Source: Gammaproteobacteria bacterium (GTDB lineage: Bacteria > Pseudomonadota > Gammaproteobacteria > Enterobacterales > Permianibacteraceae). From it: DNA of 64,000 bases. The position numbers and the translations under genes are program-made. Shown one piece after another: positions 1 through 64,000 of this stretch (position 1 is the first letter of the stretch; each line of letters opens with the position of its first letter). Below the pieces are notes generated by a model, which was not told the origin of the DNA, did no database searches, and saw only the letters and a program-made list of their open reading frames with translations. Where the stretch lies: positions 124,001 to 188,000 of the forward strand of contig JACPFT010000001.1 of NCBI GenBank assembly GCA_016182845.1. The letters are read 5' to 3'.

Positions 1-1824
<1,824 letters not shown>

Positions 1825-1828
<4 letters not shown>

Positions 1829-3066
1829 TCTCGGATGTCTCCAGGGACTTTTTCAGACCAGGCGATTTCGCCGCTGGCCAGTTTCATCATCAGCAGGGCC
1901 GAGAGCTGGGCGCGTTCGGTCAGGGAATCTTTCAGCATGAACTCCTGGTCGGAATGGATCTTGCCGCCGCGCACGCCCAGGTTGTCGACATTGGGCAGGC
2001 CCGCCGCCGCCAGGTTGTTGCCGTCGCAGCAGCCGCCCGTGGGCTTCCAGCTCAAGCTGAAGCCCAAGGTCTCGCCGCAGTCGCGCAGGAGCTCGAAGAG
2101 GCGCAGGTTGCTCTGTGAGAGGATCTTCGGCTTGCGGTTGAAATGGCCGTGCAGCTCGAAGGCATAGCCTTCGCGGCCGTTCAGGCGTTCCACCAATTGT
2201 CGGGCCTCGCCCAGGAACCAGGCCTCGTCCTCGGGCGCCGCGATGCGCACGTTGAAGCGGGCGATGGCCAGATCCGGCACGATGTTGACCGGGCCGCCGC
2301 CCTCCACATAGCCGACATTGACGGTCACGCCCTCGCGTCGCCCGTTCAGGGCGTCGATGGCGGTAATGAATTCGGCGAGCAGGGCGATGGCATTGCGGCC
2401 GGCGGCATGATCCCGGCCGGCATGGGCGGCGCGGCCGCGCGCCACCACCGAGAAATTGCCACTGCCCTTGCGGGCCCCGGCCAGGGAGCCGTCCGGCAGG
2501 GAGGGCTCGTAGACCAGGCCCAGGTGATTGCGCTTCGCGGCATCCAGCAGCAGGGGCGCCGAGCCAGGCGAGCCGATCTCCTCGTCCGGGTTGATCAGCA
2601 CTTCCCAGCCGATGTTCTCCGCCCAGGGGCTCTGCTCCAGAGCCTGGAGCGCGGTGAGCATGACCAGAAGCCCGCCCTTCAGATCGGCGACACCGGGGCC
2701 GTTCAGGGTTTGCTCATCCAGCCAGCGGCAGGCTTGGAAGGCATGCTCGATGCCGAAGACCGTGTCCATGTGGCCGCCCAGGAAGATGCGCAAGGGCGCC
2801 TCGGGGCGCTTGCGTATGGACAGGGCGCGGCCTAGTGCCCGGTCTTCCAGTTCGCCGCGCTTGTTGACGACCTGATAGGGCTTGAGCTCGATGAGGCGTT
2901 GCTCGCCGCCTAGCGGCGCGAACAGCTCGGCCAGGCGCGTGGCCATGCGGTCGAGGCCGTCCAGGTTCTGGCTGCCGGAATTGATGGCGGCCAGTGTGAG
3001 GAGTTCCTCGACCAGGGTATCCTGCCGCGCGGCGATGGGGTCCAGATAGGCTTGATAAAGCGGCAC
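1825..3066 (-). CDS. M20-family metallohydrolase in the AST operon
   Basis: A 413-residue M20 zinc hydrolase resembling carboxypeptidase G2 and acetylornithine deacetylase-type enzymes. Metal-ligand motifs are visible in order: GGHMDTVFG, GPGVADLKGG and the catalytic NPDEEIGSPGS, then the dimerisation-domain motif RAAHAGRDHAAGRNA and a C-terminal IHSDQEF. A GTG start at 3066 is chosen because the next upstream in-frame start, a TTG at 3111, lies between the -35 and -10 of a good promoter. It is the first gene of the operon and overlaps astA. The substrate is unknown. An N-acylated amino acid of the pathway, such as N-succinylglutamate, is a reasonable inference, since the usual AstE is a different (M14-like) family and is not seen here. 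Confidence 0.85.
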
Positions 3067-3095
3067 GTTCGATAAATCCCAGTAATTTCCTAGGG

Positions 3096-3124
3096 AATAT
3101 ACCGGGCGCAATGCCCTTTGTCAG
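3096..3124 (-). promoter_or_regulatory. Sigma-70-type promoter of the M20-astA-astD operon
   Basis: Read on the minus strand there is a -35 CTGACA (3124-3119), a 17-base spacer and a -10 TATATT (3101-3096), each one mismatch from consensus. The predicted transcript starts near 3089, about 23 bases before the GTG start at 3066. Confidence 0.6.
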
Positions 3125-3140
3125 AACGGCATGGCATACC

Positions 3141-3162
3141 CATGCCTAGGCATGAATATTCA
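3141..3162. promoter_or_regulatory. Overlapping palindromes between the AST operon and astC
   Basis: Two perfect palindromes lie side by side: CATGCCTAGGCATG (3141-3154) and TGAATATTCA (3153-3162). They sit in the divergent intergenic region about 55-70 bases upstream of the predicted operon start. The second resembles half of an ArgR ARG box but lacks the 4-bp centre. A regulator-binding site is inferred; its protein is unknown. Confidence 0.4.
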
Positions 3163-3208
3163 GCGTTAAATGAATAACTTAGCCGCGATTTTCGCTTAAG
3201 TGGCTCCA

Positions 3209-3236
3209 TTGCGGAGCAGGGGAGTGGCCCTAGCAT
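3209..3236 (+). promoter_or_regulatory. Weak candidate promoter for astC
   Basis: TTGCGG, a 16-base spacer and TAGCAT precede astC with a leader of about 59 bases. Each hexamer has only four consensus matches, so this is tentative. A sigma-54 promoter was looked for and not found with correct spacing. Confidence 0.25.
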
Positions 3237-3274
3237 TTTGCCGCGCGAACGGAGATGATACGGGCCACTTGTGA

Positions 3275-4525
<1,251 letters not shown>

Positions 4526-4541
4526 AATCCGCTTACAAAAC

Positions 4542-4567
4542 AAAAGGGCTCTGCGGAGCCCTTTTTG
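4542..4567. terminator. Rho-independent terminator shared by astC and tesA
   Basis: A 10-bp stem AAAAGGGCTC / GAGCCCTTTT with a TGCG loop and T-runs on both sides lies between the convergent astC and tesA genes, so it can serve both strands. Confidence 0.85.
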
Positions 4568-4578
4568 TTATTACTGGA

Positions 4579-5193
4579 TCAATGCCCGCCTAGCAGCGGC
4601 TCTAGATGGGGCCAGACATTCTCGGCGATGCGTTCCTGGGCTTTTTCGTTGGGATGGATGCCGTCGGCCTGCATCAGCTCCGGCTTTCCGCCCACGCCAT
4701 CGAGCAGGAAGGGCACGTTGGCGGCCTGGTAGCGCTGCGCCAGCTTGGCATAGAGGCCGTGGAAGCCCTCGGTGTAGCGCGGTCCGTAATTGGGTGGGAT
4801 GCGGATGCCGGTCAAGAGCACTTTCGCGCCGGCCTTCTGGCTGCGTTGGACCAGGGCCGAGAGGTTTTTCTCGATGGCGCCCAGGGGCTTGCCCTGCAGG
4901 CCGTCGTTGCCGCCCAGTTCGATGATCACCACGTCGGGCCGGTGGCTGGCCAGGGCCTGGTCGATACGGGTCAGTCCATGGGCCGTGGTGTCGCCGCTGA
5001 TGCTGGCATTGACCAATCGCCCCGGCGGCTGGTGGGTCTCCAGGCGGCCGGCGATGAGGCGCACCCAGGATTCTCCCTCCTTGAGGCCATAGCCGGCGCT
5101 CAAGGAATCACCCAGCACCAAGACGGTGCTGGCCTGTGTCGGCGCGATGGCCGCTAACAGGACGAAGCAGACAAGACGTAAGGGCAAACTCAT
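4579..5193 (-). CDS. tesA: Periplasmic SGNH esterase/thioesterase I (TesA-like)
   Basis: A 204-residue GDSL/SGNH hydrolase. The signal peptide [21 protein letters not shown] is followed by block I VLVLGDSLSAGYGL (nucleophile Ser), block II NASISGDTT (oxyanion Gly), block III IELGGNDGLQG (Asn) and block V DGIHPNEKAQ (Asp/His). The family hydrolyses acyl-CoA, aryl esters and lysophospholipids in the periplasm. It is divergent from ybbA, as in E. coli. The start ATG at 5193 shares the CATG at 5191-5194 with the ybbA start on the other strand. A longer in-frame start upstream would place the signal peptide internally, so it is rejected. Confidence 0.92.
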   Translation of the reverse strand: MSLPLRLVCFVLLAAIAPTQASTVLVLGDSLSAGYGLKEGESWVRLIAGRLETHQPPGRLVNASISGDTTAHGLTRIDQALASHRPDVVIIELGGNDGLQGKPLGAIEKNLSALVQRSQKAGAKVLLTGIRIPPNYGPRYTEGFHGLYAKLAQRYQAANVPFLLDGVGGKPELMQADGIHPNEKAQERIAENVWPHLEPLLGGH

Positions 5194-5944
5194 GAGCAAT
5201 TCTCTTTCCCATCCAGGGCATGGCGCCAAGCACGGCCTGCGCCTGGTTCAGGCGGACGAGCCCGGCAGGGCGGCGACGGTCATCGAAACCCGGCATCTGG
5301 CCAAGCGTGTCGAGACCTCCGAGGGCAGTTTGCACATTCTGTCCGATGTCGATCTGGCGATCCAGTCCGGCGAGACCGTGGCTATCCTGGGCGCCTCCGG
5401 CTCGGGCAAGTCCACCCTCCTGGGTCTGCTGGCCGGCCTGGATGCGCCCAGTTCCGGCCGCGTGTCCCTGGCCGGCGTCGATCTGGCGAGCCTGGACGAG
5501 GACGGCCGCGCGGCGCTGCGGGCCCAGAAGACCGGCTTCGTGTTCCAGTCCTTCCAGCTCCTGCCCAGTCTGAATGCCTTGGAGAACGTCATGCTGCCCC
5601 TGGAGCTGGGCGGCCAGTCCGACGCCGAGGCCCTGGCCCGGGACCTGCTCGCCAAGGTGGGCCTGGAGGCGCGCCTACACCACTACCCGCGCCAGCTCTC
5701 CGGCGGCGAACAACAGCGCGTCGCCATCGCCCGCGCCTTCGCGGCCCGGCCGGCCATCCTCTTCGCCGACGAACCCACCGGCAACCTGGATCTGGCCACC
5801 GGTGCGCGCATCATCGATCTGCTCTTCGAACTCAATGCCGATCAGGGAACGACCCTGGTGCTGGTGACCCACGACCGGGACCTGGCGTCGCGCTGCCAGC
5901 GCCGCCTGGTGCTCAACCTGGGCCGGCTGGAGGCCGGCGCATGA
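5192..5944 (+). CDS. ybbA: ABC transporter ATP-binding protein (YbbA family)
   Basis: A 250-residue LolD/MacB-type ATPase with Walker [11 protein letters not shown]-loop [12 protein letters not shown], signature [14 protein letters not shown], Walker [13 protein letters not shown] and H-loop VTHDRD. About 35 extra residues precede the ABC domain. It energises the membrane partner YbbP, encoded next with a 4-base overlap. The start is placed at MSNSLSHPG because AAGGG lies 7 bases upstream and the alternative would extend into tesA. The YbbA-YbbP system is conserved beside tesA in proteobacteria, but its substrate is not firmly known; a link to lipid or lipoprotein handling is inferred. Confidence 0.93.
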
Positions 5945-8430
5945 ACTGGCTGCGCCTGGCACTGCGCCTCTTGCTGCGCGAATGGCGGGCCGGTGAGTTG
6001 GCGGTGGTGGCCTTCGCCCTGGCCATCGCGGTCACCGGCATCACCTCCATCGGCTTCGTCGGCGACCGGATCCGCGCCGCCATGGACGAGCAGGCCGCGC
6101 GCTTTCTGGGCGCCGACCGTCTGCTGCGCAGCCCCAATGCCCTGCCGGCGGAATGGCTGGCCGAGGCCAGGGCGCGGGGGCTCAGGCTCAGCGAGGCCAT
6201 GGCTTTCGGCACCATGGCCGTGGCCGGCGAGAATATGCAGCTGGTTTCGGCCAAGGCCGTGGACGAGGGCTATCCCCTGCGCGGCACGCTCCTGCGCGCG
6301 GAAGAGCCCTATGCCCCCGGCCGTCTGGCCGAGCGCGGCCCGGGGCCCGGGGAGGTCTGGCTGGAGTCGCGGCTGCTGGCGCTTCTGGGCGTCAAGCTGG
6401 GCGATGCCATCGGTATCGGCGAAGTCCAACTCAAGCTGACCGCCGTGCTGATCAAGGACCCGGGCGAGGCCGGCGATATGTTCAATGTGGCGCCGGGGGC
6501 GCTGATGAACCGCGCCGACGTGGCGGCCTCGAAGCTCGTGCAGCCGGGTTCCCGGGTCAGCTACCTGGCCTTCCTGGCCGGCGGAGAAACGGCCCTGTCC
6601 GCCTACGAGGCCTGGCTGAAGCCGAAACTCGGCGAGACCGCCCGGCTCATGGGCGGCAAGCAGGGCTCGGACGCCCTGGGCAATGCCCTGGAGCGGGCCG
6701 AGAACTATCTGAGCCTGGCCGGGCTGATCTCGGTGGTCCTGGCCGGCATCGCCATCGCCATGGCGGCCCAGCGCTATGCCGAGCGTCATTACGACATGAG
6801 CGCCGTGCTGCGCTGTTTCGGCGCCAGCCGCCGGCAGGTGCTCGCGGTGTTCGCCGGCAGCCTTTTGCTGCTGGGCCTGGCGGCCAGCTTGGTGGGCAGC
6901 GTCCTGGGCTATGGTGCTCACGAGATCCTGGCGGAAGTGCTCAAGGAGCGCCTGCCCGAGAACCTGCCGCCGCCCGGCTGGCAGCCCGTGGGCGTGGGCC
7001 TCGTTTCCGGCGTGGTGATCCTGGTGGGCTTCGCCCTGCCGGCCTTGATCCGCCTGCAGCGCGTGCCGCCCCTGCGCGTGCTCAAGCGGGATCTGGACCC
7101 GGTGCCGGCGGCGACCTGGGCGGTCTATGCCCTGGCCTCCCTGACCTTGGGCGGTCTCATGGTCTGGCATAGCGGCAGCTGGCGCCTGACCGCCATCGTC
7201 CTGGGCGGTGGCGCCCTGGGCACCGCCCTGCTGAGCCTGGTGGCCTGGGGCGGTCTGCATCTGGCCGGGCGCCTCGCCAAGCGCTTCACGGCGGCACGGC
7301 GCTTCGGCGTGTCCCACCTGGAGCGCCACCGGCGGCAGAGCCTGATCCAGATCCTGGCCTTCGGCATGACCATGACGGTGATGCTCTCGATCCTGCTGGT
7401 ACGCACCGACCTGCTCACTGCCTGGCAGATGCAACTGCCCGCCGATGCGCCCAATCATTTCCTGGTCAATATCCAGCCGGACGAGGCCAAGCCCATAGCG
7501 GATTTCTTCGCGGCACAGGGCCTTCGCCGGGAGACCCTCTATCCCATGGTGCGCGGCCGGCTGATCGCCAAGAACGGCACGCCCATCCGCGAGGCCGTTC
7601 CGGAGATGGCGCGGGACGACAACGCCCTCAGGCGCGAGCTGAACCTGTCCTGGGGCACCGAGCGGCCGGCGGACAACAAGATCCTGCAAGGCCGCTGGTG
7701 GCAGCCTGGCGATGCCGGACGCAAGCTAATCTCGGTGGAGTCGCTCCTGGCCGAGCGTTTCGGCTTCCGCTTAGGCGATCGCCTGAGCTTCCAGATCGGC
7801 GATCAGACCGTGGAGGCGGAGATCGCGTCGCTGCGCAAGGTGCAGTGGGACTCCTTCCACCCGAATTTCTACGTGATGTTCTCGCCGGGCGTGATCGAGC
7901 ACTATCCCAGCGCCTGGATCACCAGCCTGTACCTGGCGCCGGAGCGCAAGCGCGTGCTCAACGACCTGGTGCGCGCCTTCCCGACCGTGACCGTGATCGA
8001 GGTCGATCAGCTGATGGCCGAGGTGAAGACCATCCTGGATCAGATCACCGCGGCGGTGGAGTTCCTGTTGGGCTTCGTGCTTCTGGCCGGCTTCGCCGTG
8101 CTGGCGGCCTGTCTGCAGGCCACCATGGACGAGCGCCTGTTCGAGGCCGTGGTCCTGCGCACCCTGGGTGCCAGCCGGCGCTTTCTGCGCGCGGCCCTGT
8201 CCACGGAGTTCCTGAGCCTGGGGCTATTGGCCGGCCTCCTGGCGGCCGTGGCCTCGGAGGGCATCGCCTGGGGCCTCTACACCCAGGTCTTCAGCCTGGA
8301 GCCGGCCTTCCATCCCTGGCTCTGGCTGGCCGGCGCCGGCTTCGGCATGGCCGCCATCGGCCTGGGGGGAGCCTTGTCCAGCCGGCGTATTTTGAATGAA
8401 CCTCCTTTGAATTCTCTGCGGGCGATTTGA
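5941..8430 (+). CDS. ybbP: FtsX-family ABC permease (YbbP)
   Basis: An 829-residue inner-membrane permease. An N-terminal membrane helix (about residues 15-40) is followed by a MacB-like periplasmic domain, an FtsX block of helices near residues 260-375, two more helices around 395-440, another periplasmic domain, and a C-terminal FtsX block around 705-810. This duplicated arrangement is typical of YbbP. The ATG overlaps the ybbA stop (ATGA), so the two are translated together as one transporter. Substrate unknown. Confidence 0.92.
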   Translation: MNWLRLALRLLLREWRAGELAVVAFALAIAVTGITSIGFVGDRIRAAMDEQAARFLGADRLLRSPNALPAEWLAEARARGLRLSEAMAFGTMAVAGENMQLVSAKAVDEGYPLRGTLLRAEEPYAPGRLAERGPGPGEVWLESRLLALLGVKLGDAIGIGEVQLKLTAVLIKDPGEAGDMFNVAPGALMNRADVAASKLVQPGSRVSYLAFLAGGETALSAYEAWLKPKLGETARLMGGKQGSDALGNALERAENYLSLAGLISVVLAGIAIAMAAQRYAERHYDMSAVLRCFGASRRQVLAVFAGSLLLLGLAASLVGSVLGYGAHEILAEVLKERLPENLPPPGWQPVGVGLVSGVVILVGFALPALIRLQRVPPLRVLKRDLDPVPAATWAVYALASLTLGGLMVWHSGSWRLTAIVLGGGALGTALLSLVAWGGLHLAGRLAKRFTAARRFGVSHLERHRRQSLIQILAFGMTMTVMLSILLVRTDLLTAWQMQLPADAPNHFLVNIQPDEAKPIADFFAAQGLRRETLYPMVRGRLIAKNGTPIREAVPEMARDDNALRRELNLSWGTERPADNKILQGRWWQPGDAGRKLISVESLLAERFGFRLGDRLSFQIGDQTVEAEIASLRKVQWDSFHPNFYVMFSPGVIEHYPSAWITSLYLAPERKRVLNDLVRAFPTVTVIEVDQLMAEVKTILDQITAAVEFLLGFVLLAGFAVLAACLQATMDERLFEAVVLRTLGASRRFLRAALSTEFLSLGLLAGLLAAVASEGIAWGLYTQVFSLEPAFHPWLWLAGAGFGMAAIGLGGALSSRRILNEPPLNSLRAI

Positions 8431-8525
8431 CGGGAAAGGGGATGCCTATCTAGGGTTTAAGGCGAGCGTGGCGGGCCGGAAAAGCTTGACCGGCCTTCCT
8501 GCCTTCCTCTATATATGCGGCCCGA

Positions 8526-8548
8526 CCCTCTCCCACGAGGAGAGAGGG
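8526..8548. repeat. Short hairpin in the ybbP-topA gap
   Basis: CCCTCTC and GAGAGGG arms enclose 9 bases in the 185-base gap before topA. There is no T-run, so a terminator is not supported. It resembles short dispersed hairpins common in GC-rich proteobacteria. No clear topA promoter was recognised. Confidence 0.4.
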
Positions 8549-8615
8549 CTAAAAGGCGGGCAGTCGCGGACTGCCAACCCATTCGCACTCCCAGCCAGGA
8601 AACCAGCACGGCACC

Positions 8616-11300
8616 ATGGGCAAATCCCTCGTCATCGTCGAGTCGCCGGCCAAGGCCAAGACCATCAACAAATATCTGGGCTCGGATTTCATCGTGAAGT
8701 CCAGCGTGGGCCATATCCGCGACCTGCCCACCGGCAGCGGCAGCGAGTCCACGGTCGACCCCAAGGCCCGCGCCAAGGCGGCGGCCGAGACACGTAAGCT
8801 GTCCCCGGCCGAGAAGGAAATCCATAAGAAGAAAAAAGAACGCCTAGGCCTGGTGACGCGCATGGGCGTGGACCCGGATCACGGCTGGAAGGCCAGATAC
8901 GAGATCCTGCCCGGCAAGGAGAAGGTGGTCCGGGAACTGAAGGAAGCCGCCGCCAAGGCCGACGCCATCTATCTGGCAACCGACTTGGACCGCGAGGGGG
9001 AGGCCATCGCCTGGCATCTTCGCGAGACCATCGGCGGCGACGACAGCCGCTACCAGCGCGTGACCTTCAACGAGATCACCAAGAAGGCCATCCAGGAGGC
9101 CTTCTCCAAGCCCGCCGCCCTGAACATGAACCGGGTCAACGCCCAGCAGGCGCGCCGCTTCCTGGACCGCGTGGTCGGCTACATGGTCTCGCCCCTGCTG
9201 TGGAAGAAGGTGGCACGCGGCCTATCGGCGGGTCGAGTTCAGTCCGTTGCCGTGCGCCTCATCGTCGAGCGCGAGCGCGAGATCCGCGCCTTCCTGCCCG
9301 AGGAATACTGGGATCTGCACGCCGACACGCGTACCGCCAAGGCGGAGGCCCTGCGCCTGGAGGTCGCCAAGCTGCAAGGCAAGGCCTTCCGCCCGGAGAG
9401 CGAGGCCCAGACCCAGGCGGCGGTCATCGCCCTGAAGGATGAGCGCCTGACGGTCGCCAGCCGCGAGGACAAGCCGGCGGTGAGCCGCGCCTCGCCACCC
9501 TTCATCACCTCGACCTTGCAGCAGGCCGCCTCCAGCCGTCTTGGCTTCTCGGTGAAGAAGACCATGACCCTGGCCCAGCGCCTGTACGAGGCCGGCTACA
9601 TCACCTACATGCGTACCGATTCGACCAATCTGTCCATGGACGCCATCCTGGCCTGCCGCGATTTCGTCGGCGCCAAGTACGGGCCGCGCTATGTGCCGGA
9701 GAAGCCGAATTTCTATGCCAGCAAGGAAGGCGCCCAGGAGGCCCACGAGGCCATCCGCCCCTCCAACGTGGCCACGCCCTCCACGGCCCTGGCCGGCATG
9801 GAGAAGGATGCCGAGCGGCTGTACGACCTGATCTGGCGCCAGTTCGTGGCCTGCCAGATGACTCCGGCGGAATACGATGCCTCCACCATCGAGGTCAAGG
9901 CCGGGGCATTCGAGCTGCGCGCCAAGGGCCGCGTGCTGCGCTTCGATGGCTGGACCAAGGTCCTGCCGCCCCAGAAGAAGGGCGACGACGATCTGGTCCT
10001 GCCCGACGTCAAGCCGGGCGAGATCCTGAGCCTGCTCAAGCTCGATCCCAAGCAGCATTTCACCAAGGCGCCGGCCCGCTTCACCGAGGCGGCCCTGGTC
10101 AAGGAGCTGGAGAAGCGCGGCATCGGCCGCCCCTCCACCTATGCCGCCATCATCTCCACCATCCAGGAGCGCGGCTACGTGCGCCTGGAGGCGCGCCGCT
10201 TCTATGCCGAGAAGATGGGCGAGATCGTCACCACGCGCCTGATGGAAAACTTCCACAACCTGATGGACTACGACTTCACCAAGAGCATGGAAGAGGCTCT
10301 GGATGCGGTCGCCCAGGGTCAGCAGGACTGGACCCACGAACTGGACAAGTTCTACGGCGATTTCTCCGAGAAACTGGCCAAGGCCGAACAGGATTCCTCG
10401 CAGGGTGGCATGCGCGTCATCGCCCCGGTGATCCTGGAAGACTTCCCCTGTCCGACCTGCGGCCGGGCCATGGCCATACGCACCGGCCCCACCGGCGTAT
10501 TCCTGGGCTGCACCGGCTACAGCCTGCCGCCGGCCGAACGCTGTACCCAGACCATGAACCTGGTGGGGGCCGACGATCTGCTGGTGGACGGCGACGACGA
10601 CGAGGCCGAATCGCGGGTGCTGCGTGCCAAGCACCGCTGCACGCTCTGCGGCTCGGCCATGAGCGCCTACCTGGTCGATGCCAGCCGCAAGCTGCATATC
10701 TGCGGCAACGGCCCGGAATGTTCCGGACACGAGTTGGAGCGGGGGACTTATCGCATCAAGGGCTACGAGGGGCCGAGCATCGAATGCGACAAATGCGGCG
10801 GCGAGATGCAGCTCAAGACCGGCCGTTTTGGCAAGTATTTCGGCTGCATGGACAAGGCCTGCGGCAATACCCGTAAGCTTCTGAAGAGCGGCGAAGTGGC
10901 CCCGCCCAAGTCCGAGCCGATTCCCATGCCGGGTTTGCGCTGTCTGAAGGTGGACGATTTCTATGTCCTGCGCGACGGCGCGGCCGGCCTGTTCCTGGCG
11001 GCCAGCGGCTTCCCCAAGAACCGCGAGACCCGCGCGCCCCTGCTGAGCGAGATCCTGCCGGTCAAGGACCGCCTGGATCCGAAGTTCCACTTCCTGCTCG
11101 CAGGTCCCATCGCCGATCCGGAGGGCAACCCGACCGTGGTGCGCTTCTCGCGCAAGAGCAAGCAGCAATACCTGGCCTCGGAGAAGGACGGCAAGGCCAC
11201 CGGCTGGGCCGTGGTCTATGCCGATGGTCAGTGGAAGCCCTTGGGCGACGGCGGCGACGACAAGCCGGGCCGCAAACCCAAGAAGGCGGCTACCGCCTGA
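8616..11300 (+). CDS. topA: DNA topoisomerase I
   Basis: An 894-residue type IA topoisomerase that relaxes negative supercoils. The TOPRIM domain begins [14 protein letters not shown] and has the acidic triad [15 protein letters not shown]. The catalytic tyrosine is Tyr331 in [12 protein letters not shown], and [12 protein letters not shown] is conserved. Three C-terminal zinc-ribbon modules carry paired cysteines ([24 protein letters not shown]), and a C-terminal repeat domain ends in a basic tail. The length matches beta/gammaproteobacterial TopA. It is followed by pyrD after a small hairpin. Confidence 0.98.
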
Positions 11301-11305
11301 GTGAC

Positions 11306-11325
11306 GGGGAGCCTCTAGGCTCCCC
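11306..11325 (+). terminator. Possible terminator hairpin after topA
   Basis: A perfect 8-bp stem GGGGAGCC / GGCTCCCC with a TCTA loop lies five bases after the topA stop. No T-run follows, so it may be an attenuating or RNA-stabilising hairpin rather than an efficient terminator. Confidence 0.4.
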
Positions 11326-11371
11326 AGTCGTTTCAGCCCCCGAGGGGGCAAGAATCGAGTTGTTGAGAAGC

Positions 11372-12382
11372 ATGTATTCCCTGATCCGTCCCATCCTGTT
11401 CTGTCTGGAACCGGAAACCGCTCACCATATCGCCCTGGACGGGATGAAAGCCCTGGAGCGCACGCCCCTGCGCGGCCTGGTGGCTCAGTCCCTGCCCGAC
11501 GCGCCGCGCCAGGTCATGGGCATAGACTTCCCCAATCCCGTGGGCCTCGCCGCCGGCCTGGACAAGAACGGCGACTACATCGACGCCATGGCCGCCCTGG
11601 GCTTCGGTTTCCTGGAGATCGGCACTATCACGCCGCGCCCGCAGCCGGGCAACAGCAAGCCGCGTTTGTTCCGTCTGCCCCATGCCCAAGCCATCATCAA
11701 CCGCATGGGCTTCAACAACGAGGGCGTCGACTACCTGATCGAGCGGGTGCGCGAGGCGCGCTACCGGGGCGTGCTCGGCATCAACATCGGCAAGAACCTG
11801 GATACGCCGGTGGAAAAGGCCACGGACGATTACGTGACCTGCTTGCGCAAGGTCTACGAATACTCCAGCTATGTGACGGTCAATATCTCTTCGCCCAATA
11901 CCAAGGGCCTGCGTGCACTGCAGCATGGCGATGCCCTGGAGGACTTGCTGGCCACGGTCAAGCGCGAACAGGGCGAGCTGGCCAAGCGGCATGGCCGCTA
12001 CGTGCCGGTGGTGCTCAAGATCGCCCCGGATCTGGACGAGGAGCAGATCGCCGCCATTGCCGATGCCCTGGTGCGCCATGGCTATGACGGCGTGATCGCC
12101 ACCAACACCACCCTGTCCCGGGTCGGCGTCGGGCATCTGCCCCATGGCAAGGAGCAGGGCGGCCTGTCGGGCCGTCCGGTGTTCCGGCTGTCCACCGAGG
12201 TCGTGCAACAACTGTCCCGCGAGCTGAACGGCCGCCTGCCCATCATCGGCGTCGGCGGCATCCTGAGCGGCAAGGACGCTAAGGCCAAGATCGATGCCGG
12301 CGCCAGCCTGGTGCAGATCTACAGCGGCTTCATCTACCGGGGGCCGGGGCTGATCAAGGAAGCCGTGGCGGCACTGGCCTGA
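11372..12382 (+). CDS. pyrD: Dihydroorotate dehydrogenase (quinone), class 2
   Basis: A 336-residue membrane-associated flavoprotein that oxidises dihydroorotate to orotate with quinone in pyrimidine synthesis. The N-terminal amphipathic segment [19 protein letters not shown] marks class 2. FMN and substrate motifs include [32 protein letters not shown] (catalytic Ser) and [11 protein letters not shown]. The start is set at MYSLIRP, where the family begins; an upstream in-frame start would run into topA. Confidence 0.97.
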
Positions 12383-12385
12383 AAC

Positions 12386-12416
12386 AAAAACCGGCGCTCA
12401 AACGTCGGTTTTTTTT
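12386..12416. terminator. Terminator between pyrD and ccoS
   Basis: AAAAACCGGCG and CGTCGGTTTTT arms (one G-U pair) flank a 6-base loop and are followed by a T-run. It overlaps the last codons of the convergent ccoS. Confidence 0.8.
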
Positions 12417-12583
12417 GCGTCCCCGGTTTCCCCCGCCGGCTTGGGCGACTCGTCGTCGAAGATGCTCAAGGCCGCGCTGTCCAGGCTGTCGAACTGATCC
12501 CGGCGCACGGCCCAGATGAAGCCGGCGATGGCGATGGCTAACAAGCCAAGTGCCAGGGGCACCAGAAAGTACATCGCGTCCAT
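12398..12583 (-). CDS. ccoS: cbb3 oxidase maturation protein CcoS
   Basis: A 61-residue small membrane protein with one N-terminal helix (FLVPLALGLLAIAIAGFIWAV) followed by an acidic tail. This matches CcoS/FixS, needed to insert cofactors into cbb3 oxidase. It starts directly after the ccoI stop (TAGATG, no gap) and is the last gene of the cco cluster. Confidence 0.93.
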   Translation of the reverse strand: MDAMYFLVPLALGLLAIAIAGFIWAVRRDQFDSLDSAALSIFDDESPKPAGETGDAKKTDV

Positions 12584-14980
12584 CTACTTCTCCGTGCCCA
12601 CGCGGTTCAAGCGCAGGGCATTCAATACCACCAGCAGCGAGCTGGCCGACATGCCGCCGGCGGCGAGCCAGGCCGGCACCCAGCCGGCCAGGGCGGCGGG
12701 CAGGGCCAGGATATTGTAAACCAGGGCCCAGGCCAGGTTCTCGCGGATGATGGCCTTGGTCTTGCGCGCCGTGGCGACGGCCTCGGCGATCCGGCCCAGG
12801 TGATTGTTGAGCAGGACCACATCGGCGCCGGCCTTGGCCAGATCGGCGCCGGCGCCCATGGCCACCGAGACATCGGCGCCGGCCAGGACCGGCGCGTCGT
12901 TGACGCCATCGCCCACCATCAAGACCGTGGCGCCGCCGGCCTGAAGGCGGCGGATATGCTCCAGCTTGTCCTGGGCGCTGGCGCCGGCGCGCACCTCGGC
13001 GATGCCCAAGGCCCGACCCAGGGCATGGGGCGCGCCGCCCGGGTCCCCGCTCAGGATCTCCAGGCGCAGGCCCAGCGCCCGCAAGGCCTCAAGGCTGGCG
13101 CGGCTCTCCTCGCGCAGGCGGTCGTCGAGCTCGAAGCGGGCCAATAGGCCCTCCTGGCCGGCCAGATAGAGGGTGCTGCCATGGCTGTTTCCACTTTCGG
13201 CGCCGACGAAGCCGGCATGGCCGATGCGATAGGCCTTTCCGGCGATCACACCCGCCAGGCCGGCGCCGGGTTCGGCATGCAGGCCGCTAACGGCCCGGCC
13301 ATCCCGGTAAGGGCTGAAGGCGCGAGCGATGGGGTGGCTGCTGCCGGATTCCAGGGCGGCGGCGAGCTTGAGGCATTCCGCGACGGGTAAGCAGCCCAGG
13401 CTCTCGCCGTGCACCAGCTCCAAGCGCCCCTCGGTCAGCGTGCCGGTCTTGTCCATGACCACGCAATCGACCCGTGCAAGGCTCTCCAGGGCCTGACCGC
13501 GCGCGATCAACAGGCCGCGCCTCGCCAGGCTGGCGGTGGCGGCGGTGATGGCGGCGGGCGTGGCCAGGGACAGGGCGCAGGGGCAGGTAACCACCAGGGC
13601 GGAGAGCATGATGGCGAAGGCCCGGTCGGGGGCGAGGAAGTGCCAAAGACCGTAGGCGAGGCCGGCGGACAGCAGCAGCGCCAGCACCACCCAGCCGGCG
13701 ATGCGATCGGCCAGCTCGGCGATGCGCGGCTTGTGGGCCAGGGCCTGATCCTGGAGGCGCATCAGGGCGGCGAGGCGGGTGGCGGCGCCGACTTCCCGGA
13801 CTTCCACCAGGAGGCTGCCCTCGGTGTTGATGCTGCCGGCGATGACCGGGTCGCCCGGCTGCTTGGCCAGGGGCAGGGGCTCGCCGGTCAATAGCGCTTC
13901 GTCGACGCTGCTCACGCCTTCCAGGATCCGGCCGTCGGCGGCCACGGTCTCGCCGGGGCGCACGCGGATGGTGTCGCCGGCCCGTAGGTCGCGGCAGAGC
14001 ACCAGGCTCTCGCCGGCCCCGTCCACGCGCAGGGCCTGGCGCGGCATCAGCTTGCGTTGGGAGGCCAGGACCGATACGGCGCGCTGTCGGGCTCGCCGTT
14101 CCAGGTAGCGGCCGATCAGCAGGAAGAACACGAACATGGTCACCGAGTCGAAATAGATCTCCCCGGTGTGGGACCAGGCTGACCAGGCGCTGGCCGCGAA
14201 GGCCAGGAGCACGGCCAGGGACACCGGCAGATCCATGACCAGATGCCCCCGGCGCAGGTTGCGCCAGGCGTCGCGATAGAAGGGCCAGGCGCTGAACAGT
14301 ACCACGGGCAGGCTGACGATGAGGCTGACGAGCTGTAGGTAGTGCTCGTGGGCCGGCGCTATGTCCGAGCCGGGGCCGGCGTAGAGATTGGCCGCGTACA
14401 TCATGGCCTGCATCATCCCCAGGCCCGCGACGCCCAGGCGCGCCAGGAAGAAGCGTTCCTCGCGCTTGGCCTCCCGTTCCTGGGCCTCGGATTCCAGGGG
14501 ATGGGCGCGGTAGCCCAGGCTGGCGAGCTCGCTGAGGATGGTGGACAGGGCTAGGGTCTCGGGCCGCCAGCGTAGGTGCAGCCTATGGGCCGTGGCATTG
14601 ACGCCGACCGAGGCCACGCCCGGCATCCGCGCCAGGCGGCGCTCGATGAGCCAGGCGCAGGCGGCGCAGGTGATGCCTTCCACGGCGAGGGAGGTCTCGG
14701 CGCAGTCGCCTTGGCGATGCACGAACTCGCGCTGCACATCTGCCCGATCGAAGAGCCGCATTTCCTGTAGGGCTTCGGGCACCAGGGGGGCGGCCTTTTC
14801 ATTGCGGGCGCTGCGCAGCCTGTAGAACTGCCCCAGTCCCTGGGCGAGGATGGTTTCGGCCACGGCCTGGCAGCCGGGGCAGCACATGGGGCGGCGCTCG
14901 CCGTCGATGTCGACGGCATAGTCGCCGCCGGCGGGCACCGGCAGGCCGCAGTGGTAGCACTCGACCAAGCGCTGATTCAT
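12584..14980 (-). CDS. ccoI: Copper-transporting P1B-type ATPase CcoI/FixI
   Basis: A 798-residue heavy-metal ATPase that delivers copper for cbb3 oxidase assembly. An N-terminal Cys-rich segment (CYHCG, MCCPGC) precedes an HMA domain with GITCAACAW at residues 102-110. Then come the membrane helices, TGEP at 365-368, the metal-binding CPC motif at 466-468 (VVTCPCALSLATP), the phosphorylation motif DKTGTLTEG at 510-518 and the hinge GDGVND. The N-terminal Cys cluster is typical of CcoI rather than CopA. It lies 7 bases after ccoH. Confidence 0.95.
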   Translation of the reverse strand: MNQRLVECYHCGLPVPAGGDYAVDIDGERRPMCCPGCQAVAETILAQGLGQFYRLRSARNEKAAPLVPEALQEMRLFDRADVQREFVHRQGDCAETSLAVEGITCAACAWLIERRLARMPGVASVGVNATAHRLHLRWRPETLALSTILSELASLGYRAHPLESEAQEREAKREERFFLARLGVAGLGMMQAMMYAANLYAGPGSDIAPAHEHYLQLVSLIVSLPVVLFSAWPFYRDAWRNLRRGHLVMDLPVSLAVLLAFAASAWSAWSHTGEIYFDSVTMFVFFLLIGRYLERRARQRAVSVLASQRKLMPRQALRVDGAGESLVLCRDLRAGDTIRVRPGETVAADGRILEGVSSVDEALLTGEPLPLAKQPGDPVIAGSINTEGSLLVEVREVGAATRLAALMRLQDQALAHKPRIAELADRIAGWVVLALLLSAGLAYGLWHFLAPDRAFAIMLSALVVTCPCALSLATPAAITAATASLARRGLLIARGQALESLARVDCVVMDKTGTLTEGRLELVHGESLGCLPVAECLKLAAALESGSSHPIARAFSPYRDGRAVSGLHAEPGAGLAGVIAGKAYRIGHAGFVGAESGNSHGSTLYLAGQEGLLARFELDDRLREESRASLEALRALGLRLEILSGDPGGAPHALGRALGIAEVRAGASAQDKLEHIRRLQAGGATVLMVGDGVNDAPVLAGADVSVAMGAGADLAKAGADVVLLNNHLGRIAEAVATARKTKAIIRENLAWALVYNILALPAALAGWVPAWLAAGGMSASSLLVVLNALRLNRVGTEK

Positions 14981-14987
14981 GCCGGGC

Positions 14988-15473
14988 CTAGGGTTGGCGA
15001 CCGAGCTCGAGCTCCGCCGCCGGTTCCAAGGTCCAGTCGCCCATCAGGCGCCAACGCTCGGGCACGGAGGACAGTTGGACATGCCAGCGCCCGCTCAGGC
15101 CCTCCGGCCATTCGGCGCTGTATTCTCCGCCGGCATCCGGGCTCAGCAGCCACTCCCGGTCAAGCTCGGCGCGGGTCGGGTGCTCCAGGTGCAGCTTGAG
15201 GGCGGCCGGACGGTCCTGGCCGTCCAGGCGGATGCGCAGCTGGCCGTTTTCGATGCGCAAGGCGGCGCGCATGCCCAGGGCCTGCGCCTGGCGATCGCGC
15301 TCCAGATCCTGGTTCACCGCCAGGCCTTCCTTGTAGTAGTCGTCCACCACCATGCCGTCGGCGTCCTTGTAGGCCAGGTAGGCGGTGATGCCGCCGGCCA
15401 GGATCACGGACAGGGGCAGGGCCAGGAGGAACCAGGGCCAGGGATTGCGGTGCCAGGGCTGGGCGTCGGTCAT
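14988..15473 (-). CDS. ccoH: cbb3 oxidase assembly protein CcoH/FixH
   Basis: A 161-residue single-pass membrane protein. The N-terminus HRNPWPWFLLALPLSVILAGG forms the helix and is followed by the family motif DGMVVDDYYKEGLAVNQ and a periplasmic beta-rich FixH domain. CcoH stabilises cbb3 assembly intermediates. It lies 12 bases after ccoG and 7 before ccoI. Confidence 0.92.
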   Translation of the reverse strand: MTDAQPWHRNPWPWFLLALPLSVILAGGITAYLAYKDADGMVVDDYYKEGLAVNQDLERDRQAQALGMRAALRIENGQLRIRLDGQDRPAALKLHLEHPTRAELDREWLLSPDAGGEYSAEWPEGLSGRWHVQLSSVPERWRLMGDWTLEPAAELELGRQP

Positions 15474-15485
15474 GGCGAATAGGTC

Positions 15486-16913
15486 CTAGCGGGCGTTGGC
15501 CGGTTTGATGAACTTGGTCTTTTCTTCGATCTTGAGATCGGGATTGTCCTTGGCTTCCAGCCGGAAGCGGATCTCGGTATTGGTCTTGGCCAGGATGCCC
15601 GGATCGATTTCCACGCGCAGGGGCAGGGACAGGACTTCGCCGGCATGGACCCGGAACTCGGTCTTGCCATCGACACTCAGTTCGTCCACGCCGCTCACCG
15701 ACACCACGAAATCGTGATCCTGCTGGTCCTTGTTCATGACCTTGAGGGTGTAGACGTTTTGGATCAGGCCCATGGGCGAGACGTTGTAGAGGCGGTTGCG
15801 GTCGCGCAGGATGTCCAGGGCCAGGGGTGTGCGCAAGGCGAGGGCGGCGATGAAGCCGGCGACCAACGCCGTCAGTACGATGCCATAGAAGATCACGCGT
15901 CCGCGCAGGACATGGGTCGTGCCGCCGGCCATGGCATGTTCGGTGGAGTAGCGGATCAGCCCCCGCGGGTAGTTCATCTTGTCCATGATGTCGTCGCAGG
16001 CGTCGATGCAGGCGGCGCAGCCGATGCACTCGTACTGCAGGCCCTTGCGGATGTCGATGCCGGTGGGGCAGACCACGACGCATTGCTTGCAATCGATGCA
16101 GCTGCCCAGCTTCTCCTCGACGATGTCTTCCTGGGCGAAGGCCTGGGCGACCGAGATCGGCTGCCCGGCAAAGCGCTTGCGGTTGCCGCGCGGCTCGCCG
16201 CGCTTCTCGTCATAGGAGATGATCAAGGTGTCCTTGTCGAACATGGCGCCCTGAAAGCGGGCATAGGGGCACATGTAGATGCAGATCTGTTCGCGCAGCC
16301 AGCCGGCATTGCCATAGGTGGCGAAGCTGTAGAACACGATCCAGAAGGTTTCCCAGGGGCCGAGGGAGAAGCTGGCAATCTTGCCCCAGACATCGAGGAT
16401 GGGCGTGAAGAAGCCCACGAAGGTAAAGCCGGTGTACAGGGCGAAGACGATCCAGAGGGTGTGCTTCAGGCCCTTGATTCGGAACTTGCGCCAGGACAGG
16501 GGACTCTTGTCCAGCCGCATGCGGGCGTTGCGATCGCCCTCGGTGATCTTCTCCATCCAGATATAGACCTTGGTCCATACCGTCTGGGGGCAGGCATAGC
16601 CGCACCACAGCCGCCCGGCCAGGGCGGTGAAGAAGAACAGGGCCAGGCCGGCGATGATCAGCAGCATGGCCAGGAAGATGAAGTCCTGGGGCCAGAGGGT
16701 CAGGCCGAACAGATAGAACTTGCGGTTGGGCAGGTCGAAGAGCACGGCCTGGCGCTCGTCCCAGCTCAGCCAGGGCACGCCGTAGTAAATGCCCAGCAAC
16801 AGCCAGGCGGCCAGGGTGCGCAGATCGGCGAAGCGGCCCCCGATTTCCTTCGGATAGATCTTGGCGGCTTTCTTGTAAAGCGATTGGCTGCTGGCGTCGC
16901 CACTGGAAGACAT
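15486..16913 (-). CDS. ccoG: cbb3 oxidase accessory ferredoxin protein CcoG/RdxA/FixG
   Basis: A 475-residue membrane iron-sulfur protein with five predicted helices. Two 4Fe-4S motifs lie in the middle (CIDCKQCVVVCPTG and CIGCAACIDACDD), and a C-terminal Ig-like FixG domain completes it. Family members reduce copper during cbb3 maturation. AGGAG is well placed before the ATG. It is separated from ccoP by about 190 bases with two strong hairpins, so the assembly genes may be expressed at a different level from ccoNOQP. Confidence 0.95.
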   Translation of the reverse strand: MSSSGDASSQSLYKKAAKIYPKEIGGRFADLRTLAAWLLLGIYYGVPWLSWDERQAVLFDLPNRKFYLFGLTLWPQDFIFLAMLLIIAGLALFFFTALAGRLWCGYACPQTVWTKVYIWMEKITEGDRNARMRLDKSPLSWRKFRIKGLKHTLWIVFALYTGFTFVGFFTPILDVWGKIASFSLGPWETFWIVFYSFATYGNAGWLREQICIYMCPYARFQGAMFDKDTLIISYDEKRGEPRGNRKRFAGQPISVAQAFAQEDIVEEKLGSCIDCKQCVVVCPTGIDIRKGLQYECIGCAACIDACDDIMDKMNYPRGLIRYSTEHAMAGGTTHVLRGRVIFYGIVLTALVAGFIAALALRTPLALDILRDRNRLYNVSPMGLIQNVYTLKVMNKDQQDHDFVVSVSGVDELSVDGKTEFRVHAGEVLSLPLRVEIDPGILAKTNTEIRFRLEAKDNPDLKIEEKTKFIKPANAR

Positions 16914-17041
16914 GCACTAACTCCTGGCGTTTGTTGGCTGCGCGCCGACCCATGCGGCGATAAGCCAGCGGCCAGCAAGGCTGGCCGCATCGAGACTAGC
17001 TGTGCATCCTGCCGGCCGGCTCACGGAGCGCCGGCCACCTT

Positions 17042-17094
17042 CGCGGCCCTAGGGCCGCGCGAAGACTCATTTCCTTGCGGCCCCACGGGGCCGC
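17042..17094. other. Two GC-rich hairpins between ccoP and ccoG
   Basis: A perfect 18-bp palindrome CGCGGCCCTAGGGCCGCG (17042-17059) is followed by a second hairpin with CGGCCCC / GGGGCCG arms (about 17078-17093). Neither has a U-run. They could protect the ccoNOQP mRNA 3' end or reduce read-through into ccoGHIS; this is inference. Confidence 0.5.
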
Positions 17095-17102
17095 GTGCGG
17101 AC

Positions 17103-18014
17103 TTACTGCGCGGCCTGGTTGCGCAGGGAGAACACGTAGGCGGCGACCACGTGCACCTTCTCCTCGCCGAGGATAGGACCCCAGGTCGGCATCACGCCGG
17201 CGCGGCCGTTGCGGATGGTCTCCTCGATGGCGCGGGGCGTGCCGCCGAACAGCCAGGTGTTGTCGGTCAGGTTCGGGGCGCCCATGGCGGGCATGCCCTT
17301 GCCTTCCGGACCGTGGCAGGCGACGCAGGTGGTGGCGAAGATCTTCTTGCCGGCGCGGGCGGCGTCGGCGTCGTGCTTGCGGCCCGACAGGGACAGCACG
17401 TAGTTCTTCACCTCGATGACGCCCTGTTCGCCGATGACCTTGCCCCAGGCCGGCATATTGCCCTTGCGCCCGCCGTGGATGGTGGTCTTGACGGTGTCGG
17501 CATCGCCGCCCCACAGCCAGTCGTTGTCGGTCAGGTTGGGGAAGCCGATGTTGCCGCCGGCGTCGGAGCCGTGGCAGGTGGCGCAGTTGGCCAGGAAGAT
17601 GCGCTGGCCGGCTTTCACGGCTTCCTCATCCTTGGCCAGCTCGGCGACCGGGGTGGCCGACCACTTCTGGAACAAGGGGCCGAATTCTGCCCTGGCGGCC
17701 TCCTCTTCCTGGGCATGTTGGCCTGCGGAGCTCCAATTGAGGACGCCCTTGAAGCTGCCGAAACCCGGGTACATGACCAGGTAGCCGACGCCGAAGGCAA
17801 TCAGGATGTAGAACTTCCACAACCACCAGCGCGGCAGCGGGTTGTTCATTTCCTGGATGCCATCCACATCATGACCGGCAATCAGCTCGCCGTCCTTATA
17901 GCTGTGGGACTCGTCGCCCACCTTGATGCGGCGGGTGAACTGGATGAGTAGGAACGCGCCGATGATGTTCAAGGCCACGATGAAGGCGATGTATGCGCTG
18001 AGAATGCCGCTCAT
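17103..18014 (-). CDS. ccoP: cbb3 oxidase diheme subunit CcoP
   Basis: A 303-residue membrane-anchored diheme cytochrome c. Two N-terminal helices (about residues 5-26 and 63-82) precede two c-type heme domains with CATCHG and CVACHG, each with a downstream Met ligand. It passes electrons towards CcoO/CcoN. The ATG overlaps the ccoQ stop by four bases. Confidence 0.96.
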   Translation of the reverse strand: MSGILSAYIAFIVALNIIGAFLLIQFTRRIKVGDESHSYKDGELIAGHDVDGIQEMNNPLPRWWLWKFYILIAFGVGYLVMYPGFGSFKGVLNWSSAGQHAQEEEAARAEFGPLFQKWSATPVAELAKDEEAVKAGQRIFLANCATCHGSDAGGNIGFPNLTDNDWLWGGDADTVKTTIHGGRKGNMPAWGKVIGEQGVIEVKNYVLSLSGRKHDADAARAGKKIFATTCVACHGPEGKGMPAMGAPNLTDNTWLFGGTPRAIEETIRNGRAGVMPTWGPILGEEKVHVVAAYVFSLRNQAAQ

Positions 18015-18190
18015 AGCTGCTGATCCTTATATGTCTTGGCTGCGCTGGCGTTCATGTCTTCGACGAAGGGCAGCTGCGCCGCTTCATCGAAGGCCTGTTT
18101 GCGGTGTTTGCTGAAGGCCCACCAGTAGATCCCGATGAACAGAATCACGGCGAGGACCGTCATGAGGCCGCGGAGGACGTTCATATCCAT
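18011..18190 (-). CDS. ccoQ: cbb3 oxidase small subunit CcoQ/FixQ
   Basis: A 59-residue protein with one membrane helix, MDMNVLRGLMTVLAVILFIG, then the family motif YWWAFSKHRKQAFDEAAQLPF. The ATG at 18190 is preferred because family members begin M-D-x-N. A GTG three codons upstream (18199) overlapping the ccoO stop is possible. The stop overlaps the ccoP start. Confidence 0.9.
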   Translation of the reverse strand: MDMNVLRGLMTVLAVILFIGIYWWAFSKHRKQAFDEAAQLPFVEDMNASAAKTYKDQQL

Positions 18191-18195
18191 GGCGA

Positions 18196-18807
18196 TCACC
18201 GCTTCTGCGGCAGGGTCTTGCCCAGGCTCTGCAAATAGGCGACCAGCGCGTCGAGTTCATGCACGCCCTGGACGTCTTCCTTGGCCTTCGCGATCTGCTC
18301 GTCGGTGTAGGGCACGCCGAACTTGTCGCGGAACAGGCTCATCTTGGCGCCGATCTGCTCGCCGTCCAGCTCGGTCTCCGCCAGCCAGGGGAAGGCGGGC
18401 ATATTGGACTCGGGCACCACGTCGCGCGGGTTGTTCAGATGGACCTTGTGCCACTCGTCCGAATAGCGTCCGCCTACGCGGGCGATATCCGGGCCGGTGC
18501 GCTTGGAGCCCCAGAGGAAAGGATGCTCCCAGACGTGCTCGCCGGCGACGGTGTAATGGCCGTAGCGCTCGGTCTCGGCGCGCAGGGGGCGGATCATCTG
18601 AGTGTGGCAGACATGGCAGCCTTCGCGGATATAGATGTCGCGACCTTCCAGCTCCAGGGCGGAATAGGGGCGCATGCCCTCCACCGGCTTGGTGGTATCG
18701 TCCAGGAACAGCAGGGGCACGATCTCGGCGAGACCGCCGAAGCTGATCACGACCAGGATGATGATGGCCATCAGGCCCAGGTGCTTTTCAACGATTTCAT
18801 GTCTCAT
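18196..18807 (-). CDS. ccoO: cbb3 oxidase monoheme subunit CcoO
   Basis: A 203-residue membrane-anchored monoheme cytochrome c. One N-terminal helix ([20 protein letters not shown]) is followed by the heme site [13 protein letters not shown] and the family block [22 protein letters not shown]. The start [11 protein letters not shown] has GGAG upstream; longer in-frame starts would run into ccoN. It follows ccoN by 11 bases. Confidence 0.96.
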
Positions 18808-18818
18808 GACGGAACTCC

Positions 18819-20246
18819 TTAGGCGGCCTGGGGAACCGGGGCAACGACCTTGTCGTTGTCCGAGCTGACGGTCTTGTAGACGTTCCAGGCCATGAGCAGC
18901 ATGCCCGTCAGGAACATGGCGCCGCCGATCAATCGACCGCCATAGTAGGGATAGGTGGCCTTCAGGGATTCCACGAAGGAGTAGGTCAGGGTGCCGTCCG
19001 GGTTCACCGCGCGCCACATCAGGCCCTGGGTCACGCCGGCGATCCACATGGACACGATGTAGAAGACGACGCCGATGGTCGACAACCAGAAATGCCAGTA
19101 GATCATCTTGGTGGAATACATCTTGATCTTGCCGAACAGCGGCGGGATCAAGGCGTACATGGCGCCGATGGTCAGCATCGCGACCCAGCCCAGGGCGCCG
19201 GAGTGCACATGCCCCACCGTCCAGTCGGTGTCATGGGACAGGGCGTTGACGGTCTTGATGGACATCATCGGGCCCTCGAAGGTGGACATGCCATAGAAGG
19301 ACAGGGCCACGATCAGGAAGCGCAGGATGGGGTCGGTGCGCAGCTTGTCCCAGGCGCCGGACAGGGTCAGGATGCCGTTCATCATGCCGGCCCAGGACGG
19401 GGCGAGCAGCATCAGCGAGAAGATCATGCCCACGGACTGGGCCCAGTCGGGCAGGGCGGAGTAATGCAGGTGGTGGGAACCGGCCCACATGTAGATGCCG
19501 ATCAAAGCCCAGAAGTGGACCACGGACAGGCGGTAGGAATAAATGGGGCGTTCGGACTGCTTGGGCACGAAGTAGTACATCATCCCCAGGAAGCCGGCGG
19601 TCAGGAAGAAGCCCACGGCATTATGGCCGTACCACCACTGGACCATGGCGCCGATGGCGCCAGGGAACACCGAATAGGACTTCCAGGCCGACAGCGGTAC
19701 TTCCAGGGATACGACGATGTGCAACACGGCCGTGGTAATGATGAAGGCGCCGTAGAACCAGTTGGCCACATAGATGTGGGGGCTTTTGCGCTTGGTGATG
19801 GTTCCGAAGAAGACATAGGCATAAGTCACCCAGACCACGGCGATCAGCAGGTCGATGGGCCATTCCAGTTCGGCGTATTCGTGAGCCGTGGTCAGGCCCA
19901 TGGGCAGGGTCACCGCTGCCAGGACGATGACCAGTTGCCAGCCCCAGAACACGAACTGGGCCAGGCCATCGGAGATAAGGCGGGCCTGGCAGGTGCGTTG
20001 CACCACGAACAGGGACGTGCCCATGAGGGCGCAACCACCAAAGGCGAAAATCACCGCATTGGTGTGCAGGGGACGCAAATGGCTGTACGTCAACCAGGGC
20101 GTGTCAAAGTTCAATGCGGGAAAGATGAGCTGAGCGGCGATCAAGACGCCGACCGCCATGCCGACGATGCCCCAAAGGACTGTGGCGATGGCGAACTGGC
20201 GAACAACCGTGTAGTTGTACGGCGAGTTGGCTTCGAGGGTAATCAT
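18819..20246 (-). CDS. ccoN: cbb3 cytochrome c oxidase catalytic subunit CcoN
   Basis: A 475-residue heme-copper oxidase subunit I of type C with about 12 helices. Heme and copper ligand motifs include [38 protein letters not shown] and [11 protein letters not shown]. It reduces O2 to water with high affinity at the inner membrane. The start [12 protein letters not shown] has GAGGA upstream; a longer in-frame extension would cross the promoter. First gene of ccoNOQP-ccoGHIS. Confidence 0.97.
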
Positions 20247-20282
20247 TGTTGTTCCTCGTGGACGGACGGAGGGAGCCCAAGA

Positions 20283-20323
20283 ATTATAGGTCCAAGGCCC
20301 GTCTTTCGCTTGATTTGGGACAA
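20283..20323 (-). promoter_or_regulatory. FNR-type class II promoter of the cco operon
   Basis: On the minus strand TTGTCCCAAATCAA (20323-20310) matches the FNR box TTGAT-N4-ATCAA at 8 of 10 defined positions. A perfect -10 TATAAT lies at 20288-20283. With a start near 20276 the box centre is at about -40.5, the class II activator position. This predicts induction at low oxygen by an FNR/ANR protein. Confidence 0.75.
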
Positions 20324-20578
20324 ATGCCGCCTCAGAGTCCCCAAGGCCGGCATGGGCATTGCGGCAGCGCGCAAAGCCGCGTCGACACTGAGCTTGGCTC
20401 CCATGCCGCCGACCAGTGCTTAGCGTTGCCCAAAGCTCGTGCGACACTATGCCGCGCCGCGTCAAAGGGGTTTCGGGCGGATTTTTGCTGAAAACGGTCA
20501 GAATGGACACTTTTACCCCATGGGACTTGGTAGCCAGGATAAACGCCTGATTCACTGGTCAAATTTTCAGCACTCCGC

Positions 20579-20608
20579 TTGGCTGAGCGGGCCAAAAGAG
20601 GGTAAAAT
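20579..20608 (+). promoter_or_regulatory. Candidate promoter of the L,D-transpeptidase gene
   Basis: TTGGCT, an 18-base spacer and TAAAAT precede the gene, leaving a leader of about 42 bases. Confidence 0.45.
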
Positions 20609-20657
20609 AAGCCGCAGAATTACCCGTTTTGCGGTTCGCCGTTTTGTATTTGGCACG

Positions 20658-21596
20658 ATGAAGAGCATGAAGCACGTCCTCCCTACCCTGATTTTGAGTA
20701 GCCTCGCCGCGACGGCTCAGGCCGCCGATTACTCCCTGCCTTCCTCCGACGACGCCGTGATTGGCGAGTTGCGCCTGGTCAAGGCGCGCTACGAAGACAC
20801 CCTCTACGAAGTGGCCCGCCAGAACAATCTGGGCTTCGAGGAGCTCGTGGACAGCAATCCCCAGGTGGATCGCTGGATGCCCTCCAAGGCCGAGGCGGTG
20901 ACCCTGCCCACCCAGTACATCCTGCCGGAAGGCAGCCGTTCGGGCATAGTCATCAACTTGGCCGAATACCGCATGTACTACTTCCCGGCCGGTAGCGAGA
21001 TCGTCAAGACTTTCCCCATCGGTATCGGCAAGGAAGGCTGGCTGCCCGGCAAGCTGGCCACCAAGGTCGTGTCCAAGAAGGAAAACCCGGACTGGATTCC
21101 CCCCGCCTCCATCCGTCGCGAACAGGCGGCCCTGGGCAATATCCTGCCACCCATCGTCAAGGCCGGTCCGGATAATCCCCTGGGCGATTACATGATGAAG
21201 CTGGGCTATGACAGCTACGGCATCCACGGCACCCGCGAGCCCCAGGGCGTGGGCATGCGCGTCAGCCATGGCTGTATCCGCATGTTCCCGGAAGACATCC
21301 AGTACCTCTTCCCGCAGATCCCGCTGGGTACGGCGGTGCGCATCATCAACGAACCCTACAAGCTGGGCATGCGCGACGGCGTGCTCTACCTGGAGGCCCA
21401 CCGTCCGCTGCTGGAGCAGACCAGCCACTACCGCCCGGACCTGAACACCCAGTTCAACGAGCTGATGACCCGGACCGAGAAGTTCCCGGTGCCGATCCAG
21501 TGGAGCAAGGTTCGCCAGATGCTGGAAAACCCGGATGGTGTGCCCCGCCCGATCTCCGAGCCCCTGGGCACCGGTAGCCAAACGGCGGCGCGCTAA
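20658..21596 (+). CDS. Exported L,D-transpeptidase (YkuD domain)
   Basis: A 312-residue protein of the ErfK/YbiS/YcfS/YnhG group. A signal peptide ending TAQA is followed by a LysM-like segment (about residues 35-80), then the YkuD domain with the catalytic signature IHGTREPQGVGMRVSHGCIRM split as HGT and SHGCIRM (active-site Cys). Such enzymes form 3-3 peptidoglycan cross-links or attach Lpp-type lipoproteins to peptidoglycan. An Lpp-like gene lies just downstream on the other strand, which makes the second role attractive but unproven. An ATG three codons later is an alternative start. Confidence 0.93.
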   Translation: MKSMKHVLPTLILSSLAATAQAADYSLPSSDDAVIGELRLVKARYEDTLYEVARQNNLGFEELVDSNPQVDRWMPSKAEAVTLPTQYILPEGSRSGIVINLAEYRMYYFPAGSEIVKTFPIGIGKEGWLPGKLATKVVSKKENPDWIPPASIRREQAALGNILPPIVKAGPDNPLGDYMMKLGYDSYGIHGTREPQGVGMRVSHGCIRMFPEDIQYLFPQIPLGTAVRIINEPYKLGMRDGVLYLEAHRPLLEQTSHYRPDLNTQFNELMTRTEKFPVPIQWSKVRQMLENPDGVPRPISEPLGTGSQTAAR

Positions 21597-21615
21597 GCGC
21601 CAAGGTCATCCCAAG

Positions 21616-21638
21616 AAAGCGGCTTCGGCCGCTTTTTT
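21616..21638 (+). terminator. Terminator of the L,D-transpeptidase gene
   Basis: AAAGCGGC / GCCGCTTT stem with a stable TTCG tetraloop, followed by a T-run. Confidence 0.88.
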
Positions 21639-21642
21639 GTTG

Positions 21643-21735
21643 CGTAGGGCGGGTTAGGCCGCAGGCCGTAACCCGCCACTCAGCAACAAGACGCATGCGA
21701 AGATGGCGGGTTACGCTACGCTAACCCGCCCTACG
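21643..21735. repeat. REP-like pair of inverted palindromic units
   Basis: Perfect 15-base outer arms CGTAGGGCGGGTTAG (21643-21657) and CTAACCCGCCCTACG (21721-21735) enclose perfect 12-base inner arms CGTAACCCGCCA (21667-21678) and TGGCGGGTTACG (21704-21715). Each half is itself a palindrome, as in BIME-type elements. Confidence 0.8.
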
Positions 21736-21741
21736 AAAAGG

Positions 21742-21775
21742 CAAAAAAAAACGGCGGGACCAGCCCGCCGTTTTT
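21742..21775 (-). terminator. Terminator of the Lpp-like gene
   Basis: ACGGCGGG / CCCGCCGT stem with a 5-base loop, flanked by an A-run that becomes a U-run in the minus-strand transcript. Confidence 0.88.
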
Positions 21776-21799
21776 CGAAGTCTACCGACTCAAGGGCGA

Positions 21800-22054
21800 T
21801 TACTTCGCGCCCTTCATGCCGTGTTCGGCCATGCGGTTGATCTTCTCGTTGGCTTCGTCAGCGGAAGCCTGGGCCTTCTGGGCAGCAGCCAGGGCGGCAT
21901 CGGCAGTGGCCTGGGCCTTGGAGGCGGAGGCGGCAGCGGCGTCAGCAGCGGACTTGGCTTCGTTGAACTTGGTGTCAACATAGGACTGGGAGGCACAGCC
22001 GACAGACATCAGGCCAGCCAGGGCAACAGCAGCAATCTTCAGAGTGGTTTTCAT
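21800..22054 (-). CDS. Lpp/OprI-like outer-membrane lipoprotein
   Basis: An 84-residue lipoprotein. The signal peptide ends with Cys20 (GLMSVGC), followed by an alanine-rich heptad coiled coil of about 55 residues. The C-terminus is GMKGAK. Lpp proteins trimerise, are lipid-anchored in the outer membrane, and the C-terminal Lys can be bound to peptidoglycan by an L,D-transpeptidase such as the one encoded next door. It has its own promoter and terminator and a leader of about 110 bases. Confidence 0.85.
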   Translation of the reverse strand: MKTTLKIAAVALAGLMSVGCASQSYVDTKFNEAKSAADAAAASASKAQATADAALAAAQKAQASADEANEKINRMAEHGMKGAK

Positions 22055-22170
22055 TCTTCGCTCCTAAGGAAAAAACGCGTTTTTCGAATCTCGAGAATTC
22101 GGCAGCTCGCCGAAGGCGTTCTCATGGCGGAAATGCCAAAGCTAACGCCTCGGTCAAACGCTACGGGCCT

Positions 22171-22199
22171 ATTCTAGCCTATCTTTGGAAAAAGGCGAA
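22171..22199 (-). promoter_or_regulatory. Candidate promoter of the Lpp-like gene
   Basis: On the minus strand TTCGCC (22199-22194), a 17-base spacer and TAGAAT (22176-22171). The gap 22055-22367 otherwise contains only a REP-like hairpin at its right end. Confidence 0.45.
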
Positions 22200-22325
22200 A
22201 TATTCGTGAACGATCAAGCAACTAGCTGCGCTTTGGCTGAATGGCGCCTGAAAACGCGGCGACTTCGTCAAGCGCATTCATGCCCCTACCGGCCTGTTCA
22301 CCATACTGGTTTCCACACGGCGTAG

Positions 22326-22359
22326 CCCGGATGGAGGCGCGCAGCGCCGGGAATCCGGG
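22326..22359. repeat. REP-like hairpin near the ppsR 3' end
   Basis: CCCGGAT (22326-22332) and ATCCGGG (22353-22359) enclose a second stem GGCGC / GCGCC. The form matches a repeat class common in proteobacterial genomes. It may end the ppsR transcript. Confidence 0.6.
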
Positions 22360-22367
22360 GCCCTGGT

Positions 22368-23189
22368 TCAGAACAAGTGCCGCTTCATGCCGGTGTCCGC
22401 CAGGATCTTGGAGGCGATCTCCTCGATGGAGCGGCTGGTGGTGTTCACGAAGGGGATGCGCTCGCGGCGGAACAGCTCCTCCACCAGCTTGAGCTCGTAC
22501 TGGCATTGCGGCAGCGAGGCGTACTTGCTGCCGGCGCGGCGCTCGGTCCGAATGGCGTGCAGGCGCGCGGGGTCGATGGACAGGCCGTAGAGCTTGTCCT
22601 TGTACTGGCGTAGGTCCCGGGGCAGCAGGATCTCCTCGTCCATATCCTCTTCGGTGAAGGGATAGTTGGCGGCGCGGATGCCGAACTGCAGGGCCAGGTA
22701 GAGGGAGGTGGGGGTCTTGCCGCTGCGCGACACACCCACCAGGATCAGATCGGCCTGGTCGTAGTAGCGGGTGGTGCGGCCGTCGTCGTTGGTCAGGGCA
22801 TAGTTCACCGCGTCGATGCGGTTGGTATAGGCCTCGCTGTCCACCGAGCCGTGCAGCTTGCCCACCGTGAAGCTGGACTTCTGCGCCAGCTCTTCTTCCA
22901 GGGGGCCGATGAAGGCGGCGAAGAAGTCCATGACCATGGCATTGCTGGTGCGGATCACCTCGCGCAGCTCCGGTCTCACGATGGTGTCGAAGACCACGGG
23001 ACGCAGGCCGTTGCGCTCGGCGGCGGCATTGATCTGGGCCACGGCCTCCCGTGCCTTGTCGGCAGTGTCGATGAACGGAATGGTCTTGGTGTCGAACTCC
23101 AGGGTCTCGAACTGGGAGAGCAGGGCATTGCCGACCATTTCCGCGGTGATGCCGGTGCGATCGGAGATGAAGAATACGCTACGCTTCAT
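22368..23189 (-). CDS. ppsR: PEP synthase regulatory protein (kinase/pyrophosphorylase)
   Basis: A 273-residue DUF299 protein that phosphorylates PEP synthase with ADP to switch it off and removes the phosphate with Pi to reactivate it. The start MKRSVFFISDRTGITAEMVG and the P-loop LVGVSRSGKTPTSLYLA (about residues 150-165) are diagnostic. It is divergent from its target ppsA, the usual arrangement. Confidence 0.96.
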   Translation of the reverse strand: MKRSVFFISDRTGITAEMVGNALLSQFETLEFDTKTIPFIDTADKAREAVAQINAAAERNGLRPVVFDTIVRPELREVIRTSNAMVMDFFAAFIGPLEEELAQKSSFTVGKLHGSVDSEAYTNRIDAVNYALTNDDGRTTRYYDQADLILVGVSRSGKTPTSLYLALQFGIRAANYPFTEEDMDEEILLPRDLRQYKDKLYGLSIDPARLHAIRTERRAGSKYASLPQCQYELKLVEELFRRERIPFVNTTSRSIEEIASKILADTGMKRHLF

Positions 23190-23229
23190 GGGATTGATCC
23201 TTTATATAAGCCGCCACGGCGGTTCGCAA

Positions 23230-23284
23230 TTGCCGCCCTGCATCATTCACAGCTAAAATAGCGGCCTTTATGACGTTTTCGTCA
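23230..23284 (+). promoter_or_regulatory. ppsA promoter with a palindrome at the start site
   Basis: TTGCCG (23230-23235), an 18-base spacer and TAAAAT (23254-23259) form the likely promoter. Directly downstream the perfect inverted repeat TGACGTTTTCGTCA (23271-23284) covers about +5 to +18, a typical repressor position. The binding protein is unknown. Confidence 0.45.
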
Positions 23285-23330
23285 TCTTAACGTAACCAGA
23301 ACCGTTATCACCAATAAAGGGGACGCGACC

Positions 23331-25703
<2,373 letters not shown>

Positions 25704-25718
25704 GGCCGACACAGCAAG

Positions 25719-25744
25719 AAAGGCGGGACATCCCGCCTTTTTTG
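25719..25744 (+). terminator. Terminator of ppsA
   Basis: Perfect 10-bp stem AAAGGCGGGA / TCCCGCCTTT with a two-base centre and a T-run. Confidence 0.9.
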
Positions 25745-25823
25745 TTTTCGGCAGTTCACAAGCCGCATGAACTTGTACTTAATTGTGCATTGATTCACTT
25801 GAAAATTTATTTACGTGGTCTAG

Positions 25824-25851
25824 TTGGCATTCAGCTTACTCGCTCTATAAT
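25824..25851 (+). promoter_or_regulatory. Promoter of the Ala/Pro-rich lipoprotein gene
   Basis: TTGGCA, a 16-base spacer and a perfect TATAAT. The leader is about 60 bases. Confidence 0.65.
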
Positions 25852-25919
25852 CGACTCTGACTGAGCACCAGAACATACTGGTAAGGCCAGTTTACACTCA
25901 CGAATATCGAGGACCGATC

Positions 25920-26198
25920 ATGACCCTGAAGCACCTGATCATCGCCGCTGCTGCCCTGAGCGCCGTTGCCTGTAGCAAGCCGGAAGAAAGCAAGCCGGCC
26001 GAGCAGGCTGCCCCGGCCGCCGAGCAAGCCGCGCCCGCCGCCGCCCCGGCCCCCACCGAAACCGCCCCGGCCGCCCCTGCCGAAGCCACTCCGGCCCCCA
26101 GCGACGCCGCCCCGGCCGCCACTGAAACCACTCCGGCCACCCCGGCCGAAGAAAAGCCGGCGGACAGCGCCGAAGGCGAAGACAAGCCCCAGCACTAA
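25920..26198 (+). CDS. Small Ala/Pro/Glu-rich lipoprotein
   Basis: A 92-residue protein. The signal peptide leads to a lipobox-like LSAVAC with Cys18; the mature part is low-complexity Ala-Pro-Glu-Thr repeats (EQAAPAA, TETAPAAP, TETTPATP) ending in an acidic tail. The composition suggests an extended periplasmic spacer rather than an enzyme. A good promoter, ribosome site and terminator frame it, so it is likely a real expressed single gene. No function is recognised. Confidence 0.75.
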   Translation: MTLKHLIIAAAALSAVACSKPEESKPAEQAAPAAEQAAPAAAPAPTETAPAAPAEATPAPSDAAPAATETTPATPAEEKPADSAEGEDKPQH

Positions 26199-26214
26199 GG
26201 CTGGCTTCCGCCAC

Positions 26215-26248
26215 GAAGGCCGGGGTAATCCCGGCCTTCTGCTTTTTT
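26215..26248 (+). terminator. Terminator of the Ala/Pro-rich lipoprotein gene
   Basis: Perfect 10-bp stem GAAGGCCGGG / CCCGGCCTTC with a GTAAT loop, followed by TGC and a T-run. Confidence 0.88.
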
Positions 26249-26347
26249 GTCCAACCCGCGCGGGGCAGGCAATCAGGCACTGGGCTTTGTCGTCCGCCGC
26301 CTTTCCGCTACGCTAAGCCATACCTTCCGGTACTAGGAGCGACTGTC

Positions 26348-26575
26348 ATGCGTGTTCTGTTTGCTGTTTTGCTGAGTTCCCTGCTACTTGCGGCCTGCGG
26401 CCGGGAAGAACCGGCCAAGCCGGAGGCCCGTCCGGAAGACAAGGTGCTCAAGGAGCATGTTCAGAAGCAGCTGGACAAGGCCAAGGAAGTGGAAAAGCTC
26501 CTGGAGCAGGACAAGCAACGTCTGGACGACGCCATCGAGGGCAAGACCGAGGACGACAGCTCGGAACAGCCCTAG
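26348..26575 (+). CDS. Small coiled-coil lipoprotein
   Basis: A 75-residue lipoprotein with a textbook lipobox LLAAC (Cys17) and a short mature part of charged heptads (KVLKEHVQKQLDKAKEVEKL) predicted to be a coiled coil, ending in an acidic tail. TAGGAG lies about 9 bases before the ATG. It resembles other unassigned small lipoproteins. It may be co-regulated with, but is not in an operon with, the lipoprotein upstream. Confidence 0.75.
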   Translation: MRVLFAVLLSSLLLAACGREEPAKPEARPEDKVLKEHVQKQLDKAKEVEKLLEQDKQRLDDAIEGKTEDDSSEQP

Positions 26576-26658
26576 GCTCTGTTTTTCGTTTCCACGCCAA
26601 GCCGTGGTACAGGTAAACAGAAGCTATCCCCTTTAGCTAACGAACGATTTCCCCAACC

Positions 26659-29600
26659 ATGTTGCCGCGCATTTCCCAAAACGCTCCCCTGACGCAAAAC
26701 TACCTGGATTTTCTGGAGGCGCTGCGCGCCAGCGCCTTCGCCGGCGATATTTCCAGCGATTACGCCAGCCGCCTGGCGGTAGCCACCGACAATTCGGTTT
26801 ACCAGGTCCTGCCCCAGGCCGTGGTGTTTCCCAAATCCGAAGCGGATATCCAAGCCCTGTTTCGCCTGGCGGGCGAGGCGCGTTTCGCGGGCATCCGCTT
26901 CTCGCCGCGCGGCGGCGGCACCGGCACCAACGGCCAGTCCCTGACCGAGGGCATCATCGTCGATGGCTCGCGGCATATGAGCCGTATCCTCGAGTTGAAC
27001 CTGGAGCAAGGCTGGGTGCGCGTGCAGCCGGGCGTCGTGCTCGATCAGCTCAATGCCTATCTGAAGCCCCACGGCGTGTTCTTCGCGCCCAATCTCTCGC
27101 CCTCCAACCGCGCCACGGTGGGCGGCATGGCCAATACCGATGCCTGCGGCAAGGGCTCGCGTATCTATGGCAAGACCAGCGACCACGTCCTGGCCCTGCG
27201 TTCGGTCCTGATCGATGGCACGGCCTGGGAATCCAGCGAGATGGACGGCGATGCCCTGTCGCCGATCCGCGACCGAGAGGATCGCATCGGCCTGGTGCAT
27301 CGCGTGGTGGACGATATCTGCCGGGGCAAGAAGGCCTTGATCCAGGACACCTTCCCGAAACTGTCCCGCTTCCTGACCGGCTACAACCTCGCGCACGCAG
27401 TGGGCGCGGACGGCAAGTTCAATCTCAATTACATCCTCTGCGGCTCGGAAGGCACTCTGGCCATGGTCAGCGAGCTCAAGCTCAAGCTGACGCCCCTGCC
27501 CAGCCACAAGCGCCTGTTCGCGCTGAAATACGCCAGCTTCGACGATGCCCTGCGCGCCGCCAATGTGCTGGTCAAGCACGATCCCGCCGCCATCGAGACC
27601 GTGGACGAGAAGATCGTGCGCCTCGCCAAGGAAGACGAGATCTGGCACAAGGTCGCCGCTTATCTGCAGGACGAGCCGGGTCACACTATCCGCGCCGTCA
27701 ACCTGGTGGAGTTCATCGGCGAGGACGAGACGGCGCTGGATGCCAAGGTCCGGGCCTTGGCCGCCGAGCTGGATGGCTTGAAAACCGAGGAAGGCGAGGC
27801 TTTCGGTTATTTCCTGAGCGGGGAGAACAAGGCCATCGCCGCGCTCTGGGAACTGCGCAAGAAGGGCGTGGGCCTGCTCGGCAATGCCAAGGGCGTGCGC
27901 CGGCCCATCCCCTTCGTCGAGGACACGGCGGTTCCGCCGGAGCATTTGGCGGCCTATATCCGCGAATTCCGCGCCCTGTTGGAGTCCCACGGCCTGGAAT
28001 ACGGCATGTTCGGCCACGTGGACGTGGGCTGTCTGCACGTGCGGCCGGCCCTGGACATGCGCAATCTCGACGACGAGAAGAAGCTGCGGGAGATTTCCGA
28101 CGCGGTCTTGGACTTGGTGAAAAGATACGGCGGCGTGTTCTGGAGCGAGCACGGCAAGGGCTTCCGCAGCGAATACGGCCCGGAGTTCTTCGGCGAGGAG
28201 CTGTTCTCCGATCTGCGCCGCATCAAGGGCGCCTTCGATCCGGGCAATCAGCTGAATCCCGGCAAGATCTGCACGCCGCTTTCCTGCGAACACGAGCACC
28301 TGGTGTCCATCGACGGCCCCAAACGCGGCCAGTTCGATCGCCAAATCCCGGTGGCCGTGCGTGAGGCCTATGAGACCACGGTCAACTGCAACGGCAATGG
28401 CCAGTGCTTTAACTATGCCGCCGAGAGCGTCATGTGCCCCTCGGCGAAGCTCACCCAGGATCGGGTGCACTCGCCCAAGGGCCGCGCGGGCCTGATGCGC
28501 GAATGGCTGCGTCTCTTGGCCGCCGAGGGCGGCGATCCCCTGGCGGAAAGCCGGTATCTGGACGGGCAGGGCGCCGCGAATTGGCTCAAGGACTTGGCGC
28601 GCCGCGCCGGCAATTCCTGGCGCCGGCGCAAGGGCGAATACGATTACTCCCACGAGGTGGCGGCGGCGATGGACGGTTGCCTCGCCTGCAAGGCCTGCGC
28701 GACGGCCTGTCCCATCAAGGTGGACGTGCCGAACTTCCGTTCGCGTTTCCTGGAACTGTATTACGGGCGCTACCTGCGGCCGCTCAAGGACTACGCCGTT
28801 GGCGCGGTGGAGACTTCGGCGCGGTGGATGGCGCGGGCGCCGCGTTTCAGCAATGCCTTGCTGGGTAGCACACTGGGAAAAACTTTGGGCCGGAAGCTCT
28901 TGGGCCTGGTCGACATGCCCATGCTGAGCACGCGCGGCGTTTCCTCCCTGCTCGAGGAAATCCCGGAGCGCCAATTCAGCTTCACGCGGCTGCGGGCCTT
29001 GGGCGCCGAGGATAAGGCGCGCACCGTGCTCCTGGTCCAGGATCCCTTCACCAGTCATTTCGAGGCCGAGCTGGTGGAGGACGTGGTGCGCCTGCTGGAG
29101 AAGCTGGGCCTGCGGGTGGCGATCCTGCCCTTCATGCCCAACGGCAAGCCCCTGCATGTGAAGGGCTTTCTGCGCCGGTTCAAGCGGACTGCAGCGGACA
29201 CGGCGGAGTTCTTGAACGCGGTAGCGGGCCTGGAGCTGCCCATGCTCGGCATCGATCCCAGCCTGGTGCTGTGCTATCGCGATGAATATGCGCAGGTCCT
29301 GGGCAAGGAGGCCGTGCAATTCCGCGTGCAACTGCTGCAGGAATGGCTGGCGGCTCACCTCGATCGCCTGGCGTCCTTGCAGGGGGCGGCTATGCCCAGC
29401 GTGCGCTTGTTCTGTCATTGCACGGAAAAGGCCCTGGTGGCCAGTGCCCCCAAGGATTGGCTGGCGGTGTTCGGACATTTCGGCCTCAAGGCCCAGGCCG
29501 TGGAAACCGGCTGCTGCGGCATGGCCGGGACTTACGGACACGAGGCCCATCATGTCGAGGACTCCAAGGGCATTTACGCCCTGAGCTGGGCCGCGCCCAT

Positions 29601-29718
29601 GGCCGAGGCCGGCGAGTTCGCGGCGGTGACGGGCTATTCCTGCCGCTCCCAAGTCGCGCGCATCGACGGCGCGAAACCCCGCCACCCGGCGCAGATACTC
29701 TTGGCGGCCCTGTCATGA
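26659..29718 (+). CDS. ydiJ: FAD/Fe-S D-2-hydroxyacid dehydrogenase, YdiJ-like
   Basis: A 1019-residue fusion flavoprotein. An N-terminal PCMH FAD-binding domain has FSPRGGGTGTNGQSL and NRATVGGMANTDACGKGS, followed by an FAD-oxidase C domain with a metal-binding region (YGMFGHVDVGCLHVRP). A ferredoxin-like part carries CNGNGQCFNY and CLACKACATACPIKVDVPNF, and two C-terminal CCG-type cysteine segments follow (FCHCTEK, TGCCGMAGTYGHEA). YdiJ-type enzymes oxidise D-2-hydroxyglutarate or related D-2-hydroxyacids. The exact substrate here is inferred. Confidence 0.92.
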   Translation: MLPRISQNAPLTQNYLDFLEALRASAFAGDISSDYASRLAVATDNSVYQVLPQAVVFPKSEADIQALFRLAGEARFAGIRFSPRGGGTGTNGQSLTEGIIVDGSRHMSRILELNLEQGWVRVQPGVVLDQLNAYLKPHGVFFAPNLSPSNRATVGGMANTDACGKGSRIYGKTSDHVLALRSVLIDGTAWESSEMDGDALSPIRDREDRIGLVHRVVDDICRGKKALIQDTFPKLSRFLTGYNLAHAVGADGKFNLNYILCGSEGTLAMVSELKLKLTPLPSHKRLFALKYASFDDALRAANVLVKHDPAAIETVDEKIVRLAKEDEIWHKVAAYLQDEPGHTIRAVNLVEFIGEDETALDAKVRALAAELDGLKTEEGEAFGYFLSGENKAIAALWELRKKGVGLLGNAKGVRRPIPFVEDTAVPPEHLAAYIREFRALLESHGLEYGMFGHVDVGCLHVRPALDMRNLDDEKKLREISDAVLDLVKRYGGVFWSEHGKGFRSEYGPEFFGEELFSDLRRIKGAFDPGNQLNPGKICTPLSCEHEHLVSIDGPKRGQFDRQIPVAVREAYETTVNCNGNGQCFNYAAESVMCPSAKLTQDRVHSPKGRAGLMREWLRLLAAEGGDPLAESRYLDGQGAANWLKDLARRAGNSWRRRKGEYDYSHEVAAAMDGCLACKACATACPIKVDVPNFRSRFLELYYGRYLRPLKDYAVGAVETSARWMARAPRFSNALLGSTLGKTLGRKLLGLVDMPMLSTRGVSSLLEEIPERQFSFTRLRALGAEDKARTVLLVQDPFTSHFEAELVEDVVRLLEKLGLRVAILPFMPNGKPLHVKGFLRRFKRTAADTAEFLNAVAGLELPMLGIDPSLVLCYRDEYAQVLGKEAVQFRVQLLQEWLAAHLDRLASLQGAAMPSVRLFCHCTEKALVASAPKDWLAVFGHFGLKAQAVETGCCGMAGTYGHEAHHVEDSKGIYALSWAAPMAEAGEFAAVTGYSCRSQVARIDGAKPRHPAQILLAALS

Positions 29719-30260
29719 TGCGGGAACGAGACGTCACGATTTTCTACCTGGAACTGCCGGAGCCAGGCGCCTTCCGTCCGGCGCCCAACAAGGGCCCGGA
29801 GCTGATGTTGATGCAGGCGCGGCATGCCACGCCGGAGCTGCACCGCTTCCTCTATACCGCCGTGGGCGGCGATTGGTTCTGGGTCGACCGCCTGCCCTGG
29901 ACGCGTCGGCAGTGGCTGGACGATATCGAGCGCCCCGGCGTGGAGCTGTGGGTCGCCTACCTGGAGGGCACGCCGGCCGGCTATTACCACCTGGTCCGGG
30001 AAGCGGACGGCATGGTGGATATTCATTATTTCGGCCTGATGCCCTTCATGACCGGGAGGGGCTGCGGCGGCTGGCTGCTGTCTCAGGCCATCGAACGAGC
30101 CCTGGCCCTGGGCAGTGGCCGGGTCACCGTGAACACCTGCACCCTGGATCACGAGGCGGCGCTGGCTAATTACTTGGCTCGCGGTTTCGTGGAAGTTCGG
30201 CGGGAGTGTTTTTCCAAGGCCTTGCCTCGCCATGCCCCGGGCCCGTGGCCGGGTGCTTGA
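29715..30260 (+). CDS. GNAT-family N-acetyltransferase
   Basis: A 181-residue protein whose middle part has the GNAT core: ELWVAYLEGTPAGYYHL (beta4) and IHYFGLMPFMTGRGCGGWLL (acetyl-CoA binding, Q/RxxGxG-like RGCGG), then NTCTLDHEAALANYLARGF. The start overlaps the ydiJ stop (ATGA), so the two are probably co-translated. A second ATG directly follows. Substrate unknown. Confidence 0.85.
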   Translation: MMRERDVTIFYLELPEPGAFRPAPNKGPELMLMQARHATPELHRFLYTAVGGDWFWVDRLPWTRRQWLDDIERPGVELWVAYLEGTPAGYYHLVREADGMVDIHYFGLMPFMTGRGCGGWLLSQAIERALALGSGRVTVNTCTLDHEAALANYLARGFVEVRRECFSKALPRHAPGPWPGA

Positions 30261-30397
30261 GACAGGGCAAAAACGCCGTCAACTTGACAAAACTCTTGTT
30301 TTATTATTGGTTTAAGGTGAAAACTACAAGAAGTTTCTTATAAAAGCCCGCTCCGGGGCAGCAAGACTGCGGCCGTCGGGGCCGTCGGGGGGATGGC

Positions 30398-32218
30398 GTG
30401 GTGTTTCGGATAGGGCCTGGACTCGTTGTAGCGGCTTGCCTGTCGCTTGCTCAGCCGGTTTTCGCGGCCGGGCCGGAAGAGAAAAAAGCCGGCCCGCGCA
30501 GCGATATCCGCGTGCTGATCGATGTCTCGGGCAGCATGAAGAAAAACGATCCGCATAATCTGCGCATCCCGGCCCTGCGCCTGCTCACCCAACTCCTGCC
30601 CAAGGCCGGCAACAAGACCGGCGTCTGGACCTTCGCCGAGAAGGTCAACATGCTGATTCCCTGGAAGCCGGTGGACAAGGCCTGGCAGGAAAAGGCCGAT
30701 ACGGCAGCCGGTCAAATCCATTCGCGCGGGCTGTTCACCAATATCCCGGCCGCTATCGAAACCGCCAGTTTCGCTTGGGAGCAGCCGGATCTGCAGACCA
30801 AGCGCAGCATCATCCTGCTCACCGACGGCATGCTCGATATCGCCAAGGAGCCGGAAAAAAACGCCGCCGCGCGTCGCAAGCTGCTCGACGAGGCGCTACC
30901 GCGCCTGAAGGCCACCGGTGCGCGCATCCATACCATAGCCCTGTCCCGCGAGGCTGATGCGGAAGTCCTGAGCAAGCTTTCCGGCGCCACCGACGGCTGG
31001 TTCCAGTCCGTGGACGACGCCGAGGCCTTGCAGCGCGCCTTCCTGAAAATCTTCGAGCAGGCCGCCAACCGCGACAGCCTGCCGCTCAATGACAACCGCT
31101 TCAAGGTCGATGCCCAGATCGAGGAGTTCACCCTGCTGGTGTTCCGAAAGCCGGGCAGCGCCGCGGCCCAGTTGATCTCGCCGTCGGGGAAGTCCCATGA
31201 CGTGGAGCACCTGGCGGAGGGCATGCGTTGGCATAGGGACGCCAGTTACGATCTGATCACGGTGGAAAAACCGGAGCAGGGCGAGTGGGTCCTGAAGGCC
31301 GCCGTGGATCCGGATAACCGCGTGCTGGTGGTCAGCAAGCTGGGGCTGCGTACCCCGGAGATCCCCAATAATCTGCTGGCCGGCGAGAGCATTCTGTATG
31401 CCGCGAGCCTGACCGAGGACGGCGAGCTCATCAAGCGCCAGGATTTCCTGGACTTGGTTGGATTCAGCCTACAGGAAGAGCGCGCCGGTTTTCGTGAGGA
31501 TCACCCGCTCAAGGACGATGGGCAGGGCGCCGATTCGGTGCGCGGCGACGGGCGTTACACGGTCGAGATCCCCGCCGGCGAGGAAGAGCTCACGATCAAC
31601 CTGGATCTTCGGGTCAAGAGCCCGACCTTCGAGCGCCGCCGTCAGCACGGCATTCATGTCTACGGCGCGCCCTATGACTATGTCATTCGCCTGGCCAAGG
31701 AAGGTGAGCATCAGCACAGCCTGGAGTTGAGCCCCAAGGCGGCGGTGATCGACCTGGAGTCATTGCAACTGCAGGCCCAGGTGACCGGACCGGATGGCGC
31801 CACCCAGGCCATGCCCTTCGCGCCGGGCGAGGGCAGCAAGCTCCTGCTCTCCCTGCCCGTGGTCGAATCCGGTGGCGAATACAGCGTCGTGATTCATGCC
31901 GAGGGCCGCACCGCGACCGGACGTGCCTTCAAGATCGACAATGCGCCCATCCGCATCGCCACCGAGCCCCTGGCCGGCCATGCGCCCGTGGCCCAGGAGG
32001 AACACAAGGATCCTCATGCCAAGGCTGACGAGCACGAGCCGAAAGAGGAGGCGCATGAGCCCGAGGAAACGGAGGGGCACACCAACTGGGCGCTGTGGAT
32101 CGGTATCGGCCTGGGCTTGAATGTCGTGCTGGTGGTCGCCGGCATCCTGCTGGCGCGACTGTTGAAGAAGCGCCGCCTGGCCGCCGTGGCCGAATTGGCC
32201 GGTGAATTGGGGGACTAA
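30398..32218 (+). CDS. Membrane protein with periplasmic von Willebrand A domain (TIGR03503-like)
   Basis: A 606-residue protein. The signal peptide ends PVFA, followed by a vWA domain with MIDAS motif DVSGSMKKND (Asp42-Ser-Gly-Ser), the conserved Thr region RGLFTNIP and LLTDGML. A long beta-rich region of about 300 residues precedes a His/Glu-rich linker and a single C-terminal helix (ALWIGIGLGLNVVLVVAGILLA) with a basic cytoplasmic tail. Type I topology is predicted. The family, which I recall as TIGR03503, has no known function. The start is GTG (GTG GTG) after a G-rich stretch; the nearby ATG at 30393 is out of frame. It forms a pair with the next gene, 4 bases away. Confidence 0.8.
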   Translation: MVFRIGPGLVVAACLSLAQPVFAAGPEEKKAGPRSDIRVLIDVSGSMKKNDPHNLRIPALRLLTQLLPKAGNKTGVWTFAEKVNMLIPWKPVDKAWQEKADTAAGQIHSRGLFTNIPAAIETASFAWEQPDLQTKRSIILLTDGMLDIAKEPEKNAAARRKLLDEALPRLKATGARIHTIALSREADAEVLSKLSGATDGWFQSVDDAEALQRAFLKIFEQAANRDSLPLNDNRFKVDAQIEEFTLLVFRKPGSAAAQLISPSGKSHDVEHLAEGMRWHRDASYDLITVEKPEQGEWVLKAAVDPDNRVLVVSKLGLRTPEIPNNLLAGESILYAASLTEDGELIKRQDFLDLVGFSLQEERAGFREDHPLKDDGQGADSVRGDGRYTVEIPAGEEELTINLDLRVKSPTFERRRQHGIHVYGAPYDYVIRLAKEGEHQHSLELSPKAAVIDLESLQLQAQVTGPDGATQAMPFAPGEGSKLLLSLPVVESGGEYSVVIHAEGRTATGRAFKIDNAPIRIATEPLAGHAPVAQEEHKDPHAKADEHEPKEEAHEPEETEGHTNWALWIGIGLGLNVVLVVAGILLARLLKKRRLAAVAELAGELGD

Positions 32219-32222
32219 AGCC

Positions 32223-33302
32223 ATGGAGAAAGCCTTTCCCTGGATTCTGCTGGCCGAAGTCGCGCTGCCCCTGCTGTTCTTGGTGATTCTGCTGGCCGTG
32301 CTGCTCTGGCGCGCTCGGCGCAACGATGTGCGCGGCGTGCGTGCCCTGATCAACAAGGTTCAAGCCAAGGACGCCAGCCGCAAAGCGGCTTTGCAGGATT
32401 TCCTGTCGCGGCGCATGGGCTTCGAAGAACCGGACTTGAGTCAACGGCTGAGCCTCATCGACAGCCAGCGCAAGGCCTATTACAAGGCCTTGCTGCAATC
32501 CTTCATGCGTCACGACGCGGAACTGGTTGCGGGTCTTGACGAGCCCTTGGATGCCTATATCGATGCCTACCATGTACTGGCCCATCAGGGGCCTGCCGCG
32601 AGCCCGGCACCCGCGCCTAGCATCGCGGCGCCGGTGGTGGCCGAATCCGGGAATCAGGACGCGGAAATCGCCGCCTTGAAGCGCGAGAACAAGCGCCTGC
32701 GCCAGGAGGCGCAGATCACCCTGGGCACGCTGAACAATATTTTCGCCGAATACACCTCCATGTTCGGCGAGCAAACGGAACGGACCGACATGAGCGTCGA
32801 GGAAATCATCGAGGCCATGGAGAAGTATTCGGGGCGCATCGGAGGACAGGAGGCCGGCGACGAGGCTATCAAGGAAGAAGAGGAGGCTTATATCCGAGGG
32901 GCGAGCGCGGACGCGGAGGAGGCCGAGTCTCTTGCCGAAGAGCCCCCTAGACCGTTGCGGGAAGACGAACCTGAACCGCTGCTGGCCGAGATGCCGAGCC
33001 CGGAGCCGAGCGCATCCGAGCTGTCGGAGCAGGAAGCCATGGCGGCAGCCTGGGAAGCTTCTTTGTTAGGGGATGAGCCGGAAGATGAGCCGGCTCAGGA
33101 GCCCGCCCTCCTGGAAGCGGAGGAGCCGGAACCCGCGCTCATGGAACCGCCCCCCGCGCTCTTTGACCTGCCCGCCGAGGAGCCCCCGGCGCCCCCGCCG
33201 CCTGTCCATGAAGAACCCGAGGAAAACGAGGACTCCATGATCCCCGACGACCTGGACCTGCTGTTTCAGAAGGCCAAGGAAGATGCGGAACGAAATAGCT
33301 AA
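32223..33302 (+). CDS. Membrane-anchored coiled-coil protein with acidic Pro-rich tail
   Basis: A 359-residue protein with one N-terminal helix (ILLAEVALPLLFLVILLAVLLW, residues 8-29), then a helical segment. A coiled coil EIAALKRENKRLRQEAQ (about residues 145-165) is followed by about 170 residues extremely rich in Glu and Pro, ending PDDLDLLFQKAKEDAE. Basic residues after the helix suggest that the bulk is cytoplasmic. It starts 4 bases after the vWA gene, so the two probably work together, one facing the periplasm and one the cytoplasm. No family is recognised. Confidence 0.8.
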   Translation: MEKAFPWILLAEVALPLLFLVILLAVLLWRARRNDVRGVRALINKVQAKDASRKAALQDFLSRRMGFEEPDLSQRLSLIDSQRKAYYKALLQSFMRHDAELVAGLDEPLDAYIDAYHVLAHQGPAASPAPAPSIAAPVVAESGNQDAEIAALKRENKRLRQEAQITLGTLNNIFAEYTSMFGEQTERTDMSVEEIIEAMEKYSGRIGGQEAGDEAIKEEEEAYIRGASADAEEAESLAEEPPRPLREDEPEPLLAEMPSPEPSASELSEQEAMAAAWEASLLGDEPEDEPAQEPALLEAEEPEPALMEPPPALFDLPAEEPPAPPPPVHEEPEENEDSMIPDDLDLLFQKAKEDAERNS

Positions 33303-33375
33303 CTCACTGTAATTGCGCGAAATTTAACCATTTAGACTTTAGTTTGTTGGAAAAATGCGCAAATTACCAGTGAGT
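33302..33375. other. Long imperfect inverted repeat after the coiled-coil gene
   Basis: ACTCACTGTAATTGCGC (33302-33318) is complementary to GCGCAAATTACCAGTGAGT (33357-33375) apart from two inserted bases. The stem starts at the stop codon. No T-run follows; it may stabilise or end the mRNA. Confidence 0.5.
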
Positions 33376-33407
33376 GCAGATTTTTAACTGCTTTTTACAT
33401 TTTACCG

Positions 33408-33436
33408 TTGACAGCCGGGGGCTACCCCCTTAATAT
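33408..33436 (+). promoter_or_regulatory. Promoter of tRNA-Asp
   Basis: A perfect -35 TTGACA, a 17-base spacer and -10 TAATAT are followed by a GC-rich discriminator GCGCGC, typical of stringently controlled stable-RNA promoters. The region upstream is A/T-rich. The spacer contains GGGGGCTACCCCC. Confidence 0.85.
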
Positions 33437-33508
33437 GCGCGCACTCCAACGCGATAGCCGAAACGCAGCGAAAAACGCGCAGTAAGCAGGACGGTTGGAG
33501 GCCACTGC

Positions 33509-33585
33509 GGAGTGGTAGTTCAGTTGGTTAGAATACCGGCCTGTCACGCCGGGGGTCGCGGGTTCAAGTCCCGTCCACTCCGCCA
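33509..33585 (+). tRNA. tRNA-Asp (anticodon GTC)
   Basis: A 77-base tRNA including the encoded CCA. The acceptor stem is GGAGTGG / CCACTCC, the T-loop is GGTTCAAGTCC, and the anticodon loop CTGTCAC has GTC at 33543-33545. The structure is complete. It is a single tRNA transcribed from its own promoter with a leader of about 65 bases. Confidence 0.98.
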
Positions 33586-33591
33586 AATTCG

Positions 33592-33620
33592 AAAAAGCCG
33601 TGCTTAGCACGGCTTTTTTC
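33592..33620 (+). terminator. Terminator of tRNA-Asp
   Basis: Perfect 12-bp stem AAAAAGCCGTGC / GCACGGCTTTTT with a TTA loop and T-run. Confidence 0.9.
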
Positions 33621-33693
33621 ATTTCAGGGCTCGTTCAGCCGATTGTTCCTCGGATCGCGTAGTCTCTGTTCGACGTTCTCTGCAAAACGCCCA

Positions 33694-33729
33694 AAAACAA
33701 ACACCGGCACGATGGCCGGTGTTTGTTTT
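33694..33729 (-). terminator. Terminator of fadE
   Basis: Perfect 15-bp stem AAAACAAACACCGGC / GCCGGTGTTTGTTTT with a 6-base loop; U-rich in the minus-strand transcript just after the fadE stop. Confidence 0.85.
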
Positions 33730-33742
33730 GCGTCCGCGAGCC

Positions 33743-36202
33743 TTAGGCAGCAGCGCGTCCCGTGCTGGCGACGGCATGAACCGCAGCGGTAATGCGGCGC
33801 AGATCTTCCGGCGCGAAGTCGTCCACGCTGATCACGTGCTTGCGGCCTGCTTCCGCCCGCTCCAGCAGCTCGGCCTCCTCGGCGCTGAGCACGCCGGCGG
33901 CGAGACCGGCCTGGGCCAGGGCAGGCCAGGTGCCGCCCGCGCTCTTGCCGAGGCCATCGCGAGCCTTCTTGGCCAGTTCCTCGGCTTTCAGGATGTCCTT
34001 GAGGATTTCTTCCATCTGGCCGATCTGGTTGTACTGGGTCGGCTTCAGGTAGATGCCGGCGCCGATGCGGCTGCGGGTCTCGTTGGGTTCCAGCAGCAGC
34101 TTGGCGACGCGGTGGCCCAGGCGGTCGGAGGGCTTGCGGTAGGGCTTGCCCAGGGGGAAGAGCACGGCCTTGAGGGCGATGCCGATGGCGCGGTTCGGGA
34201 AGTTGTCGAGGATGCCGACGATGGCGTCCTGGGCGCGGATCAGGCAATCCTGCATGGCCCAGTGCACCACCGGCAGGTCTGCGGTCTGGCGGCCTTCATC
34301 CTCGTAGCGCTTGAGCACGGACGAGCCGATGAACAGCATGGACAGGATGTCGCCCAGGCGCGCGGAGATCTTCTCGCGCCGCTTCAGCTCGCCGCCCAAG
34401 ACGGCCATGGCCAGGTCGGAGAGCAGGGCGAGGTTGGAGGACAAGCGGGTCAGCTGCTGGTAGTAGGCGCCGGTGGAATCGGCGAAGGGCTTGCGGGTCA
34501 GGCGGGCGCCGGAGAGGCCCAGCCAGAAACTACGCACCAGGTTGCTGATCACGAAACCGACGTGGCCGAACAGGGCGGCATCGAACTGATCCAGGGCTCG
34601 GGCTTCGTCGGTCTCCATGCCGGCGCGCATTTCCTCCAGCACATAGGGATGGCAGCGGATGGCGCCCTGGCCGTAGATGATCATGGAGCGGGTCAGGATG
34701 TTGGCGCCTTCCACGGTGATGGAGATGGGCGCGCCCTGGTAGCCCCGGCCGATGTAGTTCTTGGGCCCGAGGATCACCGCCTTGCCGCCGTGCACGTCCA
34801 TGGCGTCGATCATGCACTGTCGGCCCATCTCGGTGACATGGTATTTGACGATGGCCGAGGGCACGGACGGCTTCTCACCGAGATCGACGGCGCCGACCGT
34901 GAAGCTGCGTACGGCATCGGCCTGATAGGCATGGCCGGCGATGCGGGTCAGGGCCTCTTCCACGCCTTCCATCTTGCCGATGGGCATCTTGAACTGCTTG
35001 CGGATGCGGGCATAGGCGCCGGTGGCGATGGCCGCCACCTTGACGGCGGCGGTGCCGCCCGAGGGCAGGGAGATGGCGCGGCCGGCCGACAGGCATTCCA
35101 CCAGCATGCGCCAACCCTGGCCGGCCATGGCCTGACCACCGATGATGTAGTCCAGGGGGACGAACACGTCTTGGCCCCGGGTCGGACCGTTCTGGAAGGG
35201 GATGTTCAGCGGGAAATGGCGGCGACCGATCTCGACGCCGGGCGTCGCGACCGGGATCAGGGCGCAGGTGATGCCGTAATCGTCCTTGTCGCCGAGCAGA
35301 TGCTCGGGATCCTGCAGCTTGAACGCCAGGCCCAGGACCGAGGCGACGGGCGCCAGGGTGATGTAGCGCTTGTCCCAGGTCAGGCGCATGCCGATGATTT
35401 CACGGCCTTCCCACTCGCCCTTGCAGACGATGCCCACATCGGGGATGGCGCCGGCATCGGAGCCGGCTTCCGGGCTGGTCAGGGCGAAGCAGGGCACTTC
35501 CTCGCCGCGCGCCAGGCGCGGCAGGTAATGGCTCTTCTGTGCTTCGGTGCCGTAATGCAGCAGCAGCTCGGCGGGGCCCAAGGAGTTGGGCACGGATACC
35601 GTGGAGCCGAGCACCGGGCTGACCGAGTTCAGCTTGATCAGCACCTGCGAATGGGCATAGGCGGAGAATTCCAGGCCGCCGTAGCTGCGCGGAATAATCA
35701 TGGCGAAGAAGCGGTTCTTCTTGATGAAGTCCCAGACTTCCGGTGGCAGATCGGCGTCGTCGTGGCAGATCTTCCAATCGTTGACCATGGCGCAGAGCTC
35801 TTCCACCGGACCGTCGATGAAGGCCTTTTCCTCGGCCGAGAGTTTCGGCGCGGGGATATGATGCAGATCGCTCCAGTTCGGCTTGCCCCGGAACAGCTCG
35901 CCTTCCCACCAGACCGTGCCGGCGTCCAGGGCCACCTTTTCGGTGTCGGACATCTTGGGGCTGACCTTACGGAACATGGCCAGCGCCGGCGCCGTCAGGT
36001 ATTTCTGGCGCAGGCCCTTGAGGTTGAGCGGTACGAAGATCGCGAGATACAGGACCCAGAGCAGCCAGGGCGTGGTGCCGAAGAAGGTCTTGGCCAGCAG
36101 CAAGGTCGCGCCGGCCAGGGTCCAGTGGAGCAGGGTGGCCCGGTGATAGGCCATGGCGCCCAGGGCGCCGAGGAATGCGAGGGTCCAAAACAAGGCGGAC
36201 AC
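33743..36202 (-). CDS. fadE: Acyl-CoA dehydrogenase, FadE type
   Basis: An 819-residue enzyme, near the length of E. coli FadE (about 814). Two N-terminal hydrophobic segments precede the acyl-CoA dehydrogenase fold with [56 protein letters not shown] and the C-terminal DUF1974 region. It catalyses the first step of fatty-acid beta-oxidation, passing electrons to ETF (etfBA and ETF-QO are in this window). GTG at 36202 is chosen because AAGGAG lies 6 bases upstream; a TTG six codons earlier would place that site inside the gene. Two FadR-like operator motifs lie just upstream. Confidence 0.95.
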
Positions 36203-36234
36203 GGTGTTCTCCTTAGGCAAGGAAAAGAAAGGGT

Positions 36235-36295
36235 AACTGGTCAGACCATTACTATTGCTCCGGAATGAGCCCAGGTCAAGCGATCAGACCACTGT
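36235..36295. promoter_or_regulatory. FadR-like operator motifs upstream of fadE
   Basis: AACTGGTCAGACCATTA (36235-36251, with core palindrome TGGTCAGACCA) lies 33 bases before the fadE start. A weaker copy occurs at 36279-36295 on the minus strand (CAGTGGTCTGATCGCTT). The motif resembles the E. coli FadR site. Acyl-CoA-responsive repression is inferred. Confidence 0.55.
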
Positions 36296-36336
36296 TTTCC
36301 CATGGCGTTAAGCGTAGCGGATACCGCGGAGAGCGC

Positions 36337-36360
36337 GTAGGTCCGACTTCAGTCGGACAG
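36337..36360. repeat. Dispersed palindromic repeat, copy 1
   Basis: A 24-base hairpin with arms GTCCGACT / AGTCGGAC. An identical 24-base copy lies at 63474-63497. Confidence 0.7.
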
Positions 36361-36450
36361 CCGGCCCAGTCCCGCATAAGCGGAACCTTCGGGGAAGTGG
36401 AGAGGGGGGGAAATGAAGGGGGGAGCGCCGAACCGCTCCCCAGACGTGTT

Positions 36451-38418
36451 TCAGCGAGCCGCCGTCTGCCGGTTGGCCGAGGCGCCGGCGGCGGCGACTT
36501 CGTGGCGCTTCAGATCCATGAGCACGCTCTGGTCCAGTAAACCTAGGCGATTGGCATAGATCAGGCTGAAGGACAGGACGTTCTTCACGTATTGGCGGGT
36601 TTCCTTGTAGGGAATGAGCTCCACCCAGACTTCGGCGGGGATGCCCTCCGCCTCGGGCAGCCATTTCCTGACCCGGTTCGGGCCGGCATTGTAGGAGGCC
36701 GTGGCCAGGATGGGGTTGCCGCCGTAGCTGTCCAGGACCTGGCGCAGATAGACCGTGCCGAAACGGATGTTGGTGTCCGGGTTTTCCAGCTCGTCGGGCG
36801 ATTTGTATTTCAGCTTCTTGGTCTTGGCGATGTGTTTGGCCGTGTAGGGCATGAGCTGCATGAGGCCGATGGCGCCGACGCCGGAGCGTGCCTCGGGGAT
36901 GAAGGCGCTTTCCTGGCGGGTAATGGCATAGGCCCAGGCCGGATCGATGGCCTGCTTCCGGCTCTCCCGAACCATGGCCTTCTCGTAGGCCAGGGGGAAG
37001 CGCAGGAACAGGGCGTCCGGGTGGGCGTTGTCCCTCAGGGAGAACACCGGCCGATCGAACCAGCCCCAGTCCACGGCCAGACCGGCGGCGATGACCTCGT
37101 CGCGGTCGTCCAGCTTGGTGAAGGCATGGTTCCATTCCCGGCGCGCTTCCCAGAGCCGGTGCAGGACGAAGAGCTCCCGGGCACGGCGCAGCGCCGGCTG
37201 ATTGGCGACGCGAGACTTGTCGGCTTCGGTGAAGGGCGTCGGCGCCTTGGGCAGACGCGGCTTGTGGCCCAAGGCATGGGCGGCCAGGAAACCGTGGTAG
37301 TGATTCCCCTGGGCCAGGCTGTTCAATAGGGCATGGGCGCGCGGGTCCTTGAGCTCCAATAGGGCACGGCCCCGCCAATAGCGCCAGACGTCCTCGTCCT
37401 GCTGGGCCTTGGGCATGCGCTCGATCTGGAACAGGGCCTCGGCCCAGTCGCCGGCGCGCAGGGCATAGCGCACCCGCCATTCGCGCACCGCGCCGTCCGT
37501 GTACTTGTCCTTGACCTTGGCGAGGAACTCCTCGGCCTGGGGCCGGCTGCCGCCGGACATGGCGAGCGCCAGGCCACGGAGGATTTCCTGGTCCTGCTCC
37601 TCGTTGAAATGGAAACGCTTCTTGATGCGCTCGTACATGGCCAGGGCCTTGAGGGAATCTTCGCGAGCGTAGCGTTTCAGACCGAAGTTGAGGATCTCCC
37701 GCTCCTTGGGGGACTTACCCTTGAAATACTTGGAGCTGGTCAGCGTGCTGGGGCTGGTCAGGGCGGCGCGCCAGAGATCCGCCATGTATTGCTCGCGCTT
37801 GGGCATGATGCCGCGCAGGTAGATGATCAAATCGGTATTGCCCGCCTGTGCCGCCAGTTCCAGGCGCGTCCAGAGCAGGGCATCGCTCAGCCCGCCGGCG
37901 CGGCGCCAGTCCTTGATCAAGGCATCGCAGGAATCCGGCAGGGACTGGCCGGTCTGCCAGAGCCGGGCGAGATCCTTGTAGACGTCCTGGCGCGGATAGC
38001 CGCCGGCGAGGCGCATGCGCAGCCGCCAACAGTCCAGGCCCTTGTCCTTGAGCGGCCGGTCGAATTTCAGGAAGGCGGCGGGGCGGCCCTTGCTGGCCAG
38101 GTATCTGAGCCATTGCAGGCGCAGGGCGTCGCTGAGCGGCGTGTCGGCGTACTTGTCCAGGAATTCGGCGACTTCCACTTCCGAGGCCGTGGCGAGACGC
38201 CGGGACAGATCGCCGTAGACCAGGTAAGGATGCAGAGGATAGCTTTCCAGCCGCTGCATCAGCCATAAGGGACGTTCTCCCTTCTGCTGCAGGGCATGGG
38301 CCTGGGCGAACAGGCTGCGCTGGGCCGCCGGTGGATCGGCCGGCGGCGTGGACGGAGATTTCGCGGAGGCGTTCGCGCAGCACAACAGCGCGAGCGACAG
38401 GAAGACAGTGCGTAGCAC
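36451..38418 (-). CDS. slt: Soluble lytic murein transglycosylase
   Basis: A 655-residue periplasmic enzyme that cleaves peptidoglycan glycan strands to 1,6-anhydromuropeptides. A signal peptide (VLRTVFLSLALLCCANASA) precedes a long alpha-superhelical U-domain of about 430 residues. The SLT domain has ITRQESAFIPEARSGVGAIG with catalytic Glu503, LMQLMP and ATASYNAGPNRVRKWLP. The GTG at 38418 is chosen because it begins the signal peptide and has AAGGA about 10 bases upstream; GTG at 38427 or a longer start is possible. Confidence 0.92.
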   Translation of the reverse strand: MLRTVFLSLALLCCANASAKSPSTPPADPPAAQRSLFAQAHALQQKGERPLWLMQRLESYPLHPYLVYGDLSRRLATASEVEVAEFLDKYADTPLSDALRLQWLRYLASKGRPAAFLKFDRPLKDKGLDCWRLRMRLAGGYPRQDVYKDLARLWQTGQSLPDSCDALIKDWRRAGGLSDALLWTRLELAAQAGNTDLIIYLRGIMPKREQYMADLWRAALTSPSTLTSSKYFKGKSPKEREILNFGLKRYAREDSLKALAMYERIKKRFHFNEEQDQEILRGLALAMSGGSRPQAEEFLAKVKDKYTDGAVREWRVRYALRAGDWAEALFQIERMPKAQQDEDVWRYWRGRALLELKDPRAHALLNSLAQGNHYHGFLAAHALGHKPRLPKAPTPFTEADKSRVANQPALRRARELFVLHRLWEARREWNHAFTKLDDRDEVIAAGLAVDWGWFDRPVFSLRDNAHPDALFLRFPLAYEKAMVRESRKQAIDPAWAYAITRQESAFIPEARSGVGAIGLMQLMPYTAKHIAKTKKLKYKSPDELENPDTNIRFGTVYLRQVLDSYGGNPILATASYNAGPNRVRKWLPEAEGIPAEVWVELIPYKETRQYVKNVLSFSLIYANRLGLLDQSVLMDLKRHEVAAAGASANRQTAAR

Positions 38419-38573
38419 GGCGGGCACATCCTTAACAGCACAGCGCGGCTGTGGCAGCGCGCCGTGGAAACACATCTGCTGATCATCGGCACGGCACCTC
38501 GCGGTGTCAATCGGAAGCGGGCCGCGCCTTCTGTTATTATCGCCGCCCTTGAGAAAATCACACGGAAATCGCC

Positions 38574-40481
38574 ATGGCCTTGCTTAGTCTCGACCAGGTC
38601 TCGGTCGCCTACGGCCTGAAGCCCTTGCTCGACAATGTCAGCTTCCACCTGGAGCCGGGCGAGCGCGTCTGCCTGGTGGGCCGCAATGGCGCCGGCAAGT
38701 CCACCATGCTCTCGGTCATCGCCGGCGCCGTGCTGCCCGACAGCGGGGAAGTGCGTCGGGAAGGTGGTGTGCGCCTGGCGGTCCTGGATCAGCAGCTGCC
38801 GGCCAAGGCCGAGATCTCCGTATTCGACTATGTGGCCGGTGGGCTGACCGGCATCGGCGAGGCCCTGGCCGAGCATCACCACCTCGTGCAGCAAATGGCC
38901 CATGATCACGGCGAGGCGCTGATGAAGCGCCTGGCCCAGGTCCAGCACCAGCTGGACGCGGGCGACGGCTGGCGCCTGGAGCAGATCGTCAACACCACCT
39001 TGTCGCGCCTGGAACTGCCGGCCGACAAGCTCATGACCGAGCTGTCCGGCGGTTGGCGCCGGCGCGTGGCCCTGGCCCGCGCCCTGGTCTCCGAGCCCCA
39101 GGTCCTGCTGCTCGACGAGCCGACCAACCACTTGGACATCGAGACCATCGCCTGGCTGGAAGACCAGCTCCTGGCCTTCAATGGCGCGCTCTTGTTCATC
39201 ACCCACGACCGCGCCTTCCTGAAGCGCCTGGCCACCCGCATCGTCGAGATCGATCGCGGCAATCTCACCGACTGGCCCGGCGATTACGAGAACTACCTGG
39301 TCAAGAAGGGCGAGCAGCTGGAGGTCGAAGCCAAGCACAATGCCCTGTTCGACAAGGTCCTGGCCCAGGAAGAGGTGTGGATCCGCAAGGGCATCGAGGC
39401 GCGGCGCACTCGTAACGAGGGACGCGTGCGTGCGCTCTACAAGCTGCGCAACGAGCGTGCCGAGCGCAGGAACGTCCAGGGCAAGGCCGATTTCGAGATC
39501 GAGGAGGCCAGCCGCTCCGGCAAGCGCGTCGCCGAGTTCAAGCAGGTCAGCTTTAGCCACGGCGAGAAACCCATCGTCCGCGAGTTCTCCGCCCACATCC
39601 AGCGCGGCGACAAGATCGGCCTGATCGGCCCCAACGGCTCGGGCAAGACCACCCTGCTGCGCCTGATCCTGGGCGATCTGGAGCCGCAGGAGGGCGAGAT
39701 CCGCCGGGGCACGAACCTGGAAGTCGCCTACTACGACCAGCTGCGCGCCCAACTGGACATGGAGAAGACCGTCGCCGACAACGCCGCCGAGGGCAAGGAC
39801 TTCGTCGAGATCGGCGGCCAGAAGCGCCATATCATCAGTTACTTGCAGGACTTCCTGTTCTCGCCGGAGCGTATCCGCACGCCGGTCAAGGCTCTCTCGG
39901 GCGGGGAGTGCAACCGCCTCCTGCTGGCCAAGCTGTTCCTGAAGCCCAGCAATGTCCTGGTCATGGACGAACCGACCAACGACCTGGACGTGGAGACCCT
40001 GGAGCTGCTGGAAGAGCTGCTGGGCGAGTACAGCGGCACCCTGCTCCTGGTCAGCCATGACCGTGCCTTTCTGGACAATGTCGTGACCTCCAGCTTCGTG
40101 TTCGAAGGCGGCGGGCGCGTCCAGGAATACGTGGGCGGCTATAGCGACTGGCTGCGCCAGCGCAAGGCGCCAATTGCGCCTAAGGCCGAGCCGGCGAAGA
40201 GCGGCGAGGCCGCCAAGCCGGCCGCCGCCGCCCAGCCCAAGCGCCCCGCCAAGCTGTCCTACAAGGATCAACGCGAGCTGGACCAGCTGCCCGCCCTGAT
40301 CGAGCGCCTGGAAACCGAGCTGGGCGAGCTGCAGGAGCAGTGCAACGGGCCGAGTTTCTATCAGCAGCCGCCGGCTCAGACTCAGCCGATCCTGAACCAG
40401 CTGGCTGCTAAACAGGTCGAGCTGGAGACCGCCTATGGCCGCTGGGAGGCGCTGGAGGCCATGCAGAACGGCATGGGCTGA
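38574..40481 (+). CDS. uup: ABC-F family ATPase Uup
   Basis: A 635-residue duplicated ABC ATPase without membrane segments. Each half has Walker A (GRNGAGKST, GPNGSGKTT), signature (LSGGWRRRVALARAL, LSGGECNRLLLAKLF) and Walker B (LLLDEPTNHLD, LVMDEPTNDLD). A charged inter-domain linker and a C-terminal coiled-coil domain of about 90 residues (after an Ala/Pro/Lys linker) identify Uup, linked in E. coli to transposon excision, branched-DNA binding and ribosome function. A FadR-like motif overlaps its stop codon and probably belongs to phhA. Confidence 0.95.
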   Translation: MALLSLDQVSVAYGLKPLLDNVSFHLEPGERVCLVGRNGAGKSTMLSVIAGAVLPDSGEVRREGGVRLAVLDQQLPAKAEISVFDYVAGGLTGIGEALAEHHHLVQQMAHDHGEALMKRLAQVQHQLDAGDGWRLEQIVNTTLSRLELPADKLMTELSGGWRRRVALARALVSEPQVLLLDEPTNHLDIETIAWLEDQLLAFNGALLFITHDRAFLKRLATRIVEIDRGNLTDWPGDYENYLVKKGEQLEVEAKHNALFDKVLAQEEVWIRKGIEARRTRNEGRVRALYKLRNERAERRNVQGKADFEIEEASRSGKRVAEFKQVSFSHGEKPIVREFSAHIQRGDKIGLIGPNGSGKTTLLRLILGDLEPQEGEIRRGTNLEVAYYDQLRAQLDMEKTVADNAAEGKDFVEIGGQKRHIISYLQDFLFSPERIRTPVKALSGGECNRLLLAKLFLKPSNVLVMDEPTNDLDVETLELLEELLGEYSGTLLLVSHDRAFLDNVVTSSFVFEGGGRVQEYVGGYSDWLRQRKAPIAPKAEPAKSGEAAKPAAAAQPKRPAKLSYKDQRELDQLPALIERLETELGELQEQCNGPSFYQQPPAQTQPILNQLAAKQVELETAYGRWEALEAMQNGMG

Positions 40482-40496
40482 CTGGTCCGATAAGTT
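40480..40496 (+). promoter_or_regulatory. FadR-like motif upstream of phhA
   Basis: GACTGGTCCGATAAGTT overlaps the uup stop codon, about 20 bases before the phhA -35. It matches 15 of 17 positions of the E. coli FadR consensus as I recall it and resembles the sites at fadE and the fused E1 gene. Confidence 0.45.
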
Positions 40497-40516
40497 TTTC
40501 CCGGGTCGACCCGCCC

Positions 40517-40546
40517 TTGTCTTGCCGACCGGCCCGGGCGGATAAT
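40517..40546 (+). promoter_or_regulatory. Candidate promoter of phhA
   Basis: TTGTCT, an 18-base spacer and GATAAT, leaving a leader of about 40 bases. Confidence 0.5.
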
Positions 40547-40591
40547 TAAGACACTAGGCGCCACGCGCCTGCCACGCATCACGAGAGAGAC

Positions 40592-41395
40592 ATGGGTACT
40601 ACTTACGTCGCCAAGCAACCGGATGAAAACGGTTTCGTTCAGTACACCGACGAAGAGAACAAGATCTGGGCGCATCTCTACGAACGCCAGATGAAGATCA
40701 TCCAGGACCGCGCCTGCGATGAGTATTTCGAGGGTATCCAGAAGCTGGGCATGGCCGCCGATCGGATCCCGCAGATCCCGGAGATCAACAAGGTCCTCAA
40801 CGCCACCACCGGCTGGGGCGTGGAGCCGGTCGCGGCCCTGATCAACTTCGAGACCTTCTTCAACCTCCTGGCCAACAAGAAATTCCCGGTGGCGACGTTC
40901 ATCCGCAGCTGGGAAGAACTGGACTATCTCCAGGAACCGGACGTCTTCCACGAGATCTTCGGCCACTGCGCCATGCTCACCAATCCCCATTTCGCCGAGT
41001 TCACCCATACCTATGGCAAGCTCGGCCAGGCCGCCTCCAAGGAAGACCGGGTGTTCCTGGCGCGGCTGTACTGGTTCACCGTGGAGTTCGGTCTGATGCA
41101 GACCGAGAAGGGTCTGCGCATCTACGGCGGCGGCATCCTGTCCTCCAAGGGCGAGACCATCTACTGCCTGGACGATCCCAAGGCCGAGCGCACGCCCTTC
41201 GACGTGCTCGACGTGCTGCGCACGCCCTACCGCATCGACATCATGCAGCCCCAGTATTTCGTGATTAACAGCCTCATGGACTTGCACGAGCTGGCCCAGA
41301 TGGATCTGATGGCCAAGGTCCAGGAGGCCAAGGCCTTGGGTCTGCACGCGCCCAAATTCCCGCCCAAGGAGAAGAAGGCGGTGGGGGCGTACTGA
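40592..41395 (+). CDS. phhA: Phenylalanine 4-monooxygenase
   Basis: A 267-residue pterin- and iron-dependent hydroxylase that turns phenylalanine into tyrosine with O2. Iron ligands are visible as His120 and His125 in the VFHEIFGH motif and Glu165 in YWFTVEFGL. The length is that of bacterial single-domain enzymes. It begins the aromatic degradation island. A phhB-type carbinolamine dehydratase to recycle the pterin is not next to it. Confidence 0.97.
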   Translation: MGTTYVAKQPDENGFVQYTDEENKIWAHLYERQMKIIQDRACDEYFEGIQKLGMAADRIPQIPEINKVLNATTGWGVEPVAALINFETFFNLLANKKFPVATFIRSWEELDYLQEPDVFHEIFGHCAMLTNPHFAEFTHTYGKLGQAASKEDRVFLARLYWFTVEFGLMQTEKGLRIYGGGILSSKGETIYCLDDPKAERTPFDVLDVLRTPYRIDIMQPQYFVINSLMDLHELAQMDLMAKVQEAKALGLHAPKFPPKEKKAVGAY

Positions 41396-41410
41396 GCGCT
41401 GTAGCTTGAC

Positions 41411-41440
41411 AAGGCCGCCCACGGGCGGCTTTGTTGTTTA
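41411..41440 (+). terminator. Terminator of phhA
   Basis: A 7-bp GC stem GCCGCCC / GGGCGGC followed by TTTGTTGTTT. The T-run is interrupted, so partial read-through into the regulator gene is likely. Confidence 0.65.
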
Positions 41441-41493
41441 AAGAGAGTTAATCTTCTTCCATTCTTTTCTTCAACCAGCGGTTTCTGTACAGC

Positions 41494-42201
41494 ATGCGCC
41501 TGGAAATACATTGCGAGGACCGCGTCGGTATCACCCTGGAGATCCTCGCCATCGTGGTGCGTCATGGCATCAACCTCAGCGGCGTGGAGATCGGCCATGA
41601 GCGGGTCTACTTGCGTATGCACGAAATCGATCCGGACGAGGCGGCGCGGCTGAATGCCGAGATCGCCCGTATCCCCGGGGTCAGCGGCGTGGCGCCCGTG
41701 GCCCTGATGCCCACGGAGCGCCAGCATTTCGCCTTGGATACCTTGATCGACGCCCTGCCGGACCCGGTCCTGTCGGTGGACGGACAGGGCAGGGTGCGCG
41801 TGGCCAATGCCGCCGCCCGGCGCCTGGCGGAGCGGTCCGGCAAGAGCCTGATGGGTAAGGCAGTCCTGGAGCTCCTGCCGGATCTGGAGGTTCTGGCCCT
41901 GGGTTGGCGCCAGCGCAAGCGCCTGGCGGGCAAAGCCGTTCAGGTCGGCGCACAGCATTTCCACGCGGAAGTCCTGCCGCTGGGCGACGAGGCGGGCCTG
42001 GGCGCCGTGCTCTGGCTGAAACCGGAATCCGGCCTGCTGCCGCTGGCGGCCTCCTTGAGCGAATGCCGGGAGGAGGCGGAGGGCATGCTGCTGCGCCGTC
42101 TCTATCAAGAAACCCCCAGCACGCGCCGCCTCGCCGAGCGCCTGGGCGTGTCCCATACCACCGTGGCGCGCAAGCTGCGTGCCTATGGCATTTCGCTGTA
42201 A
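41494..42201 (+). CDS. TyrR-like regulator lacking the AAA+ domain
   Basis: A 235-residue protein aligning with both ends of TyrR (about 510 residues in E. coli) but missing the middle. The N-terminal ACT domain begins MRLEIHCEDRVGITLEILA (E. coli: MRLEVFCEDRLGLTRELLD). A PAS domain (about residues 75-180) has LIDALPDPVLSVDGQGRV, and the Fis-like helix-turn-helix is LYQETPSTRRLAERLGVSHT. No Walker A, GAFTGA or other sigma-54 activator motif exists. It should sense aromatic amino acids and bind TyrR-type boxes without an ATPase motor. It sits between phhA and hpd and a TyrR-type box follows it, so it is probably the local regulator. Confidence 0.88.
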   Translation: MRLEIHCEDRVGITLEILAIVVRHGINLSGVEIGHERVYLRMHEIDPDEAARLNAEIARIPGVSGVAPVALMPTERQHFALDTLIDALPDPVLSVDGQGRVRVANAAARRLAERSGKSLMGKAVLELLPDLEVLALGWRQRKRLAGKAVQVGAQHFHAEVLPLGDEAGLGAVLWLKPESGLLPLAASLSECREEAEGMLLRRLYQETPSTRRLAERLGVSHTTVARKLRAYGISL

Positions 42202-42264
42202 CAAAACTGTTCCAGTTGCTCACCGGGCAACGCCGAAAATGCGCGCAGAATCAGGCTTTTACGC

Positions 42265-42282
42265 TGTTGCAAAATTGTTACA
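42265..42282 (+). promoter_or_regulatory. TyrR-type box upstream of hpd
   Basis: TGTTGCAAAATTGTTACA has the TyrR-box layout TGTAAA-N6-TTTACA, with the essential TGT and ACA ends exact. It overlaps a candidate -35 TTGTTA (42275-42280) whose -10 would be near 42297 (TATGAA). Confidence 0.6.
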
Positions 42283-42317
42283 AATCAAGCTAACATTATG
42301 AAATACAAAGACTTTAT

Positions 42318-42331
42318 TTGATCTGCATCAA
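42318..42331 (+). promoter_or_regulatory. Perfect FNR-type box in the hpd leader
   Basis: TTGATCTGCATCAA matches the FNR consensus TTGAT-N4-ATCAA at all ten defined positions. It lies 59 bases before the hpd ATG and, if the promoter at 42275-42302 is right, just downstream of the start site, a repressing position. Confidence 0.65.
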
Positions 42332-42389
42332 AGGCTACCATGGGCGGATCAGGGGCATGCCCTGGGTATCCTTTCCATTCGGAGTCGCC

Positions 42390-43466
42390 ATGAATCACTT
42401 CAACGCCAGCATCAGCAACCCCCTCGGAACCGATGGTTTCGAGTTCGTCGAGTACACCGCTCCGGATGCCGAAGGCCTCAACAAACTGCGCCAGCTGTTC
42501 CTGACCCTGGGCTTCACGGAAATCGCCAAGCACCGTTCCAAGAACGTCAGCCTGTTCCGCCAGGGCGATATCAACTTCATCCTGAACGGCGAGCCGAACT
42601 GCCCGGCCGCCGATTTCGCCAAGGTCCACGGCCCCTCCGCTTGCGCCATGGCCTGGCGCGTCCAGGATGCCGCCAAGGCCTATGAATACGCCCTGTCCAA
42701 GGGCGCCAAGCCCTTCGAGCGCACTATCGGCTTCATGGAGCTGAACATCCCGGGCGTGCAGGGCATCGGCGGTTCGGCCCTGTATTTCATCGACCGCTAT
42801 GGCGACAAGACGGTATACGACGTGGACTTCCTGCCCCTGGAAGGCGTGGACCAGCACCCGGTCGGCGTCGGTCTCAAGCTCATCGACCATCTGACCCACA
42901 ACGTCATGCGCGGCAATATGAAGACCTGGGCGGACTTCTACGAGTCCATCGCCAACTTCCGCGAGATCCGCTATTTCGACATCGAAGGCAAGCTGACCGG
43001 CCTCGTGTCCAAGGCCATGACCGGTCCCTGCGGCAAGATCCGTATCCCGATCAACGAATCCTCCGACGACAAGAGCCAGATCGAGGAATTCCTGCGCCAG
43101 TACAACGGTGAAGGCATCCAGCACATCGCCCTGTCCACCGAGAACATCTACGAAACCGTGGAAGCCCTGTACGCCCGTGGCGTGCGCCTGCTGGACACTC
43201 CGGACACGTATTACGCCAAGGTCGAGACCCGCGTGCCCAACCACGGCGAGGATCTGGAGCGTCTGCACAAGAACAAAATCCTGATCGACGGCGCCCCGGT
43301 CGAGGGTATCCTGTTGCAGATCTTTACCGAGACCGTCATCGGGCCGGTGTTCTTCGAAATCATTCAGCGCAAGGGCAATGAAGGCTTCGGCGAGGGCAAC
43401 TTCAAGGCCTTGTTCGAGTCCATCGAGGAAGACCAGATCCGCCGTGGCGTGCTGAGCGCGGAATAA
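42390..43466 (+). CDS. hpd: 4-hydroxyphenylpyruvate dioxygenase
   Basis: A 358-residue iron dioxygenase of the vicinal oxygen chelate fold that converts 4-hydroxyphenylpyruvate to homogentisate. Iron-ligand regions are VGLKLIDHLTHNV (His), GIQHIALSTENIYE (His) and VFFEIIQRKGNEGFGEGNFK (Glu), plus the family C-terminal helix ALFESIEEDQIRRGVL. ATG at 42390 has GGAG upstream and matches the family N-terminus. It needs O2, which fits the FNR box in front. Confidence 0.97.
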   Translation: MNHFNASISNPLGTDGFEFVEYTAPDAEGLNKLRQLFLTLGFTEIAKHRSKNVSLFRQGDINFILNGEPNCPAADFAKVHGPSACAMAWRVQDAAKAYEYALSKGAKPFERTIGFMELNIPGVQGIGGSALYFIDRYGDKTVYDVDFLPLEGVDQHPVGVGLKLIDHLTHNVMRGNMKTWADFYESIANFREIRYFDIEGKLTGLVSKAMTGPCGKIRIPINESSDDKSQIEEFLRQYNGEGIQHIALSTENIYETVEALYARGVRLLDTPDTYYAKVETRVPNHGEDLERLHKNKILIDGAPVEGILLQIFTETVIGPVFFEIIQRKGNEGFGEGNFKALFESIEEDQIRRGVLSAE

Positions 43467-43479
43467 GACGAGTTGGGAT

Positions 43480-43524
43480 AATCCGTTCGACCCCTTCGAC
43501 AAGCTCAGGGCGAACGGATTTTTA
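43480..43524 (+). terminator. Repeat-derived hairpin between hpd and hmgA
   Basis: AATCCGTTCG (43480-43489) pairs with CGAACGGATT (43511-43520) and a T-run follows. The loop carries CCCTTCGACAAGCTCAGGG, the core of a dispersed repeat seen again after hmgA and, inverted, near 62118. It may attenuate transcription into hmgA. Confidence 0.6.
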
Positions 43525-43541
43525 GCCTATAAGGATTTGTC

Positions 43542-44675
43542 ATGCGTAAGTGGATGAGTTTCCCGCACAAAGAGGGCAAGGTTTCGCGCCAGGCCCATGC
43601 GGATTTTCCGCCGGAAGGTATTTATGAGCGTGAAGTGGGCCGCGCCGGCTTTTTCGGCCCGGCCACGCACATGCACCACAGCCACGCTCCCACCGGCTGG
43701 TCGAGCTGGGAAGGCCCGCTGCGGCCGCGTGCCTTCGATCTGAATGAGCTGGACAAGGTGACTAGCTCGCCCTGGTCCGCGCCCACGGTCTTGCACAATG
43801 CCCATTGCCAGTTCCGGATCTGGACCCTGGACCAGAAGATGGACTACCTGGCGCGCAACGGCGACGGCGACGACCTCCTGTTCGTCCACGAGGGCGCCGG
43901 CGAGCTGTTCTGCGATTACGGCCATATGAGCATCCGCGACGGCGACTACGTGGTGATCCCGCGCGCTACGTCCTGGCGCATCGAGCCGGCCGTCAGCATG
44001 ACCATGCTGCTCATCGAAGCCACCAACGGCTCTTACCAACTGCCGGAAAAGGGCCTGGTGGGCCCGCACGCCATCTTCGACGAGGCCATGCTGGACGTGC
44101 CTGCCCTCGACGAGGCCTTCAAGGCCCAGCAGGGCGAAGTGGAAACCCGCGTGGTGATCAAGCGCCGTGGCGCACTGTCCACCGTGACCTATCCCTTCAA
44201 CCCGCTGGACGCCATCGGCTGGCATGGCAATCACTCGGTGGCGCGCATCAACTGGCGCGATATCCGCCCGCTGATGAGCCACCGCTACCATCTGCCGCCC
44301 TCGGCCCATACGACCTTCGTCGCCGAGCGTTTCGTGGTCTGCACCTTCGTGCCGCGCCCCATCGAATCCGATCCGGGCGCCTTGAAGGTGCCCTTCTACC
44401 ACAACAACGACGATTACGACGAAGTGCTGTTCTACCATGCCGGGGACTTCTTCAGCCGCGATAACATCAAGGCTGGCATGATCACCTTCCATCCCAGCGG
44501 CTTCACCCACGGCCCCCATCCCAAGGCTTTCGCCGCAGGCCAGGCCTATGCCAAGAAATTCACCGACGAAGTGGCGGTGATGATCGACACCCGCGATGCC
44601 CTGGAAGTGGGTGAGCAGCTCGGCAAGGTGGAATGGACCGGTTATGTGGACAGCTGGAAGCCGAAGACGGCGTGA
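43542..44675 (+). CDS. hmgA: Homogentisate 1,2-dioxygenase
   Basis: A 377-residue cupin-fold iron enzyme that opens homogentisate to maleylacetoacetate. Motifs include HMHHSHAPTGW, LLFVHEGAGELFCDYG, EVLFYHAGDFFSR (Glu and His ligands) and FHPSGFTHGPHP. It is shorter than the roughly 430-residue enzymes of eukaryotes and many bacteria. Since start, stop and all motif regions are intact, I read this as the compact bacterial branch, not a truncation. It lies between hpd and fahA. Confidence 0.93.
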   Translation: MRKWMSFPHKEGKVSRQAHADFPPEGIYEREVGRAGFFGPATHMHHSHAPTGWSSWEGPLRPRAFDLNELDKVTSSPWSAPTVLHNAHCQFRIWTLDQKMDYLARNGDGDDLLFVHEGAGELFCDYGHMSIRDGDYVVIPRATSWRIEPAVSMTMLLIEATNGSYQLPEKGLVGPHAIFDEAMLDVPALDEAFKAQQGEVETRVVIKRRGALSTVTYPFNPLDAIGWHGNHSVARINWRDIRPLMSHRYHLPPSAHTTFVAERFVVCTFVPRPIESDPGALKVPFYHNNDDYDEVLFYHAGDFFSRDNIKAGMITFHPSGFTHGPHPKAFAAGQAYAKKFTDEVAVMIDTRDALEVGEQLGKVEWTGYVDSWKPKTA

Positions 44676-44685
44676 GCATTGAGAG

Positions 44686-44833
44686 CCCTTCGATATGGCC
44701 GCTACGCGGCCTACTCAGGGCGAACGGTTGTTAATGACCCTTCGATGCGGCCGCTGCGCGGCCTACTCAGGGCGAACGGTTGTTTCCTCCGTTCGTGGTG
44801 AGCAGCGCGCAGCGCGTATCGAACCATGAACGG
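44686..44833. repeat. Tandem 47-base repeat plus an inverted arm between hmgA and fahA
   Basis: Two 47-base units (44686-44732 and 44738-44784) differ at three positions. Each contains a GGCCGC / GCGGCC hairpin between CCCTTCGAT and TCAGGGCGAACGG. A related inverted arm from CCGTTCG to GAACGG (44789-44833) follows and reaches to 10 bases before the fahA start. Confidence 0.8.
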
Positions 44834-44842
44834 ATACGACGA

Positions 44843-45865
44843 ATGAAATTTGCGACTTACCAGAACGGAACCCGCGACGGCCAGCTGATGGTGGTCAGCC
44901 GCGATCTCACCAAGGCCGTGGCCGTACCGGAAATCGCCGGCACGCTGCAGGCCGTGCTCGACAACTGGGAGGCCCTGGCACCCAAGCTCCAGCAGGTTTA
45001 CGAGCGCCTGAACGGCGAGGGCTATGCCAGTGCCGTGGCTTTCGACGAGGAGCAGTGCCACTCCCCGCTGCCGCGCGCCTACCAGTGGGCCGACGGATCC
45101 GCCTATATCAACCACGTGGAACTGGTGCGCAAGGCCCGCGGCGCGGACGTGCCGCCGGATTTCTACGAGAACCCGCTGATGTACCAGGGCGGCTCCGACG
45201 CCTTCCTGCCGCCGCGCGCGGCCAACCGCCTGGATTCGGAGGACTGGGGCATAGACTTCGAGGCCGAGGTGGCCGTGGTCACCGGCGATCTGCCCATGGG
45301 CTCCGATCTGGTCGAATGCGAAAAGGCCATCCGCTTGGTCATGTTGGTCAACGACACTTCCTTGCGCAATCTCATCCCGGGCGAGCTGGCCAAGGGCTTC
45401 GGCTTCTTCCAGTCCAAGCCGGCCTCGGCCTTCTCGCCGGTGGCGGTGACCCCGGACGAGCTGGGCGATGCCTGGAAGGACGGCAAGGTGCATCTGCCCC
45501 TGCTGGTCCAGCTGAACGGCGAGGCCTTCGGCAAGGCCAATGCCGGCGTGGATATGACCTTCAATTTCCCGCGCCTGGTGGCCCATGTGGCCAAGACCCG
45601 CGAACTGTCCGCCGGCTCCATCATCGGCTCCGGCACGGTGTCGAACCGGGGCGAGGACGGCGGTCCCGGCCGTCCGGTCGCGGCCGGGGGCCTGGGCTAT
45701 TCCTGCCTGGCGGAAGTGCGCACCGTGGAGACCATTCTGAACGGCAAGGCCACGACGCCCTTTATGCGCTTTGGCGATCGCGTGCGCATCGAGATGCTCG
45801 ATGCCGCCGGCCAGAGCGTGTTCGGCGCCATCGACCAGGTGATCGCTCGCTACAACGAGGCCTGA
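44843..45865 (+). CDS. fahA: Fumarylacetoacetase (FAH family)
   Basis: A 340-residue hydrolase that splits fumarylacetoacetate into fumarate and acetoacetate. FAH-fold metal-ligand motifs are FEAEVAVVTGDL, LVNDTSLRNLIP, GFFQSKPASAFSPVAV and SAGSIIGSGTVSN. The N-terminus MKFATYQNGTRDGQLMVVS is typical of the bacterial type. The ATG at 44843 lacks a strong ribosome site, as the upstream DNA is repeat sequence. Confidence 0.94.
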   Translation: MKFATYQNGTRDGQLMVVSRDLTKAVAVPEIAGTLQAVLDNWEALAPKLQQVYERLNGEGYASAVAFDEEQCHSPLPRAYQWADGSAYINHVELVRKARGADVPPDFYENPLMYQGGSDAFLPPRAANRLDSEDWGIDFEAEVAVVTGDLPMGSDLVECEKAIRLVMLVNDTSLRNLIPGELAKGFGFFQSKPASAFSPVAVTPDELGDAWKDGKVHLPLLVQLNGEAFGKANAGVDMTFNFPRLVAHVAKTRELSAGSIIGSGTVSNRGEDGGPGRPVAAGGLGYSCLAEVRTVETILNGKATTPFMRFGDRVRIEMLDAAGQSVFGAIDQVIARYNEA

Positions 45866-45881
45866 GCCCGTTCCGCCTGAT

Positions 45882-45920
45882 AAAATCCGCCCCATGCCTG
45901 GCATCGGGCGGATTTTTTTT
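45882..45920 (+). terminator. Terminator of fahA
   Basis: Perfect 11-bp stem AAAATCCGCCC / GGGCGGATTTT with a long loop and a run of eight T. Confidence 0.88.
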
Positions 45921-45961
45921 GCCTGCCCGTGGTCATAGGCGCACAACGACAAGGAAGCATC

Positions 45962-46603
45962 ATGCTGAAACTCTATAGCTACTGGCGCTCCAGCGCCTCC
46001 TACCGGGCGCGCATCGCCCTGCATCTCAAGGAGCTGCCCTTCGAGACCCTGCCGGTCCATCTGCTGAAAGACGGCGGCGAGCAGCACAAGGCTGAATACC
46101 GGGCGGTGAACCCGCAAGGCTTCGTGCCCTGTCTGGTGGACGGCGAGCTGGTGCTCAATCAGTCCCTGGCCATCGTCGAGTATCTGGACGAGGCCTATCC
46201 GGCCAAGCCCTTGCTGCCTACCAATCCGGCCCTGCGCGCCAAGGCCCGGGCCATGGCTTATGTCCTGGCCTGCGACACCCATCCCATGAACAATCTCAAG
46301 GTGCTCAAGTACTTGAGCGGCGAACTCGGGGTGAGCGACGAGCAGAAATCCGCCTGGATCCAGCACTGGATCGCCGAGGGTCTCAAGCCGCTGGAGCAGA
46401 TGCTGGCCGCCACGGCCGGGCGTTTCAGCATCGGCGATGCCCCGGGTCTCGTCGATACCTGTATTCCGCCGCTGATCTATAGCGCCGAGCGCTTCGGTTG
46501 CGACTTGTCGGCCTATCCGATCGTGATGCGCATCCAGGCGAATCTGCTGGAACTGCCGGCGGTCCAGGCCGCCCACCCGCAGAACCAGCCGGATGCGGCC
46601 TAA
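45962..46603 (+). CDS. maiA: Maleylacetoacetate isomerase (zeta-class GST)
   Basis: A 213-residue glutathione-dependent isomerase of maleylacetoacetate. The zeta signature LYSYWRSSASYRARIALHLK with its Ser-Ser-x-Ser motif is present, then VNPQGFVPCLVDG and LNQSLAIVEYLDE of the thioredoxin fold, and an all-helical C-terminal half. It completes tyrosine degradation. It is read after a strong terminator, so it must have its own promoter or rely on read-through. Confidence 0.95.
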   Translation: MLKLYSYWRSSASYRARIALHLKELPFETLPVHLLKDGGEQHKAEYRAVNPQGFVPCLVDGELVLNQSLAIVEYLDEAYPAKPLLPTNPALRAKARAMAYVLACDTHPMNNLKVLKYLSGELGVSDEQKSAWIQHWIAEGLKPLEQMLAATAGRFSIGDAPGLVDTCIPPLIYSAERFGCDLSAYPIVMRIQANLLELPAVQAAHPQNQPDAA

Positions 46604-46685
46604 ACGTCACGGATTTCCGCCGCATGACGGCTTTGGGTATACTGCCCGCCTTTGTTTGCCTACCTCGCACAGGGACTTACGCACG

Positions 46686-48110
46686 ATGCGCTTTTCGACT
46701 CGCCCCGTACTCAGCTGCCTGGCGCTGAGCCTGGCCTGCGCCGGCCTGGCCCAGGCCGCGCCTTACACTATCACCAACCTCGGTACCCTGGGCGGCAAGC
46801 AGAGCTATGCGGCGGCCCTGAACGAAGACGGCCTGGTGGTCGGTCATTCCAGCGGCCCCAAGAAGGCCGGCCAGGACAACGAGGACGTTTTGGAGTACTC
46901 GGCACGCGCCTTCCTCTTCAATGGCACGACCATGGGACAGCTGGGCGCCGTGGGTCACCTGGGGTTGATCGTCAATCACGTCAAGGACAGCGACGGCAAC
47001 ATCACCAGCACGACCACGGATGTGCCGAACAGCTTTGCCAACGGCGTGAACCGGAATGGGCTTGTCGTCGGTTATGGCATCGTCGATGCCGATCCCAGCG
47101 ACATCACGATCAAGGCCGAGAACCGTCCCTTCATCTTCAGCGGCGATACGCTGACGAACTTCGGCTTGCCGCCCGACGAAGACAGCACGGGAGCCATCGC
47201 GGAGGCGGTGAACGACGACAATCTCGTAGTCGGCCGCACGGTCGTGCGCAAGATCAAGCTGGACAGCAGCGGCAATCCGGTCTTGGACTCCAACGGCGAC
47301 CCGGTCAAGGAGTCCTTCGATCGGGCCTTCACCTACGATGTGGCAACCCAGGACTGGGACATCCTGCCGGTCTTCGATACTGATCCGACTCGCGGCGCCT
47401 TCGGTCTGGCCATCAACAACGAGGGCGTGGTGACCGGTTCGGCGGGCAAGCTGATCGATAATGTCGGCTTTACCCGCGCCTACCGCTGGAATCCGGGCGA
47501 CGAAGCCCTGACCGATCTGGGGGATTTCGGCGGCAAGTCTTCCTACCCCCATGACATCAACGAGGCCGGGCATATCGTCGGTTATTCGCTGACTGACCAG
47601 TTCGATGCGACGACGGGGCGCATCATCCTTCAGGGCTTCATCAGCGTCCCGGGCGCCACCAGCCTGACCAATCTGGGCTTTTTGTCCAGTGCAAAGAAAA
47701 GCTCCGAGGCCTTCGGCATCAACGACAATGGCCAGGTAGTTGGCGAGGCGGGTGTGGAAACCCTGCTGACCGCCGGCACCTTCTTGGATCTGAACCATGC
47801 CTTTCTGTCCCAGCTCGAATCGGGTACTCGGGTTATGCGCGACTTGAATGGCATGCTGTCCTGCGAGGATCAGAAGAAGTGGGTCCTGTCCCGCGCCGTG
47901 GACATCAACAACAAAGGGCAGATCGCCGGCATCGGCGTCATCGATGGCCAGGTGCGCGCCTTCCTGCTGAATCCGCCGGCAGGTAGCACCAGCGGCACCG
48001 TGGTGAGCTGTCCTGCGCCGGAAGTCCCAGGCGACAGCGGTGGCGGTGGTAGCCTGGGCTTCGGCCTGGCAGCCTTGCTGGCTAGTCTCGGCCTGACGCG
48101 TCGCCGCTGA
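46686..48110 (+). CDS. Exported HAF-repeat protein with GlyGly-CTERM anchor
   Basis: A 474-residue protein. The signal peptide ends GLAQA (residues 1-24). The body has repeated HAF-type units of the form LGTLGG...A.ALNEDGLVVG, seen again as NGVNRNGLVVGYG, AINNEGVVTG, DINEAGHIVGYS, GINDNGQVVGEA and DINNKGQIAGIG, probably a beta-propeller-like fold. The C-terminus is a Gly-rich stretch (SGGGGSLGFG), a hydrophobic segment and Arg residues, the GlyGly-CTERM signal that rhombosortases cut. Surface display or type II secretion is inferred; function unknown. The C-terminus abuts a strong terminator. Confidence 0.85.
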   Translation: MRFSTRPVLSCLALSLACAGLAQAAPYTITNLGTLGGKQSYAAALNEDGLVVGHSSGPKKAGQDNEDVLEYSARAFLFNGTTMGQLGAVGHLGLIVNHVKDSDGNITSTTTDVPNSFANGVNRNGLVVGYGIVDADPSDITIKAENRPFIFSGDTLTNFGLPPDEDSTGAIAEAVNDDNLVVGRTVVRKIKLDSSGNPVLDSNGDPVKESFDRAFTYDVATQDWDILPVFDTDPTRGAFGLAINNEGVVTGSAGKLIDNVGFTRAYRWNPGDEALTDLGDFGGKSSYPHDINEAGHIVGYSLTDQFDATTGRIILQGFISVPGATSLTNLGFLSSAKKSSEAFGINDNGQVVGEAGVETLLTAGTFLDLNHAFLSQLESGTRVMRDLNGMLSCEDQKKWVLSRAVDINNKGQIAGIGVIDGQVRAFLLNPPAGSTSGTVVSCPAPEVPGDSGGGGSLGFGLAALLASLGLTRRR

Positions 48111-48119
48111 GGCCGCGCC

Positions 48120-48152
48120 AAAAAGAAGCCCCGCAGAGCGGGGCTTCTTTTT
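48120..48152. terminator. Terminator between the HAF gene and ETF-QO
   Basis: Perfect 15-bp stem AAAAAGAAGCCCCGC / GCGGGGCTTCTTTTT with an AGA loop; symmetrical, serving both convergent genes. Confidence 0.9.
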
Positions 48153-48161
48153 GTCTGGCAT

Positions 48162-49808
48162 TCACATATTCGGGTAGTTCGGCCCGCCGCCGCCCTCCGG
48201 CGCCACCCAGACGATGTTCTGGGTCGGGTCCTTGATGTCGCAGGTCTTGCAGTGCACGCAGTTCTGCGCGTTGATCTGCAGGCGCGGGTTAGTGTCCTGA
48301 TCGACGATCTCGTACACGCCCGCCGGGCAATAGCGCTGGGCCGGTTCGGCGTACTGCGCCCAGTTCACCGTGATGGGCACTTGCGCATCCTTCAGGGTGA
48401 GATGGCAGGGCTGATCTTCCTCGTGATTGGTGTTGGAGATGAACACCGAGGACAGCTTGTCGAAGGACACCACGCCATCCGGCTTTGGATAGGCGATCTT
48501 CTGGCACTGGGCCGCCGGCTTGAGCATCTCGTGATCGGGCTTGGGCACGCGCAAGGTGAAGGGCAGCTTGCCCTTGAATAAGAGCTGGTCCACGCCGGTG
48601 AACAGCACGCCACCCACCATGCCCCATTTGTGGAAGGCGGGGTAGGTATTGCGCGCGGCATAGAGCTCCTCGTACACCCAGGAGTCGCGGTAGGCGGCCT
48701 CGTAGGCCTGCAAGTCCTCGCGACCTTCCGAGCCGTTCTTGAGCGCGGCGTAGATCGTCTCGGCGGCCAGCATGCCCGATTTCATGGCGGTGTGGCTGCC
48801 CTTGATCTTGGGCAGGTTGAGGAAGCCGGCTTCGCAGCCGACCAGGACTCCGCCCGGGAAGCTCAGCTTGGGCACGGACTGGTAGCCGCCCTCGTTGAGG
48901 GCGCGGGCGCCGTAGGCGATGCGCCGGCCGCCTTCCAGGTAGCCGCGGATGGCCGGGTGGGTCTTGAAGCGCTGGAACTCGTCGAAGGGCGAGAGCCAGG
49001 GGTTCTCGTAGGCGAGGCCGATAACGAAGCCGATGGCCACCTGGTTGTTTTCCAGGTGGTACATGAAGGAGCCGCCGTAAGTGGCGGAGTCCAGGGGCCA
49101 GCCGGCGCTGTGCAGGACCAGGCCTTGCTTGTGTTTCTCCGGCGGAACTTCCCAGAGCTCCTTGATGCCGATGCCATAGTGCTGGGGATCGGCATCGCCG
49201 CGCAGGGCGAACTGCTCCATCAACTGCTTGCCGAGCTGGCCGCGGCAGCCTTCCGCGAAGATCGTGTACTTGGCATGGAGCTCATAGCCGGCCTGAAAGC
49301 CGGACTTGTGCTCGCCGTCACGTCCCACGCCCATGTCGCCGGTGGCGATGCCCTTGACCGAGCCGTCCTCGTGGTACAGCACCTCGGTGGCGGCGAAGCC
49401 GGGGAAGAGCTGCACGTCCATGGCCTCGGCCTGTTCTGCCAGCCAGCGGCACAAGTTCCCTAGGGAAATAATGTAGTTGCCGTGGTTCTGCTGCTGGGGG
49501 ATGAGCAGGCTGGTGGGCCAGGACAGGGAGCCGGTTTCCGACAGGAACAGGAATTTCTCCTCGCTCACCGGCGTATTAAGCGGTGCGCCACGTTCCTTCC
49601 AGTCCGGGAAGAGCTCGTTCAGGGCGCGGGGCTCGAACACCGCGCCGGACAGGATGTGGGCGCCCACTTCCGAGCCTTTCTCCACGACGCAGACGCTGAC
49701 GTCATGGCCTTGCTCGGCGGCCAACTGGCGCAGCCGGATCGCACTGGCCAGGCCAGAGGGGCCGGCTCCCACGATCACGACATCAAATTCCATCGCTTCC
49801 CGTTCCAC
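48162..49808 (-). CDS. Electron-transfer flavoprotein-ubiquinone oxidoreductase
   Basis: A 548-residue membrane-associated flavoprotein that moves electrons from ETF to ubiquinone. FAD motif VVIVGAGPSGLASAIRL and the quinone region GGVLVGCEAGFLNLPKIKG are visible. The C-terminal 4Fe-4S site is NCVHCKTCDIKDPTQNI. GTG at 49808 is chosen because AAGGAG lies 7 bases upstream and family members carry a few residues before MEFDVVIVGAG; the longer frame to 49946 lacks such support. It is divergent from etfBA. Confidence 0.95.
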   Translation of the reverse strand: MEREAMEFDVVIVGAGPSGLASAIRLRQLAAEQGHDVSVCVVEKGSEVGAHILSGAVFEPRALNELFPDWKERGAPLNTPVSEEKFLFLSETGSLSWPTSLLIPQQQNHGNYIISLGNLCRWLAEQAEAMDVQLFPGFAATEVLYHEDGSVKGIATGDMGVGRDGEHKSGFQAGYELHAKYTIFAEGCRGQLGKQLMEQFALRGDADPQHYGIGIKELWEVPPEKHKQGLVLHSAGWPLDSATYGGSFMYHLENNQVAIGFVIGLAYENPWLSPFDEFQRFKTHPAIRGYLEGGRRIAYGARALNEGGYQSVPKLSFPGGVLVGCEAGFLNLPKIKGSHTAMKSGMLAAETIYAALKNGSEGREDLQAYEAAYRDSWVYEELYAARNTYPAFHKWGMVGGVLFTGVDQLLFKGKLPFTLRVPKPDHEMLKPAAQCQKIAYPKPDGVVSFDKLSSVFISNTNHEEDQPCHLTLKDAQVPITVNWAQYAEPAQRYCPAGVYEIVDQDTNPRLQINAQNCVHCKTCDIKDPTQNIVWVAPEGGGGPNYPNM

Positions 49809-50012
49809 GTCGGTACTCCTTAGGGGTTGGGTGGCTGGTGGCAGGCTTGGGGGTCCCTGTTCGGGATCAAAAGCGTGCTTGTTATTCTGGTTTTGTAGGG
49901 CCTTGCCGGTCGTTGGCGTATTGACCTGACCGGCGACAGCGTTCAAGATCCCGGGGCTTTGCGGGCGCGGGCCGACAGGCCGGGCGCTCTATTATAGGTC
50001 AGGGGAGATTTC

Positions 50013-50765
50013 ATGAAAATTCTCGTCGCCGTAAAACGTGTCGTGGACTACAACGTCAAGGTCCGCGTCAAGGCCGACAATTCCGGCGTGGAAACCGCCA
50101 ACGTCAAGATGGCTATGAACCCCTTCTGCGAAATCGCCGTGGAAGAAGCCGTTCGTCTCAAGGAAGCCGGCAAGGCCCGCGAGATCATCGCGGTCAGCAT
50201 GGGCCCGGCCTCTTGTGCCGAAACCCTGCGCACGGCCCTGGCCCTGGGCGCCGATCGCGCCATCCATGTGGAAACCGATGCCGAGCTGCAGCCCCTGGCC
50301 GTGGCCAAGCTCTTGAGGAGCATCGCCGCCGCCGAACAGCCGGGCCTGGTGATCCTGGGCAAGCAGGCCATCGACGGCGACAACGGCCAGGTCGGCCAGA
50401 TGTTCGCCGCCCTCATGGGCTGGCCCCAGGGCACGAATGCCTACAAGCTGGAAGTCGGTGGCGAGGAGCTGACCGTGATCCGCGAGATCGACGGCGGCCT
50501 GGAAACCCTACGCTTGCGCCTGCCGGCGGTGATCACCACCGATCTGCGCCTGAACGAGCCGCGCTTCGCCAGCCTGCCCAACATCATGAAGGCCAAGAAG
50601 AAAGAACTGGCCGTCAAGAAGCCGGACGAGCTGGGCGTGGACATCGCCCCGCGCGTCGCCACCCTGAAAGTGGAAGCCCCGGCCGGCCGTTCCGCGGGCA
50701 TCAAGGTCGGTTCCGTCGCGGAGCTGGTGGACAAGCTGAAGAATGAAGCGAAGGTGATCCAATAA
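50013..50765 (+). CDS. etfB: Electron transfer flavoprotein beta subunit
   Basis: A 250-residue AMP-binding subunit beginning [20 protein letters not shown], with [33 protein letters not shown] and the signature [27 protein letters not shown] region split by conserved basic residues. It carries electrons from FadE and other dehydrogenases. The TAA stop shares one base with the etfA ATG. GGGGAG lies before the start. Confidence 0.97.
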
Positions 50766-51703
50766 TGGCCATTCTCGTCATTGCTGAACACAATAACGCC
50801 CGCCTGGCTCCGGCCACGCTGAATACCCTGGCTGCCGCCGCCAAGCTCGGCGGCGACCTGCATGTCCTGGTTGCCGGCTCCGGTTGCCGTGCCGTGGCCG
50901 ACGCCGCCGCCCAGGCTTCCGGCGTCGCCAAGGTCCTCCTGGCCGAGGCGGCCGGCTTCGAGCATCAGGGCGCCGAAGCCTTAGGCAGCCTCGTCGCCGG
51001 CATCGCCAAGGATTACAGCCATGTCCTGGCCCCGGCCTCGGTGTTCGGCAAGAACCTGCTGCCGCGCGTCGGCGCCCTGCTGGACGTGCAGCCGATTTCC
51101 GACATCATCGCCGTGGAAGCCGCCGACACTTTCAAGCGCCCGATCTACGCCGGTAACGCCATCGCCACCGTGCAGTCCAAGGACGCCATCAAGGTCATCA
51201 CCGTGCGCGCCACCGGCTTTGACGCCGTGGCGGCGACCGGCGGCGCCGGTGTCGTGGAGGCCCTGCCGGTCGTGAGCGTGGACCTGGGCGGCTCCAGCTT
51301 CGTCGGCGCCGAGCTGGTCAAGTCCGAGCGCCCAGAGCTGACCGCCGCCCGCGTCATCATCTCCGGCGGCCGGGGCATGCAGTCCGGCGACAATTTCCAT
51401 TTGCTGGAAGCCATTGCCGACAAGCTGGGCGCCGCCGTCGGCGCCTCCCGCGCTGCCGTGGACGCGGGCTTCGTGCCCAATGACTACCAGGTGGGCCAGA
51501 CCGGCAAGATTGTCGCGCCCGAGCTGTATATCGCCGTGGGCATTTCCGGCGCCATCCAGCACCTGGCCGGCATGAAGGACTCCAAGGTCATCGTCGCCAT
51601 CAACAAGGACGAAGAAGCGCCGATCTTCCAGATCGCCGATTACGGCCTGGTTGCCGATTTGTTCAAGGTCCTGCCGGAGCTGGCGGCGGAACTGGACAAG
51701 TAA
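50765..51703 (+). CDS. etfA: Electron transfer flavoprotein alpha subunit
   Basis: A 312-residue FAD-binding subunit. The C-terminal FAD domain has [39 protein letters not shown] and [16 protein letters not shown]. It forms the heterodimer with EtfB and donates to ETF-QO, encoded divergently. Confidence 0.97.
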
Positions 51704-51721
51704 GGCCCTGGCGTTATTGGG

Positions 51722-51752
51722 AAAAAGCGGAGCCTGGTGCTCCGCTTTTTCT
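51722..51752 (+). terminator. Terminator of etfBA
   Basis: Perfect 12-bp stem AAAAAGCGGAGC / GCTCCGCTTTTT with a 5-base loop and T-rich tail. Confidence 0.9.
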
Positions 51753-51876
51753 TTGGCGCGGCTCACACTTGCTAACAATTTTTCCACCCGCCCGTCGCCC
51801 CTTGCCCGGCTTTCTGCCTTGCCCCCGCTCATGCCGATATGGTTCCATCGCTGCTTTGCCTGCCGCGAGAGAAGTC

Positions 51877-53313
51877 ATGTTCATGCATCTACCCGGTCTG
51901 GGGCGCATCGCCTTAGGCGTGGCCATCGGTTTGACACCGACCCTGGCCTCGGCCACCAAGGAAGCCACACTCGAATTCGACGGCCGCCCGTCGCCCTATG
52001 CCTCGACGTACAAGGCCCTGCCCAGCGGGACCTTCGCCCTGATCAACGCCCATATCCTGGTGGGCAATGGTCAGGAAATCGCCAACGGCAAGCTGGTCGT
52101 CTCCGACGGGAAGATTCAGGCCATAGGCACCGACATCGCCCTGCCGACCGATATCCCGGTGCATGATCTGAAGGGCCAGTGGCTGACGCCCGGCCTCGTC
52201 GATGTGCATTCCCACCTCGGCGTGTATCCGGCGCCCAGCCTGACCACCAGCGAGGACGGCAACGAGATGACTGGCCCGGTGACGGCGGAAGTCTGGGCCG
52301 AGCACTCGGTCTGGCCCCAGGATCCCCAGTTCCGCCTGGCCCTGGAGGGCGGGGTGACCACCCTGCAGATCCTGCCCGGTTCGGCCAATCTCATCGGCGG
52401 CCGCGGTGTGACCGTGAAGAACGTGCCGGCCCTCAATGTCCAGGCCATGAAGTTCCCCGGCGCGCCTTATAGCCTGAAGATGGCCTGCGGCGAGAATCCC
52501 AAGCGGGTCTACGGCGGCAACAAGCAGCCGCCCATGACGCGCATGGGCAATGTCGCCGGCTACCGCGCCTCCTGGATCGAGGCGCAGCAGTATGTGCGCG
52601 ACTGGGAGGATTACGAGAAGAAGAAGGCCCAGTACGCCAAGGACAAGAAGGGCGACGAGCCCAAGGAACCCAAGCGCGATCTGCGCCTGGAAACCCTGGC
52701 CGGCGTGCTCAAGGGCGAGATCCTGGTGCACAACCATTGCTACCGCGCCGACGAGATGATGGTGATGCTCGATATCGCCAAGGAATTTGGCTACAAAATC
52801 ACTGCCTTCCACCACGGCGTCGAGGCCTATAAAGTCGCCGACAAGCTGGCCGAGAACGGCGTCTGCGCCGCTATCTGGGCCGATTGGTGGGGCTTCAAGC
52901 ACGAGGCCTTCGATTTCATCCGCGAGAACATCGCCCTGGTCGATCGCCAGCCCAAGAGCTGCGCCATCGTGCACACCGATTCGCCCATCGGCATCCAGCA
53001 CATGAACCAGGAGGCCGCCAAGGCCATGGCCGCCGGCAACAAGATGGGCCTGAGCCTGAACCCGGCCCATGCCATCGAGTGGATCACCCTGAACCCGGCC
53101 AAGGCGCTGGGCATCGCCGATGTCACCGGCTCCCTCGAAGCCGGCAAGAACGCCGATCTGGTGGTCTGGAACCAGCAGCCCCTCAGCGTCTATGCCAAGG
53201 CCCAGCAGGTTTACCTGGACGGCGCCAAGCTTTTCGATCGCGCCGACAAGGCCGCCCAGCCCACCAGCGATTTCGACTTGGGCATCGTCAACCCGGAAGG
53301 AGAGCGTCTATGA
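51877..53313 (+). CDS. Exported amidohydrolase (metal-dependent)
   Basis: A 478-residue amidohydrolase-superfamily protein with an N-terminal signal sequence ([18 protein letters not shown]). The metal site HxH is intact ([10 protein letters not shown], His111 and His113), with further ligands in [21 protein letters not shown] and HTDSPIG. The C-terminal motif [21 protein letters not shown] is typical. The substrate is unknown, perhaps a peptide-like cyclic amide. GAGAGAAG precedes the ATG at 51877. It overlaps the next amidohydrolase by 4 bases, so the two are likely partners. Confidence 0.87.
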
Positions 53314-54605
53314 AACGCCAGTTCGCAAGCTCGTTGACGGCACTCGCCCTCCTGGTCGCCGGGGCCGCCCAGGCCGCGCCGGTCGCCATCGTCAATGCCA
53401 AGGTGCATACCTTGGACGGCGTGGGCGTCTTGGACAAGGCCACCATCGTCTTCGACCAGGGCAAGATCCTCGCCGTCGGCGCCGACGTGGCCGTGCCCGC
53501 CGATGCCAAGCGCATCGACGCCGCCGGTAAGGAAGTCACGCCGGGCCTGGCCAATGCCTACACCGGCATGGGCGTCGAGGAGCTGTCCTCCATCGAGCAG
53601 ACCGTGGACAGCGAGAACAAGAACACGCGCCTGTCGGCCGCCCTCTCGGTGGCCGAGGCGGTGAATCCGGACAGCACGGTCATCGCCGTGAATCGAATCC
53701 TCGGCCTGACCCGCGCCGTGGTCGTGCCCCATAGCGAGCACAATATCTTCCTGGGCACGGCGGCCAGCATCCATCTCGGCCAGGGCGTCGAGCCGGTGGT
53801 CAATCCGGCTTCCGCGCTGTTCGTCGATCTGACCGAGCCGGGCGTGACCGCCGCCGGCGGCTCACGGTCCGGAGCCCTGACCCTACTGCGCCTGGGCTTC
53901 GCCGATGCGCGCCATTATGCCGAGCATCACGACGATTTCATCCCCGAGCACCGGGATTACAGCCTGTCGGAACTGGACATGCAGGCCTTGCTACCGGTCC
54001 TGGACGGACGGATGCCCCTGGTGGTCCAGGTCAACCGTGCCGCCGATATACGCCAGGTCCTGAAGCTGAAGGCGGGCATGGCAAACCTGCGCCTGGTCAT
54101 CGCCGGAGGCGCCGAAGCCTGGCGCGTGGCCGAGGAGCTGGCCAAGGCCCAGGTGCCGGTGCTGCTCGATCCCATGCAGAACATCCCGGGCTCCTTCGAT
54201 CAACTGGCCATCCACCTGGACGGTCCGGCACGCTTGGCCAAGGCCGGGGTGAAGCTCTTGTTCACCGCCGACGATACCCACAAGGCCTTCCTGGTACGCC
54301 AAGGCGCGGGCATCGCCGCCGCCCACGGCCTGGACCGGGAGGAAGCCCTGAAGGCCATGACGGTCCATATCGGCGAGGTCTTCGGCATGCCCGGCTATGG
54401 CGCGCTCAAGGCCGGCAACGATGCCGATCTGGTGATCTGGGACGGCGATCCCCTGGAAGTGACCACCGAGGCCGAACAGGTCTTCGTGCGCGGTGAGGCC
54501 ATGCCCATGGTGTCGCGCGCGACGCGCCTGCGCGATCGCTACAAGAACCTCCCGCTGGCGGGGCAGGGCGAGGCTCCGGCCATGCCGCCGGCCTACACGC
54601 ATTGA
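53310..54605 (+). CDS. Exported amidohydrolase-like protein with degenerate metal site
   Basis: A 431-residue paralogue of the preceding protein with a signal peptide ending AAQA. The fold markers remain ([34 protein letters not shown]), but the HxH metal motif is replaced by Tyr84-Thr-Gly, and other His ligands are not obvious; FTADDTH may keep one acidic residue. It is therefore probably non-catalytic or uses an altered metal site, acting as the partner subunit of the upstream enzyme, with which it overlaps (ATGA). Confidence 0.83.
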
Positions 54606-54657
54606 TGACGACAAGGGCGGTGGCAGCACCGCCCGCATTTTCTAACGGAGAATAAAA

Positions 54658-56463
54658 ATGTTGAAATGGATTGGGAGGATATTCCTCCTGTTGCTGGTGG
54701 CGACGGGCTTATTCATCGCCAATACCGTCTGGTTCAAGCCTTACCCCATCCGCTTTTTCTACGAGCGCGTGTTCTTCGAATTCGCCCTGGAATCGCCGGA
54801 GCTGCTGAGCTCCCTGCATATGCTCGAAGCCATAGGCATCGACGGGCATAACGCCAAGCTGGACGATGCCTCCGAAGCCGCCGGCGACAAGCAGTTCGCG
54901 CGCCTGCACAAGAATATCGAGATGCTGCACAGCTATGACAGCAGCGGCATGACCGGCCAGGACAAGCTGTCCTACGACATTCTCGACTGGTTCCTGCAGA
55001 CCCAGGCCGAGGGTGAGCGTTGGCGTTACCACAATTATCCGGTGAACCAGCTGTTTGGCGTGCAGAACGGCTTCCCGAGCTTCATGGCCTCGACGCATCA
55101 GGTCAATAACCTCAAGGACGGCGAGTATTACAATGCCCGCCTCGCCGCCGTGAAAGCCAAGTTCGAGCAAGTCCTGGAAGGCCTGAAGATCCGCGAGCAG
55201 AAGGGCATCATCCCGCCGACCTTCGTGATCGACAAAGTGCTCGCCGAGATGAATGAATTCGTGGCCCAGAAGCCCGAGGACAATATTCTCTACAAGTCCC
55301 TGGCCGACAAGCTCGGCAAACTCAAGGACGTCGATGAGGCGGCCAAGGGCAAGCTCCTCGCCGATGCCAAGACGAGCATCGAATCTACCGTCTACCCTGC
55401 TTATCGGCTGTTCATCGATTACTTCATTATCCTGAAGCCGAAGTCCAGCAATGACGCCGGCGTGTGGAAATTCCCGGACGGCGAGGCTTACTACGCTTAC
55501 GAGCTGAAGCAGAACACCACCACCGATCTGAATCCGGAACAGATCCACCAGCTGGGCCTGGAGGAAGTGGCGCGCATTCAGACGCAGATGCTGGAGATCC
55601 TCCATGCCCAGGGCTACCAGGGCGAGGATATCGGCGAGCTGGTGCACAAGCTCGGCGAGGAGCCGCGCTTCCTCTATCCGGACAGCAAGGAAGGCCGTGA
55701 GCAGATCCTCGCCGACTACAAGAAGATCCTCGACGAAGTGAGCCAGGGCCTGGACAGCGCCTTCCGCGTCAAGCCCAAGGCGGCCATGGATGTGCAGCGC
55801 ATTCCGGAGTTCAAGGAGAAGACCGCCCCCGGCGCTTATTACGAGCATCCGGCCATGGACGGTTCCCGTCCGGGCATCTTCTACGCCAACCTTTACGACA
55901 TCAAGGCCACGCCGAAATTCGACATGCGCACCCTGGCCTATCACGAGGGCATTCCCGGCCATCATTTCCAGATCGCCATCCAGCAAGAGCTGCAAGGCCT
56001 GCCGACCTTCCGGTCACTGCTGCCCTTCACGGCCTATGCCGAGGGTTGGGCCCTGTATTCCGAGCGCCTGGCCTGGGAGCTGGGTTTCCAGAAGGATCCC
56101 TTCGACGATCTGGGCCGCTTGCAGGCCGAGCTGTTCCGCGCCGTGCGCCTGGTGGTGGATACCGGCATCCACCAGAAACGCTGGACCCGCGAGCAGGCCA
56201 TCGACTACATGGCGAAAAACACCGGTATGGTCCTGAGCGATGTCACCGCCGAAATCGAGCGTTACATCGTCATGCCCGGCCAGGCCTGCGCCTACAAGGT
56301 GGGCATGCTCAAGATCCTGGAGCTGCGCGAAAAGGCCAAGCAGGAGCTGGGCGCCAAGTTCGACCTGCGCGACTTCCACGACGTGGTGCTGAAGAACGGC
56401 TCCGTGCCGCTGGCCATCCTGGAGCGCGTGGTCAAGGACTATATCGCCAGCAAGAAAGCCTAA
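54658..56463 (+). CDS. DUF885 zinc-peptidase-like protein, membrane-anchored
   Basis: A 601-residue DUF885 protein. An N-terminal helix (IGRIFLLLLVATGLFIANTVW) has no clear cleavage site, suggesting an anchor or uncleaved signal. The zinc motif HEGIPGHH lies at residues 429-436, with a downstream Glu in YAEGWALYSERLAWELG. The family resembles M3/M32-type metallopeptidases; some members are linked to peptide or dipeptide hydrolysis, but the substrate here is unknown. It follows the amidohydrolase pair by 52 bases and may form an exported degradation set with it. Confidence 0.88.
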   Translation: MLKWIGRIFLLLLVATGLFIANTVWFKPYPIRFFYERVFFEFALESPELLSSLHMLEAIGIDGHNAKLDDASEAAGDKQFARLHKNIEMLHSYDSSGMTGQDKLSYDILDWFLQTQAEGERWRYHNYPVNQLFGVQNGFPSFMASTHQVNNLKDGEYYNARLAAVKAKFEQVLEGLKIREQKGIIPPTFVIDKVLAEMNEFVAQKPEDNILYKSLADKLGKLKDVDEAAKGKLLADAKTSIESTVYPAYRLFIDYFIILKPKSSNDAGVWKFPDGEAYYAYELKQNTTTDLNPEQIHQLGLEEVARIQTQMLEILHAQGYQGEDIGELVHKLGEEPRFLYPDSKEGREQILADYKKILDEVSQGLDSAFRVKPKAAMDVQRIPEFKEKTAPGAYYEHPAMDGSRPGIFYANLYDIKATPKFDMRTLAYHEGIPGHHFQIAIQQELQGLPTFRSLLPFTAYAEGWALYSERLAWELGFQKDPFDDLGRLQAELFRAVRLVVDTGIHQKRWTREQAIDYMAKNTGMVLSDVTAEIERYIVMPGQACAYKVGMLKILELREKAKQELGAKFDLRDFHDVVLKNGSVPLAILERVVKDYIASKKA

Positions 56464-56486
56464 ACGGCCTACACGCTGACCCGACG

Positions 56487-56514
56487 ACGCCCGGCCTAGC
56501 GCCGGGCGTTTTTA
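56487..56514 (+). terminator. Terminator after the DUF885 gene
   Basis: ACGCCCGGC / GCCGGGCGT stem followed by TTTTTA; it overlaps the 3' end of the convergent YdjM-like gene. Confidence 0.85.
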
Positions 56515-57543
56515 TTCAGGCATGTTCTCGCGGTCATTCTCCGTCCACATGCGCAGGCGTGACAGTCGCCAGTCACCCGTCGCGGCTGCCCGGCAGAGCC
56601 CGTAGCGGAAGGGCGGCGTCTGGCCGGGCAGTTCGAAGGCGGCATCGCTGTACCAATAACAGCTCACGTCGTCCTCGTCGTCGATTCGGTAGAGATGGGG
56701 TTCGTAGGCGAAGCGGCGAAAGGCGGCGAGGCGGGGAGAATTCCACAGCACTTCGGCCCGCTCCGAGCCGCTGAAGCGTCTTTCCTCCCGCCACCGCAGG
56801 GCCTGCACTGGCAGGAAACCGGCGGCCAGCTCGCCGAGACCCGGCAGCTTCGCCAACCAGGTCGGCGCAGCGTCCAGGCGCACTCTCGTCTGGCGCCAGC
56901 GGCTCTCATCTCCGACCGTGAGCAGCCAGTGATAGGGAGAGAGCGGCTGGGGAAAGGCCGCGATCCGGGCACCGGGCCAGTGCAAGCGCGACCACTCCTG
57001 GCTGGCCAGCTCCAGGGCCTGGGCACGCAGCCCGGCCTGAAACAGCCAGTAGGCGCCGAGCAAGGCCAGTGCCAGCCAGCTCGACCGGCGACGCCACAAG
57101 GACAGGGCCAGGCCGCCGGCCACGATCAGGCTGAATACGGGGTCTAGCACGAAACTGATGCCCAGGCTATAGCGCGCCTCGCTCGCGGGGTAGAGCAGCT
57201 GGATACCGTAGACGGTCAGCAGATCCGTTCCCGCATGGGAGGCAAGGCCCAGGGCGGCAAGGAAGAACCAGGGGCGCTGGCTTGGCGCCTTGGCCGCTTT
57301 CTGGAAGCCGAGGCCGATCAGCCAGGCCCAGAGCGGCAGCATCAGCAAGGAATGAGTGGGACCCCGGTGCCATTCCGTGTGGAAGCGGTAGGGATCCAGC
57401 CAGAAGGCCGCGTAGTCGATGTCGGGAAAGGCGGCGGCGAAGGCGCCGCAGGCCAGCCACAGCCGACTCTCGCGCCGGCTTAGGGTCGGCTGCCCGGCCC
57501 GCGCCAGCAAGGCCCCCAGGCAGGCATGGCTCAAGGTATCCAT
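56512..57543 (-). CDS. YdjM-like membrane-bound metal-dependent hydrolase
   Basis: A 343-residue protein with about five helices in the first half. The family's metal motifs are visible: MDTLSHACLGALLAR, FPDIDYAAFW, HRGPTHSLLMLPL and GLASHAGTDLLTVYG, all Asp/His-rich positions at membrane borders. The C-terminal half is a soluble, Trp/Arg-rich domain. YdjM in E. coli is LexA-regulated, but the reaction is unknown. The start overlaps the stop of the tetR-type gene by one base (TGATG), so the regulator and this protein form an operon. Confidence 0.87.
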   Translation of the reverse strand: MDTLSHACLGALLARAGQPTLSRRESRLWLACGAFAAAFPDIDYAAFWLDPYRFHTEWHRGPTHSLLMLPLWAWLIGLGFQKAAKAPSQRPWFFLAALGLASHAGTDLLTVYGIQLLYPASEARYSLGISFVLDPVFSLIVAGGLALSLWRRRSSWLALALLGAYWLFQAGLRAQALELASQEWSRLHWPGARIAAFPQPLSPYHWLLTVGDESRWRQTRVRLDAAPTWLAKLPGLGELAAGFLPVQALRWREERRFSGSERAEVLWNSPRLAAFRRFAYEPHLYRIDDEDDVSCYWYSDAAFELPGQTPPFRYGLCRAAATGDWRLSRLRMWTENDRENMPE

Positions 57544-58115
57544 CAGGGCCAGCAGCCGAAGGCCTGCGCCTGGCGCAGCCGGCGCAGCAGCGCCTCCCGG
57601 GTCTTCGGTAGCTGCTCCGGCGCGGCGCGCAGCCAGGGAATGAAGGTGGCCAGGTAGATACTGGTCAGCGTGATCTCCTCAAGGATGCGCCGGCCGTGAT
57701 GGGCGTCGAGACTGGCGGCCTCGCGCAGCCATTGCACGGTCCGGCTGATGCGCAGCAGTCCGTCTACCTGGAGGTGCACATGGGCCGGTTCCAGCTTGTA
57801 CAGCAGCATCTCGCCGGTCAGCTTGCGATGGGCGGCGAGGGCGTCAAGCCAGGCCATGAGCAGGCTGGCGATGCGCTCGGCGCTGGCGCGTTGCTTGAGT
57901 TCCGGTGCGGAGGAAGCCTGGAGCATGGCGGCATCGGCCCGGTCGAACCAGGCATCCACGAGCTCGTCCTTGCTCCGGTAATGCCGGCGTATGGCGTCCA
58001 GGCCGAGGCCGAGTTCTACGGCGATGTCGGCGAGGCGCAGCCGCTCCCAGCCCTGGCGCTCGCCGAGGGCGAGGGCGGCATCGAGGAGCTTGTCTGCCTC
58101 GGACTTTGTCGTCAT
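57543..58115 (-). CDS. TetR-family transcriptional regulator
   Basis: A 190-residue regulator. The N-terminal helix-turn-helix covers about residues 8-55 (ADIAVELGLGLDAIRRHYRSKDELVDAWFD), and the rest is the helical ligand/dimer domain. GGAAGG lies before the ATG. It is co-transcribed with the YdjM-like gene and may control it or itself; no operator was identified. Confidence 0.88.
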   Translation of the reverse strand: MTTKSEADKLLDAALALGERQGWERLRLADIAVELGLGLDAIRRHYRSKDELVDAWFDRADAAMLQASSAPELKQRASAERIASLLMAWLDALAAHRKLTGEMLLYKLEPAHVHLQVDGLLRISRTVQWLREAASLDAHHGRRILEEITLTSIYLATFIPWLRAAPEQLPKTREALLRRLRQAQAFGCWP

Positions 58116-58158
58116 GAGGGCCTTCCACGGGAGTTCTTGTGGAAGTGTAGCGCGCAGG

Positions 58159-58185
58159 AAAAAGGGTCGCCTTGGCGACCCTTCG
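58159..58185 (-). terminator. Terminator of the fused E1 gene
   Basis: Perfect 10-bp stem AAGGGTCGCC / GGCGACCCTT with a two-base centre and an A-run that is a U-run on the minus strand. Confidence 0.85.
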
Positions 58186-58204
58186 GGAGCGGCTGGGGCG
58201 CGGC

Positions 58205-60400
58205 TTAGATCGCCAGCGCCGCCTGAACGATGTCCTCGGTGGAAGGCAGGAGGTACTGCCAGGACTCGCCGATGGTGATGAAGGAGTCCACGCCGCAGAC
58301 GCGCTTGACCTTCGGCAGGGACTCCATGTTCTCCACCAGGGCGGTGATGATCTGCTCGGCCGGGCCGCCGGTGTGGCGGGATTCGTCGACGATCAAGACC
58401 TTGGGCAGGGTGTCCACCTCGCGCAGGATGGCTTCCACCGGCAGAGGCGCCAGCCAGCGCAGATCGACGAGCTTGACCGACTTGCCGTGCTGTTCCTTGA
58501 GGATCTTCTCGGCCTGGCGGGACAGATAGTAGCCATTGCCGTAGGTGAGGATGACCAGCTCCTCGCTGTCGCCGAATACGCCCACTTCGCCGAGTTCGAT
58601 GCACTCGGCCGGATCCGGGTACTCGAACAGCCAGCCGTTGTCGCCCTTCTCGTGCAGATCCTTGGTCATGTACAGGGCGATGGGTTCCATGAAGGCGACG
58701 ATGCGCTTCTGTTCCTGGGCCTCGCGCATGCAGGTGCGCAGCATCTTCGCGGCATCCGGGCCGTTGCTGGGCACGGCGATGATCATGCCGGGGGTCTCGC
58801 GCAGGAAGGCGAAGGCGTTGTCGTTATGGAAATGCCCGCCGAAACCCTTCTGGTAGGCGAGCGAAGCGATGCGCAGCACCATGGGATTGGTGTACTGGCC
58901 GCTGGAGAAGAAGGACAGGGTGGCCGCCTCGCCGCGGATCTGGTCGAAGGCGTTGACCGTGTAGGCCAGGAACTGGATTTCCGGGACGGGCAGGAGGCCC
59001 AGGTGGGCGCCGCCCATGGCCAAACCCAGGATCGAGGTCTCGTCCAGCAGGGTGTCGATCACCCGCTTGTCGCTGAAGCGGGCCTGGAGATCGGCGGTGA
59101 CGCGGTAGACGCCGCCCTTCTTGCCCACGTCCTCGCCCAGGGCGAAGGCATTGGGGTACTGCAGGAACAAATCGGTCAGGGCGAAATTGATGTGCTGGCA
59201 GAGATTGCGCGGCTGGGCCAGGTTCTTCCAATTGGGGCCGAAGGCCGCCTGGCGCCGCTCGGCGCTAGCGACGGCCGGCACGGGCTGGGCGGGACGCTGC
59301 GGCGCCAGGGAGGCAACGATATCCTCGACCTTGGTCAGCTTGGGCCGCTTCAAACAATCCTCGGCCTCGCGGACCACTTCCTCGCGCAGGGCCTCGTAGC
59401 GGGCGATGATCTCGTCCTTGCTCAGGAAGCCGTTCTCGATGGCGATGCGGGCCGAGTGCAGCAGCGGATCCTGGGCCTCGTTGGCCTCGATGGCGCTCTG
59501 GGGCTTGTACTGGCTTTCCACGTCGGAGCCGGCATGGCCGGCCAGGCGCACGGTCTTGATATGCAGGAACACCGGCTTGCGCTCCTGGCGGGCCAGCTCC
59601 TCGGCTTCCTGGGCAGCCAGGTAGACGTCGGGCAGGTGCAGGCCGTTGCCGTAGACGTAGTTGAGCCCCGGACGTTGCGCCACGCTGGACTTGACCCAGC
59701 CGTCGGGCGTGGGCGTGGAGATGCCGATGCCATTGTCCTCGCAGAGGAACACGATGGGCAGGTCCATGCCGCGATAAGCGCAGTGGCTGGCGAAATTAAG
59801 GGCCGTCTGAGCCGTAGCGTGGTTCAGGCTGGCATCGCCGAAGGAGCAGAGGATCACGCTGTCGTCCGGCACGGGCTTGGCCACATCCAGATCCTTGGTC
59901 TGCTTGATGGCCCAGGCAGCGCCGGCGGCCTTGGGCAGATGCGAGGCGATGGTGGAGGTCTGGGGCGGCACGAACAGTTCCACCGAACCGAAAACCTTGT
60001 GCCGGCCCTGGGAGATGCGGTCGTCGCTGGACGCCACCAGGGACAGCATCTGGTCGCGGATGGGATTCACGCCGGTTACGTGACGTGCCCTTTCGGCCAT
60101 AAAGGCGCCGGAACGGTAGTGCAGGAAGGCCATGTCAGTGTGGCGGAACACGCGCGCCACGGCGGCATTGCCCTCGTGACCGCTGGAGCCGATGGTGTAG
60201 AAGCCCAGGCCTTGGTCCTTGAGCACGCGCGCCATCAAATCCAGTTGGCGGCTGACCATCTGGGATTCGAACAGCTCGATGAAGATCTGCTTGCTCATCC
60301 CGGCGACGGCGGGGGTGATGCGGCTCTGGCTTTCCGGGAAGCGGCCTTCCCGCAGGCAGCGGATAAATTGTTCGTCGATGGCTTTGGCGCGGTCTAACAT
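58205..60400 (-). CDS. Fused E1 alpha/beta 2-oxoacid dehydrogenase-like protein
   Basis: A 731-residue thiamine-diphosphate enzyme that joins an E1-alpha half (about residues 35-370) and an E1-beta half (about 395-731: NFALTDLFLQYPNAFALGEDVGKKGGVY, DTLLDETSILGLAMG). The TPP motif reads GDASLNHATAQTALNFAS (Gly-Asp-Ala at 188-190) and ends CEDNGIGIS, so GDG is GDA. The likely reaction is oxidative decarboxylation of a branched-chain or related 2-oxoacid, but no E2 or E3 gene is adjacent. ATG at 60400 has AGGA 7 bases upstream. A FadR-like motif lies 79 bases before the start. Confidence 0.87.
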   Translation of the reverse strand: MLDRAKAIDEQFIRCLREGRFPESQSRITPAVAGMSKQIFIELFESQMVSRQLDLMARVLKDQGLGFYTIGSSGHEGNAAVARVFRHTDMAFLHYRSGAFMAERARHVTGVNPIRDQMLSLVASSDDRISQGRHKVFGSVELFVPPQTSTIASHLPKAAGAAWAIKQTKDLDVAKPVPDDSVILCSFGDASLNHATAQTALNFASHCAYRGMDLPIVFLCEDNGIGISTPTPDGWVKSSVAQRPGLNYVYGNGLHLPDVYLAAQEAEELARQERKPVFLHIKTVRLAGHAGSDVESQYKPQSAIEANEAQDPLLHSARIAIENGFLSKDEIIARYEALREEVVREAEDCLKRPKLTKVEDIVASLAPQRPAQPVPAVASAERRQAAFGPNWKNLAQPRNLCQHINFALTDLFLQYPNAFALGEDVGKKGGVYRVTADLQARFSDKRVIDTLLDETSILGLAMGGAHLGLLPVPEIQFLAYTVNAFDQIRGEAATLSFFSSGQYTNPMVLRIASLAYQKGFGGHFHNDNAFAFLRETPGMIIAVPSNGPDAAKMLRTCMREAQEQKRIVAFMEPIALYMTKDLHEKGDNGWLFEYPDPAECIELGEVGVFGDSEELVILTYGNGYYLSRQAEKILKEQHGKSVKLVDLRWLAPLPVEAILREVDTLPKVLIVDESRHTGGPAEQIITALVENMESLPKVKRVCGVDSFITIGESWQYLLPSTEDIVQAALAI

Positions 60401-60478
60401 CGGTAAATCCTGGTCGCTAGTCAGCGAAAGAAGGGTCAAAAAAAACGGTTGCCGGAGTATGCGGGGGCAGGCACGGTC

Positions 60479-60495
60479 AACAAATCAGACCAGTT
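60479..60495 (-). promoter_or_regulatory. FadR-like operator motif upstream of the fused E1 gene
   Basis: On the minus strand AACTGGTCTGATTTGTT matches 16 of 17 positions of the E. coli FadR consensus as I recall it. It lies in the divergent region between this gene and the cystathionine beta-synthase gene. Confidence 0.55.
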
Positions 60496-60635
60496 GTGAA
60501 TGTTGCATCGCGTCGAAGTTCCTGCGGCGCTGGCGGCATATGCCGAATCGAAGCATGCTAATTGCCCCGCGGCGCAGCATGCCGATTATCCCCTGTGGTA
60601 AATTACGCCCCTCTGATCTGGCGCAAAGGTTACCC

Positions 60636-61997
60636 ATGTCCTACTACGGCAATGTTCTCGAACTGGTCGGCAAGACCCCCATGGTGGAGCTCAAGCGTTT
60701 CGACACCGGCCCCTGCCGGCTGTTCGTGAAGTTGGAGTTCATGAACCCGGGTGGATCCATCAAGGACCGCATCGCCATCAGCATGATCGAGGCCGCCGAG
60801 CAGGCCGGGCAGATCAAGCCGGGCGACACCCTGATCGAGGCGACCGCCGGCAACACCGGCCTGGGGCTGGCCCTGGTGGCGGCCCAGAAGGGCTATAAGC
60901 TCATCATCGTCATGCCGGACAAGATGAGCCAGGAGAAGGTCTTCAACCTCAAGGCCCTGGGCGCCCAGGTGCTGATGACCCGCTCCGACGTGGTCAAGGG
61001 CCACCCCGAGTACTACCAGGACATCGCCGAGCGCCTGGCCAAGGAAAACGGCTATTACTACATCAACCAGTTCGGCAATGCCGCCAACGTCAAGGCCCAC
61101 GAGGAGGGCACCGGCCCCGAGATCTGGGAGCAGATGGAAGGCCAGGTGGATGCCGTGGTCATCGGCGTCGGCTCCGGCGGCACCATCACCGGCATCGCCC
61201 GTGCCCTCAAGTCCCGCAAGCCGGACATCAAGGTGGTCCTGGCCGATCCCAAGGGCTCGATCCTGAGGGATCTGATCAAGACCGGCCGCCACGACGCCCC
61301 CGGCTCCTGGCTGGTGGAGGGCATAGGCGAAGACTTCGTTCCGCCCATCTGCGATCTGTCCCTGGTGGACGATGCCGTGACCATTCCGGACGACCGCGCC
61401 TTCGAAGTGGCCCGCGAGCTGCTTCTGAAGGAGGGCCTGATGGCCGGCTCCAGCTCGGGCACGCTCTTGGGCGCGGCCCTCGAATACTGCCGTCAGCAGA
61501 CTAAGCCCATGAACGTGGTGACCCTGCTGCCCGACACCGGCAACAAATACCTGTCCAAGATGTACAACGACTACTGGATGATGGAGCAGGGCTTCATCAG
61601 CCGCGATCGCTTCGGGGATCTGCGCGACCTCATCGCCAGGCCCCACGAGGAGAAGGCCACCATCACCGTGGGCCCCAAGGACTCCCTGGCCACGGCCTAC
61701 AAGCGCATGAAGCAGCACGAAGTCTCCCAACTACCGGTGCTGGACGACGGCCATTGCGTGGGCATGCTCGACGAATACGATGTGCTGGTGGCGGTGAGCA
61801 AGGACCGCGCGCGTTTCGAGGATTCGGTGGAAACCGCAATGAGCCGCTCGGTGGAAACGGTGCCCTACACGGCGTCCATCGAAAGCCTGATGCCGCTGTT
61901 CGAGCGCAGCTTCGTTCCGGTCATCGTCGACGGCGAGCGCTTCCTGGGCGTCATCACCAAGATGGACGTGCTGAATCATCTGCGCCGCGCGCAGTAA
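60636..61997 (+). CDS. Cystathionine beta-synthase
   Basis: A 453-residue PLP enzyme joining serine (or O-acetylserine) and homocysteine to cystathionine. The PLP lysine is Lys43 in PGGSIKDRIA; EATAGNTGLGLAL and GVGSGGTITG bind the cofactor phosphate. A C-terminal pair of CBS domains (about residues 335-450) suggests regulation by an adenosyl ligand. There is no N-terminal heme domain. The tandem CBS domains and the next gene favour CBS over plain cysteine synthase. Confidence 0.9.
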   Translation: MSYYGNVLELVGKTPMVELKRFDTGPCRLFVKLEFMNPGGSIKDRIAISMIEAAEQAGQIKPGDTLIEATAGNTGLGLALVAAQKGYKLIIVMPDKMSQEKVFNLKALGAQVLMTRSDVVKGHPEYYQDIAERLAKENGYYYINQFGNAANVKAHEEGTGPEIWEQMEGQVDAVVIGVGSGGTITGIARALKSRKPDIKVVLADPKGSILRDLIKTGRHDAPGSWLVEGIGEDFVPPICDLSLVDDAVTIPDDRAFEVARELLLKEGLMAGSSSGTLLGAALEYCRQQTKPMNVVTLLPDTGNKYLSKMYNDYWMMEQGFISRDRFGDLRDLIARPHEEKATITVGPKDSLATAYKRMKQHEVSQLPVLDDGHCVGMLDEYDVLVAVSKDRARFEDSVETAMSRSVETVPYTASIESLMPLFERSFVPVIVDGERFLGVITKMDVLNHLRRAQ

Positions 61998-62016
61998 GAG
62001 AAAGCCAAAGAATTTC

Positions 62017-62206
62017 ACCGCCAAGGCGCCAAGAACGCCAAGGAAGATTTTCGTCATACCCGCGAAGGCGGGTATCCAGTCGGCAGCCATAGCCACTGAC
62101 TGGGTCCCCGCCGAAGCCTGTCCTGAGCCTGTCGAAGGGCGGGGACGACGGCTTAATGACTCGAACTATTGTTCTTCTTCCTTGGCGTTCTTGGCGCCTT
62201 GGCGGT
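62017..62206. repeat. Element with 31-bp perfect terminal inverted repeats
   Basis: Positions 62017-62047 and 62176-62206 are exact reverse complements (31 of 31), starting ACCGCCAAGGCGCC. The 128-base interior carries two more inverted motifs: CATACCCGCGAAGGCGGGTA and a CCTGAGCCTGTCGAAGGG block matching the hpd-hmgA repeat in inverse orientation. No coding capacity. It looks like a small non-autonomous (MITE-like) or REP-composite element. Confidence 0.8.
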
Positions 62207-62233
62207 CAACCCGGATTTACAGGATTTAATGAG

Positions 62234-63394
62234 ATGAAAGACACGACTCACCTCGGCTTCTCCACCCGTGCCATCCACGCCGGCCAGAGTCCGGATCCCA
62301 CGACCGGCGCGGTGATGGTGCCCATCTACGCCACCTCCACCTATGTCCAGGAAAGCCCCGGCGTGCACAAGGGCTTCGAGTATTCCCGTACTCAGAACCC
62401 GACGCGCTTCGCCTACGAGCGCTGCGTCGCCGATCTGGAAGGCGGTATCGCCGGTTTCGCTTTCGCCTCCGGTCTCGCCAGCACGGCCACCGTGCTGGAT
62501 CTGCTGAACGCCGGCGATCATGTGATCGCCATGGACGATCTCTATGGCGGTACCTTCCGCCTGTTCGACAAGGTGCGGGCACGCTCCGCCGGCCTGCAGT
62601 TCAGCTTCGTGGATCTCTCCAAGCCGGAAGCCCTGGAGGCGGCCATTCGCCCCAATACCAAGCTGATCTGGGTGGAGACGCCCACCAACCCCATGCTCAA
62701 GCTGGTGGATCTGGAGGCGGTGGCCGCCATCGCCAAGAAGCACGGCATCCTGGCCGTCTGCGACAACACCTTCGCCACGCCCTTTAACCAGAACCCCATC
62801 GCCTACGGTTTCGACATGGTGATGCACAGCGCCACCAAGTATCTGAACGGCCACAGCGACATGGTGGGCGGCATGATCGTGGTGGGCAAGAGCCCGGAGC
62901 TGGCCGAGCGCATGGCCTTCCTGCAGAACGCCGTCGGCGCGGTGCAGGGGCCTTTCGACAGCTTCCTGGCCTTGCGCGGCCTCAAGACCCTGGGCCTGCG
63001 CATGGAGCGGCACAATGCCAATGCCGCCGAATTGGCCGCCTGGCTGGAAGCCCATCCGCTCATCGATAACGTGATCTACCCGGGCCTGGAAAGCCATCCC
63101 CAGCACGCCCTCGCCAAGCGCCAGATGCGCGGTTTCGGCGGCATGATTTCCATCCACCTGAAGGGCGATCTGGCCACGGCCCGCCGCTTCCTGGAACGCG
63201 TCGAGCTGTTTGCCCTGGCCGAGTCCCTGGGCGGCGTGGAGAGCCTGATCGAGCACCCGGCCATCATGACCCATGCCTCGGTGCCGGCGGCAACCCGCGA
63301 GCAACTGGGCATCCACGACACACTCGTGCGTCTGTCGGTGGGTATCGAGAACCTGGACGATCTGAAACATGATCTGGACACGGCGCTGCGCTGA
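62234..63394 (+). CDS. Cystathionine gamma-lyase / gamma-synthase
   Basis: A 386-residue Cys/Met-metabolism PLP enzyme. The PLP lysine is Lys202 in MHSATKYLNGHSDM; YSRTQNPTR and DNTFATPFNQNP are family signatures. Sequence alone does not separate MetB, lyase and related activities, but pairing with cystathionine beta-synthase supports reverse transsulfuration (homocysteine to cysteine). AGGA lies about 9 bases before the ATG. Confidence 0.92.
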   Translation: MKDTTHLGFSTRAIHAGQSPDPTTGAVMVPIYATSTYVQESPGVHKGFEYSRTQNPTRFAYERCVADLEGGIAGFAFASGLASTATVLDLLNAGDHVIAMDDLYGGTFRLFDKVRARSAGLQFSFVDLSKPEALEAAIRPNTKLIWVETPTNPMLKLVDLEAVAAIAKKHGILAVCDNTFATPFNQNPIAYGFDMVMHSATKYLNGHSDMVGGMIVVGKSPELAERMAFLQNAVGAVQGPFDSFLALRGLKTLGLRMERHNANAAELAAWLEAHPLIDNVIYPGLESHPQHALAKRQMRGFGGMISIHLKGDLATARRFLERVELFALAESLGGVESLIEHPAIMTHASVPAATREQLGIHDTLVRLSVGIENLDDLKHDLDTALR

Positions 63395-63405
63395 GCGGCC
63401 CGTGC

Positions 63406-63501
63406 TTATCTGTTCGCATGTTTGTCCGGCTTAGGCCGGACCTACACCGCCGCTTGTCCGTGTGCGGAAGCCCGTAGGTCCGACTTCAGTCGGACAGATA
63501 A
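63406..63501. repeat. 96-base inverted repeat with dispersed palindrome copy 2
   Basis: Outer arms TTATCTGT (63406-63413) and ACAGATAA (63494-63501) enclose two 23-base palindromes that are imperfect inverse copies of each other (63423-63445 and 63474-63496). The right one is identical over 24 bases to 36337-36360. It lies between the transsulfuration gene and greB. Confidence 0.75.
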
Positions 63502-63514
63502 ATGCCTAGTTGCC

Positions 63515-64000
63515 ATGACCAAACCTGACGACAAATCGAAGGTATTTCGTTCGAACTACATCACGCGCGCCGGCGCGGACACGCTGCAGGAAGAGCTCAA
63601 ATACCTGCTGAAAGTCCGCCGCCCGGAACTCACCCGTGCCGTGACCGAAGCCGCGGCACACGGCGATCGCTCGGAGAATGCCGAGTACATCTACGGCAAG
63701 AAGCTGCTGCGCGAGACCGACAGACGCATCCGTTACCTGGAGAAGCGCCTGGACGCGCTAACCGTGGTGGACAGGCTTCCGGCCGACCAAAGCCGGGTCT
63801 ATTTCGGTGCCTGGGTTCGCGTGGAAGATGCGATGGGCATCGAGCATGTCTACCGTATCGTCGGCCCCGACGAATTCGATGTGGAACGCGGCTGGCTCAG
63901 CGTCGACTCGCCTTTGGCCAAGGCCTTGCTCAAGAAGCAGGTCGACGACGAAGCCATCGTGATCCTGCCGCAAGGGCGAGCCGTGTACGTGGTGCTGGAG
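63515..64000 (+). CDS. greB: Transcription elongation factor GreB, nearly complete
   Basis: The 162 visible codons end at the window edge without a stop; GreB is usually about 160-170 residues, so little is missing. The N-terminal coiled coil begins ITRAGADTLQEELKYLLKV and contains the tip acidic residues (AAAHGDRSENAEYIYGKK). The C-terminal globular domain has RIVGPDEFDVERGWLSVDSPLAKALL. It stimulates transcript cleavage in backtracked RNA polymerase. RYLEKRLD and the basic patch favour GreB over GreA. Confidence 0.95.
   Translation, partial: MTKPDDKSKVFRSNYITRAGADTLQEELKYLLKVRRPELTRAVTEAAAHGDRSENAEYIYGKKLLRETDRRIRYLEKRLDALTVVDRLPADQSRVYFGAWVRVEDAMGIEHVYRIVGPDEFDVERGWLSVDSPLAKALLKKQVDDEAIVILPQGRAVYVVLE

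Follow-up and report, generated by a model that had tools for sequence, protein, structure and literature searches.

Two of the genome's eight perfect FNR boxes precede its two detected genes for 4-hydroxyphenylpyruvate dioxygenase, hpd1 and hpd2. The most far-reaching interpretation, at a probability of about 0.42, is that FNR swaps the isozymes as O2 falls, turning Hpd1 off and Hpd2-PhhA2 on; direct activation of hpd2-phhA2 would be conserved across several gammaproteobacterial genera, and Hpd2 and PhhA2 would be the low-oxygen versions of their enzymes. Our preferred explanation, which we consider slightly better than an even bet, is that both hpd genes are direct targets of FNR and respond to it in opposite directions. 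The sequence itself contains the boxes at the stated spacing and a gene for FNR, and it shows that the hpd2 box is conserved; FNR binding and its effect are what we infer from these. An initial annotation of this DNA had described a TyrR-like box and a perfect FNR palindrome upstream of hpd1, and had read them as anaerobic shut-off by FNR combined with induction by aromatic amino acids. The observation is confirmed in part and its interpretation is supported in part. The predicted class II FNR box before hpd2-phhA2 is a stronger and less expected result than dual control of hpd1. What looks new is the opposite predicted FNR geometry on two paralogues, together with a conserved, putative FNR activation of O2-requiring enzymes.

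The first of the two genes, hpd1 (42390..43466; TIGR01263 417 bits, cut-off 277), lies in the window (the whole stretch of 64,000 nucleotides that was analysed), among genes that are all on the + strand. Upstream of it are phhA1, for phenylalanine 4-monooxygenase (40592..41395; TIGR01267 353.7 bits, cut-off 264.75), and the gene of a short TyrR-like regulator, tyrRs (41494..42201). Downstream are hmgA1, which is homogentisate dioxygenase-like (43542..44675; PF20510 over its cut-off, TIGR01015 at only 72.3 bits with a cut-off of 510.75), a fumarylacetoacetate hydrolase-family gene, fah (44843..45865; PF01557 and PF18288 over cut-off), and maiA, for maleylacetoacetate isomerase (45962..46603; TIGR01262 289.9 bits, cut-off 171.05). 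The perfect FNR palindrome claimed upstream of hpd is present on the + strand at 42318-42331 (TTGATCTGCATCAA), a predicted site that matches TTGAT-N4-ATCAA at 10/10 positions and ends 59 bp 5' of the hpd1 start codon (42390). It exceeds chance, as dinucleotide shuffles of 42190-42389 (n = 20,000) contained a perfect FNR box in 0.1% of cases. It is also the sole perfect TTGATNNNNATCAA of the window; the eight copies genome-wide, in 3.82 Mb, compare with two for the reversed-pattern control. A second FNR-like box (TTGTTACAAATCAA, 9/10; 42275-42288, + strand), unnoticed in the initial annotation, is centered 43 bp upstream of the center of the perfect one and overlaps the second of two TyrR-like boxes, described below, by 8 bp. 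A perfect box accompanied by another of at least 9/10 occurred in 0 of the 20,000 shuffles. The hpd1 FNR box is real and, judged by its sequence, probably functional.

The initial annotation had placed the TyrR-like box over the likely -35 and the FNR box just downstream of the start site. This arrangement is uncertain. A sigma-70 promoter scan of the region upstream of hpd1 returned no match of at least 9/12; there are three weak candidates of 8/12 on the + strand: TTGCAA-18-TAACAT (42267-42296, hexamers at 42267 and 42291), TTGTTA-16-TATGAA (42275-42302, hexamers at 42275 and 42297) and TTTACG-15-TACAAA (42258-42284, hexamers at 42258 and 42279). The first two predict a start at about 42303-42309, and the third a start further upstream. 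FNR repression at hpd1 fits the geometry of the box, as far as it can be read from the sequence. The motif TAnnnT, sought 20-24 nt after the box, was absent, the hexamers found there being GGGGCA, GGGCAT, GGCATG, GCATGC and CATGCC; a -10 at class II spacing is missing, so class II activation is unsupported and repression is the simplest reading. We regard it as highly improbable that FNR activates hpd1 too, from a putative further promoter. The same box does have an activating geometry at other genes of this genome, yet the positions 20-24 nt after 42331 offer only GGGGCA to CATGCC, and a class I box at -61.5 would imply transcription from 42386, only four bases short of the hpd1 start codon and past the likely ribosome-binding site. 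This misfit of spacing on the + strand, and likewise, by eye, on the - strand, led us to reject an activation of hpd1, of class I or class II, through the perfect box. A terminator-like scan gave a weak, small hairpin in the hpd1 leader (42349-42365, + strand); with one found against a mean of 1.0 in shuffles, it was rejected as a meaningful element.

Absence of the boxes from relatives had been named beforehand as evidence against the proposed control of hpd. We scanned 350 bp upstream of hpd1-type loci, which numbered 105 in total, 103 after removal of duplicates and 102 without the window's own. None of the 102, among which there is no congener, had a perfect FNR box, and one had a box of 9/10, against 1.34 expected at 9/10 or better. 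Among 12 genomes of family f8 that have both hpd1 and hpd2, no hpd1 had a perfect box within 500 bp (one had a 9/10 box at -246), and the same-family genome G002 had no hpd1 box of at least 9/10, its best scoring 7. By this comparison, which in the case of the hpd1 FNR box goes against the proposed control, the box seems private to the present genome. The gene itself may have an unusual history. In the tree, Hpd1 groups with Chromobacteriaceae, Neisseriaceae and one record named Xenophilus (support 100/96), apart from the Hpd1 of G002. Its identity reaches 83% to Chromobacteriaceae versus 71% to G002, and that of HmgA1 reaches 80% versus 70%; there is little difference for the fah product (65-69% versus 69%) and for MaiA (52-56% versus 51%). 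The tree placement and the higher identity to Chromobacteriaceae suggest horizontal transfer, and we consider such a transfer of hpd1-hmgA1 likely. No FNR box above 7/10 was present at any of the eight hpd loci closest to hpd1 (L077-L084, among them one named Xenophilus). Acquisition of the box along with hpd1 from Chromobacteriaceae was rejected on that ground, and the box was probably gained after the transfer, since the Chromobacteriaceae loci lack one above 7/10. These comparisons bear on another explanation, namely that the box at hpd1 arose by chance or has decayed and is without effect, and that FNR governs hpd2-phhA2 only. It would account for the lack of a perfect box in the 102 other loci and in the 12 two-copy genomes, and it agrees with the horizontally acquired look of hpd1; we nevertheless judge it unlikely, given how rarely shuffling produced a perfect box and that it never produced the perfect and 9/10 pair.

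The second gene set is located on another contig and consists of a divergent LysR-type gene, hmgA2, hpd2 and phhA2. Hpd2 scores 386.5 bits with TIGR01263 (cut-off 277), PhhA2 is over the TIGR01267 equivalog cut-off, and HmgA2, like HmgA1, falls far under the TIGR01015 cut-off. Hpd2 is 48% identical to Hpd1 and sits on a separate branch of the tree. Its aligned stretches DHLT, QH and FIE retain the His, His and Glu that we take to be the iron ligands of 4-hydroxyphenylpyruvate dioxygenase. The interval between hmgA2 and hpd2 contains a perfect FNR box that ends 65 bp 5' of the hpd2 start codon. TAGGCT follows it at 22 nt, as in a class II FNR promoter whose box is centered at -41.5. The arrangement of box, 21-22 nt and TAnnnT is the same as in class II FNR-activated promoters such as that of hemN; in contrast to the latter, the genes predicted to be switched on here, hpd2 and phhA2, encode an O2-requiring dioxygenase and monooxygenase. 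The claim that FNR controls hpd is strongly and independently supported by a perfect box at the other hpd found in the genome, and repression fits the hpd1 geometry. The general reasoning that hpd and phhA enzymes need O2 and would be shut off by FNR fails here, because the equally O2-requiring hpd2-phhA2 has a conserved geometry of the class II, activating type.

The conservation of this geometry was assessed in 51 hpd2 loci (the 30 best by hpd2 similarity and 21 chosen by hand from among the other listed loci; 52 with L164 added), which were labeled for hmgA upstream and phhA downstream by tblastn within the retrieved stretches; the genome's own hpd2 locus (L174) counts in the group with hmgA upstream. 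Where hmgA is not directly upstream (28 loci), a box of at least 9/10 occurs within 200 bp in 13 (shuffles averaged 0.67, with a maximum of 3 in 200), and a perfect one in 7, where 0.01 was expected. Eleven of these 13 are hpd2-phhA2 loci of family f8, and the others are L166 and L168; outside the hpd2-phhA2 group, only 2 of the 16 loci without hmgA upstream have a box of at least 9/10. With hmgA upstream (n = 23; 24 with L164, whose best box is 6/10), only the genome's own locus has one. In 13 loci phhA2 comes after hpd2 in the same orientation; 12 of these loci are from two f8 genera and one is from this genome. Within 200 bp, all 13 have a box of at least 8/10 and 12 of 13 have one of at least 9/10, though some of the f8 boxes are near-identical in close relatives, and the f8 genomes being related, the boxes are not independent events. 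In each of the 12 loci with a box of at least 9/10, TAnnnT, a loose -10 criterion, follows 21-22 nt downstream. Over the same stretches, this was the case for 12 of 13 boxes, compared to 4.5% of 2,223 other positions. L166, of family f7, likewise combines a box with class II spacing (TATCGT), and L168 has a 9/10 box without the -10 spacing. In G001 and G002, of the same family as the present genome, the best hpd2 boxes score 8 and 6 and so fall short of 9/10. FNR itself is over the cut-off in 15 of 15 relatives checked (the 12 f8 genomes, G052, G001 and G002). In the f8 locus L176, a gene of the glyoxalase/dioxygenase superfamily (950-1495) is found between hpd2 and phhA2; the gap between these two genes is of similar size in the other f8 loci (557-581 bp), and only 121 bp in the present genome.

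We propose the following mechanism. At low O2, FNR dimers would occupy 42318-42331 and probably the weaker 42275-42288, 43 bp apart, so as to flank the likely core promoter of hpd1. Bound FNR would obstruct RNA polymerase and partly mask the TyrR-like box, such that hpd1 would be shut off, and with it hmgA1, fah and maiA if they are co-transcribed. Simultaneously, FNR at -41.5 would act as a class II activator at the hpd2-phhA2 promoter. Hpd2 and PhhA2 would serve as isozymes for low oxygen, or as stand-ins that bind NO, and Hpd1 would be the enzyme of aerobic conditions, an exchange that may be likened to that between low- and high-affinity terminal oxidases. Two points temper the proposal: the hpd1 core promoter is weak, and Hpd2 and PhhA2 require O2, which makes their activation by an anaerobic regulator metabolically odd. 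If the proposal is true, oxygen sensing selects between dioxygenase isozymes rather than merely closing the pathway. It would then offer a clean test of an anaerobic activator driving O2-consuming enzymes, with low-oxygen kinetics, NO buffering and fumarate supply to be weighed, and it would bear on the odd reports that P. aeruginosa produces Hpd and HmgA when oxygen is absent.

One protein of the genome is a true FNR (NF008365 336.7 bits, cut-off 228), in which the cysteine cluster motif CxxCx5C is followed by a later Cys. Another, FNR-like protein (L003 874-1692) also has the cysteine motif, scores 183 bits against the same cut-off of 228, and may be an additional sensor of O2 or NO that acts through the same box. 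FNR boxes are also found in places typical of FNR targets, at hemN, directly upstream of fnr, and at a divergon of a NarK-like gene and NarX-like and NarL genes, with NarL above its model cut-off and the NarK-like and NarX-like proteins below theirs. At hemN, at the narXL side of this divergon, at a methyl-accepting chemotaxis protein (MCP) gene and at hpd2, the box is followed at 21-22 nt by TAAGCT or TAGGCT; hpd1 has neither. Two more of the genome's boxes lie at L072 and L073. A globin gene (L070 2336-2721) has a perfect FNR box downstream of TAGGCT and just 5' of its likely start codon, the start codon being the chosen one, 12 nt after the box, with a longer frame also open. The order of TAGGCT, box and start codon is that proposed for hpd1, and the globin gene looks, by this layout, to be FNR-repressed as well.

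These genes and the literature on P. aeruginosa bring up a different role for the boxes, which may mainly serve NO stress. Two FNR-like proteins, or a NO-poisoned FNR, would set the Hpd levels, and the Hpd iron center would buffer NO during anaerobic respiration, as proposed for P. aeruginosa HmgA and Hpd. In that organism HmgA and Hpd, both of which bind NO, are typically expressed only aerobically; in a norCB mutant, NO damages ANR, the two proteins are de-repressed anaerobically in an ANR-dependent manner, and they scavenge NO (PMC3963858). Their rise without norCB is also given in PMC9127344. The second FNR-like protein, the NarK-like, NarX-like and NarL genes and the FNR-boxed globin gene would suit such a role. 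Even so, from a class II box in front of hpd2-phhA2 one would expect expression under any condition in which FNR is active, NO not being needed, and we consider the NO reading doubtful.

Returning to the isozyme swap, part of it has precedent. The combination of FNR-type and TyrR-type control had been thought to be undescribed for hpd, which is only partly right: for Pseudomonas, ANR-linked repression (PMC3963858) and regulation of hmgA and hpd by PhhR, in P. putida (PMC4529145), are in print. As in the P. aeruginosa ANR system, an FNR-family regulator is linked here to low hpd expression without O2. The systems differ in that the repression of hmgA and hpd by ANR is possibly indirect (PMC4529145), whereas here a perfect predicted box is at the promoter, and in that the relevant passages of PMC3963858 and PMC4529145 describe no second, FNR-activated hpd. 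Dual control of hpd1 is therefore plausible, but close to known Pseudomonas regulation. In the open-licence literature searched, neither an activation of hpd or phhA by FNR nor a pair of hpd genes controlled by FNR in opposite ways came to light. The genes phhA, hmgA, fahA and maiA and that for hydroxyphenylpyruvate dioxygenase are reported to be induced in anaerobic biofilms in artificial urine medium, relative to diluted LB with nitrate as the reference condition (PMC3742457). The main text of PMC6588701 does not mention hpd, hmgA, phhA or tyrosine. On the TyrR side, Pseudomonas PhhR is said to activate the genes for phenylalanine and tyrosine degradation, and in Shewanella TyrR governs phhAB and fahA-maiA, the LysR-type HmgR* governing the homogentisate pathway (PMC3223726). 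The present locus resembles these systems, as far as they are covered by that account, in having a TyrR-family regulator that adjoins hpd and TyrR-like boxes upstream; it differs from them in that its regulator is ACT-PAS-HTH only, and from Shewanella in the assignment of the homogentisate pathway there to HmgR*.

The regulator itself is unusual. The 235-residue tyrRs protein matches the Pfam families ACT, PAS and HTH_50, and a Pfam search of it found no match to a central AAA+ (sigma-54 activation) domain. Its HTH scores 68.5 bits with TIGR04381 (cut-off 30) and is the sole TIGR04381 match in the genome, and the full TyrR model NF008085 gives 165.6 bits (cut-off 576), with model positions 1-164 of 520 as the best stretch. 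Residues 1-163 align to the TyrR structure 2jhe, and residues 195-234 to the TyrR-homologue HTH structure 1g2h. TyrR matches were obtained in 59 of 99 relatives and in 72 of 398 genomes of the phylum, the window being included in both counts, and matches to the N-terminal part were mostly in frames of about 490-650 residues. A second short TyrR (ACT-PAS and HTH in one frame below 300 residues) was absent among the matches listed for the 99 relatives and the 398 phylum genomes, although the 398-genome search, at E ≤ 1e-10 and with at most 7 candidates per genome scored, may miss a short form; the same holds for a further search of 369 genomes at E ≤ 1e-20, again with at most 7 candidates. G007 has a TyrR split in two, with frames of 370 and 189. 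In families f9, f26 and f27, some genomes matched with the HTH only, in frames of 320-429 residues, and these resemble the TyrR of Haemophilus influenzae, which is without the N-terminal activation part and is thus shortened in the opposite way. That protein and tyrRs are both naturally shortened, but the opposite part is absent: tyrRs keeps ACT-PAS and lacks the central AAA+ domain. In E. coli TyrR the AAA+ domain serves the tyrosine- and ATP-driven formation of hexamers and repression. The tyrRs protein is for this reason expected to be an activator only, and, as a naturally occurring variant, offers a way to tell the activating part of TyrR from the repressing one.

The usual TyrR box has the consensus TGTAAA-N6-TTTACA. 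The TyrR box that had been claimed at 42265-42282 (TGTTGCAAAATTGTTACA, box 2, + strand) is present as sequence and is a weak match, at 8/12 to this standard and 10/12 to the variant TGTAAC-N6-GTTACA. A better TyrR-like site, overlooked in the initial annotation, is box 1 at 42197-42214 (TGTAACAAAACTGTTCCA, + strand), which overlaps the tyrRs stop codon, scores 11/12 to the variant and 9/12 to the standard, and starts 68 bp before box 2. This 9/12 is the best standard score in the region and is equalled in 12% of shuffles; box 2, scoring no higher than chance, was rejected as a stand-alone significant TyrR box. Two sites of at least 10/12 to the variant occur in shuffles at a frequency of 5e-5, a post hoc figure, as the variant consensus was drawn from these two sites. 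Genome-wide, box 1 is the only site with one mismatch to it, and there are 20 sites with up to two mismatches, versus 15 in the reversed control. Box 2 resembles TGTAGCAAAAATGTTACA upstream of Vibrio hpd (loci L135 and L156). TyrR boxes of at least 10/12 precede hpd1 in 40 of the 102 other loci, against 2.7 in shuffles, and in 18 of the 29 hpd1 loci that have a TyrR-like gene in the retrieved stretch. TyrR-type control of hpd1 is therefore ordinary and plausible here as well, but the short regulator without AAA+ is not ordinary. With O2 and aromatic amino acids at hand, a tyrRs dimer would bind both TGTAAC-N6-GTTACA boxes and activate hpd1. The opposite sign, with the box pair repressing hpd1, comes into question because box 2 overlaps a candidate -35, covering TTGCAA at 42267-42272. 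We find this improbable for a protein without the central domain that tyrosine-driven repression needs in E. coli TyrR, and activation also accords with the description of Pseudomonas PhhR as an activator (PMC3223726).

An intergenic repeat was also noted near both hpd genes. Its core, CCTTCGACAGGCTCAGG, occurs at 106 places in the genome at up to one mismatch (control 0), and copies lie in the window at 43485-43520, between hpd1 and hmgA1, and at L067 3070-3086, upstream of hpd2.
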